From: a virus
DNA length: 38,167 bases
IMG/VR virus record: IMGVR_UViG_3300005581_000002
Location: 1-38,167 of that record
Reading direction: 5' to 3' (one strand)
Each line of letters begins with the position of its first letter. Position 1 is the first letter of the stretch. The position numbers and the translations under genes are program-made. This document shows, in pieces, positions 1 to 38,167 of the stretch. The notes under the pieces are model-generated. The model worked only from the letters and a program-made list of their open reading frames with translations, was not told the origin of the DNA and searched no databases.

Positions 1-120
1 CTGATGAACGACTTGACGATCTCCACCTCTGCCTTGCTGACGTTCGCCAGTTCAGCCAGCTCTATGATCCACCGGCCACGCACGTAACTTGCTGCATCCT
101 TGGTGTGCATAGGCGGCAGG
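1..120. repeat. 120-bp terminal direct repeat, left copy
   Basis: The first 120 bases are identical to positions 38048-38167. Joining the two ends through this overlap leaves the primase-helicase gene open and in frame, so the contig closes into a circle of 38,047 bp. The repeat may be an assembly overlap on a circular or circularly permuted genome. A genuine short terminal repeat of the packaged DNA is possible but less likely, because the repeat lies inside a gene. Confidence 0.97.
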
Positions 121-866
121 TTGTCTCCGAAGAACTCCAGCCCGGCTAATATCTTTGCGGTTGTGGATTTGAATGCACCCTGCGCACCCTCCAATATCAG
201 CACACCATCAGCCTTGCAGCCCGGCTGCATCGCCCGTGCGACTGCGCTAACCATCCACTTCAGGCCAACCTCCTCGACATATTGCTGTTCCATAGGGTCG
301 CCAGCTTCTGCGCCGCAATACGTTGTCAACCACTTAGCCACACGCGGAACATTATCCCAGCCTGCTGCTGCGGCCTCCAGATAATCACGCAGCGGGTTGT
401 ACCTGTATTCCTGCACCACCTCATCGACGGCATCGGCCACCACGTTCTTGTACGCACGCGGGAACTTGTTCTTGTTGAACCATGCTGTAGCGTTCAGGAT
501 ATGATGGTCTGCCAGTTCACGGACGTGAAAGTTGCTCTTTGGCGTCCGTGAACCCGGTATCGGCTTCATGAGCATCTTGCGCCCAGTGAACTCGTTATAG
601 GCAATAAAGCCATCCCATTCCGGGCAGCATCGCAAAGTGTGGCTTACGTTATAATGGTTGAATAAAGCATACCCCTTGGCATCGCGGATCAGCCCTTCTT
701 CCCATTCATCCGGCAGCACAACAATTGGCGCTGACCCGTCCTCCTCCGTAGACCAGACGCGTGCGCCATCTACACTTTTGCCCTTGTGAGCCTCCAGCAC
801 CTTAATCTGTTCAATGATGTCATCGTCATCGTCGTCCATCCAGTCGTCGAGTGTGTCGCCGCTCAT
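1..866 (-). CDS. VirE/D5-like primase-helicase, N-terminal part (continues at 38047)
   Basis: Reading starts at ATG 866 and overlaps the stop of the upstream gene as ATGA. It runs off base 1 and continues from 38047 to the stop at 37447, giving 488 residues in all. The N-terminus is very acidic, with a run of six Asp near residues 11-16. A Walker A motif GAQGAFKST lies at about residues 227-235, followed by the VirE-type WIIELAEL at 266-273 and the sensor-like FIGSTN near 312. These place it with virulence-associated E / D5-like superfamily 3-type replicative helicases of phages. It probably unwinds, and perhaps primes, the phage origin. Upstream genes for DUF2815 and an exonuclease fit a replication operon. 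No polymerase gene accompanies it. Confidence 0.93.
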   Translation of the reverse strand, partial: MSGDTLDDWMDDDDDDIIEQIKVLEAHKGKSVDGARVWSTEEDGSAPIVVLPDEWEEGLIRDAKGYALFNHYNVSHTLRCCPEWDGFIAYNEFTGRKMLMKPIPGSRTPKSNFHVRELADHHILNATAWFNKNKFPRAYKNVVADAVDEVVQEYRYNPLRDYLEAAAAGWDNVPRVAKWLTTYCGAEAGDPMEQQYVEEVGLKWMVSAVARAMQPGCKADGVLILEGAQGAFKSTTAKILAGLEFFGDNLPPMHTKDAASYVRGRWIIELAELANVSKAEVEIVKSFI

Positions 867-1183
867 GTCTCCCACCATTCCTTGTCGCTGGATGACTCAG
901 TGCCACCGTTCTTAACCGGCACCACTTCAGACGGGCTTCCACCTGTAGCCTCGGCGTGCCTGCGCTGCTCGTCTACTATTGCGGCTAGTTCAGCCGATGC
1001 AGCCTTCACGTACATGCGCAACTTGCGCAGGCTGTACGCCATACCCGGCACATCGGCTGCGCAGGCATAGTCTCGCGATATTCCAGCATGCAACTGGGCA
1101 AACTCTAGGTACTCGTCAAACGCGGCATACAGGGCTTCTTGCCCCTGCGCGATTGTGCTATTTAAATTGTTGTCGGCAGCCAT
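863..1183 (-). CDS. hypothetical protein, 106 aa
   Basis: I do not recognise the family. The product has an Ala-rich predicted helical N-terminal two-thirds and a polar, disordered-looking C-terminus. ATG 1183 is preceded by GAGGAT at a normal ribosome-binding distance. The stop overlaps the ATG of the primase-helicase gene as ATGA, so the two are probably translationally coupled. It lies between a DUF2815 ssDNA-binding-like gene and the helicase, so a helicase accessory or loader role is possible but rests on position alone. Confidence 0.8.
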   Translation of the reverse strand: MAADNNLNSTIAQGQEALYAAFDEYLEFAQLHAGISRDYACAADVPGMAYSLRKLRMYVKAASAELAAIVDEQRRHAEATGGSPSEVVPVKNGGTESSSDKEWWET

Positions 1184-1236
1184 TGTGTATCCTCATCCAC
1201 GGGTTGCTGGCAGAACAGTGACCTCCCCCACTGTTT

Positions 1237-1274
1237 AGACCCGGCAACTGTTTGAGCGGTTGCCGGGTCTTTTG
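1237..1274 (+). terminator. strong hairpin with plus-strand T-run
   Basis: A 12-bp perfect inverted repeat (1237-1248 with 1259-1270) encloses a 10-nt loop and is followed by TTTTGCTTT on the plus strand. Its polarity is that of an intrinsic terminator for rightward transcription, yet no rightward gene lies to its left. On the leftward transcript it falls just after the DUF2815 stop codon but lacks a U-run there. It could end antisense transcription or act as an mRNA processing or stability hairpin. Confidence 0.7.
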
Positions 1275-1276
1275 CT

Positions 1277-1864
1277 TTACTGGAACACGTCCTCGCCGTC
1301 AGTCAGACCTTCCAGCCCGCCAGACCCGAAGTCATCGGCTTCGATGTTGCCCCAGTCGGTGCCACCACCAGCCAGTGCTTCACCTTTTTTAGTTATCCAC
1401 AGATCATTTAGACCGGCAGCAACTCCCTTGTTCCCAGCGGCATCGTAGGCATAAAAGTTCACACCGACGCACCCGTAATACCCATTGACTAGGTGCGCTG
1501 CTCCTGCCTCTGCCTTTGCCTTGCCGACAATCGGCTTGATGGCCTTCTTGTTGGATGCCGAAATGTAATAGTGACCGGCAAACTCGTCGCCCTTCACCCG
1601 TTCACCTGTCTCAGCGTCCACCTCGTCGCCGTCACGCAGCGGGTTGCGCATGCCCTTCGGCGGCTTGGTTTCCCCGTACTTCTTTGCAATCGCAGCCTTG
1701 ATGCTGGCCTTGACCGCGTTGATGTTGTCCTCGTCCGTCTTGGCGATCATCATGGTCAGGCTGAACTTAGGCTCTGCACCGATTGCAGCCGCTCTGGCCT
1801 CCAACAGGTGCATGTAGTTCAGGCGAACATTCTTGATCGTGCAGCGTGTTGTAGCGTTTTCCAT
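1277..1864 (-). CDS. DUF2815-like ssDNA-binding protein
   Basis: The 195-residue product begins with a pattern typical of DUF2815 phage proteins: RCTIKNVRLNYMHL, then EPKFSLTMMIAK, then an INAVKASIKAAIAKKYGE helix. These proteins usually occur in replication modules next to an exonuclease and VirE helicase and are thought to act as single-strand DNA-binding or annealing proteins. That is the exact context here: exonuclease upstream at 1901-2695, primase-helicase downstream. The C-terminus is acidic (EADDFGSGGLEGLTDGEDVFQ-like), as in SSB proteins that recruit partners. Family assignment is from recognised motifs; function is inference. Confidence 0.85.
   Translation of the reverse strand: MENATTRCTIKNVRLNYMHLLEARAAAIGAEPKFSLTMMIAKTDEDNINAVKASIKAAIAKKYGETKPPKGMRNPLRDGDEVDAETGERVKGDEFAGHYYISASNKKAIKPIVGKAKAEAGAAHLVNGYYGCVGVNFYAYDAAGNKGVAAGLNDLWITKKGEALAGGGTDWGNIEADDFGSGGLEGLTDGEDVFQ
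1393..1401 (+). promoter_or_regulatory. exact DnaA-box match (TTATCCACA)
   Basis: Exact 9-bp consensus DnaA box inside the DUF2815 gene. Two other exact copies occur at 7901-7909 and 35704-35712. By a rough 9-mer calculation, fewer than one exact copy is expected in 38 kb on both strands. Being inside a gene it may be fortuitous. Confidence 0.4.
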
Positions 1865-1900
1865 GTTTTCCTCGTTTACAAGTTTGCATGTTTGCAGGGT

Positions 1901-2695
1901 TTAGAAATCCTCGGCATCAACTGCCGGGTCGTACTCAGGCATTGTCAGATATGGAACCTGCAACGTCTGGGACTGAAGGGCATACGCGGGCCAGCTGCCT
2001 GTTTCAAGGCATCTTGCGTACACCTTTGCAACGCGCTCCATCGCGGCATAACCGGCAATCAAGGCGTTGCGGTCTAACTGGTAGCAAGCCACCGCATATG
2101 GTGGTGCGGTCTCAACGGCTATGAACGTGAAGTTGTGCATAACTTTATCAGTGATGCTGACGCCATCGATGTAATGGGCGGCTTGCATATGGTACTTGAA
2201 CGCCTTGATGCGCTGGGCGAACCCGTCCGGCGATGCGTCGATGGTGGTCTTCAGGTCAACAATGCCACGCGGCCCCAGAGCATCAATACCGCCCTTGCAT
2301 GGGACATTCTCGGCATACCCGTTCCACTTGTAGTTCAGTTCGCACTTCGCCCCGTGCAGCAGGCTGGCTGCTTCCTCGTGGCCAAGCACAATATCCCTGA
2401 TCCTCTGCGCCCTGTCTCCATCGGGCTGCGACATGACTGGCAGACCGGATTCCTCCAGCCGCTCCTTTTCCAGTTTGCCCTCTTTAGTTGCCCACGACAG
2501 CGTTTTGATTGAGCAGACCTGATCCAACGGTACGTTTGGCTCCAAGATCAACGAGTGAACAGCCGTACCAAAGATCATGGCTGGCGTTGACTGCTTCGGA
2601 TGATCCTTCCAATAGCGATAGTGCGCAGGCGACCGGAGCAACTCCTTTGCACCCGATGCCGATAATGCTTCGATCTCGAAGTAATCTGATTTCAT
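1901..2695 (-). CDS. PD-(D/E)XK exonuclease (RecE/DUF3799-like)
   Basis: The 264-residue product shows the marks of the phage exonuclease VIII/YqaJ-type nuclease fold. There is an N-terminal SASGAKELLRSPAHYRYW helix, the GTAVHSLIL helix near residue 43-51, the core GGIDALGP...GIVDLKTT giving the catalytic D...D-x-K, and a following YHMQAAHYIDG helix (Q-x3-Y type). It would resect double-stranded DNA 5' to 3' for single-strand annealing, paired with the DUF2815 protein encoded next. ATG 2695 overlaps the upstream stop as ATGA. This is a typical recombination pair for a phage without its own polymerase. Confidence 0.9.
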   Translation of the reverse strand: MKSDYFEIEALSASGAKELLRSPAHYRYWKDHPKQSTPAMIFGTAVHSLILEPNVPLDQVCSIKTLSWATKEGKLEKERLEESGLPVMSQPDGDRAQRIRDIVLGHEEAASLLHGAKCELNYKWNGYAENVPCKGGIDALGPRGIVDLKTTIDASPDGFAQRIKAFKYHMQAAHYIDGVSITDKVMHNFTFIAVETAPPYAVACYQLDRNALIAGYAAMERVAKVYARCLETGSWPAYALQSQTLQVPYLTMPEYDPAVDAEDF

Positions 2696-2967
2696 GATTT
2701 CCTCCCATCGATCCCCATGAAATGCTCATCGATACTCAATACAAGTTCTTCTGTGTATGCCTGCACAACATCGAGCGCGTCATCTTGCGAATCTGTTCCA
2801 CGGCAAATGGTCTGAGACAACAGCGCACCAATCGCAGCCATTTGGATGTTAACTGGGTACTGGGACAGGATTGATTTGAGCCTGCGGATCAACGCTATGG
2901 TCTGATCCTGATCCGGTAGCGACATTGCAGCTTCTTCATATTTACGTTGCCAGAATTTATCCATCAT
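2692..2967 (-). CDS. hypothetical helical protein, 91 aa
   Basis: Not recognised. The product appears all-helical, with a QYPVNIQMAAIGALLSQTIC segment in the middle. Two adjacent ATGs (2967 and 2964) both overlap the stop of the RuvC-like gene; GGGGAG upstream suits either, and the first is used here. It sits between the resolvase and exonuclease genes, so it belongs to the recombination cluster by position. No catalytic motif is visible. Confidence 0.75.
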   Translation of the reverse strand: MMDKFWQRKYEEAAMSLPDQDQTIALIRRLKSILSQYPVNIQMAAIGALLSQTICRGTDSQDDALDVVQAYTEELVLSIDEHFMGIDGRKS

Positions 2968-3428
2968 CTCATAACTCCCCACCATGCCATGAGCGCAGCA
3001 TCTGCTCGCCCGTCGTCCTTCACTCTGGCAAATGTTGCGGCATAGGCTGGGAATATCTCTGCTGCCCTAGCCCGACCGCCATCCTTACCGCCTCTCATCC
3101 CGACTGCCTTCTGCCATCCTTGCGGCGTGATGTAGACAATCGGAATGTGCAACGCGGCCAGCACACCTTCGATCATGCCGACACCTCTACCGAACTGGAA
3201 CATGCTGGATGTACCTTGTCCAGGCATTGCCCCAACCTTCTCCAAAACAGCAACGCTGGGATACCTTGCGCCGATCAATGCCGCCAACATTTGCGGGCTG
3301 ATCTCCACCTTGCTCTTTGCCCCGCGTTTCACTTCAACTGTCGGCATGTCCACGATGTCCAGCGTACCAGCAACAGGGTCAAAGAACGCCAGCGCACCCT
3401 TGGCTCCGGGATCAATGCCGACAATCAT
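2964..3428 (-). CDS. RuvC-like Holliday junction resolvase
   Basis: The 154-residue product starts MIVGIDPGAKGALA, the RNase H-fold strand with the first catalytic Asp (D6). A second acidic residue lies in VAVLEKVGA (E63), and the C-terminal KDDGRADAAL helix supplies the last acidic pair (D139/D143). This D-E-D-D layout and the length match phage RuvC-type crossover junction endonucleases. It would resolve branched replication or recombination intermediates before packaging. It overlaps both neighbours by the ATGA/TGATG type, so expression is coupled to the recombination genes. Confidence 0.88.
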   Translation of the reverse strand: MIVGIDPGAKGALAFFDPVAGTLDIVDMPTVEVKRGAKSKVEISPQMLAALIGARYPSVAVLEKVGAMPGQGTSSMFQFGRGVGMIEGVLAALHIPIVYITPQGWQKAVGMRGGKDGGRARAAEIFPAYAATFARVKDDGRADAALMAWWGVMR

Positions 3429-3640
3429 CGTTTTTCCCTTATGACCATCTCAAGCCCCAGTGCTGACAGGTACTTCAGCAGATACCCGACAGACCCGGCG
3501 CTGGTGCGCTCCAGAAACGCGTTGTACGTCATGCTGGATACCTTGGCGTCGCGACCAAGTTTGCGCTTCGACATATCGCACTGCTGCCTGCGCTTCTCGA
3601 CAACATCGATCACGTCAATGGGTGACTTAATGGCTCTCAT
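3425..3640 (-). CDS. small helix-turn-helix protein, 71 aa
   Basis: The segment KRKLGRDAKVSSMTYNAFLERTSAGSVGYLLKYLSALGLEM has the helix spacing of a compact lambda-repressor/XRE-type DNA-binding domain, so a small DNA-binding regulator is likely. No dimerisation domain follows. It overlaps the upstream Cys-containing gene and the downstream RuvC-like gene by ATGA. Its place inside the early operon, not next to a divergent promoter, argues against a classical lysogeny repressor. Confidence 0.72.
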   Translation of the reverse strand: MRAIKSPIDVIDVVEKRRQQCDMSKRKLGRDAKVSSMTYNAFLERTSAGSVGYLLKYLSALGLEMVIREKR

Positions 3641-3861
3641 AGCTGCTCCCCAGATAACAAGTCAGCAGTTGGAGCATGTGCCGCTTTGACCTTGGCGACA
3701 CGCTCCTTGGTGCGCTGTGCCGGTATTGTATATGACGCATCGGCGGTCCACTCGCCGCACCAGCCAGACCGGGCAACACGCAACTGCGACGGGTAACGCT
3801 GGCAAGATAGCGACCCGCCATCCTTGTTTAACGTGAACTTGCATGAAAGGCAGCTTTCCAT
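3637..3861 (-). CDS. small Cys-rich (putative zinc-binding) protein, 74 aa
   Basis: A CLSC pair at the N-terminus, a later LSCQRYPSQ and a GWCGEW motif give four regularly spaced cysteines, as in many small phage proteins of the C-x2-C...C-x-RYP...CGEW type that probably bind zinc. ATG 3861 follows a good AGGAG site at a 7-nt spacing. No enzyme motif is visible. One of three small cysteine proteins in this early cluster (others at 4109 and 5590). Confidence 0.78.
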   Translation of the reverse strand: MESCLSCKFTLNKDGGSLSCQRYPSQLRVARSGWCGEWTADASYTIPAQRTKERVAKVKAAHAPTADLLSGEQL

Positions 3862-3870
3862 CGTGTTCTC

Positions 3871-4128
3871 CTATTGCGTTTTGCACTGTAAACTAAAACG
3901 TGCGGCTGCACGATGCTTTTTCCTCTTAAATCCCCAACGCACCATCGCACTCATGCGACCCTTCTCCCGGTTGCAGTAGATAGCTGGCCTTGTAACCAGA
4001 TCGCGGTTGCGGTTGACCACACCGATGATGACGTTCTTGGTCACACCCATGCCCATCCGGCGCACGATGTCTCGGGCTGCAACGCCGTCGTTCCACAGCC
4101 GGATGATCTCAGCGTTCCTCTCGTTCAT
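3871..4128 (-). CDS. GcrA-like DNA-binding protein, 85 aa
   Basis: The N-terminus, MNERNAEIIRLWNDG then ARDIVRRMG and VTKNVIIGVVNRNRDL, closely follows the helix-turn-helix of GcrA, the alphaproteobacterial cell-cycle regulator, whose pattern is W-x-E-G-x-S...IA-x2-LG-x-VTRNAVIGKVHRL. The C-terminus is strongly basic. ATG 4128 is chosen over an upstream start because GGAGAA lies 7 nt before it; the gene then overlaps the upstream zinc-ribbon gene by 20 bp. A role in diverting host RNA polymerase or reading methylated promoter DNA is inference. Only the N-terminal homology is visible. Confidence 0.72.
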   Translation of the reverse strand: MNERNAEIIRLWNDGVAARDIVRRMGMGVTKNVIIGVVNRNRDLVTRPAIYCNREKGRMSAMVRWGFKRKKHRAAARFSLQCKTQ

Positions 4129-4288
4129 CCCGTTTCTCCACATAGACACACGCTGTCTTGCTGCTCTTGGCGCACGACGGGCATTTTGCATCACGTATGA
4201 CCACCATCATCTCATCAACATCCATCGGCATGTCGCAAACAGGCCAGATCGTTCCGCACTTGCAAATCAGACGCAGTTTTCCACTCAT
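4109..4288 (-). CDS. zinc-ribbon-like protein, 59 aa
   Basis: ATG 4288 overlaps the stop of the upstream gene as ATGA. The 59-residue product holds ICKCGTIWPVC near residues 8-18 and AKCPSCAK near 34-41: two Cys pairs separated by about 20 residues, plus extra cysteines, as in small zinc ribbons. The charged tail EKRDEREER overlaps the start of the GcrA-like gene. No specific family is recognised. Confidence 0.75.
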   Translation of the reverse strand: MSGKLRLICKCGTIWPVCDMPMDVDEMMVVIRDAKCPSCAKSSKTACVYVEKRDEREER

Positions 4289-4530
4289 GGTTTTCCCTTA
4301 ATCGCCATTTTAGATTGCTCAATTACAAACTCACACAAGTCAACCCATATACTGTGGGCTGGGTTTTCTATGTCAGTCCTTCCCAAAGCATCTTCAAGAA
4401 AAGTTGTTGTTGTCAGCAGTTGTTTTTCCAACAGCTCGATGCGGTCGGCTGCGTGTTTCGTATCCCCAATGCTGGCGCTCAGTCCCGATGCAAGATCGCG
4501 CCGCAGCCGCTTTACAAGATCGTCAGTCAT
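4285..4530 (-). CDS. hypothetical coiled-coil protein, 81 aa
   Basis: ATG 4530 is used because the purine-rich GGGGGAAGAAGA immediately precedes it and it overlaps the methyltransferase stop by 8 bp. The product starts MTDDLVKRLRRDLASGL and continues with an AADRIELLEKQLL heptad-like helix, common in small phage proteins of unknown role. Its ribosome-binding site lies inside the 25-bp repeat at the end of the methyltransferase gene. Confidence 0.75.
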   Translation of the reverse strand: MTDDLVKRLRRDLASGLSASIGDTKHAADRIELLEKQLLTTTTFLEDALGRTDIENPAHSIWVDLCEFVIEQSKMAIKGKP

Positions 4531-5593
4531 TCTTCTTCCCCCATGCCTGTGCGCAATCCATATATGCGCCAATTACTTCTGCCGCGACTTGCGGGACGAT
4601 GGCATTTCCGTAGGCGCGCAGCTTTCCCACTCTGTTGGGTATCCCATGAGCCAGCAGGGGAATGCCGGGTTGAGCGCGCCTCGCTTTGCCGTCGGCTCCT
4701 GTGAGCCAGACGTGGTCTGACCAGAATGAAGGTGAACTGCCACGTCCGCCGTGCTGATCTGCGGGTCCGTCGCTTTCCTGTGGCTTGTCACAGGCGGGTT
4801 TGGCTTGGCATCCACGACTGTGCTGTTGGGGGTCGGCCATGTCGCCGCTACTTGGGGGGGCAATTGGTCCATCCTTTGACGACCATCTTTTGCCTCCGTC
4901 TTCATCCCCGGAGTGTCTTTCCAATCTCTTGTTGTTGGTGTGATCCATGTTGCTCGCGACCCAGTCGATAAGGTTTTCACCATTACTTGTAATGAAGAAA
5001 TTTCCGTCCTTGAGCTGTCCAGCCTGTTGTTCAACATTTGAATGTAAGCTTCTGGAGAACGATTGTCGTCGTTGGCTCTTGGAGTCGGCCAAATCTTTAG
5101 CGATCCAGTAAAGCCGCTGCCTGATGTGGGGGGCGTCCACAGAGCAAGCCGGGATATCGACGCCCCGACTGGCGTAACCTTCTCTCTCCAGATCAGCGCG
5201 CACTCCGTCGAGCCAACCATAGCCAGCCTGTCCCGCAACTTGCTCTCCCATGACGACAGGGGGCCGGACGGCGGTGATGAGGCGATGGAAGTGCGGCCAC
5301 AGGTGCCTTGGATCGTCAACACCGGCTCCTTTGCCCGCGACGGAGAACGGCTGGCACGGGCAGGAGCCGGTCCAGATTGGTCTGTCATCGGGCCATCCTG
5401 CGAGCCGGAGTGCATGGCTCCATCCGCCGATACCGGCGAAGAAGTGGGCTTGGGTAAAGCCTCTGATGTCATCAGGTCGAACATCGACAATTGACCGGGT
5501 ATCGACTTCGCCATCTGCTATGTGCCCCGCTTTGATAAGGTTGCGCAGCCACTGGGCTGCATATGGGTCGATCTCGTTGTAGTAGGCGCTCAT
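4523..5593 (-). CDS. C5 cytosine-specific DNA methyltransferase
   Basis: The 356-residue enzyme shows motif I HFFAGIGG (50-57), catalytic motif IV PCQPFS with Cys80, motif VI as GEQV (116-119; ENV in classical enzymes, GEQV in many phage ones), motif VIII RQRLYWIA (158-165), a variable target-recognition region with repeated LADS/NMDH/MADP stretches, and motif X GNAIVPQVAAEVI (329-341). All catalytic motifs appear intact. It should methylate C5 of cytosine in phage DNA, probably to evade host restriction. ATG 5593 is chosen because GGGGGAAGAA precedes it and the upstream stop overlaps it (ATGA). Identical 25-bp repeats lie just before the start and near the end. A second long reading frame overlaps it. 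Confidence 0.95.
   Translation of the reverse strand: MSAYYNEIDPYAAQWLRNLIKAGHIADGEVDTRSIVDVRPDDIRGFTQAHFFAGIGGWSHALRLAGWPDDRPIWTGSCPCQPFSVAGKGAGVDDPRHLWPHFHRLITAVRPPVVMGEQVAGQAGYGWLDGVRADLEREGYASRGVDIPACSVDAPHIRQRLYWIAKDLADSKSQRRQSFSRSLHSNVEQQAGQLKDGNFFITSNGENLIDWVASNMDHTNNKRLERHSGDEDGGKRWSSKDGPIAPPSSGDMADPQQHSRGCQAKPACDKPQESDGPADQHGGRGSSPSFWSDHVWLTGADGKARRAQPGIPLLAHGIPNRVGKLRAYGNAIVPQVAAEVIGAYMDCAQAWGKKND
4533..4557. repeat. 25-bp direct repeat, copy at methyltransferase 3' end
   Basis: Identical to 5594-5618. On the coding strand it encodes the same C-terminal CAQAWGKK in both positions and carries the purine-rich ribosome-binding site for the next gene. The two copies frame a 1061-bp unit containing the methyltransferase, as expected for a cassette gained or lost by recombination. 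Confidence 0.93.
4573..5514 (-). CDS. long overlapping frame inside the C5 methyltransferase, 313 aa
   Basis: An uninterrupted 313-codon frame lies on the same strand as the methyltransferase but in another phase, entirely inside it. It starts MAKSIPGQLSMFDL, is Ser/Pro/Thr-rich, then carries three WPTP-like repeats (IWPTPRANDD, WITPTTRDWKDT, TWPTPNSTVVDA) and ends LNPAFPCWLMGYPTEWE. From memory, proteins with this start, WPTP-x-ARD repeats and an LNP...WLMGYP ending are widespread in phage genomes and often sit beside or overlap C5 methyltransferases. Each WPTP repeat lies over a LADS/MDHT/MADP repeat of the enzyme. No strong ribosome-binding site precedes ATG 5514, so translation is unproven; it may be a conserved overprinted gene or a by-product of the enzyme's repeats. 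Confidence 0.45.
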   Translation of the reverse strand: MAKSIPGQLSMFDLMTSEALPKPTSSPVSADGAMHSGSQDGPMTDQSGPAPARASRSPSRAKEPVLTIQGTCGRTSIASSPPSGPLSSWESKLRDRLAMVGSTECALIWREKVTPVGASISRLALWTPPTSGSGFTGSLKIWPTPRANDDNRSPEAYIQMLNNRLDSSRTEISSLQVMVKTLSTGSRATWITPTTRDWKDTPGMKTEAKDGRQRMDQLPPQVAATWPTPNSTVVDAKPNPPVTSHRKATDPQISTADVAVHLHSGQTTSGSQEPTAKRGALNPAFPCWLMGYPTEWESCAPTEMPSSRKSRQK

Positions 5594-5808
5594 TTCTTCC
5601 CCCATGCCTGTGCGCAATACCCGCACTCTCTGTACAGCCTCTGCCGCAGCAGGTTGCCGCTGACAGTCATCTCAGTGCCGCAAGAGCATCGCACACGCCA
5701 GATTGCCCTGTGACGCTGCAACAAAGTTCTCTTGGGATACTCGCGATTGATAACCGTCAGTCGCCCGTACACTTTTCCCAGCTCATTCTTGATCTCGGTG
5801 CCGCCCAT
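5590..5808 (-). CDS. small zinc-finger-like protein, 72 aa
   Basis: The product shows GKVYGRLTVINREYP, then WRVRCSCGTEMTVSGNLL and ends ECGYCAQAWGKK. The CSCG...CGYC pairs match small phage proteins with a treble-clef-like zinc knuckle seen near HNH or methyltransferase genes, suggesting nucleic-acid binding. Its last residues are encoded by the 25-bp repeat also found at the methyltransferase end, so the methyltransferase cassette may have inserted exactly at the end of this gene. The stop overlaps the methyltransferase ATG. Confidence 0.78.
   Translation of the reverse strand: MGGTEIKNELGKVYGRLTVINREYPKRTLLQRHRAIWRVRCSCGTEMTVSGNLLRQRLYRECGYCAQAWGKK
5594..5618. repeat. 25-bp direct repeat, copy at methyltransferase 5' edge
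   Basis: Exact copy of 4533-4557. It ends one base before the methyltransferase ATG, so it supplies that gene's ribosome-binding site while encoding the end of the zinc-finger-like protein. Recombination between the copies would remove 1061 bp and rejoin the flanking genes cleanly. Confidence 0.93.
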
Positions 5809-5811
5809 GTA

Positions 5812-6000
5812 TCACCTGTGATAGGGCCGAATTTCATTACGGTATATGCGCAACGCCCGGTCGCCCTGCTCCGGCGTCATCAGCTTCTGCGCTGGCACAA
5901 AGTAGACTTTGCCATACGGTAGGCTGATGATCCTGCTGTCTTGCCTGCTGTTCATGTATAGGCGGCGGCGTTCGTCTCTTGTCATGTCGTGCGACCTCAT
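5812..6000 (-). CDS. hypothetical basic protein, 62 aa
   Basis: ATG 6000 is preferred over an earlier start because it overlaps the upstream stop as ATGA. The product is rich in Arg and Tyr (MTRDERRRLYMNSRQ, LPYGKVYFVPAQKL) and has no recognised domain. It lies in a run of tightly packed short early genes, which typically encode host-takeover factors; that role is not shown by the sequence. Confidence 0.72.
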   Translation of the reverse strand: MRSHDMTRDERRRLYMNSRQDSRIISLPYGKVYFVPAQKLMTPEQGDRALRIYRNEIRPYHR

Positions 6001-6179
6001 CTGCGCTTCTCCCATTCGACGATCATTGCCTCTGCATAGCACCATGCAGCCTCTGCAACCTTTGACGGCGTCCCCGGTGAATGGGATAGCAGGCCAACGA
6101 AGGCTGCGATTGCATATGCATCCAAAGCGTCACGCCGATCAAGTTTGTCTGTGATTTTGGTAAAAGGTTCGATCCCCAT
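5997..6179 (-). CDS. hypothetical protein, 60 aa
   Basis: ATG 6179 has AGGAG at a good distance. The product begins MGIEPFTKITDKLDRRD and has an Ala-rich helical middle (AYAIAAFVGLLSH) and a Trp-containing C-terminus. No family is recognised. It is coupled by ATGA to the next gene. Confidence 0.72.
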   Translation of the reverse strand: MGIEPFTKITDKLDRRDALDAYAIAAFVGLLSHSPGTPSKVAEAAWCYAEAMIVEWEKRR

Positions 6180-6188
6180 CTCATTCTC

Positions 6189-6521
6189 CTATTCGTATTT
6201 CTTCCTGAGCTGCTGTGCTGCCCAGCCGCAATACATCTTTGCTGCCTCGCTTGTATCCTTGCAGCGTTCTTCGCAATCGCACGCATGGGTACGCAAGGCG
6301 TTGCGAAACTCTGTAATCGTCGATGAATGCCGAAGCCCATCCCGGTAGCGATCATCGCGTGCGGTCGCCAGTTCACATTCAAACCTGATAGCCCTGTTGG
6401 TCAGGTCTTTGACGCAGTTGAACATGCTCAATGCTGTATCGCGGTCGATGACCATTTTGTCATTGTTGCCGTAGAGATTATCCCGCAGAAGCTGCAAGAC
6501 CTGTGCGCTGTTGAGTTCCAT
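6189..6521 (-). CDS. hypothetical protein, 110 aa
   Basis: ATG 6521 overlaps the upstream TGA as TGATG, so it is chosen over a GTG one codon earlier. The product is predicted helical with a cluster of cysteines toward the C-terminus (HACDCEERC, later YCGW). The pattern could bind metal but is not a family I know. It follows the DUF6378-like gene. Confidence 0.73.
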   Translation of the reverse strand: MELNSAQVLQLLRDNLYGNNDKMVIDRDTALSMFNCVKDLTNRAIRFECELATARDDRYRDGLRHSSTITEFRNALRTHACDCEERCKDTSEAAKMYCGWAAQQLRKKYE

Positions 6522-6871
6522 CACGCTTCCTCCGGTGCGTCTACTGCGGGCAGCTTGTTCGCCCAGTTGTTCGACTCACCCACTTGCTCAGTTATCATGC
6601 GCTCCATCTCGACACGCTCAATCTGCCTGACGACCAGCGTGGCATACCCTGATATGTCCTGCCAGTGATCCTTATCAAAGCAATTACCAGACAGGATGCG
6701 GGCGATCTTCATGGCCATTTGTTCAAGCGACTCGGCCATGTAATAGTCGAGGTCTTCAAACGCCCGTGTCGATTTCATCATGTGCTTCAGGCTTTGCGAC
6801 ATCTTGGCCACATGCTCAAAGTCACCATGCGTGCGTGCGCGTTCCGTTAGTACGTTTTGTATGTTGTCCAT
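6521..6871 (-). CDS. DUF6378-like phage protein, 116 aa
   Basis: The pattern is that of DUF6378 phage proteins: RARTHGDFEHVAKMSQSLKHMM, then ESLEQMAMKIARILSG, then DHWQDISGYATLV. Their length is similar and their function unknown. From general structure (helices with conserved E/D-x-Q/H-W-D), a MazG-like nucleotide-binding fold is sometimes suspected; this is inference. ATG overlaps the upstream stop as TAATG, coupling it to the DnaA domain IV-like gene. Confidence 0.82.
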   Translation of the reverse strand: MDNIQNVLTERARTHGDFEHVAKMSQSLKHMMKSTRAFEDLDYYMAESLEQMAMKIARILSGNCFDKDHWQDISGYATLVVRQIERVEMERMITEQVGESNNWANKLPAVDAPEEA

Positions 6872-7239
6872 TATTTTGCTCTCCGTTTGCGTATGGCGTG
6901 AAGGACTGAAGTGTGGTCGCGCTTAAACAAGTTTCCGATTTGCGTTAACGACCAGCCTCTGTTGCTTAGAAACTCGTAAATCTCAGCCCGTATCCTGACC
7001 ATCTCTGGCCTTCTGTCGGGCTGAATTAGTTCTCGCCAGACCATCCTGTGCGCCACCAGCACGGAGCTGATGAACTGCCTTGCATCATCAGATACCGGCG
7101 GCACACCCAGCTTAATTACCGGAGGCACTATTTTTACCGGCTGCACCTTTACAGGCTGAACTTTTACAGTCGGTACAGCAGCAAGCCTGCGAGCAACAGC
7201 TTTGTAGTGCTGTGTTAAATCCTCATACACGTTGCTCAA
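6871..7239 (-). CDS. stand-alone DnaA domain IV-like DNA-binding protein, 122 aa
   Basis: Residues about 77-120 read RRPEMVRIRAEIYEF then GWSLTQIGNLFKRDHTSVLHAIRK. This follows the DnaA C-terminal domain IV signature (R-P-x-x-M...IG-x2-F-x-x-RDHTTVLHA), including the R and RDHT residues that contact DnaA boxes. There is no AAA+ ATPase region. Residues 25-50 instead form a Val/Pro/Lys linker with repeated VQPVK. It probably binds DnaA-box-like DNA, either to mark the phage origin or to compete with host DnaA. The start is a TTG overlapping the upstream stop, with GGAG about 8 nt before it. The six repeats at 37207-37433 are candidate targets. Confidence 0.85.
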   Translation of the reverse strand: MSNVYEDLTQHYKAVARRLAAVPTVKVQPVKVQPVKIVPPVIKLGVPPVSDDARQFISSVLVAHRMVWRELIQPDRRPEMVRIRAEIYEFLSNRGWSLTQIGNLFKRDHTSVLHAIRKRRAK

Positions 7240-7451
7240 TGGTGCATCTCCAGCAGGCGGCTTTTGGCTGCGTTTAACGAGCCGCAGTAATCAAGGTCGC
7301 CGTTGACTGTGCAGACGCGCCAGACTGAAATCTTTGCAGTTTTGCCCCTGCGCATCAGCCGCTCGATGTAGCCGATTTCCTCGGAGAAATAGTACAGCGT
7401 GTAAGACTTGTCGTCGTTGGCACGCAGGTCGATTGGGTTTTGAGTAAGCAT
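7236..7451 (-). CDS. hypothetical protein, 71 aa
   Basis: ATG 7451 is preferred over an upstream in-frame start because GGAGGG lies just before it and the longer version would cover the 30-residue peptide gene. The product starts MLTQNPIDLRANDDKSYTLYYF and includes a RRGKTAKISVWRVCTVNGDLDYCGS strand-rich part. No family is recognised. Confidence 0.72.
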   Translation of the reverse strand: MLTQNPIDLRANDDKSYTLYYFSEEIGYIERLMRRGKTAKISVWRVCTVNGDLDYCGSLNAAKSRLLEMHH

Positions 7452-7462
7452 GTCGCCCTCCG

Positions 7463-7555
7463 TCAGGTCAGCGCAAGGCACATGACAAATACAAATGCAA
7501 CAACGCTCAGTGCCGCCAGCGCATTGCAGACTTCGTAGATTGTTTCGCGGATCAT
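7463..7555 (-). CDS. 30-residue putative membrane peptide
   Basis: ATG 7555 is preceded by GAGGAAACAAC, a strong ribosome-binding site. The 30-residue product starts MIRETIYEVCNALAAL and then has a hydrophobic stretch (VVAFVFVMCLALT) long enough to embed in the membrane. The next gene's ribosome-binding site follows 2 nt after the stop. Such single-segment early peptides are common in phages; this one is too short for family assignment. Confidence 0.6.
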   Translation of the reverse strand: MIRETIYEVCNALAALSVVAFVFVMCLALT

Positions 7556-7580
7556 GTTGTTTCCTCATCATGTGGTGGGT

Positions 7581-7596
7581 GGGGGCCGAAGCCCCC
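7581..7596 (-). other. GC hairpin with UUCG loop
   Basis: On the leftward transcript the sequence forms a perfect 6-bp G/C stem closed by a cUUCGg tetraloop, between the 69-aa gene and the 30-aa gene. No U-run follows, so it is more likely an mRNA stability or processing element than a terminator. Confidence 0.5.
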
Positions 7597-7603
7597 TGTT
7601 GGG

Positions 7604-7813
7604 TTAATCGCGAGCCATGTGCGGGATGTCGAGCGAGAGCATGTGGGCTTCGTCAAAGGTTTGGGTGGTCCACACTCGGGCTTGCTGGATGATGTCGTAG
7701 TTTTCGCCAGTCTGCTCTTTCAAAGCCAGCGCGTCAGCCTTAGCAGCGGCAAGGTCTTCAAACGATGCAAGGTTCTTGATAATGCTGCGGTCTTTGGGAA
7801 CTACGTAAAACAT
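7604..7813 (-). CDS. first gene of early operon, 69 aa
   Basis: ATG 7813 follows GAGGAG at a 7-nt spacing, so it is chosen over a start 75 bases upstream that would run into the promoter. The product (MFYVVPKDRSIIKNLASFEDLAAAKADALAL...) is a small alpha/beta protein with no family I recognise. Being first behind the promoter at 7856-7884, it is probably made very early after infection. Confidence 0.72.
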   Translation of the reverse strand: MFYVVPKDRSIIKNLASFEDLAAAKADALALKEQTGENYDIIQQARVWTTQTFDEAHMLSLDIPHMARD

Positions 7814-7855
7814 TGTCGTCTCCTCGTTGCCGGTGAACCAATCACCATGTAAACG

Positions 7856-7884
7856 AATATAGGCGGCGCAATCTGATAATGCAA
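7856..7884 (-). promoter_or_regulatory. candidate early sigma70-like promoter
   Basis: Leftward -35 TTGCAT and -10 TATATT with a 17-bp spacer lie between the late terminator and the first early gene. The -10 matches 5/6 of consensus. An exact DnaA box (7901-7909) is about 17 bp upstream of the -35. Placement after a terminator and before a long gene run supports it. Confidence 0.6.
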
Positions 7885-7925
7885 ACAAAAAAATGCAGCC
7901 TGTGGATAATTCCAGCAGGCTGCAT
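7885..7925 (-). terminator. intrinsic terminator of the late operon
   Basis: A perfect 10-bp inverted repeat (7893-7902 with 7916-7925) with a 13-nt loop is followed on the leftward transcript by a run of seven T. It sits 20 bp after the stop of the last virion gene and just before the early promoter, separating the two transcription units. Confidence 0.9.
7901..7909 (-). promoter_or_regulatory. exact DnaA-box match (TTATCCACA)
   Basis: Exact DnaA-box consensus on the minus strand, starting in the end of the terminator stem and covering its loop, beside the early promoter. This is the best placed of the three exact copies to affect transcription, since DnaA or the phage's DnaA domain IV-like protein bound here would abut the promoter. 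Confidence 0.5.
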
Positions 7926-7944
7926 GTTAGACTTTGGTCTATGG

Positions 7945-9927
7945 TTAATTATTCAGTGCTGAACCTAGCAGACCGGGAACGGCTGCCCTAAGCCCGGTTG
8001 GCTGTTGATACTGGCCGCGCTGCGCCATGAGCGCCTGCATTGCCTCCAGTTGCCTGCGCAGGTCTGCCTCCGACTGGGCAAACAGGGTCTTGCGCAGTTC
8101 CTCGTTTGTTGCCTCGCGACGTGCAGGAAGCATACCCTTCTGCATGGCCTGACCGACGCCCTGTGCAGCACGCCCAAACACACCGATTGACGGGCCGCCT
8201 GTTACCAAGTCTGCCGCCAACCCGGCCAACGGGCTCATTGCTGACACGTTGCCCTGTTGCTCCAGCAACGTCTGCGCTGTTTGCGAGCCGCCGGTTAGCC
8301 TGTTCTTTGATGCAGCCATTCGGGCTTCACGTTCAATGTTGTTGAACAGTGTTTCCGTGATCCGTTTTGCCTCGGCTGGATCGTTCCATGCAGCCTTGAT
8401 GGCCGCTTCCATCTGCTGCTTGGCCTTGCCGGTGCGGAATGCCCGTGTTGCATCCTCACCAAGAACCTTGCCGCTCATCACGCCCTGCATCGTATCCATG
8501 ACGCCGGTTAGATACGCATCCTTGTCTGCCTGCGTCATCTTCGCAACATTGCGTTCGATCAACTCTGGACGGGTTTTGAAGAAGTCCTGCCCTTCTTTCA
8601 TCAGACGTTCGGCAGACCGAGTATCAGCCCAAATGGATCGTGCCTGCTTATAGTCGCCGCTTTGCTTTTCAGCCGCGTTGATTATGCCATCTCGCAACGA
8701 CTTCAGATCGCCACCGAGGTTTCCCTTGCCAGCGCGATATGCAGCAGATGACGCGTCATCCAATGCCTTCTGAACAGTATCAACTTCGGCAAAGGTGTAG
8801 TCTCTGGCAATTTCGCGAGCGTTCTTCTCGTTGCGCTTGATGATTGTCGCCGGGTTAATACCGCGAATATCTGCAACGGCTTCAAGCTCAGAGAAAATGT
8901 TGTTGGGAACCTTTTTCAGCAAGGCATCCAGATCATCCGACCGGGCAACCATCGGATCAACCTTGGCGTACAGCGGCTTTGCCTGTAGCTCGCGGGTTGC
9001 AGCCAACTCATCCAACGATGCAAACAGGTTCTTCTGCTGCCCGATGGCCGCTGCAAACTCGTCCTCAAGTCTGCCGGTCTGGCCTGCTGCACGTTCTGCC
9101 ATCTGCTGACCAATCTGGCCGCGTGCTGCTCCGGGTGCTTGGGCAACAAGTCGAGCTTGCGACTCGAGTGCGCTACCGGGCGGCAAGATTTCTGATGCGA
9201 TCTCCGGCTTGACGCCAGCCGCCTGACGTTGCTGGTATGCCCTCAACAGGTCTGGCGCAGTCATGCCTTCCTGCTGCAACCCGCGCTGCACGATACCTGC
9301 CGCCAGTTCTTGCGGTGTACGGGTAAACGATTGAACTAGCCCACGAGCCGCCGGTATTGCAGCACCAGCCGCGCCACCGAATGCCATGCCTTGCACAGCT
9401 TCCTCTGCCGCCTTGTCGAGACGTGCAGCAGCGCCGCCTTCACCCTTTGCAAACCCTTCAATGCCGCCCTGCACACCGCTAGCCGCTGCACCAACGCCAG
9501 CCTGACGACCGATCTGCGCTGCAAGCCCGACTGTACGTGCGGCAGCCGCCGGTCCAGCAAGGCCGCCTGTTGCAATTGTAGCAGCCACTGCCGGAGCAAG
9601 GCCGCCGATGATCTCTGCGCCCATGCTGGTCATTGGCCGTTCAGCCCGTGTGAGCGCGTTCATCTGGCGCACATATGCCAGTTCGTCTGAATAGGTTGTG
9701 CCGCGAGCAAGCGACCGGGCAACTGCTTCTGCCTCGTCGCCTGCACCCATCAGCACACCTTGGCCGAGAAACTGGCGACCAAGTACATCTCCAAACAATG
9801 ACGTTTGACCCGGTAGACCAGCTTTCGACCGCAATTGTGCAGCCTGTACAGCCTGCAACTGCGGATCAGCAGCCTCGGCAGGCTGACGGTAACGCTTCAG
9901 GATGTCGAGTGCGCTTTCTTCAGCCAT
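7945..9927 (-). CDS. internal virion (ejection) protein, 660 aa
   Basis: ATG 9927 with GAGG upstream is chosen over a TTG a few codons earlier. The large product is Ala/Gln/Gly-rich. A hydrophobic Gly/Ala-rich stretch near residues 105-160 could contact membrane during DNA entry, and the rest is long amphipathic helix. It is the last gene of the late operon and follows another Gln-rich virion protein and a transglycosylase, the usual place for podovirus ejection proteins. No enzyme motif is visible; the role is inferred from composition and position. Confidence 0.75.
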   Translation of the reverse strand: MAEESALDILKRYRQPAEAADPQLQAVQAAQLRSKAGLPGQTSLFGDVLGRQFLGQGVLMGAGDEAEAVARSLARGTTYSDELAYVRQMNALTRAERPMTSMGAEIIGGLAPAVAATIATGGLAGPAAAARTVGLAAQIGRQAGVGAAASGVQGGIEGFAKGEGGAAARLDKAAEEAVQGMAFGGAAGAAIPAARGLVQSFTRTPQELAAGIVQRGLQQEGMTAPDLLRAYQQRQAAGVKPEIASEILPPGSALESQARLVAQAPGAARGQIGQQMAERAAGQTGRLEDEFAAAIGQQKNLFASLDELAATRELQAKPLYAKVDPMVARSDDLDALLKKVPNNIFSELEAVADIRGINPATIIKRNEKNAREIARDYTFAEVDTVQKALDDASSAAYRAGKGNLGGDLKSLRDGIINAAEKQSGDYKQARSIWADTRSAERLMKEGQDFFKTRPELIERNVAKMTQADKDAYLTGVMDTMQGVMSGKVLGEDATRAFRTGKAKQQMEAAIKAAWNDPAEAKRITETLFNNIEREARMAASKNRLTGGSQTAQTLLEQQGNVSAMSPLAGLAADLVTGGPSIGVFGRAAQGVGQAMQKGMLPARREATNEELRKTLFAQSEADLRRQLEAMQALMAQRGQYQQPTGLRAAVPGLLGSALNN

Positions 9928-9935
9928 GATAAACC

Positions 9936-11522
9936 TCAATATCCTGTAGGTGGAAGCTCGTCGTCACGGCGCAAACCCGGCCTGCTGGGATACCGCTGCC
10001 TCATGAATGACCCTACGCCAAGTGGCATGGTGCTAGGCGACACGACGCCGGGCTGCGGCATTGCAACAGGAGCAGCGGGTGGCTGTGGCATTGACTGCTG
10101 CTGCAACTGAATGATCCGCGCACTAACCGCATCACGTTGCGGTTTCGTCATTTCATCAAGCACTAAAAGCTGCAAGGTATCAGCATCCATGCTCAGTATC
10201 TCTTGCGGCTTCGCAATCTTGGATGCGCGAGCAAGCTCTTTTCTCTGCTCACGGGCAGCCAGCAAATCAGGATTGCGGGCATCATAGACAACATCTTGCG
10301 GGTCAACCTTTGCACGCGATGCAAGGCCGCTGTAGCGATCAATTGTCTGGCTGTATGTGTCGAGTTCGCGCTCGAAACGTGTTTCTGCTGCACGGACAAG
10401 CTGCGATCTAGCTGTGTCGCTTAACTTACCACCGCCAACAAGACTGTTGTAATAGCCAACAACTTGTGATGGCAAGCCAGCAGCTTGCTGTGCAGTAGCA
10501 GACTCGCCGCCAGTTACTGTTGATACCGGGTCATAAACCTTCATGATCGACAGCACCAAGGCCATGTCGCTCGCACCGGCTTTATTGCGGGCAAGGTCGA
10601 TCATTGTTTCATAGGCTGTCTGCCGCTGGATGAACGGATCGGCAACACGGCTAAATTCAGTGCGCAGCTTGTTGCCCTGCTCCGTTGCGCCCTTTTGCGT
10701 TTCGCCCATTGCCTGACGGGCTTTTTCAAAGATGTCCGAAATCTTGACGCTGGGGTCGCTCAGTTGCTGAAGGACATACTCCCTTGGCAACGCGGCTAAC
10801 AGAGACTGTTCTTGCGGGCTCAACCGCTGCAATTGCTGCTGCATCTGTGGCGAGATTTGCGGGGCAGCTTGCTGCGGGGGCGCCTCAGATGGCGGTTGCG
10901 CTGCAAAGGCTGATCCACCCGGAGGCACTGGCGCACCGGCAAACGCGCCGCCCATTTGCTGTGGCGGCTGTTCAAACGACGGCTGGTATGACGGAGCCTC
11001 GGCAGCAGCAGGCATGCCACCACCAGCAGCAGGCATGCCGCCCATGCCACCGACGCCTTCAATTAAACGCTGACGCATAGCTGCGGATGCACGGGCTGCT
11101 TCCATCTGCTGCATCAACTGTTGCTGGGTCAAACGCTGCCCCGCCACCTGCCCTTCCAACTGCTGCCTCTGCAACGGGAACAACTCGCGACGCTGGGCTG
11201 CTTCTGCCTGCTGGCCACGCAACGCTGCCGACCGGGCAATCTGCTGCTCCATGCCGGGGCCGATGCCACCAAGCTGCGACAATATCTGGCCGCGCTGTGC
11301 AGGTGTCTGCTTCTGCCCGGCAGCAAGCAAGATTGCTCCCAGTTGCCCCAGAGCCGAGAAGCTAAGTCTGCGCTGTTCTTCTGGGCTCATTTGCGAATAT
11401 GGATCGGCTGACGAAGGCCCACCAGATTGACCGCCACCAAGCAGACCTGCAAGACCAGAGCCTACGCCCTGCACCGTATTGCCGATGCCGCCGAGTAGCC
11501 CACCAAGAAAATCTTCAGCCAT
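9936..11522 (-). CDS. Gln/Pro-rich internal virion protein, 528 aa
   Basis: The N-terminus is Gly-rich (EDFLGGLLGGIGNTVQGVGSG), followed by long Gln/Ala helices and a Pro/Gln-rich region around residues 170-240, then a more ordered helical C-terminal half. Composition and position between the 159-aa gene and the last large late gene suggest an internal core or ejection protein. GGAGG precedes ATG 11522. Confidence 0.72.
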   Translation of the reverse strand: MAEDFLGGLLGGIGNTVQGVGSGLAGLLGGGQSGGPSSADPYSQMSPEEQRRLSFSALGQLGAILLAAGQKQTPAQRGQILSQLGGIGPGMEQQIARSAALRGQQAEAAQRRELFPLQRQQLEGQVAGQRLTQQQLMQQMEAARASAAMRQRLIEGVGGMGGMPAAGGGMPAAAEAPSYQPSFEQPPQQMGGAFAGAPVPPGGSAFAAQPPSEAPPQQAAPQISPQMQQQLQRLSPQEQSLLAALPREYVLQQLSDPSVKISDIFEKARQAMGETQKGATEQGNKLRTEFSRVADPFIQRQTAYETMIDLARNKAGASDMALVLSIMKVYDPVSTVTGGESATAQQAAGLPSQVVGYYNSLVGGGKLSDTARSQLVRAAETRFERELDTYSQTIDRYSGLASRAKVDPQDVVYDARNPDLLAAREQRKELARASKIAKPQEILSMDADTLQLLVLDEMTKPQRDAVSARIIQLQQQSMPQPPAAPVAMPQPGVVSPSTMPLGVGSFMRQRYPSRPGLRRDDELPPTGY

Positions 11523-11524
11523 TT

Positions 11525-12004
11525 TCAGCCTCCAAGAAGCCCTTTGATATAATAATCATTATACGGATTGCCTTCTTCATCGCGATAGGTTCGAGCCTTT
11601 AACTTGCTCAAGTCGCCATCAGCGAATTTGTCGGCATATCCTTGCGGGTCGCCCATATTAGCATATTGGTTTAGGTACTTAATCACGTTCATATTTGCCG
11701 GACCCTGCATAGGAGCGGTCTTTTCTTGTGCTGGAGCCGGAACATTAAGACTCGGAGGCACCGAGCCCAATGTTGACGACCCGCCCATTGTATTAGGAGC
11801 AGCGCCAGCAAATGCAGCACCAGTAGGTTGCGTCGGCGCAGCAAATGCTGGTTGATATTGTCCCCCTGCCTGCGGGCGGGTTGGGCTTACGCCTCCCATA
11901 GCTTGACTAGGGACAAACCCGCGCATAGAGGCTGGTGGAGCTTGCATGGCGCCAAGGAGTTGTCGGATAATCTTTTCCTGTTCTTCTTTGCTCATTGCCG
12001 CCAT
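11525..12004 (-). CDS. Pro/Ala-rich virion-associated protein, 159 aa
   Basis: A short helical start (SKEEQEKIIRQLLGAMQ) is followed by a low-complexity Pro/Ala/Gly/Gln region and a compact C-terminus (DPQGYADKFADGDLSKLKARTYRD). AAGGA precedes ATG 12004. Not recognised; likely part of the internal virion set by position. Confidence 0.7.
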   Translation of the reverse strand: MAAMSKEEQEKIIRQLLGAMQAPPASMRGFVPSQAMGGVSPTRPQAGGQYQPAFAAPTQPTGAAFAGAAPNTMGGSSTLGSVPPSLNVPAPAQEKTAPMQGPANMNVIKYLNQYANMGDPQGYADKFADGDLSKLKARTYRDEEGNPYNDYYIKGLLGG

Positions 12005-12015
12005 GTCGTTTATCC

Positions 12016-12198
12016 TTAGTTGCGAAGTGCTACAGCTTCGTCTGAATGGTAGATGCCTTCACGGATCGCCGCTTCTGACTGCCCGCCATCCTTCACGCCG
12101 ATCCAGTAGTACATGCCGGTCAGGTCAGGCTTACGGTTCAGGCATTCCTGATAGATGTCGTTGAGCCACTTGGGCGCATTATCAACATTGTATACCAT
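12016..12198 (-). CDS. single DUF4214-like repeat protein, 60 aa
   Basis: The whole product is one repeat unit: LNDIYQECLNRKPDLTGMYYWIG then SEAAIREGIYHSDEA. This matches the DUF4214 pattern (Y-x-x-x-LGR-x-PD-x-x-G-x-x-YW...I-x-x-S-EF) and resembles the repeats in the 425-aa neighbour upstream. ATG 12198 follows GAGGAG. It looks like a detached copy of that neighbour's repeat. Confidence 0.75.
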   Translation of the reverse strand: MVYNVDNAPKWLNDIYQECLNRKPDLTGMYYWIGVKDGGQSEAAIREGIYHSDEAVALRN

Positions 12199-12243
12199 TT
12201 TACTCTCCTCATCATCCGCAGGGTTGCGGAATTACAGTGTGGC

Positions 12244-13521
12244 TTAAAACTCTGGACCGGCGTTAACCGCAGCGTTTGCCGCAGCAGCCTTTGCAGCTTG
12301 GTTTTGAGCGTACAATAACCCTTCAGCCGTCCCAGCCATCCCAGAATAAATGTCTGCTATTGGCGTCCCACCGCTAAGAAGCCCCTGCCAATACTGCGCA
12401 CCCGGCATGTCAATCTTGTCTCCCGGCCTGCCAATTTGGGCATACCCTTGGATAATACGTGGATCAATGCCGCCCGCAGCAAGGTTGCCTGTGACACCCG
12501 GTGTTACACCTGCTGTCGTAGTCCCAAGCCCGCTGTTAGTGGATACCTGATTTGCAGTGTTGAACTTTTGCAGGTCGCTAACCTCGATGCCGTCCTTCTT
12601 GTTCTGCGCATCAATAGCCGTCTGCAACCATGCCGGAATGGTCGTCGAGCTGATGTCGAGGCGTGGTGTGGGCGACAGCGTTTGCTGGAATGTCCTTGGA
12701 ATGTCTGCCGGATTAAAAGGCTGGATCATGCTGGGCAAAGCTGCCTGATACTGCAACGACTGCTGGAACGGCGTCATTGCGGCTGCGGCTGGATTGCTCC
12801 CAAGGAAACCCTGCAACGACGGCGCACCCATTGCCGGTCCAGCTTGTGCGGCAGGCTGCGCATATTGCGCCATCTGCTGAACATTGCCGCCCATAAGCTG
12901 GGAACCAAATGGAACGGTGCGGATGCCTGTCTGAAACTGCTGCACGGCTGGGGTTTGAAATTCAGTAGAACCGCGCAAACTTGCTTCAATGGCGGCAGCA
13001 GATGTCCCTTGAGACAGCAAGTTGCCGTAATATGCCAGACCAGTCGGGTCGACATCTCTGCCAAAGACCTTTTGGTAGAGCGCGTTTAATTGAGGTGTGT
13101 ACTGCGTATAGTCTGTAGTCCCCGGCGGCTTAACAACAGGAGGAACAACAGGCGGCACAACAGGCGGCTTAACAACAGGAGGTACAACGGGCGGCTTTGC
13201 CGTTGCCAACAATCCTTGCGCCTCTGGTGAAGCTGCAATTCCCGCTCTGACCTGTTCTGGGGTTGCCTGACCTGTTGAGAGCAGTCCGGTCCAGTATTGA
13301 AGACCATCGTCGCTTGCACCACCCGCTTCGGGGCGACGGTTAAGACTGGTCGAATATGCCTGCCTAACTACAGCCTCCGGCGATCCCGCAAGAGACTGAC
13401 GCACGTCTTCAGCAGAAGCACCGCTGTTGATAAGGTTTGTGTAATACTCCAACCCTCCGGCGTCTGGCGTGCGGCCAAAAACAGCGTCGTAGGCTTTGAT
13501 GACTTCGTCTGCTGCTGCCAT
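12244..13521 (-). CDS. multi-repeat DUF4214-like virion protein, 425 aa
   Basis: Three clear DUF4214-like units occur: AYDAVFGRTPDAGGLEYY near 10-27, LNRRPEAGG...LQYWTGLL near 60-82 and LYQKVFGRDVDPTGLAYYG near 150-168. A degenerate fourth (AQYWQGLLSGG) is near the C-terminus. A Pro/Val/Lys tract from tandem DNA repeats separates units two and three. DUF4214 is found in surface and phage-associated proteins and has no settled function. The context is internal or tail virion proteins; adhesion or scaffolding is possible. Confidence 0.75.
   Translation of the reverse strand: MAAADEVIKAYDAVFGRTPDAGGLEYYTNLINSGASAEDVRQSLAGSPEAVVRQAYSTSLNRRPEAGGASDDGLQYWTGLLSTGQATPEQVRAGIAASPEAQGLLATAKPPVVPPVVKPPVVPPVVPPVVKPPGTTDYTQYTPQLNALYQKVFGRDVDPTGLAYYGNLLSQGTSAAAIEASLRGSTEFQTPAVQQFQTGIRTVPFGSQLMGGNVQQMAQYAQPAAQAGPAMGAPSLQGFLGSNPAAAAMTPFQQSLQYQAALPSMIQPFNPADIPRTFQQTLSPTPRLDISSTTIPAWLQTAIDAQNKKDGIEVSDLQKFNTANQVSTNSGLGTTTAGVTPGVTGNLAAGGIDPRIIQGYAQIGRPGDKIDMPGAQYWQGLLSGGTPIADIYSGMAGTAEGLLYAQNQAAKAAAANAAVNAGPEF
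13123..13198. repeat. tandem repeats encoding a Pro/Val/Lys tract
   Basis: Several near-identical 12-24 bp units (GGCGGCTTAACAACAGG and variants) lie in tandem and encode PPVVKPP/PPVVPP repeats. Length variation by slippage is likely. It is a protein linker, not a CRISPR array, because there are no unique spacers. Confidence 0.8.
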
Positions 13522-13526
13522 GTTAA

Positions 13527-14435
13527 TTACCCCAAAAGGCCGCGAATGCCAAAGATGGACCGCTTGAATATTTCATCATCCCACTTGCCGCGATGCGTTT
13601 CCGCTGGTCTCTGAACCCACGACATATCTTCCTTCGCAGCGCCAGCTTTTGCAAGTGCGCCGCCCAATGATGCCAATGCGCTGCCGATGTTCGCTCCACC
13701 CATGCTGGGCGCGTAATCCTTAAATCCCATATCGGTAGCTGCGGCTGCAACTTCCTGCTGTGCAGGCAATGCCGCTCCAGAGAAACCCGGCTCCGTGACT
13801 TCACCATACTTGCGTGTGTCGATGCCCATTGCGCTGGGGACAGTATTCTGGCCGAGAAAGCCGCCCTGCCATTTTGTTCCAACCAGTCCACCAGTTGCCC
13901 CGCCAAGGACATCTTGGGCGAACTGGCCCCAAGGACCAGATGCTTGTGACGCTGGTGCTTGTGCGGCTGCTTTAGTTGGTTGGGTTCCCTCAAACTTCGC
14001 CATTATCTGCTGGGCAAAACCCGGACCAGTTACAGCCGCATTTCCAGAGTTCCATAATACTGCGTTCTCGCCAACCACAGATGTAGCCGGGCGATCTCCA
14101 GCAGCTAGAAGCTTCGTTGCTCCACCTGCGCCCTGTTGGTGAGCAAGATACAACTGCGCGGCAGACGGGTTCTCTATTCCAGACCTAGCCAAAACTTTTC
14201 GGTTGTTGACGGCCAATCTAGCAGCAGCATCAGCCGAGGCTTCAAAGCTATACGGGTCTCTTAACTTGTAGTCCTTGGCAGTGTCAGGCATAAACTGAAA
14301 GTGACCAGCCGCGCCGGAGTTTTTGTTGTAAAGATTTTTGCCGCTGTCGCTTTCAATCTGCCAAGTTCTGGCAAGGTATCCTGACGGAAGGTTGTACTTC
14401 CGCTCTAGGTTCGCCATAATTTCAAATTGGTTCAC
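13527..14435 (-). CDS. virion-associated lytic transglycosylase, 302 aa
   Basis: The N-terminal about 120 residues match the SLT-type fold: WQIESDSGKN with the catalytic Glu, GAAGHFQFMPDTAKDY as the G-x-FQ-x-MP motif, and AQLYLAHQQGAGGA as the Y-x-x-H-x-QG motif. The rest is low-complexity Ala/Gly/Gln. It would locally open peptidoglycan during DNA entry. The start shown is a GTG with a G-rich upstream site, overlapping the PP-loop gene by 14 bp; ATG 14417 is the alternative. Confidence 0.9.
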   Translation of the reverse strand: MNQFEIMANLERKYNLPSGYLARTWQIESDSGKNLYNKNSGAAGHFQFMPDTAKDYKLRDPYSFEASADAAARLAVNNRKVLARSGIENPSAAQLYLAHQQGAGGATKLLAAGDRPATSVVGENAVLWNSGNAAVTGPGFAQQIMAKFEGTQPTKAAAQAPASQASGPWGQFAQDVLGGATGGLVGTKWQGGFLGQNTVPSAMGIDTRKYGEVTEPGFSGAALPAQQEVAAAATDMGFKDYAPSMGGANIGSALASLGGALAKAGAAKEDMSWVQRPAETHRGKWDDEIFKRSIFGIRGLLG

Positions 14436-15144
14436 TCTGGCTACCCCCGGTCACGTTGCCATAACGCACCCATTGCTTTTCAATCTCGGCGTCAATGACA
14501 GCCAAACGGCGCAGCATCTCTGCCTGTTTGTCGCCCTTCAGGTTATACACCCGTTTGCGGTTGTCATCCAGATAGGCCGTGCAATCCCAGCAATCGCGAC
14601 CTGTCTTCTCGCCTGCATCGTAGCCGGGCGGCATGATTGCATCCACAGACTTCAGGTACTCAAATACCTGCTCCTCAGTCCAGTCTTGGATCGGCATAAC
14701 GTACTCGATGCCGTCCACTATACGCCCATGCCGTGCCGCAGACTTGCGACGGTCATCGTTGCGCTGGCCTTTCATTAAATACTTAATGCCCAGCTTCAGG
14801 CAACCATTGTACAACGGCAACCAGATATTCGTCGCGCAGCAGTCCATGTTCGACTGCATTAACTGGTTGTCGTTGCCGCTGATGATTTTGCCGATCAGGG
14901 TATTTTCAACCGGCAGAACGTCAACAGGCCAGCCGCGTGCTTTGATGTTGCTGGGCTGGTCAGACTTGATGTGGACGAAATGCGGGAGGCGCTTTTTCCA
15001 GCCCTCCATATATTCAACCATCTCAGGATATGCCGCGCCCGTGTCCAGCCAGACAACATACAGATTGTCCCACCTGTGCTTGTTAAGGTACAGGCAGGCC
15101 AGACTGTCTTTGCCACCGGAAAACTGGAGCGCAGTATCAATCAC
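14422..15144 (-). CDS. PP-loop PAPS-reductase/DndC-like protein, 240 aa
   Basis: SGGKDS at residues 9-14 is the PP-loop ATP-pyrophosphatase signature, followed by VVWLDTGAAYPE as in PAPS reductases. Paired cysteines C102-C103 and C185-x2-C188, with a GQRNDDRRKS strand between, resemble the four-Cys iron-sulfur site of APS reductases and DndC. The KREECGLH-like tail of true reductases was not seen. It could reduce sulfate esters, or transfer sulfur to a nucleic acid or protein. It is locked between two virion genes by ATGA and a 14-bp overlap, so it is made late. Confidence 0.85.
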   Translation of the reverse strand: MIDTALQFSGGKDSLACLYLNKHRWDNLYVVWLDTGAAYPEMVEYMEGWKKRLPHFVHIKSDQPSNIKARGWPVDVLPVENTLIGKIISGNDNQLMQSNMDCCATNIWLPLYNGCLKLGIKYLMKGQRNDDRRKSAARHGRIVDGIEYVMPIQDWTEEQVFEYLKSVDAIMPPGYDAGEKTGRDCWDCTAYLDDNRKRVYNLKGDKQAEMLRRLAVIDAEIEKQWVRYGNVTGGSQSEPI

Positions 15145-16067
15145 AGCGACGCCAAGATCGACAGCGCAGAGGTCGCCGCACCAAGACCTGTCATCAGGCC
15201 GCTGCCCGACTCGCCACCAGATTTCGTCTGCGTATTTGTCTGGCCATATGGAGTGATGCCGAGGGCTTGGATCGGTATCTGCAACTGCTGCAACGGAAAC
15301 TGCTGCTTTTCAGTATACAACTGTTGCGCTGCTGCAAGTTCCTGCTGCTGCTGCTGCTGGATAGCCGTCTGTGCTGCAAGTGCGCCAGTTGCGCCTGTGA
15401 GGAACGATTGCTGCCCTTCACCTGCAAGCCCACCAAGCGCCTGCGCACCTTGAATGCCAAGTTGTGCGCCCTGAAGACCAGCACCCTGATTGTAGCGTTG
15501 CGCGTCCATCCGGCGGGCCATATCAGCCTGTGCCGCAGCCTGCGCCTGTGCGTAATTCTGCGCGTTTAGCTGTGCCGCAAGCTGCCCAGCCTGTTGCTGT
15601 GCTGCTGCATTAACAACGCCTTCTTGGATACCGAGACGCGATCCACCAAATGCACGGGCTTTATTTGCAGCCTCTTGTGCCGCATTCAGCCCCGTCTGCC
15701 GCTGCGTGTTCAGCGTATCAAGCGACGCATTGAGAACCGACTGCGTATACGGGTTCATGTACGGCGACAGGTCTGTGCTGCTAAGTTGCCCCGCTGAAAC
15801 CTGCGACGGCTGATATGCACCAGAGGTTGCAGCCATCTGCTGCGCTTGTGCAAACGCAGGCTGTGCCATCGCATAATTGTTGGCAATCGAGCCAATGGTG
15901 TTGACCTGACCGGGCGACATTGCTGCAACACGCTGGCCTTCATACGGGCCGGGCATGAACTGCGACACGTCATAGGCGGCAGACAGGTTACGCTGTCCAG
16001 CAGCCTGCACCCATTCCGGGATTTCAGTCTTGTTAACGACCGTCTGGGGTCCACCACCACCGCTCAT
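15141..16067 (-). CDS. Gln/Ala-rich tail or virion structural protein, 308 aa
   Basis: ATG 16067 has AGGAG in place and overlaps the upstream stop (ATGA), so it is chosen over a start 33 codons earlier. The sequence IPEWVQAAGQRNLSAAYDVSQ then PYEGQRVAAMSPGQ is familiar from podovirus structural proteins of alphaproteobacterial and marine phages. The middle is a long Ala/Gln helix (AQLNAQNYAQAQAAAQAD). It probably forms part of the tail or its plug. No enzymatic motif. Confidence 0.72.
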   Translation of the reverse strand: MSGGGGPQTVVNKTEIPEWVQAAGQRNLSAAYDVSQFMPGPYEGQRVAAMSPGQVNTIGSIANNYAMAQPAFAQAQQMAATSGAYQPSQVSAGQLSSTDLSPYMNPYTQSVLNASLDTLNTQRQTGLNAAQEAANKARAFGGSRLGIQEGVVNAAAQQQAGQLAAQLNAQNYAQAQAAAQADMARRMDAQRYNQGAGLQGAQLGIQGAQALGGLAGEGQQSFLTGATGALAAQTAIQQQQQQELAAAQQLYTEKQQFPLQQLQIPIQALGITPYGQTNTQTKSGGESGSGLMTGLGAATSALSILASL

Positions 16068-16423
16068 GTTAGGCTCCTCGTATAAACTGTGTGGGTCGAT
16101 TGCCAACCAAACTGTGGCTCGAATTTCTCCCAACCCTTTCGGGCTGTGGCCTGCATGTAGTTGCACTCATGTTTGCGTGCGAATTTCTCAACCTTGTTGT
16201 GCAACCGTACCACAGACTTGAGTTCACCGGCAGCTAGAAAAATGTTGAGGTATCGCACTTGTGGGCATTGCACTATTTCAGTGATCGCTAATGCTTCAGC
16301 ATTATGGAATATCTGGAACCGCCCATGCTCCAGACCGTCCACAATGTCTGGCACGGAATACCCGCCGCCACCATGTTCCAGAGCCCGCTCAAGCCTTGCT
16401 ATGAGATGTGCATATTCCATCAA
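16064..16423 (-). CDS. T7 gp13-like / GNAT-like virion assembly protein, 119 aa
   Basis: The pattern of alternating strands (FQIFHNAEALAITEIV, VRYLNIFLAAGEL) and a C-terminal ARKHECNYMQATARKGWEKF resembles the GNAT-derived phage proteins typified by T7 gp13 (internal virion protein A). Catalysis is doubtful, as in T7. It lies between the tail gene at 16420 and the structural protein at 15141, consistent with virion assembly. Confidence 0.6.
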   Translation of the reverse strand: MMEYAHLIARLERALEHGGGGYSVPDIVDGLEHGRFQIFHNAEALAITEIVQCPQVRYLNIFLAAGELKSVVRLHNKVEKFARKHECNYMQATARKGWEKFEPQFGWQSTHTVYTRSLT

Positions 16424-16650
16424 TATGTCGGAGCCCCAGTTTGGCCCAATGGGACAGATGTCGTCGTCAACACGCCAGCGTTGGTGACTTCAACCTTCCA
16501 CACGCTGCCGTCTGGAGCCTGAAGCAGGATGCCCTGCACAGCCTCAGATGTGTTGACAGCCCGCTGAAGCAGCCGCTCCAACAGTGAGAACGAGAACCTG
16601 AAATACTCGCGGTCGTAACCTGTCGGCGGTGTCGGTAAGTTAACAATCAT
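16420..16650 (-). CDS. small virion-region protein, 76 aa
   Basis: MIVNLPTPPTGYDREYF then FSLLERLLQRAVNTSEAVQGILLQAPDGSVWKVEV is typical of short phage proteins encoded next to tail genes. The role is unknown. It overlaps both neighbours by four bases. Confidence 0.75.
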   Translation of the reverse strand: MIVNLPTPPTGYDREYFRFSFSLLERLLQRAVNTSEAVQGILLQAPDGSVWKVEVTNAGVLTTTSVPLGQTGAPTY

Positions 16651-18392
16651 CGCCCGCCTCCTGCTGTCATCTCAAGGCGCATCTCGCCAATCGACCACTC
16701 ACCATCCTCGGTTGCGGCAACCTTGACCCTGAAGTCTCGCCCGGATACCCGCATGTCTGTGTAGCCTGACGCCCTTGGGAAGTACGGACCACTGGTCGTC
16801 TCAGCACCCTCTGGCGTGTATGACGAGAAAAACGTCAACTGTGTGCTGTCGTAACTGTAGCCACTGTCGGTTATTGCCTGCCTGACGTGGCTGATGGTGT
16901 TGCCGTTTTGCACGTTGATCGAGCCAGTTTCAGCAAACCGGGCTGTTGTGATCGGCACACCGGCAGCAGTCCATCCACTTTCCTGTTGATAAATATCGTT
17001 TTCTTCATCTGCTGCCAGCGGAAACTGGAACACGCCGGAACCACAGGCTGCTGTGCGCGTCATGGTGTCCGTAATGCCCCACCATTCCTCAGCGTAGTTG
17101 AAGTACACGCATTTGTCGGGAACAGCCGATCCTTGCGACGGATACCAGAACCACGCTTCAGGGAAGATGTTGTTCTCAGAACCGTGTGTCCACAAGCCGC
17201 CAGTTTGCGGGTCTACATCTTCGAAGACATAGGAGCCAACCGTGCAAGGCAGCGGGCGAACTGTGCCGCCGTCATACAGGAAGAAGCTCTCCCGGCCCAT
17301 CCAGACGCACCGGCCAGCAAATGTTGCAAATGCTTTCGCAGCAATCAAGCCACAGCCAAACCCGATGCGCTCAATCTGGTAGATGAACGGAGCGCCGATG
17401 TATCTCATCAGCCACACTTCGTCCTCAGTCCAGATCAGTGTTCCCTCACGCACAGAGGCGCACATGGTGATCTTGTTCTGGGTATCGAGGTCGAGGAAGC
17501 CTGCCGTGTTCGTCGGGTCTGCAAAGTCCCATTCTGTGTAGTCTTCTTGGTCTGACCACGCGACACGGCGCAAGTTGCCGCCAGCACCAATCAGCACAGC
17601 ATGCCGCTCTGGCGTAACAATGACACCACGGTTGTTCGTCGGGCATTGATCGGCTGCTATGGCGTTTGCCGTACCACCTGTGCCGGTCGTATTTGTCCCA
17701 GCATTGGCATAAGTGAACGTCGATAGCGTCGGTGTTGTTGTGATTGTATATGTGCCGTTCAGAGCGCCGACCGTGTTGCCCGCAATGTCTACGCTCTGGC
17801 CGACGGCAAACCCGTGATGGTTGGTTGTGGTTACGGTCGCAACATTGCTCAAGCGAACAATGGTGACGATGGTATTCTTGCCGACTTCTCCAGCCGTAGC
17901 CTCGTCATCGTTCCAGTGCAGCAAACGGCCATCGCTACTCGCCACAGCCAAAATGTCGCCACCCCAGTTGTCGATGGTCCATGAGAATGTCGGCAGGAAG
18001 CTTTGTGTCGGGTCGCGAGGATATGTGGGGTCAGTGTCTAGGCCGTAATAGGTGTCGCCATAGTCGCCGGTTCCAAATGCGCCGAATACGCCTGCACTGG
18101 ACCCGGTAAACCCTGCTGGCGTGATGTCTGTGTAGGTTGCGCCTTGCAGCACGAACAGCTTGTCCTCACAGCCGATTGCAGCGTAGATGCCGCCGTCATA
18201 CCCAGCCCACGGGAAGATTGCCCGGATGGTGCTGGACAGTGGGGTTGATGTGATGCGCTCCCACCCGCCAACAGGCAGCAACTTGCCAGCACGCCACCGG
18301 ATCAAATTGCCGTCAAAGTATCGGTTTTTCACCTGCAACGGTGTTGCGGCTTTGACGATGCCGGGCGGGATGCTGAGAGGTGCGAGGGCCAT
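16647..18392 (-). CDS. podovirus tail (stabilisation/tubular) protein, 581 aa
   Basis: ATG 18392 lies two bases after the spanin gene stop and is preferred over an in-frame start inside it. The N-terminus (SIPPGIVKAATPLQVKNRYFDGNLIRWRAGKLLPVGGWERI) is that of podovirus tail proteins that form beta-propeller-like rings below the portal. A Thr/Val/Asn-rich beta insertion (residues about 175-235: VTTTNHHGFAVGQSVDIAG, GTYTITTTPTLSTFTYA) looks like an embedded adhesin domain. Structural role inferred from family resemblance. Confidence 0.78.
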   Translation of the reverse strand: MALAPLSIPPGIVKAATPLQVKNRYFDGNLIRWRAGKLLPVGGWERITSTPLSSTIRAIFPWAGYDGGIYAAIGCEDKLFVLQGATYTDITPAGFTGSSAGVFGAFGTGDYGDTYYGLDTDPTYPRDPTQSFLPTFSWTIDNWGGDILAVASSDGRLLHWNDDEATAGEVGKNTIVTIVRLSNVATVTTTNHHGFAVGQSVDIAGNTVGALNGTYTITTTPTLSTFTYANAGTNTTGTGGTANAIAADQCPTNNRGVIVTPERHAVLIGAGGNLRRVAWSDQEDYTEWDFADPTNTAGFLDLDTQNKITMCASVREGTLIWTEDEVWLMRYIGAPFIYQIERIGFGCGLIAAKAFATFAGRCVWMGRESFFLYDGGTVRPLPCTVGSYVFEDVDPQTGGLWTHGSENNIFPEAWFWYPSQGSAVPDKCVYFNYAEEWWGITDTMTRTAACGSGVFQFPLAADEENDIYQQESGWTAAGVPITTARFAETGSINVQNGNTISHVRQAITDSGYSYDSTQLTFFSSYTPEGAETTSGPYFPRASGYTDMRVSGRDFRVKVAATEDGEWSIGEMRLEMTAGGGR

Positions 18393-18394
18393 GA

Positions 18395-18586
18395 TTATTT
18401 CCCACAAAAGCCTTCACGGCGAGCATTGTTAACCTTCACCTCGGTAATTGTTTGAGGCGTATCCTTGGACGACCACGAGACATCGCGCCAGACGGAGCAA
18501 GCGACAAGATCAGTCCCGCCTGTGCCCGTCAGACTCAAGCAGCCGCTCAGGACTAATAGCAGCGGCATCACCAGCAGCAATCGCAT
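18395..18586 (-). CDS. Rz1-like outer-membrane spanin lipoprotein
   Basis: A 63-residue product with signal peptide MRLLLVMPLLLVLSGC whose LSGC lipobox predicts a lipidated Cys. The mature part is short, as in Rz1. Its start overlaps the Rz-like gene by 77 bp in another frame, the classic Rz/Rz1 layout. It would disrupt the outer membrane at lysis with the inner-membrane spanin, implying a Gram-negative host. Confidence 0.87.
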   Translation of the reverse strand: MRLLLVMPLLLVLSGCLSLTGTGGTDLVACSVWRDVSWSSKDTPQTITEVKVNNARREGFCGK

Positions 18587-18740
18587 CTTGTGTCCTCTTT
18601 AATGCCTCGGATGTTGCTTTGGCCTGAAACTCTGAAACGGCGTCAGATTTGATCTTAACATAAATGCCGCCAAGGACCACCAGCAAGACGCCGCCGATGG
18701 CAATGTACCGCCCAAGTGGGCTGAACAGCAAGGTTATCAT
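18510..18740 (-). CDS. Rz-like inner-membrane spanin
   Basis: An N-terminal membrane segment (IAIGGVLLVVLGGIYV) is followed by a periplasmic helical stretch (SEFQAKATSEALKRTQDAIA). The product is 76 residues, short for an i-spanin. It overlaps the lysozyme stop by four bases and the Rz1-like gene out of frame, completing a lysozyme-Rz-Rz1 cassette. Confidence 0.85.
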   Translation of the reverse strand: MITLLFSPLGRYIAIGGVLLVVLGGIYVKIKSDAVSEFQAKATSEALKRTQDAIAAGDAAAISPERLLESDGHRRD

Positions 18741-19444
18741 GATCCCTCCTCATCAAGCCTCTGTTTACGGAAGTACCAAACTGCACCTGCCGCTGCGATG
18801 ATGACGAACAAGATCAGGACTGTCCCACTCAGACCGTTTAGAAGATCACCTCCCTCCTTGATAATAGGTAGGACTTCTTGCACGACGGCGATAGTTCCTA
18901 GTCCACCAGCCGCCACGGCAGCATTGGCTTCCTTGGACTGCGTGATTGATTTACGCGCTTTTGGCTGGTCAGGTTCTGCGCGGGCCTCATCAGCAGAAAT
19001 CGGCTTCTCGGTATCAAGGCCACGCCACAGTTTTACTTCTGCTCTCCTGCGACGAACCAGACCCGGCAACTCTTTACCACCGCCCTTGGTCCATTTCATA
19101 AACTCGGCAGGAACTTCGTCAAACTTCTCAGCGTTGACCTTTTTCAACAGGGTGGACTTGGCCAAGGCTCCCACGCCCGCATTGTAGGCAAAGTCCACCA
19201 GAGCATCGAACTGCCCCTGCGACAGGTCAACCTTGACGTACTTACGCACGCCATCCTCGTATTGGACTAGATCGCGATCTAGCCGGTTAAATGCTTCCTC
19301 TCTTGTAATTTCATCTGTTGCCTTGACTGGAGGGTTTGTTGCTCCTATACCAATAGTCCATACCCCGGCGGGGCATTTATATGCCTTTAGTTTTACGCCT
19401 TCAAAATCAACGAGCATGTCTTTACCGGATTGGCTCATTCTCAT
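18737..19444 (-). CDS. GH24 lysozyme (endolysin) with C-terminal membrane segment
   Basis: Starting at ATG 19444 (AGGTG six bases upstream; a GTG three codons earlier lacks a site), the 235-residue enzyme shows E15, C24 and T30 in the E-8-(D/C)-5-T spacing of T4-type lysozymes (DFEGVKLKAY...CPAGVWTIGIGAT). The catalytic Asp is replaced by Cys, as in several active phage lysozymes. Unusually, after a charged linker the C-terminus holds a membrane segment (TVLILFVIIAAAGAVWYF) and a basic tail. Cleaves peptidoglycan at lysis. Confidence 0.9.
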   Translation of the reverse strand: MRMSQSGKDMLVDFEGVKLKAYKCPAGVWTIGIGATNPPVKATDEITREEAFNRLDRDLVQYEDGVRKYVKVDLSQGQFDALVDFAYNAGVGALAKSTLLKKVNAEKFDEVPAEFMKWTKGGGKELPGLVRRRRAEVKLWRGLDTEKPISADEARAEPDQPKARKSITQSKEANAAVAAGGLGTIAVVQEVLPIIKEGGDLLNGLSGTVLILFVIIAAAGAVWYFRKQRLDEEGS

Positions 19445-19456
19445 GGGAGACACCTA

Positions 19457-20011
19457 ATGGTTGAGGAAGTTTGGAAACCCATCAAAGGGTGGGAGGAGAT
19501 AGCCGAGGTTTCTAATCTTGGCCGAGTAAAGGTGTTAGCACGTTCTGCTAATTTTATTAAAAACGGGAAGCCGCAAAAATGCTTTTTACGTGAAAAGATC
19601 GTTAGCCCATATGTGGCACAAAATGGATACTTAACAATAGCGTTTATGGTTAACAAGGTTCGGAGAAAGGTTCTTGTCCATCGAGCAGTTTCACTTGCTT
19701 TTGTTGAAGGACATTTTGATGGAGCCACCGTCAACCACATAGATGGGAACAAATTAAATAACGCGCCAGAAAACCTCGAATGGATGTCTTTGTCCGACAA
19801 CACAAAGCATGAATGGGCAACTGGGCTTGTTGACCTTCGCGGGGAAAAGCACCCATCCCACAAGCTGACAGCAGAACAGGTTCGCATCATTAGGAAGTTG
19901 TTGAGGTCGCAGATCACCAACCCTAACGAGCTATCTAAACTTTTGGACGTTTCCGCAGCCATTTTGTATTTAATCCATAAAGGAAAAAGGTGGGGAAGTT
20001 TGGATGATTAG
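19457..20011 (+). CDS. free-standing HNH homing endonuclease (NUMOD4-HNH)
   Basis: The only convincing rightward gene. ATG 19457 has GGGAGA upstream. EEVWKPIKGWEEIAEVSNLGRVKVL is the NUMOD4 DNA-binding start. The HNH core follows as VHRAVSLAF...VNHIDGNKLNNAPENLEW, with the catalytic His pair and Asn. The C-terminus (LTAEQVRIIRKLL...) is a helix-turn-helix-like domain. It starts 12 bp from the lysozyme start on the opposite strand and has a visibly AT-richer composition than its neighbours, so it is probably a selfish insertion. Confidence 0.92.
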   Translation: MVEEVWKPIKGWEEIAEVSNLGRVKVLARSANFIKNGKPQKCFLREKIVSPYVAQNGYLTIAFMVNKVRRKVLVHRAVSLAFVEGHFDGATVNHIDGNKLNNAPENLEWMSLSDNTKHEWATGLVDLRGEKHPSHKLTAEQVRIIRKLLRSQITNPNELSKLLDVSAAILYLIHKGKRWGSLDD

Positions 20012-20043
20012 ACCGGCTGCTGACATTCTCATCTACATTCTCC

Positions 20044-20754
20044 CTATTTTGCGATGTCGCGGGCTGTTTGGTTAATTCGGGCTTTCACAGCGATTATATC
20101 ACGCGGCTGTTGCTTAAAAGCAACTGCAACATATCCGACCATATGGCCTGCATCCGGTGGCGCTGCACCTCGGCATAGATAGGTCACGTTGCGACTTAGC
20201 AACCAGTCTCCAAGATCAGATGACGCCTCAAACGGCTCACAGGCTACTTCGCCATTCAACATCGCGATTGCCGCACGGTTTCTGGCTGGTGATCCTGAAA
20301 AGAATGCACCCTTGCGACCCTCCAGCGGCAAATATCTGCCATCTGATGACAGTACCACCTTTGTGGTACGGGCATTTTTGCCAAGGTCAACCGAATGGAT
20401 CATGACGGCTTCAGCCCTGAGATCGCGCATCAGGAGGCCACCTGCACCAGCCACATGCTGATCGTCCATCAACACAGGCATCGTATCGCGACTAAGCATT
20501 GAGCCAACAAGCTTGTCCTGCTGCTCGTAGATGATGTAGCCAGCCAGACCAAAGACGCCCAGACCGATAACTGTCGCCAGTTTGAACGGGCTGTCGATCC
20601 ATTTTACGAGATCAAGCGCCTTGTCGATTGGTCCACCGGGAGGCTTGGGAGGTGCGGCGACTTCAGCAGGCTTGGCAACAGGCTTCTTGCGAGCAACAGG
20701 CTTTTTTGCCGGTGGCTTCTTTGCTGCTGTTTTCTTGACAAGTGGTTTTGCCAT
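20044..20754 (-). CDS. membrane protein with Lys/Pro/Ala N-terminus, 236 aa
   Basis: ATG 20754 overlaps the upstream stop as TAATG. The first 45 residues are KKTAAKKPPAKKPVARKK-like, histone-tail in composition, then a single membrane helix (LATVIGLGVFGLAGYIIY) and a globular part (about 75-236). Not recognised. A virion- or lysis-associated membrane protein bound to DNA or the cell envelope is possible. It ends convergently with the HNH gene. Confidence 0.75.
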   Translation of the reverse strand: MAKPLVKKTAAKKPPAKKPVARKKPVAKPAEVAAPPKPPGGPIDKALDLVKWIDSPFKLATVIGLGVFGLAGYIIYEQQDKLVGSMLSRDTMPVLMDDQHVAGAGGLLMRDLRAEAVMIHSVDLGKNARTTKVVLSSDGRYLPLEGRKGAFFSGSPARNRAAIAMLNGEVACEPFEASSDLGDWLLSRNVTYLCRGAAPPDAGHMVGYVAVAFKQQPRDIIAVKARINQTARDIAK

Positions 20755-21224
20755 TATGCCATCCAAACCGCTAGGGCAAGTAATCCAGCCATGATTGCCA
20801 AAGCCGCTAACACAACCAGCCCTAGTTGAGCCAAATCTTCACGCATCTGCTGGGCTTCACGGGCTTTTTGTTCTTCCAGTTGCCTCTGCTGCTTTCGCAC
20901 CCTGATGACCTCTTTTAGAACTTCCTCCCAGCCGCGCACGCCGTAGATTGCAACGAAGTCGTTCTTGACCTTCTCTGCCCACTCTGCTGCTTGCTTCCGT
21001 TTGACCACGGTATCGAGGGCTATTTCCTCGGCTGTGACCTTGCTGAACAGCTTGGGCTTCGGAGGTGACTTGGATGCCTGCGTTAGTTTGGCGACAGACC
21101 CGTACAGCTTGGCGACATCGCCGCACATTGAGTTGATGTCTTTGCCGATCTTGATGCCCTGCTGAACGGCAGAATATGCCGTCTTGGCAGCGCCAAATAT
21201 GAGAGCGATTGTGGCAGGGTCCAT
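20754..21224 (-). CDS. coiled-coil protein with C-terminal membrane segment, 156 aa
   Basis: A Lys-rich middle is followed by a long charged helix (RVRKQQRQLEEQKAREAQQMREDL) and a hydrophobic C-terminal anchor (LVVLAALAIMAGLLALAVWMA). No family recognised. Between the holin-like gene and the Lys-rich membrane protein, a role in the lysis or envelope cassette is plausible. Confidence 0.75.
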   Translation of the reverse strand: MDPATIALIFGAAKTAYSAVQQGIKIGKDINSMCGDVAKLYGSVAKLTQASKSPPKPKLFSKVTAEEIALDTVVKRKQAAEWAEKVKNDFVAIYGVRGWEEVLKEVIRVRKQQRQLEEQKAREAQQMREDLAQLGLVVLAALAIMAGLLALAVWMA

Positions 21225-21233
21225 ACCATTACC

Positions 21234-21413
21234 TTACCCCTGCTTCTTGCCCAACCAACGCTGTACAGTGTCAGTTTCATAAATCCGTATGCTGGTCCAG
21301 ATGATCGTAAACAGCGCCGCTGCATGTGGAAGCACGTTGGTTAATGTCCCTATGACTGTGATGATAGATGCGGCATCTGCAACGTGCTTCAGTGTTTCAT
21401 CTGGTCCAGTCAT
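21234..21413 (-). CDS. holin-like small membrane protein, 59 aa
   Basis: ATG 21413 lies just after the tail-assembly gene. The 59-residue product carries two moderately hydrophobic segments (AASIITVIGTLTNVLP and AAALFTIIWTSIRIY) and a basic tail (WLGKKQG), the usual holin layout. Holin identity is inferred from size, topology and the nearby lysozyme/spanin genes. Confidence 0.65.
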   Translation of the reverse strand: MTGPDETLKHVADAASIITVIGTLTNVLPHAAALFTIIWTSIRIYETDTVQRWLGKKQG

Positions 21414-21414
21414 T

Positions 21415-21912
21415 TCACGGTGCCTCCGGCCAAGTCACGTTCCACGGAAACCCGTCTTGCGCTGTAACATCGCGTAATGACTGACGGTAGGTCGCCCATG
21501 TTGGCTTGTCTGCCGTGCTGTCTGCAAGCTGTGTCCAGTCGCACGCTGCCAGCTTGTCATTGCGGCTAGTGCGAACAGAGGCAGATTGCTCTGCATCCTT
21601 GGTGGCCTTGTATGCGGCTTCGGCTTCGGCAGCAGTTGTGGTGACGCCATCAATTGTGCTGTCGGTGAACACTGGCCCGAGGATGTACTTGGTGTACCAG
21701 TTGCCGCTGATCTGCTCGACGCCATCACGCTGGCTGTACTGGTAGACAGTGCCACCGGATGCCTGCGGGCCTTCGAACACGGGGTCAACGCCAATGGCCT
21801 CCATGACCTCTGGCGTCAGTGTGTCGTATGACGGGCCATCAGTTTGCTGGAGCCATGCGCGAAGCTCCGATTCAAACATCACCGCGCCAGTTGTCCTGAT
21901 CCGTACTTGCAT
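21415..21912 (-). CDS. tail fibre assembly/chaperone-like protein, 165 aa
   Basis: The C-terminus (RNDKLAACDWTQLADSTADK then WATYRQSLRDVTAQDGFPWNVTWPEAP) is the typical phage tail assembly chaperone ending. The N-terminus resembles short fibre-associated proteins (ESELRAWLQQTD). It follows the fibre gene directly, as usual. Confidence 0.85.
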   Translation of the reverse strand: MQVRIRTTGAVMFESELRAWLQQTDGPSYDTLTPEVMEAIGVDPVFEGPQASGGTVYQYSQRDGVEQISGNWYTKYILGPVFTDSTIDGVTTTAAEAEAAYKATKDAEQSASVRTSRNDKLAACDWTQLADSTADKPTWATYRQSLRDVTAQDGFPWNVTWPEAP

Positions 21913-21923
21913 GACCGTGTTCC

Positions 21924-23897
21924 TTACGCGATTGCCAAGAAGATGTATGCGCCGCCGTTGGCATTGATTGCAGCGGGAGCCGTGGAGCTGATTTCAAAGC
22001 CTGCGGAATACGTGTCAACGTAGTCCGTGCTGGTGACTTCCACAGCCGTGCTGTTGAGCAAGAGGTATGGATCGTTACCCGCAACTATTCCGCGTGCGCT
22101 ATCCCAAACGTACCAGTCGCCTGTGCTATCGGTGCGCTTAATCATCACGAACCTTGAGCCCGCCGTAAAACCGCAGTCAATCTGGAGTGTAGTGCCGGTG
22201 CCAGTGTATGAGCCCACTTTGGATACGCCCGCAGCAGTTGCAAATAGGTAGGCGACGTAGGTAACACCCGAAGTGTTTATACCGTTTCCATCTCCAACTG
22301 AAAAAACAGTTGAAGTTGGCGAGGTGCTATTCCAATATGTTGACCCTGCTGAAAGTTTTGCAAGGTTTTGATTTAACCGCATGTAGAAACTGGTGCCCAA
22401 AGCAGCCGAATAGCAATTCCAATTAGGATCGCCAGCAGTTGCTATCCTTGACTTTACAATTATTAATTCAGGCACAACACTCAAATTATGCGTAATAGTT
22501 GTCGCACTTCCCGTTCCCGTATAGCAAACCTCATCAAAGAAGCCGGGGGCGCGGCGGAAGTTCCAAAAGATAACATCCGACCCGTCCCAACCAGATGGCT
22601 GCTGGAAACCTGTGTTATTCCAAAACCGCGTGTCGTTGGTAGAGGCGGCCTCTACGTCAGTTGCCGACGATAAAAGAAAAGGACCAGTTTCTGTTGTGTT
22701 GGTAGATACGCCGCGCAATCTGTCTACAAATCTAGGAGAAGTAGATACAGAGCCGGGGCGATACCCTTGAATTTGCAAATCAACGGGGAAATTGGTTGTT
22801 TTGACAGTACCCGTCGCAGAAGTAGAGGCAATAGGTATATACACCTTCGCCGCATCAGTCGGCACGGCCATCGGGCCACGGCGGATGGCGATGTAGATGT
22901 AGGTCTTGCCACTTGCGTTTACAGAGCCAGCAGTGCCATCTGGAGAGAACCCAGTTGCGGAAATCTGTATTCTTGTTGCACTCTGTTCGCTTAAGCCTGA
23001 ATTGGGGTAAAGGATTTTATCCGCGCCAGCAGGAACTATTCCCCGCATGTTGTCGTAAATCTCCCAGTCTTCAATCCCGTCTGTAGTTCGTTTTACAAGC
23101 ACCCATTGAGGCTCATATCCAAGAGTTACAACCGGACCTGTCGATGACCCATTACCGACATAACTCCCACACGAAATCACATTGTCCGTGCCGGTCAGGC
23201 CGAAGCCCCCTGCGTCGTGGGCGAATAGGTAGGCGACGTAGGTGGCTCCGTTAGCATTGACCGGCGACGAGCTGTCAACTGTGAATGTTGTTGATGTCGG
23301 ACCATATAGATACGGATATGTGCTGACAGCTCCTGTCGAGTTTAACAGCAAATAACCATTTGCAGCTAATGAACGGTGATACACCATCCAGTCCTGACCA
23401 GCGGCGCTAGTTTGTTTAACAATAATGCAGCCCGGAACTGATCCAAGGTTGTGAGATATAGTGCGACCAGCAACACCATTCCCCGTATACGTCACAATAT
23501 CAAAAAACTTCGGCTGCTCGCGGAAGGTCCATGAGGCAAAGTTGTCACCTGAGTAGTTAACAATAGAACCCGCACCAATAGAGAACCCGGTGCTAGTAAA
23601 CGCGGTTAATGAATTTGCTTGAGTAGCTTGAGCAGCACTTGTGTTAGAAACCAGTAAATTTGTTGCGCCTCGAACTGTGTCAACCAAGGTATGATTAAAC
23701 GCTTGCGTTCGACCTTTGATCCACGTCAACCCACCCTTACCGCTCAGATCAATCCCATTGGTGATCGTCTGCGTTGCGCCGTTGCCCGTGTACAGGTACG
23801 TCGAGAAAATGTCCTCGATGTAGTTGACGGGTGCAGAGCTGGAGGCATATCCAAGTGCCTGTGCGGAAGCAGCGCCTCGCGTTACAACAGTCGTCAT
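21924..23897 (-). CDS. tail fibre with five repeated beta modules (DUF7483-like), 657 aa
   Basis: Five related modules recur, each with Y-x-G-x-G (YTGNGVAGRT, YVGNGSSTGP, YTGTGSATTI, YTGTGTTLQI), then a VVLVK/IIVK-x-R strand, a W-x-x-Y/D element and a closing ANGATYVAYLFA strand. This matches DUF7483/lectin-like phage fibres. Parts near 22300-22500 and 23300-23650 are AT-richer than the rest of the genome, as expected for exchanged receptor-binding DNA. Probably the host-range determinant. Confidence 0.8.
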   Translation of the reverse strand: MTTVVTRGAASAQALGYASSSAPVNYIEDIFSTYLYTGNGATQTITNGIDLSGKGGLTWIKGRTQAFNHTLVDTVRGATNLLVSNTSAAQATQANSLTAFTSTGFSIGAGSIVNYSGDNFASWTFREQPKFFDIVTYTGNGVAGRTISHNLGSVPGCIIVKQTSAAGQDWMVYHRSLAANGYLLLNSTGAVSTYPYLYGPTSTTFTVDSSSPVNANGATYVAYLFAHDAGGFGLTGTDNVISCGSYVGNGSSTGPVVTLGYEPQWVLVKRTTDGIEDWEIYDNMRGIVPAGADKILYPNSGLSEQSATRIQISATGFSPDGTAGSVNASGKTYIYIAIRRGPMAVPTDAAKVYIPIASTSATGTVKTTNFPVDLQIQGYRPGSVSTSPRFVDRLRGVSTNTTETGPFLLSSATDVEAASTNDTRFWNNTGFQQPSGWDGSDVIFWNFRRAPGFFDEVCYTGTGSATTITHNLSVVPELIIVKSRIATAGDPNWNCYSAALGTSFYMRLNQNLAKLSAGSTYWNSTSPTSTVFSVGDGNGINTSGVTYVAYLFATAAGVSKVGSYTGTGTTLQIDCGFTAGSRFVMIKRTDSTGDWYVWDSARGIVAGNDPYLLLNSTAVEVTSTDYVDTYSAGFEISSTAPAAINANGGAYIFLAIA

Positions 23898-23909
23898 TAT
23901 AAACCCCTA

Positions 23910-24758
23910 TCAGGCGAACTTGGTCTGTGAAGCAAACACGGTGAACGCTGCCGATCCCGTCTTCACAATGGTGTACGTGTACACGTCAATGGATGACGCA
24001 TTACCAGCAGCCGGAGCCGTGCCACCCTGCCACTTTGGCGTTACGGAAGAACCGTCAACCTGCACTGCGCTGTTGTAATATGCCGTCGCGCCTTGCGTCA
24101 CAAGGAACGCAACCGTCATCATCTGCCCGGTCGTCATCAGCGTATTCAGCGACGTGCCAGATGACCCACGGAAGTTAACAGTCCAGTTGGCTGATGCATT
24201 TGCTGTGTAATACAGGACGCTCTGCGTCGTGACATCATAGGCAATCGTGCCAGTTGCCGCAGTGGCCGACACAGTTGCAGGCTCTGCAATGTTCGTCGGG
24301 ATAACTGCAATCTTGGACGTGCTGCCGGTAAACGTCTGTATGCCGGTAAACGTGTTATCAGCAGCCGCGCTGAAACCAGACGCAGGTGTGGTCGATGCCC
24401 ACGTTGTGCCATTGCTGGTTAGCACGTTGCCGTTGGTGCCGGGAGCAACAAACAACGGGGCGCTGGTTCCATTGCCTAGAAGCACATTGTTGGCCGTCAG
24501 TGTTGTTGCGCCAGTGCCGCCGTTGGCAACACCAACAGCCGCAGACCCGTTGACCGTGCCGTTGAGCGTCAGGGTTCCTGCGATAACTGCCGTCTTGCCA
24601 GCACCGACATTGATGCCGACCGATGTCCCCGTGCCAGCCGCGTTGAACAGTGCGTCAACAGTATCAAGGTCAGTGTTGAGCTTGCCGCCCCATGTGTCAC
24701 GGGATGCGCCGACTTCGGGCTTTGTAAGGTTTAGGTTGGTTGTAAACGTATCGGCCAT
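23910..24758 (-). CDS. tail fibre-like protein, 282 aa
   Basis: The start [38 protein letters not shown] is a common phage fibre N-terminus that joins to the tail. It is followed by [26 protein letters not shown] repeats and a C-terminal beta-rich part. Precedes the larger fibre gene. Confidence 0.85.
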
Positions 24759-24769
24759 GACGGCTGCTC

Positions 24770-25552
24770 CTACTGATTAACCCATGCTTGGGCCGATGTT
24801 GCCTGTACTGTCCAAGTCTCAGAAGGAACCACTTGGCTAGTCCAGCTTTCAGCAGCCACAGTTTCCTTCTCCCATAGATACCGCCCGTTTGCCGTCATGT
24901 TCGACGACAGGGCCGCAATCATGGAGGCTGAATAGGTTGCCTTCGAGACTGCGATCATGTCGCTGTTTATCTCGATCAACTCTACAGCAGAATAAGTTGC
25001 ATTTCCAGCGGCAGTTGCGTCAGACGTTATGGCCGAGATTGCGCTGGCAAACTGGTAGCGTGTAGCCGTGAAGAAGGCGTCACTTTGTGATGCACCGACA
25101 GCCGCGACAATGATCGAAATGTACGCAGATGCTGTCCCGTCTGACGTGCTGGCACCGACTGCCACTGCCTCTGCGTCAATGGTCGCATTGGCCAGCATAT
25201 TCGACGTGCAGACTGCAACCGCTGCCGCAGTCTTTACCCTCTGCCCGCCAGCCACCATGTCGGAGGTGATTGCGATGACGCACGACACAAGGTCAGTGTC
25301 AGTGGCAACAGCGCCGCCGCTGGTGGTAGACATTGCTTCAGCTTGTGCGCTGATAAGTCTGGTAGGTGTTGCAACGCCATCTGACGTTACAGCTATAACA
25401 TTGAGTGCTAGACTTTCGCCATAGCTGTAAACGCCATAGTCATCCCCGCCGTAGTTTCGACCGGGCGCAGGGTCAACCTCAATGATGACAGACGTGCCAT
25501 AGGCTCCGTCGCCAAAATCATAGTCGCCATAAGCCCGACCGATGTAGGCCAT
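24770..25552 (-). CDS. repetitive virion surface protein, 260 aa
   Basis: After a Tyr/Gly start ([14 protein letters not shown]), about 8 degenerate units of roughly 22 residues run in series with the core (T/S)SDM-x-A ([40 protein letters not shown]). Ends with Trp-spaced ESWTSQ/ETWTVQ/AWVNQ repeats. Start is TAATG-coupled. The fold is unknown; a fibre or decoration component is likely. Confidence 0.75.
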
Positions 25553-25944
25553 TAGTCAAGCGTGATGTCGAGTGCGCCCGCGTTGAACCGCAACACGTCG
25601 CCCGTATCAATCGTTTTGCTGGTCGTCAGGTTTGCAAACGCAATCAGGTTGCCAGAAGTGGATGCGTCCATAATACCAGCGGCAACCACAGTTCCCCATG
25701 TAGCCGTGCATTCTGCAAACTCAACCGCAGCCGTGTTGCTGGCTTCAGTAGGTGCAGTACCGGAAACCGTAAAGCTGGTTGAGACACGGGCATAAGAGCC
25801 GCCTGTAACCTCAGTGCCGCCGGTACTTTCAGTCGGGGCGACTGTGTACAGCGACACATACCAAGCAGTCGGGCGGGTTGCCGTGTTGGCCGTGAACAGG
25901 AAATCAAGTACAAGGTCTTCGCCAAAGTTTGTCAGGCCAGCCAT
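25552..25944 (-). CDS. phage tail-associated beta protein, 130 aa
   Basis: GLTNFGEDLVLDFLFTANT then TRPTAWYVSLYTVAPTESTGGTEV and GGSYARVS is the familiar sequence of small phage proteins near fibres, of beta-rich build. Coupled by TAATG at both ends. Confidence 0.8.
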   Translation of the reverse strand: MAGLTNFGEDLVLDFLFTANTATRPTAWYVSLYTVAPTESTGGTEVTGGSYARVSTSFTVSGTAPTEASNTAAVEFAECTATWGTVVAAGIMDASTSGNLIAFANLTTSKTIDTGDVLRFNAGALDITLD

Positions 25945-26561
25945 TAGTAAACCCTCCGGGTTCGTGCGATCAGCGGCGACCCGCTGTGTAGGGATTTCTG
26001 GGACTCATCTTGCAGCGATTGTACGCGAGCTAGGTAAATCTGTCCAAAGGTCTGCATCCGCGCATCATCCATCAGGAACGGTGCGGCATGGGTCAGAGCG
26101 CCATACAGGTAAACGTCGGGAGCCTTGACCAGCAGCCAGTTTGACGGGGCGGCATCCGACAGAGACGGTATCTTGCCGTAGTAAACCATCTCGATGTCAA
26201 CATCGTGCGCTGGTGGCGGGACAAGCTCAATCGCGCCATTCATCAGGGAGTAGAAGGTGGGTGATGTCAGTGCGCGGGTTGAGTTTACGATGTCGCTCTC
26301 ATCAAGGGTGATGTACCGCAACGGGCTCATGCCGCCGACAAGCTGTAGGTTCAATGCCTCCAGCCAGTCTGACGGAAGCTGCACATATTCCTCGTCAGAT
26401 GTGGCCTCTGCCCTGACGATCATTTGACGATCACGAAGCCGCGTATTTAGGTCAGCCTCGGCAAACTGGATGAACGTCTGTATCTGAGAAGTCAGATCAG
26501 CACGGTTCAAATAGTCTGCGATTGTGGACTGCAAGTTCGCGTAATTCGTGATCGTCGCCAT
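25944..26561 (-). CDS. head-to-tail adaptor-like protein, 205 aa
   Basis: ATG 26561 overlaps the upstream TGA as TGATG. MATITNYANLQSTIADYLNRADLTSQIQTFIQFAEADLNTRLRDR is the start of adaptor proteins of P22/marine podoviruses. DVYLYGALTHAAPFL is the conserved later helix. It would sit under the portal as the connector ring. Confidence 0.85.
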   Translation of the reverse strand: MATITNYANLQSTIADYLNRADLTSQIQTFIQFAEADLNTRLRDRQMIVRAEATSDEEYVQLPSDWLEALNLQLVGGMSPLRYITLDESDIVNSTRALTSPTFYSLMNGAIELVPPPAHDVDIEMVYYGKIPSLSDAAPSNWLLVKAPDVYLYGALTHAAPFLMDDARMQTFGQIYLARVQSLQDESQKSLHSGSPLIARTRRVY

Positions 26562-26896
26562 CAGCTTTTCATCCAATGCGTCCGAAATGGCGCGGCTTCC
26601 TCAGTCGCAAGCCACTTTGTGATTGCGCCCCGATCACCGAGAATACCGCGTTTCCGCAGATCAAGATAGAGCGCCATCGGCAAAGATGCGACCTTGACCA
26701 TGCCATCAGGCACCTTGTCAGTCTTGCTAATCAGGTCGCGTTCAGCCTTGGCCGCAGCGGCAATGTCATCAACATTGTAAACCGTCTCAAGGATTAGCTT
26801 GTTGTCTGTCGTTAGGTGCATCTTTTGCGACGTACCAGTCGTACTGTCGTGAGAGATCAACGAAGACGAATTTTGTGTGATGTCGTAATCAGCCAT
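26561..26896 (-). CDS. hypothetical protein between capsid and adaptor, 111 aa
   Basis: ATG 26896 is preferred to the adjacent ATG 26899 for a better distance to GAGG. The product is MADYDITQNSSSLISHDSTTG then a helical region ending WLATEEAAPFRTHWMKS. Family unknown. A hairpin separates it from the capsid gene. Confidence 0.75.
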   Translation of the reverse strand: MADYDITQNSSSLISHDSTTGTSQKMHLTTDNKLILETVYNVDDIAAAAKAERDLISKTDKVPDGMVKVASLPMALYLDLRKRGILGDRGAITKWLATEEAAPFRTHWMKS

Positions 26897-26915
26897 CATT
26901 TCCTCAGATGGTAAA

Positions 26916-26937
26916 GGAGCCGGGTATCCCCGGCTCC
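26916..26937 (-). terminator. post-capsid attenuator hairpin
   Basis: A 9-bp perfect GC-rich stem with a 4-nt loop lies 8 bp after the capsid stop, followed by only TTTACC on the leftward transcript. A weak terminator here would make capsid mRNA more abundant than downstream tail mRNA. Confidence 0.65.
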
Positions 26938-26944
26938 AGTTTTA

Positions 26945-27925
26945 CTAAGCAGAGATCAGGTTCGCCACGACGGCGTGAGCCTTCTCAGACTTAACGCGCA
27001 GGCCGTATTCCACGACCATTTCGGCCTTCGTGCTGTCGCCAGTGACGGCGAGGTCGAAGGTCTGGAACGGACGCAGGTACGAGACGGACGCATACTCGGG
27101 GTCAAGCACGAACGCGAAGAACGTCGGCTGGAACCTATTCGGAACAATCGACACTTCGCCGAAGTCACCGAGGTAGATGTCAGCCGTGGCGATGATCTTC
27201 ATCGGCTGGACGGAGTTGTAGTTCATGCGCTGCTGGGCAAGACCGGCAAACGCTGAAGCAACCGTCTTGTTGTAGGCGTTGACCATCAACACCTTCGGAT
27301 CGCCACCCTGCGTCCAGACCTGCTGGATAGCAGTCTTGAGCATGGTTTCGGTGAAGGCAACGTCGGTGGACGTGGACAGGCTGGTCCAAGCTGTAGACGG
27401 ATAACCGTTACCGCCAGAGCCAGACATTGCAGACACGACAGCCGCGTTTGCCTGCGAGTTCGTGATGAGCCATGTCGGCAAACCAGCAGTCTTACGAGCA
27501 ACCGAGGTCGAACCGGCAGCACCAGCCTGATTGCTCAGGAGGATGGCTTCCATGTCACGCTTCAGTTCCTTAGCCGATTTAGCCTTCTGATAGGCCATCT
27601 GCGAGGTCATGCCTGCGTTGTTCACCTTGTTATCGGTGTTCGACACGGAGACGACCTTGCGGCTGATCTGCGTGTAGTTGGCAACACGGACAGTCGGGGT
27701 GAACTCGGCATTGCCAGCATCCGCGCCTTCGATCACAGCATTGGCTGTGTCAGCGCCAGTCAGCACGTCCGTTTGCCACTCGAAATACGTGTTTTCGCAG
27801 GTGTCACGGCCAATGTTCGACATGAACGGCGTGTCAGTCGGCGAGATGTCATAGATGATATTGCTCAGGTCCGTGCGGATAGAGTTAGGACCGTCGTAGG
27901 TTGTGACTTTTGTAACCGATGCCAT
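26945..27925 (-). CDS. major capsid protein (SU10/DUF5309-like), 326 aa
   Basis: RTDLSNIIYDISPTDTPFMSNIGRDTCENTYFEWQTDVL and the following QISRKVVSVSNTDNKVNNAGMTSQMAYQ are hallmarks of the DUF5309/SU10 major capsid family (HK97 fold). Length is typical. It follows the scaffold gene directly and is followed by a terminator-like hairpin. Confidence 0.92.
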   Translation of the reverse strand: MASVTKVTTYDGPNSIRTDLSNIIYDISPTDTPFMSNIGRDTCENTYFEWQTDVLTGADTANAVIEGADAGNAEFTPTVRVANYTQISRKVVSVSNTDNKVNNAGMTSQMAYQKAKSAKELKRDMEAILLSNQAGAAGSTSVARKTAGLPTWLITNSQANAAVVSAMSGSGGNGYPSTAWTSLSTSTDVAFTETMLKTAIQQVWTQGGDPKVLMVNAYNKTVASAFAGLAQQRMNYNSVQPMKIIATADIYLGDFGEVSIVPNRFQPTFFAFVLDPEYASVSYLRPFQTFDLAVTGDSTKAEMVVEYGLRVKSEKAHAVVANLISA

Positions 27926-28936
27926 TTATTTTCTCCGAGAGTCGAGAAGACTGAAATAAGCAGCCGCGTCATTGACGTGGCCAGTTGCTTTGAGACGCTG
28001 TTGAACTCGCGACATGTCGTTGCCCTTCACAGGATTGCTGGAGTTCCCGCCGCCTCGAAGTGGCTTTGGCCCTTCCTGACGAACAGGCTTGGGGCGGTCA
28101 GCTTTCAGGGCGTCATAGCGGCGTGCTTTCTCAAGCATCACCACATATCGAGGATCGTAAACATTCTGCAATTCCTCTGCACTGAACCCAGCCGTCTGGC
28201 CATAATCCCGCAGTTTCTTCACAGAAGCTGTAAACGCCTCCGGTTCCTTCCATTCGCTAAAGGCCGACTTGAGATATTCTTGGCCTTGAACGAGAAGCTG
28301 CTGTTTAGCCGCTTCCTCTTGCTGCTGCCGTTGCCCTGCAATGCGTTGTTCTTCGTATTGCAATGAGGCGAGTTGCTGTTGCCTGTCTCGCCACTGGTCA
28401 CGGTAGATCGGATAGTTGATTGGATCGTCTCGATGAACCTGCGCCCAGTCCGGTTCCACCTCAATCTGCGCTTGCAGAATGGGTATTGCGGCTTGGATCA
28501 CCTGCTGCATCTGAGCGCGTTCTTGCTCTATCCGCTGCTTTTCCTGTCGAACTGCTTGTACATTACGCGAATAATCGGATTGCCTCTGGTAGCCTTCCAA
28601 AGCCTCTTTCAGCGGAACCTGCTTCGTCTCGCCGTCAATCTTGACGGTTACGAGCGTGTTCGGATCGAGCGGCTTCTTCTTCCTACCTTCGTCATCCGCG
28701 ACTTCATCTGCCTCAACATCATCGTCAGAACCGGATTCCTCCGGGGTCCATTCGTCTTCTGATGTCGTCTCGTCGGCATACTCAGCCGCCGCCTCTGTCT
28801 CTCCGACTTCGGCAGATACCTTCCGCTGTCCTCCGGTGTCAGCTTGAGCCTGTGGGCTTTCTGACAGTTCGGCAAACCTGCGAGCGGTATCAGCAAGGCC
28901 GATTTCGCTGGACTGCGACTTCTCGGCTTCAGACAT
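27926..28936 (-). CDS. capsid scaffolding protein, 336 aa
   Basis: The N-terminal third is acidic (EDEWTPEESGSDDDVEADE), the centre is a long Gln/Glu coiled coil (QEKQRIEQERAQMQQVIQAA), and the basic C-terminus carries a helix ending in MSRVQQRLKATGHVNDAAAYF, which fits scaffold binding to capsid. Adjacent to the capsid gene. Confidence 0.87.
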   Translation of the reverse strand: MSEAEKSQSSEIGLADTARRFAELSESPQAQADTGGQRKVSAEVGETEAAAEYADETTSEDEWTPEESGSDDDVEADEVADDEGRKKKPLDPNTLVTVKIDGETKQVPLKEALEGYQRQSDYSRNVQAVRQEKQRIEQERAQMQQVIQAAIPILQAQIEVEPDWAQVHRDDPINYPIYRDQWRDRQQQLASLQYEEQRIAGQRQQQEEAAKQQLLVQGQEYLKSAFSEWKEPEAFTASVKKLRDYGQTAGFSAEELQNVYDPRYVVMLEKARRYDALKADRPKPVRQEGPKPLRGGGNSSNPVKGNDMSRVQQRLKATGHVNDAAAYFSLLDSRRK

Positions 28937-28950
28937 AAGTTACCTCATTG

Positions 28951-29205
28951 TTAAGTGCGCTTCAAGCGGCGGTTAAACTGCGCTACACTGGGGGCCGTCG
29001 CCATCGCTGAAAGCTCCCCGCGTAACGCTGCTACGGCGCGTATCATGTAATACGCATCGTCTCGTTTAAGCCCAGCATCGGGCTCTGAATTTTTCCAGTC
29101 GGCTGTGTAGCCTTCCTCAAGCAGCCGGAAGACTTCCTTCATGCAGCCGCTTTCGCCAAAAGCCTTGGCCTCCCGCCACAGTTCCTCTTGCTCAAAGGTG
29201 GACAT
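28951..29205 (-). CDS. hypothetical protein between portal and scaffold, 84 aa
   Basis: A short helical protein (STFEQEELWREAKAFGESG, YYMIRAVAALRGELSAMA). No recognised family; a morphogenesis accessory by position. Confidence 0.75.
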   Translation of the reverse strand: MSTFEQEELWREAKAFGESGCMKEVFRLLEEGYTADWKNSEPDAGLKRDDAYYMIRAVAALRGELSAMATAPSVAQFNRRLKRT

Positions 29206-29206
29206 G

Positions 29207-31444
29207 CTACATCATCCCCGGCGGCATAGGCGGCATCATTGGCTGCTGCATCGGAAGCTGGGCGGGTTCAGGTGGCGGGGCATATGCCTGAGCCATCTTG
29301 AACATCTCCTGTATTTCCGTGCGCTGGCGGTCGATGTCTGCCCGGATGCTGGCAATATCAACCTGCGTGCCGTACTTAGCCTGTATCTCTGCCGCCTTCA
29401 GCAGGCTGTCAGCGATCAGTTTGTCACGCTGGAAGTCAGCATCCGACACTGCCTTCTGGCGCTCCAGCTCCTGCTTCGAGGCATTGATGATGATGTCAGC
29501 CTTGATCTTTTCAGCCTCAACCTGAGCCAGCAAGGTAGCCGGATCAGGCTTGTTCTGCCCAGCCGACATCTGCTGCATGAACGCGGCAACCTCCTCCGGG
29601 TTGACCTCTTTCCAGAATTGCGAGGCATCCTGAAAGCCCTGCAACGTGGTCATCTGGGCTAAGGTGTTGCGGAATTGCGACAGGTCAACCAGAGGGTTGT
29701 TCGGGCCGTATTTCTCAATTGCCTGCTGCTGCATCTGGACAATGGAACCCAGACCCATGAGGCGGGCTTCATCTGATCCACGGCCAAGAGCAATGTTCAC
29801 GATCATGTCCATCGAGGCATCCCAGCCACGCGGGTCTACGGCGATAAACTTGTTCCGCAGGCGCATGATCTTGGCTTTGTCCTGATGCTGGACAACAAGC
29901 TGGAGTAGACCTTGGAAGCACCGCTTCAGACCGTCAGAAAACAATCTGGCAATCATCTCAATGCGATCCTGAGACGCTGACAACTGGGCCTGCACAGCCG
30001 ACTTGGTTGTCGATTGCAGAACGTCAGCATCAAGACCCTGCGACGTGCGCGAGATGCCGGTGCGCTGGGTCTTCACTTCGTCCAGATACGCCATGACGCC
30101 GAGGGCAGACTGGCCCACAAATGGCGTCGAGAACGGAATGACTGCTCCGGCGTTACGTGCGCGGATAATCGCCCCTGTCTCATTGTTTAGCACGTCATCC
30201 ATGTTCACTTGCCCCTCAACCACCACGGTGCGCGGATGGATGGACTGGGCCAAGCTGTCGAGCGTATTGCGCATAATCGACGATTTAATCAGTTGCAGGT
30301 CCATCGTCTGGTCTGCAATCGACTGCCCGAAGATCGTGTGCGGGGTGGGGTCTGGCGACAGGATCGAGAACGGCGCAGACTGCACAACCTCCTGATGGAG
30401 AATATATGCGCCGTTGCCGATGGTGCAAACACGGTGCAGTTCAGCAATGCCGTCACCATCTTTGTCGATGCGGATGTATGACTCGACGTAGAACACCTTA
30501 TCAGTCGTCTCGTCGGATGTCTGCGTAATGCCGAAGAAAGACTGGTCAGCCGGGTTACGCACGATCACTTCTTGGTTCATCTCGAACCCGCCAGTGCCAG
30601 CATTCATCTCGACATCGTTGCGGTCGTAGCCCATCGACACAAGGTCAGAGACAGTCACCAGACGGCGACGGCCAACGTAGATCGCGTCGTCGATGCTCAT
30701 TGCTTCGTTATCAATCAGGAACTGTTCAGGCGGTACACATTCGACGATGTAGCGGGGTGTCTTCTTTGTCCTGCGCACACGCATCGAGATAAGCTGCTCG
30801 CCGGTCATCATGTCGGTTTCTTCGACATACTCCTCAACCGTGATGCCCTGATCCTGCGCAATGAAATTGGCCTCTGCCAGCGTCAGGCCGGAATACGAGT
30901 AATACTCGACAACCTCGTCGTCCAAAATATACCAGTTCAGGATGCCGGTCTTTAGGATCAGTGCGTCCTTGATGGAGTCATGCAGGATACGGAATCCGCT
31001 GTTTTCCTGCATAAAGATGTAGTTAATCAGATCGGTTGCCTGCTCTGCGGCTTCAACGTCTTCCTCGGATTTCGGGACAAACTCAAGCAACTTGTCGCCG
31101 CCGGTAAAAATGCGCAGCAAGCTAGGCATCATCGCCAGCACAGTGTCGCGTACCTCGGTCATCACAACCTGCGACCTGCCGTCCTCCTCATTGCCAAACA
31201 AATTGCCGAGGTAGTACGACATCGCAGTCTGTCGCTCTGGAGCGATGTAGCTGTCTATGTACGTCTGGCTGTCCTCGATGGCCTGAAAGACGATGTAACG
31301 AAACTCCTCGTCGTCCATCGGCTTATTTTCATCTCCCGTCACGTAGCCGGTTTCGCTGTTGTACGCGCTATCGGCTACGCCATCCGCAGAAATGGGGATG
31401 AGGTCGGGCTTATACCTGCCGGGAGTGATGCCATCAATTGCCAT
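29207..31444 (-). CDS. portal protein, 745 aa
   Basis: A large product with portal-type segments: MDDEEFRYIVFQAIEDSQTYIDSY, TEVRDTVLAMMPSLLRIFTGGDKLLEF, the wing region with PDPTPHTIFGQSIADQTMDLQLIKSSIMRN and a C-terminal Met/Pro-rich barrel helix. Length and order (terminase, portal, scaffold, capsid) fit podovirus portals. ATG overlaps the upstream methyltransferase by 11 bp. Confidence 0.92.
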   Translation of the reverse strand: MAIDGITPGRYKPDLIPISADGVADSAYNSETGYVTGDENKPMDDEEFRYIVFQAIEDSQTYIDSYIAPERQTAMSYYLGNLFGNEEDGRSQVVMTEVRDTVLAMMPSLLRIFTGGDKLLEFVPKSEEDVEAAEQATDLINYIFMQENSGFRILHDSIKDALILKTGILNWYILDDEVVEYYSYSGLTLAEANFIAQDQGITVEEYVEETDMMTGEQLISMRVRRTKKTPRYIVECVPPEQFLIDNEAMSIDDAIYVGRRRLVTVSDLVSMGYDRNDVEMNAGTGGFEMNQEVIVRNPADQSFFGITQTSDETTDKVFYVESYIRIDKDGDGIAELHRVCTIGNGAYILHQEVVQSAPFSILSPDPTPHTIFGQSIADQTMDLQLIKSSIMRNTLDSLAQSIHPRTVVVEGQVNMDDVLNNETGAIIRARNAGAVIPFSTPFVGQSALGVMAYLDEVKTQRTGISRTSQGLDADVLQSTTKSAVQAQLSASQDRIEMIARLFSDGLKRCFQGLLQLVVQHQDKAKIMRLRNKFIAVDPRGWDASMDMIVNIALGRGSDEARLMGLGSIVQMQQQAIEKYGPNNPLVDLSQFRNTLAQMTTLQGFQDASQFWKEVNPEEVAAFMQQMSAGQNKPDPATLLAQVEAEKIKADIIINASKQELERQKAVSDADFQRDKLIADSLLKAAEIQAKYGTQVDIASIRADIDRQRTEIQEMFKMAQAYAPPPEPAQLPMQQPMMPPMPPGMM

Positions 31445-32003
31445 TACCTGTTCCTTTTCTCACTCGCCACCACTTCCAGCCCCGATGCGTGCCGACCTCG
31501 TAGTCAGGAAAGTATTCCTTAACTGCCTGTTCTACACCAACCATAGGCAAATCGTCACCGCCTATCACGCCGCCCGGTCGTACCTTTGGCCACCATGCCG
31601 TGATGTCTGCCAATACCTCATCATATCCGTGACCAGCGTCAATCCAAACAAAGTTTACGCTGCCGTCGTCAAACGACTCTGCCGCCTTCGAACTGTCAGA
31701 CCGATGGACTGTAACATTCAACCCCGGAACACGGCCAATGTTGTCCTGAAACATTTCGAAAACACGTTGCAGATCGGGGTCAGCTTTATGCGCCACCTCA
31801 TCCGACCCGCCCCAGTGGTCAACAAAGTGCAAATCAACCAGCTTGCCGGAATTAAGCACCTCGACAGCTAGGAAGCAGGCAGACTTGCCCTTCCAGCAAC
31901 CTAGCTCAACAAAGATGCTGCCGTCAGACGCCTCACGGACGGCCTGTCGGTATGGCTCCTCGAAGCAAAACCAGCCCTGTATCTCCTCGAAGAAATGGTT
32001 CAT
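31434..32003 (-). CDS. SAM-dependent methyltransferase (class I), 189 aa
   Basis: VELGCWKGKSA (32-42) is motif I for SAM binding. LHFVDHWGG gives the acidic motif II, and NFVWIDAGHGYDEVLADI and GGVIGGDD follow as in Methyltransf_24/TylF-like enzymes that modify sugars or small molecules. No DNA-target motif is seen. Next to the glycosyltransferase, it may methylate a glycan or virion part; this is inference. Confidence 0.85.
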   Translation of the reverse strand: MNHFFEEIQGWFCFEEPYRQAVREASDGSIFVELGCWKGKSACFLAVEVLNSGKLVDLHFVDHWGGSDEVAHKADPDLQRVFEMFQDNIGRVPGLNVTVHRSDSSKAAESFDDGSVNFVWIDAGHGYDEVLADITAWWPKVRPGGVIGGDDLPMVGVEQAVKEYFPDYEVGTHRGWKWWRVRKGTGNGN

Positions 32004-32176
32004 TTTTTCTTCTTGGACATGCCAGCCTCAGACAGGGCAATCGCAATTGCCTGTTCACGGCTACCAGCCTTCTTAGCCTTTGCCGGGCCTTTTGGGTTCA
32101 CACCAGCATTCAGGGTGCCGCGCTTGTACTCACCCATAACCTTGGCAATCTTTGCTTTGCCTGCTGCCTTTTTCAT
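32000..32176 (-). CDS. Lys-rich small protein (DUF6496-like), 58 aa
   Basis: A 58-residue gene overlapping the glycosyltransferase stop and the methyltransferase ATG as ATGA. Product MKKAAGKAKIAKVMGEYKRG then SREQAIAIALSEAGMSKKKK matches small DUF6496-type phage proteins. Very basic; nucleic-acid contact is likely. Confidence 0.8.
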   Translation of the reverse strand: MKKAAGKAKIAKVMGEYKRGTLNAGVNPKGPAKAKKAGSREQAIAIALSEAGMSKKKK

Positions 32177-32844
32177 TCTGCTGCCTCTTTGCGTTGTTGC
32201 TGGGCTACCATTTCATCTTCAGTGTGTTCATGGCGAAAGGTGAACATGCCCTCATGGCCTATGTCACGCGACAGATTGTGATCGACAAAAACGTCAATAC
32301 CCGCCGCCTTCGCCAGATTGCAGAAGAACATATCTTCGCCAGCCCACATTTTTGCGGATGGCAAATAATGTATCTGGAACCAAGGATATTGAAGCCGTTT
32401 GAAAACGTCAGCCTTGATAAGCATCGCGCCCATGCCGACAGCATCAACCGCCTCCAAACCATCCTGATTAAGAGAATACACAAAGTCTAACGCTGCCCAG
32501 TCCTTAAACGCTACAGTGCGAACAGGCAGCCGTCGTTGCGCGTAGTTGCAGGCGACAATCTCTTTGTCATGCGCCAGCAGCCTGTTAATCAAGTTGGCCG
32601 GGAACCGCATGTCGCTGTCTAAAAACAGCACGTAATCAGCGTTTGCCCTTAACGCCAACTCGACAAGCTTGCACCGCTGGTCTGCAATCAATGTACCCGG
32701 CAAGAAGTGCAGATTGAATGCCGATCCAACAGGTGCTTCAGCATACCAACGCGCAGCCAGAATCGTCAGGTCATACGCGAAACCAGAGTTAACTGTGTCC
32801 CGCGTTGGTACGCAGATGCTCAGGTTAATAGGATTTTTCGTCAT
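32173..32844 (-). CDS. GT-A family glycosyltransferase (GT2-like), 223 aa
   Basis: LSICVPTRDTVNSGFAYDL begins the nucleotide-binding fold. YVLFLDSDMRFP (71-82) carries the DxD metal motif, and GEDMFFCNLAKAAG supplies the late acidic ED motif. It would transfer a sugar from a nucleotide donor. Targets could be phage DNA, a virion protein or host glycan. Sits with a SAM methyltransferase in the head gene run. Confidence 0.87.
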   Translation of the reverse strand: MTKNPINLSICVPTRDTVNSGFAYDLTILAARWYAEAPVGSAFNLHFLPGTLIADQRCKLVELALRANADYVLFLDSDMRFPANLINRLLAHDKEIVACNYAQRRLPVRTVAFKDWAALDFVYSLNQDGLEAVDAVGMGAMLIKADVFKRLQYPWFQIHYLPSAKMWAGEDMFFCNLAKAAGIDVFVDHNLSRDIGHEGMFTFRHEHTEDEMVAQQQRKEAAE

Positions 32845-33322
32845 ATTCGCCTTCTTCGTCGTCCATGTCTTCCTCGTAGCCTTCGCCCTCTAGGCCGTCG
32901 TCATCCTCGTCACCTTCATCAGTGATCGGGCCACCGACAATCCACGCGGCGCAGGTGCGCTTGGCGGCACACTTGAAGTCGAAGATTTCACAGAAGCCCA
33001 GCTCGCCAGCCTCGATGACTTCCATCGAATCATCCATGCTGTCGTCAGACATGCCGTCTTCAATGCAAGCCTTCATGTCAGATGTCTGGTTGAACGCAGA
33101 GCAGTTGCCGCAAAGCATCTTCTTTGCATTCTCCGGGGTGTCATCCCAACGGTCGCCCATCCGCTTCCAGTAGTCGCGGTTAGGCAGGTTGGGGTCCATC
33201 GGGCCGTAGTCAGCCTTATCAATGGCCTTGCCACGGTTCTGCAAGTTTAGCGTCAGGTCGCCAGTTGCTGCCGGGCAAGCATCGCCGCCCTCGGCATCTT
33301 CGCCTTCCATTACATCAGCCAT
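32825..33322 (-). CDS. acidic HiPIP-like cysteine protein, 165 aa
   Basis: CGNCSAF (71-77) and GFCEIFDFKCAAKRTCAAW (109-127) give C-x2-C, then C, C and C-x-AW. This resembles high-potential iron-sulfur proteins, whose pattern is C-x2-C-x-F...G-x-C-x-IF-x-x-K...C-x-AW. The C-terminus is a long Asp/Glu tail. Iron-sulfur binding is inference; zinc is the alternative. Start is TAATG-coupled. Confidence 0.75.
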   Translation of the reverse strand: MADVMEGEDAEGGDACPAATGDLTLNLQNRGKAIDKADYGPMDPNLPNRDYWKRMGDRWDDTPENAKKMLCGNCSAFNQTSDMKACIEDGMSDDSMDDSMEVIEAGELGFCEIFDFKCAAKRTCAAWIVGGPITDEGDEDDDGLEGEGYEEDMDDEEGEYDEKSY

Positions 33323-33642
33323 TACAGCAGCTCCGTCACAGAGATGGTGCAGTTGGTGACCGCTGCATCCTTAATGACAGCCATTTTGTCGCCGGGGTTC
33401 ACGCCCAATATGATCGCAAAGTTGTTTGGCATCATCAGGCTCGTTGTGATGCTGGCCGTTGGGCTGGCGCCAAACTGGATGTGGCCGTGGCCTAACGAGC
33501 AGCTCACAAGAACAGCCGTCGTAAATTGGCCAAACGCTGCCGACTGCACGCTCGAGGCAGTAACAGTAAACACCTGCGTCACGCCGGGCTTGAATACAGG
33601 TGGAACCAGCTGCCCGTTGCTGTCTTTGATGATCGCGCTCAT
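33322..33642 (-). CDS. small virion-region beta protein, 106 aa
   Basis: MSAIIKDSNGQLVPPVFKPGVTQVFTVTASSVQSAAFG appears beta-rich with no enzymatic motif, in the style of head decoration or stabilising proteins. GGAGA upstream of the ATG. Role inferred only from place and composition. Confidence 0.7.
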   Translation of the reverse strand: MSAIIKDSNGQLVPPVFKPGVTQVFTVTASSVQSAAFGQFTTAVLVSCSLGHGHIQFGASPTASITTSLMMPNNFAIILGVNPGDKMAVIKDAAVTNCTISVTELL

Positions 33643-33651
33643 GGATGTCTC

Positions 33652-33804
33652 CTACTTCTTTTTCTGCGACACGCGCATGTTATCGACAAGATTAGGATAA
33701 GGACGACCAGCCTTCTTAGCCATAGCCTTTGCCGATGACTTCTGCTTCGTCGAAAGCTTCTTATCCTTTTTAGTCGGGTCTTTGGTTTCCCAAACAGGTT
33801 CCAT
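33652..33804 (-). CDS. Lys-rich small protein, 50 aa
   Basis: ATG 33804 begins one base after the upstream stop. The 50-residue product EPVWETKDPTKKDKKLSTKQ then AGRPYPNLVDNMRVSQKKK is of a type common near terminase genes in related phages. Very basic; role unknown. Confidence 0.72.
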   Translation of the reverse strand: MEPVWETKDPTKKDKKLSTKQKSSAKAMAKKAGRPYPNLVDNMRVSQKKK

Positions 33805-33805
33805 G

Positions 33806-34111
33806 TTACGTCTTCCCTTTGTTGCGTGCGGAAATAGCCTTTGCCTTAGACCTAGCCGATTCCTTAGAACCAGCGCCCCAAGCCTGCAAGGATAGAAGCA
33901 GCCGTGTTGGCTTGCCCTTCTCATCCCGTTCCGGCCCCGGAATGTTGCCCATACGAGCCAAGAATGACGCCCGGCGGGGATTGTCGCCCGTTTTCACCGG
34001 AGCCTTCAGGTTCATGCCCTCAGCCTTAGCCGATGCACGCCCCTTTGCGTTTAATCCGCCCTTGGGATTTTTACCCTCTGCACGCTGCCATGCTGGCGTC
34101 TTTGCCATCAT
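33806..34111 (-). CDS. DUF6321-like basic protein, 101 aa
   Basis: KTPAWQRAEGKNPKGGLNAKGRASAKAEG, then RRASFLARMGNIPGPERDEKGKPTRLLLSLQAWGA, is the conserved pattern of DUF6321 phage proteins encoded beside terminase. The composition suggests a DNA-binding virion or packaging component. Confidence 0.8.
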   Translation of the reverse strand: MMAKTPAWQRAEGKNPKGGLNAKGRASAKAEGMNLKAPVKTGDNPRRASFLARMGNIPGPERDEKGKPTRLLLSLQAWGAGSKESARSKAKAISARNKGKT

Positions 34112-34539
34112 CGAGTTCCTAACAGGCCGGAGTCCTCACGACGCTTTTTCATAAAAACTTCCTGCGGAGATAGCCCAAGCTGCTTTGCTGACCAAAGTAT
34201 CTGGCGGTACTTACCGTCATAAAGCATGTCATTCGGTTGCCCAAGGGTTTTGAGAGCAGAGTCATATGCTTCAGGTTTAGTAGGCCATTTGGTCGTGTAC
34301 GAGTCTTTTACTTTGTCGTTCTGCAAGCTAACTAAAGACCACTGCTCTGGGTCATCGGTTATTTTAGGCTCAGGTCCAGTGCCGCTGCCGGGCTGGGTAA
34401 TCCGAATTGCGCCAGAATTTATAAGGCGGTCCCAGTTAAGTGGCTGGTATGGCAACTTACGGGACAAATCTCCAAATGCCTCATCATCGAGGTTTGGCGG
34501 TATGTACTCATCCCAGTCGCCGCCCAGCAAGCCAGCCAT
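34108..34539 (-). CDS. hypothetical protein, 143 aa
   Basis: ATG 34539 overlaps the terminase stop as TGATG. The middle is low in recognisable motifs; the C-terminus MLYDGKYRQILWSAKQLGLSPQEVFMKKRRED is helical. Similar length genes occur after terminase in many phages. Function unknown. Confidence 0.73.
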   Translation of the reverse strand: MAGLLGGDWDEYIPPNLDDEAFGDLSRKLPYQPLNWDRLINSGAIRITQPGSGTGPEPKITDDPEQWSLVSLQNDKVKDSYTTKWPTKPEAYDSALKTLGQPNDMLYDGKYRQILWSAKQLGLSPQEVFMKKRREDSGLLGTR

Positions 34540-35936
34540 CACACGATCCCTCGGATGCCGCGCTTAATGGACTTACCCGGAACCCAAGCCGTAGCCCTGC
34601 CGCCGACACCAGCAGCAACGCCAGCGAACGTCAGGCACAAGCTATCTGCCAAGTCAGGTGATCGCATGCCACGCTTCCTTAATCCATCCTTCGACTCTAC
34701 CACAAGTTTCCCTGAACTTGTAAATGTGTATCTCGGGGCAACCAATTCCATCCGCAGCATGTCGTCCTTGGGCAGCTTGACCGACCGGGTGGCCAGCCAA
34801 TCCTTTGCCGCCATCCACAGTTCATCCCGCAGCTTGTTTGCATTCGGATTCATGGCTGAACTCTCAGACACGTTCACATCCCGCACATTATACCCCTGCT
34901 CCCGCAGGCGATCCGCAACACCGGAGCCAAGGCCAATCGTGTCTACGCATATCTCAATAGGCCGGTCAATCTTAGCCTCATTAACCACCATGCCCACAGT
35001 CTGCATCAGGTCCAAGCCGCCCCATGACTTGATCTCCTCAACCACGGAACCGCGCCGCTTGCAGAGGGCAGTCCTGTCAGTGCCGAAGCGGGCAACGTCC
35101 AACCCGTACACCACAGGCTCATCGCCGCTAACCGTCAAGTCTCTGTTAATTGCACCATCAACCAACTCAGCAGGAATAAGAGTATCGTCGTCTGCAAGAG
35201 CAAACTCTCCCAAGACCCGTATTCGAAAAGCATTGCTCGACTCCCCATATGTGGACGCAATCTGGCCAACGAAGTCAGACGACACCAGAGGATTATCAAT
35301 ACAGCTGACGTGCATCCGCTTCCAGTCTGACGCCAACTGGTGATGCGTTTTATAGAACAAACCGCTGTTGCGGGTGGGATTAGAAATCAGGATAGTCGTC
35401 GCGCTGTGTCCCGACATGGAACCTGCCGCCGACTCGAACACAGTCTCCGGTATAGCCGACGCCTCATCCACCACCAGCAAAACATGCTCACTATGCACCC
35501 CGGCAAGCGCCTCTGGCCTGTCTGCCGAGGATGTCCTTGCAGAGATGAAGCTAGACTCCGGCGCAGCCTTAAATGCAATTTTATCCGAGTAGACCTCGAA
35601 ACTGTCGCGCAGTATGGGAGGCAGCTTGTTGATCCATGTCTTCAGTTCAGCGAACAAAGCATCAAACAACTGAGCCGACGTGGGTGCCGTCACAACACCT
35701 TTTTGTGGATAACGGCAGACCATGTGCCAGATCAATGCCCATGCACAGGCTGTCGATTTGCCGACACCGTGGCCAGCCCTGACGCTGATGCGCCGTTCGC
35801 CGCTGGCAACTGCGACAAGGAAATCACGTTGCCACGGCTGCGGGGTAGCATGCAAAACATCAGTAACAAAGCCAACAGGGTCGTGGCCGTAGTTCGTGAC
35901 GAAATCGATGAATTGTGACTTGGACTCAACTGTCAT
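34539..35936 (-). CDS. terL: large terminase subunit (TerL)
   Basis: The 465-residue packaging motor shows Walker A AGHGVGKST (54-62) and Walker B LLVVDEA (153-159), followed by the coupling motif TTILISNPT (180-188). The RNase H-like nuclease starts at VVYGLDVARFGTDRTAL (D280) with VDTIGLGSGVADRL (D332) and SPDLADSL near the end. All key residues appear intact. It translocates and cuts concatemeric DNA. Confidence 0.96.
   Translation of the reverse strand: MTVESKSQFIDFVTNYGHDPVGFVTDVLHATPQPWQRDFLVAVASGERRISVRAGHGVGKSTACAWALIWHMVCRYPQKGVVTAPTSAQLFDALFAELKTWINKLPPILRDSFEVYSDKIAFKAAPESSFISARTSSADRPEALAGVHSEHVLLVVDEASAIPETVFESAAGSMSGHSATTILISNPTRNSGLFYKTHHQLASDWKRMHVSCIDNPLVSSDFVGQIASTYGESSNAFRIRVLGEFALADDDTLIPAELVDGAINRDLTVSGDEPVVYGLDVARFGTDRTALCKRRGSVVEEIKSWGGLDLMQTVGMVVNEAKIDRPIEICVDTIGLGSGVADRLREQGYNVRDVNVSESSAMNPNANKLRDELWMAAKDWLATRSVKLPKDDMLRMELVAPRYTFTSSGKLVVESKDGLRKRGMRSPDLADSLCLTFAGVAAGVGGRATAWVPGKSIKRGIRGIV
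35704..35712 (-). promoter_or_regulatory. exact DnaA-box match (TTATCCACA)
   Basis: Third exact DnaA-box copy, inside the large terminase gene. May be chance; noted because the phage encodes a DnaA domain IV-like protein. Confidence 0.35.
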
Positions 35937-36091
35937 GTGTAAACTTTATAATTTTGTGCATGGGGTGGTGCATTAGCAGCCGCACCCGGGGTAGGGGTAG
36001 CCGGGGGGGGTCTATCGGCATCCAAGTGTAACCATTTCCACTGTGACGCCCATGATCCAGTGCGACCTGCTCCCATTCGCATAATATCCAT
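35933..36091 (-). CDS. 52-residue gene between small and large terminase
   Basis: The stretch between terminase genes is one open frame. ATG 36091 overlaps the upstream TAA as TAATG, and its TGA overlaps the TerL ATG as ATGA, so both junctions are precise. Product MDIMRMGAGRTGSWASQWKW then DADRPPPATPTPGAAANAPP: a Trp-rich start and a Pro/Ala-rich, flexible remainder. A run of eight C on the coding strand is a potential slip site. Role unknown. Confidence 0.65.
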   Translation of the reverse strand: MDIMRMGAGRTGSWASQWKWLHLDADRPPPATPTPGAAANAPPHAQNYKVYT

Positions 36092-36555
36092 TATGGAACC
36101 TCATCGGTGCTGCCTATGACTACTGCATCAATGATCGTTGGTTCCGATTGAATAACGGTTACATCTTTTGCACTGTCGCTGGCTGCCAATTGTTCCCTGC
36201 GAACACGCGCCCTGTCGTTCAATTCCACCAGTGCAGCAAGGTGAGCCTGTGCCGTGTCGGTCACTGACACATCCACATGCTGACGCACCTTACCCATTGT
36301 TCTGTCAAGGATTTCCTTGGTGGCCTGTAGCTCTGCTGCCGGGTTGCCGCAGGTCATCAGGCGTTCGAGGTTGGTGATCGCCTTGTCCGTCATGCCTTGC
36401 AGCCTGCGCATCATCAGCGCGTCGCGGCGCGTCCTGCCCGGGAACGGGTTTATGTTCCCTCGCTTAATGCGACCTGCCTCATCACGGACCACTGTGAGGT
36501 TGTCCATAAGCGATTGCTCATGTACTTGTTTCAATTCTGCTTCGGCTTCAGGCAT
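36091..36555 (-). CDS. putative small terminase subunit (TerS), 154 aa
   Basis: A mostly helical protein: NPFPGRTRRDALMMRRLQGMTDKAITNLERLMTCGNPAAELQATKEILDRTMGK has the build of terminase small subunits and lies just upstream of TerL. The conserved helix-turn-helix is not certain from sequence. Role inferred mainly from order. Confidence 0.6.
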   Translation of the reverse strand: MPEAEAELKQVHEQSLMDNLTVVRDEAGRIKRGNINPFPGRTRRDALMMRRLQGMTDKAITNLERLMTCGNPAAELQATKEILDRTMGKVRQHVDVSVTDTAQAHLAALVELNDRARVRREQLAASDSAKDVTVIQSEPTIIDAVVIGSTDEVP

Positions 36556-36604
36556 CTAATCCTCATCTCAACCCTGCCGCATCCTACACATTGCCGTGCA
36601 ACAG

Positions 36605-37171
36605 TCAAAACGGCAGCTCATCCCCACCTCGCGGTATGCGTCCTGCTGCCACTGTAGCACCCGGAAACACCTGCTTCACTGCCGCCACTGCCACGCCTGC
36701 ATCAGTCGCCTGCATCAACCGTGCGACCTCCTCAAACGAGACAACAATGTGATCCGGGTAACGTCTGGATAACCCGACGCCCTCGTTCGCCCGTGCGCAG
36801 AAGCAATACTTCAGCTTGCCATCATCTGACGCATGGAACCAGACATTGCCTGCATCCTCTGGCTTATGTCCTGCTGCCCGTGCAGCCTTGTCCATCGCCA
36901 TCCAGCCTTTTGCCAGTGACGCAGACTTCTGTGCGGCCAGCTTTGCATCTCCCAGTCTTATCGCCTCATCGAGCTGCCTTTGCGCCAATGCGAACATGGC
37001 AGCAAGGTCAGGCTGCACGAGTTGCTCCAGCCTGCCTATTCCCCATTGCCCTTCAACCCGTATCGCAGCCTCATCGCTGTACTGTACCGCCGCCCGCCAT
37101 GCGGCTTCGCTGTCCGATTTAACCGGGTTTGTGATGTTGTTTGCTGCTGTAGTTTTCGGTCGAACGGCCAC
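36605..37171 (-). CDS. first late-operon gene, hypothetical, 188 aa
   Basis: The start is GTG 37171 with AAGGGG upstream. The product has an Ala-rich helical body (AALAQRQLDEAIRLGDAKLAAQ-like), then NVWFHASDDGKLKYCFCARANEGVG and a SRRYPDHIVVSFEEVARLM segment. I do not recognise the family. It is the first gene after the candidate control region, so it may be made at the switch between replication and packaging. Confidence 0.72.
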   Translation of the reverse strand: MAVRPKTTAANNITNPVKSDSEAAWRAAVQYSDEAAIRVEGQWGIGRLEQLVQPDLAAMFALAQRQLDEAIRLGDAKLAAQKSASLAKGWMAMDKAARAAGHKPEDAGNVWFHASDDGKLKYCFCARANEGVGLSRRYPDHIVVSFEEVARLMQATDAGVAVAAVKQVFPGATVAAGRIPRGGDELPF

Positions 37172-37206
37172 GTTTTATGCCCCTTTTTAACACCTTAACC
37201 TTAGCA

Positions 37207-37433
37207 AGTGAATAGTGAATACAAACACCGTGGACACACGCCTACGGTTGTTAAGTGTATTTTACCATATAGTGAATATCCCTACCCCTCCAGACATACT
37301 GCCCTATAGCCCTGTATATACAATAACTTATAAATGTTTCAAAGATAAGTATAAAACAGGTATCCTATTCACTCCATTTCAACTTCTCCCTTCAAGTCTC
37401 AAAAACAGGGCTATTCACCAATTCCTATTCACT
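37207..37433. repeat. symmetric iteron array, candidate origin or operator
   Basis: The 8-bp AGTGAATA occurs rightward at 37207-37214, 37214-37221 and 37271-37278. Its complement TATTCACT occurs at 37366-37373, 37412-37419 (last base C) and 37426-37433. The three pairs mirror each other around 37316-37322, where the palindrome TGTATATACA (37313-37322) lies. The gap is AT-rich and non-coding, between the end of the helicase gene and the first late gene. The core TATTCAC equals the core of DnaA box TTATNCACA. Likely a phage replication origin or a late-switch operator. Confidence 0.75.
37315..37342 (-). promoter_or_regulatory. candidate late promoter
   Basis: Leftward -35 TTGAAA (5/6 match) and -10 TATATA (4/6) with 16-bp spacing lie within the symmetric iteron array, about 145 bp before the first late gene start. 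Binding of the iterons would directly affect it. Moderate match only. Confidence 0.4.
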
Positions 37434-37446
37434 TGCCTAGTTTATG

Positions 37447-38167
37447 TTAAAAGACATCTGCCTCCATGTCACCAAGGCCACTGGCCACACCCGCCGACGC
37501 CTTTACCTCGGCTGCTTGCTGCTGTTTAGCTTGCTGCTCTGCATCTCGTTTCCTGATAAACCTGTTCTGCGCTTTGTATGTTCCGCTGGTCATTCTGCCG
37601 CTGCGGAACCATCCGTTTTGCATCAGGATTGACTGCACCCTGTTGCTCATCATCCGGTCCTTCCGGCCCACCTCGATCAGCATGTCGGTGAGTATCTGCG
37701 GTATGCACACCTCTGTTTTGTCCTCAACGATTTCCAGCACATTACTAGTCCACGGGTCTTCCAGCATCCTGTCGCCCTGTTCTTGGGCTGCGATGCGCTC
37801 CACGGCGGCAGACAGCCACCACGTTTCGCCAGCCCTGTACAGCGCAACGGCCTCACCCCACAACTGATCGCGATCTGCTTGCAATGCCTTCACGTCAACC
37901 CGGCCAACCTGCACCGGCCAGAACCTGCGATTGCCCGTGTCGTCCCGCAGGTAGTCTGTGCGGTTTGTGCTGCCGATGAACACGCATTGCCGTGGATATG
38001 ATACCTCGTTGCGCCCATATGCCGGTCTGAACCGCTCCTCGGTGCGGCTGATGAACGACTTGACGATCTCCACCTCTGCCTTGCTGACGTTCGCCAGTTC
38101 AGCCAGCTCTATGATCCACCGGCCACGCACGTAACTTGCTGCATCCTTGGTGTGCATAGGCGGCAGG
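37447..38167 (-). CDS. VirE/D5-like primase-helicase, C-terminal part
   Basis: Continuation of the 488-residue primase-helicase gene started at 866. It contains WIIELAEL, RTEERFRPAYGRN, the sensor-like FIGSTN and FWPVQVG of the VirE helicase core. The C-terminal about 100 residues include an MSNRVQSILMQNGW winged-helix-like stretch and a Gln-rich tail. The last 120 bp repeat the start of the window, so this entry and the 1-866 entry describe one gene. Confidence 0.93.
   Translation of the reverse strand, partial: LPPMHTKDAASYVRGRWIIELAELANVSKAEVEIVKSFISRTEERFRPAYGRNEVSYPRQCVFIGSTNRTDYLRDDTGNRRFWPVQVGRVDVKALQADRDQLWGEAVALYRAGETWWLSAAVERIAAQEQGDRMLEDPWTSNVLEIVEDKTEVCIPQILTDMLIEVGRKDRMMSNRVQSILMQNGWFRSGRMTSGTYKAQNRFIRKRDAEQQAKQQQAAEVKASAGVASGLGDMEADVF
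38048..38167. repeat. 120-bp terminal direct repeat, right copy
   Basis: Exact duplicate of 1-120, inside the primase-helicase gene. See the left copy. Confidence 0.97.

Follow-up and report, generated by a model that had tools for sequence, protein, structure and literature searches.

An inverted iteron array after a VapE-type helicase gene: a candidate replication origin in a tailed phage and its relatives

In the SaPI and PICI elements, the gene of the initiator helicase is followed directly downstream by a functional origin, whose iteron sequence varies between elements and is read by the C-terminal domain of the helicase (PMC7581432, PMC6092414). SCCmec Cch2 is a self-loading helicase; its C-terminal domain recognizes short direct repeats that lie downstream of the operon (PMC7581432). 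In the PLE satellites of Vibrio, the DNA-binding domain of RepA co-varies with the origin, and RepA and ori function as cognate pairs only (PMC8263062). In P4, the crr region lies immediately after the alpha gene and contains 8-bp type 1 repeats in both orientations.

We describe here a non-coding gap in a tailed phage genome that is very probably a phage replication origin of the SaPI/PICI initiator-helicase type. By the window we mean the whole stretch of DNA analyzed, 38,167 bases in length. Its first 120 bases (1–120) are identical to the last 120 (38048–38167), which closes the record into a circle of 38,047 bp. A gene encoding a helicase of 492 amino acids spans the circle junction. The preliminary description had placed a candidate phage origin directly after a replication helicase gene. 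The gap does begin at the helicase stop, the gene crossing the ends of the record, and the origin reading is now supported by comparative evidence. The helicase carries a VapE-like domain (PF05272), with no fused primase recognized, and its best PDB match is PriRep1 with dsDNA (7pds; sequence E = 6e-50, fold E = 3e-7), which makes it a helicase of the Rep/Pri-Rep kind, as in SaPI and PICI. The arrays of related loci also follow the helicase gene. Based on the PriRep1 match and this SaPI/PICI-like arrangement, the gap is classed with the SaPI/PICI-type origins, here in a tailed phage. In contrast to those elements, the window is a phage genome of about 38 kb and not a satellite, its origin function is predicted, its helicase matches the VapE-like domain only, and its iterons are of their own GTGAATA type. 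VapE-type helicases are common in phages, and the window helicase has matches in 647 of 50,697 phage records.

The other systems differ from the window in various ways. In the SCCmec Cch2 origin only three iterons have been found, without a mirror array, and the element is not a phage. PLE RepA_N belongs to a different, unrelated family of initiators, for which no helicase activity is predicted, and the PLE iterons are larger and semi-palindromic (PMC7145576). The P4 crr repeats are mostly GGTGAACA, with two copies of GGTGAATA, identical to the fifth iteron of the window; however, the ori of P4 is a distinct site, some 4.5 kb away from crr. The VapE profile gave no match to P4 alpha with all filters off, and the hhalign probability was 0.1%. 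Homology to alpha, an analogous initiator, was thus not detected in sequence. Since no sequence match between alpha and VapE is detectable, the similar P4 iteron may be due to coincidence or convergence. At the DNA level, comparison of the gap with named phages gave chance-level matches only.

The octamer AGTGAATA occurs five times in the window, counting both strands, and all five copies lie inside the gap (Table 1), whereas 100 shuffles gave 0.70 copies on average and never more than 3. A one-base variant, GGTGAATA, provides a sixth copy on the minus strand, where the plus strand reads TATTCACC. All six copies of GTGAATA in the window, on either strand, fall in this one 257-bp gap, and no iteron copies were found in the other gaps of the window. 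The sequence thus bears out the six 8-bp copies reported initially, one of them with a one-base change and three in each orientation, as well as the view that such an array is unlikely to be random. The near-symmetric layout claimed for it holds for orientation, which is strictly sorted (three plus copies, then three minus copies), but the mirror spacing is only approximate.

Table 1. Features of the candidate origin and its surroundings in the window.
Feature	Position	Strand	Basis or remark
Terminase large subunit (context)	34539..35936	-	phrog_2
Terminase small subunit (context)	36091..36555	-	phrog_2538
Conserved gene just downstream of the proposed origin	36605..37171	-	
Whole non-coding gap, proposed replication origin	37190..37446	none	
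Iteron 1, AGTGAATA	37207..37214	+	sequence match
Iteron 2, AGTGAATA, one base common to iteron 1	37214..37221	+	sequence match
Iteron 3, AGTGAATA	37271..37278	+	sequence match
AT-rich core, proposed melting site	37312..37371	none	contains palindrome TGTATATACA
Iteron 4, AGTGAATA	37366..37373	-	sequence match
Iteron 5, variant GGTGAATA	37412..37419	-	same 8 bases as variant P4 crr type 1 repeat
Iteron 6, AGTGAATA	37426..37433	-	sequence match
Helicase C-terminal part, proposed initiator	37447..38167	-	PF05272; gene continues at 878..1
Predicted winged-helix DNA-binding domain, C-terminal	37549..37749	-	residues 140-205 of the 239-aa piece, ~393-458 of 492
Predicted wing (beta hairpin)	37552..37611	-	structure model; K451 codon 37573-37575
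Helicase N-terminal part	1..878	-	same gene across the circle junction

The 60-bp stretch with the highest A+T content in the window (77%, compared with 45% overall) begins at 37312–37315, inside the array. The 10-bp AT palindrome around which the array had been described is present at 37313–37322. The window has 14 palindromes of this length, two of them with at least eight A/T. On its own the palindrome therefore counts for little, and it is incidental, because the site is not palindromic in the related loci L040, L041, L045 and L046, and it was rejected as a conserved central feature. In related loci the stretch between the array arms is usually more AT-rich than its region; the AT-rich core, and not the palindrome, is the conserved part. 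A second inverted pair flanks the AT-rich core within the arrays in the gaps of L040–L046, such as GAGACAT...ATGTCTC in L041–L043 and CAACACATAG...CTATGTGTTG in L046. The longest complementary stretch averages 6.7, compared with 3.9 in shuffles, and the pair is weakest in the window itself.

Relatives were gathered by terminase and helicase searches of viral contigs, many of which are contig fragments. In a strict array test, a single 7-mer had to occur five or more times, with two or more copies on each side and orientations fully sorted; this test misses arrays with degenerate repeats or displaced by inserted sequence. Of the 156 related loci, 48 have a strict mirror array close behind the helicase stop. 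The controls gave none, either in 428 stretches taken upstream in these loci or in 780 shuffles, and the contrast holds at other, relaxed settings. An inverted iteron array after the helicase gene occurs in nearly all close relatives with a readable stretch and in many distant ones. The repeated word differs among them: GTGAATA in L036, L039, L040 and L046, (A/G)CGAATA in L037 and L038, CTGGATA in L041, L042, L043 and L075, GTGAACA in L045, and repeats containing GGGAGACAG in L144. The array shared by L044 and L047 is degenerate, and its word could not be assigned to a type; for L143 and L145, the short stretch that was read shows no array. Several hundred extra bases separate the helicase stop from the array in L043 and in L044/L047. 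Among more distant VapE-type helicase genes, arrays of unrelated words follow (TGTAGAC in L049 and TGTTCCG in L055, for example). Strict arrays were not found after the VapE helicase in every locus, and some are differently arranged. Named phages gave a mixed picture, with clear repeat clusters after the VapE-type gene in some (Marinobacter PS3, Staphylococcus 2638A, Pseudomonas Haddon and LPPA36), which are not strictly mirror-sorted. The cluster is weaker in VarioGold, and none was found in this stretch of Croceibacter P2559Y. Thus, a search of relatives for the same element and spacing, as suggested in the preliminary description, recovers the arrangement in nearly all close relatives, but the sequence of the element is not conserved. 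Instead, changes in the element seem to go along with changes in the helicase's DNA-binding domain.

This domain is predicted to be a winged helix, in a structure model of the C-terminal 239 residues with pLDDT mostly 86–94 in this part. The predicted wing is formed by strands 186–192 and 201–205 of the modeled piece, and residues M445, K451 and A452 (192, 198 and 199 of the piece) lie in or at it. A possible role of these residues is suggested by L037 and L038. Compared with the window, 26 of 234 gap positions outside the iterons differ in these loci, the intervening DNA being 89% identical. All six sites have nevertheless changed from GTGAATA to (A/G)CGAATA, one of them involving an indel; in order, they read ACGAATA, ACGAATA, GCGAATA, GCGAATA, CNGAATA (across a one-base alignment gap) and ACGAATA. 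L039, with 48 of 231 other positions changed, yet retains GTGAATA at five of six sites. The L038 helicase has six private changes in 492 residues (S6N, T185M, M445L, K451N, A452G and Q468R), three of which, M445L, K451N and A452G, fall in the predicted wing. The window helicase has 13 private changes and that of L039 has 32, of which one (S442D) lies in the winged helix. Because L037 and L038 have the same gap and helicase C-terminus, the switch counts as one evolutionary event; it is nonetheless the strongest evidence for the proposed origin.

Loci with GTGAATA or GTGAACA have K or R at residue 451, those with RCGAATA have N and those with CTGGATA have A. We hypothesize that K451 is the prime candidate for a specificity residue. 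Over 52 loci, the similarity of iterons and of C-terminal domains, controlling for the core, is weakly related (partial rank correlation 0.08), and 41 of 1000 permutations gave a value as high. Recognition of the iterons by the C-terminal domain is proposed from the joint change of iterons and wing residues and from the predicted winged helix. One possible interpretation of L037/L038, which we rate as somewhat short of probable, is that all six sites were re-specified by very few substitutions in the wing, namely K451N and perhaps also M445L and A452G. Origin specificity would then flip as a unit, with the rest of the helicase and of the origin nearly unchanged, and the further iteron types would represent replication-specificity groups. 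Selection for such groups might come from antagonists that target the origin, or from co-infecting phages and satellites that compete with one another.

Nearly all genes of the window, including the helicase gene, are on the minus strand. The gap is followed by a conserved gene of no assigned function, the genes of the small and large terminase subunits, and further structural genes. The first of these has no PHROG or Pfam match, is kept in all close relatives compared and has two changes private to L038 (A8T and V173M); its product could in principle read the iterons. Two terminase modules are found in the group, one with a window-type small subunit (TerS) and one with an Sf6-type TerS (PF20901), the latter adding a methylase gene, part of which weakly resembles ParB. 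The modules swap (L038, L041 and L046 versus the window, L039 and L043) independently of the origin type. Elsewhere in the window, a GcrA-like protein (3871–4194, minus strand; PF07750, E = 1e-4, below the cut-off) hints at an alphaproteobacterial host. A gene for a NUMOD4/HNH endonuclease (19430–20011), apparently the sole gene on the plus strand, lies in a low-GC stretch and is likely a homing endonuclease insertion. A protein with a PAPS-reductase domain is encoded among the later genes (14422–15144, minus strand). Rfam found no RNA family, ARAGORN found no tRNA, and no terminator-like site was found.

The DnaA box is TGTGNATAA, and its core is fitted by the GTGAATA core of the iterons. It could be argued that the iterons are DnaA-box-like sites in an oriC-like origin, read either by host DnaA or by a phage protein resembling DnaA domain IV. 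A small protein (6871–7239, minus strand) has such an end (PF08299, just under the cut-off), and a DnaA-C-like protein of this kind is encoded by the phage and by most close relatives examined; the contigs of L043, L049 and L147, which may be fragments, gave no match. However, AGTGAATA and GGTGAATA match the core only and not the full nine-base box. The RDHTS/RDHTT/RDHST motif of this protein is nearly constant across loci with GTGAATA (L039, L040 and L046) and GTGAACA (L045), and most words of the family, such as TGTAGAC and TGTTCCG, are unlike DnaA boxes. We therefore regard a DnaA-read origin as improbable.

Transcription runs from the gap towards the operon of terminase and structural genes, a location that would also suit an operator or promoter region, controlled by a repressor or an activator, for the downstream late operon in place of an origin. 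Promoter-like matches in it are few and near the shuffled expectation (2 versus 0.8), and the other gaps are without iteron copies. Moreover, the iteron switch is paired with few changes, and the helicase domain predicted to bind DNA holds most of them. These observations make a purely regulatory array slightly less probable still than DnaA sites. Regulation by the same sites could nonetheless accompany an origin role.

Repeats near terS are known at pac sites. The least probable reading, that the array is a pac-like site of packaging initiation read by the TerS encoded about 600 bases downstream, has the proximity of the terminase genes in its favor but can be given little weight, since GTGAATA occurs with window-type TerS (window, L039) and with Sf6-type TerS (L046), CTGGATA occurs with window-type TerS (L043) and with the other module (L041), so that the iterons do not follow the terminase, and the repeats of distant phages stay with the helicase, as in Marinobacter phage PS3, where endolysin and hypothetical genes come next.

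We thus favor an initiator-helicase origin of the SaPI/PICI type and propose the following mechanism. The VapE-type helicase, encoded immediately upstream, would use its C-terminal winged-helix domain to bind the GTGAATA iterons. Each of the two opposed iteron triplets would load one helicase assembly, so that the two assemblies face each other with the AT-rich core between them. This core would then melt, and two forks would depart in opposite directions. We infer the binding by the helicase, the melting of the core, the bidirectional start and the use of the gap as the main origin of the phage. A minimum of cumulative GC skew at the gap, which had been put forward as a check, did not appear; the detrended extremes lie at about 4.6 kb and 31 kb instead. 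GC skew is uninformative here because nearly all genes are on one strand.

The layout is of a known kind, and close relatives have undergone a concerted swap of all words together with a few helicase residues. This concerted change of words and helicase makes the evolution of origin recognition directly testable. Specificity between initiator and origin is otherwise studied by domain swaps, and the natural switch offers a near-minimal pair for origin recognition by an initiator helicase and for the change of its specificity. If many VapE-type helicases precede their own iterons, the origins of uncultured phages would be predictable from sequence.
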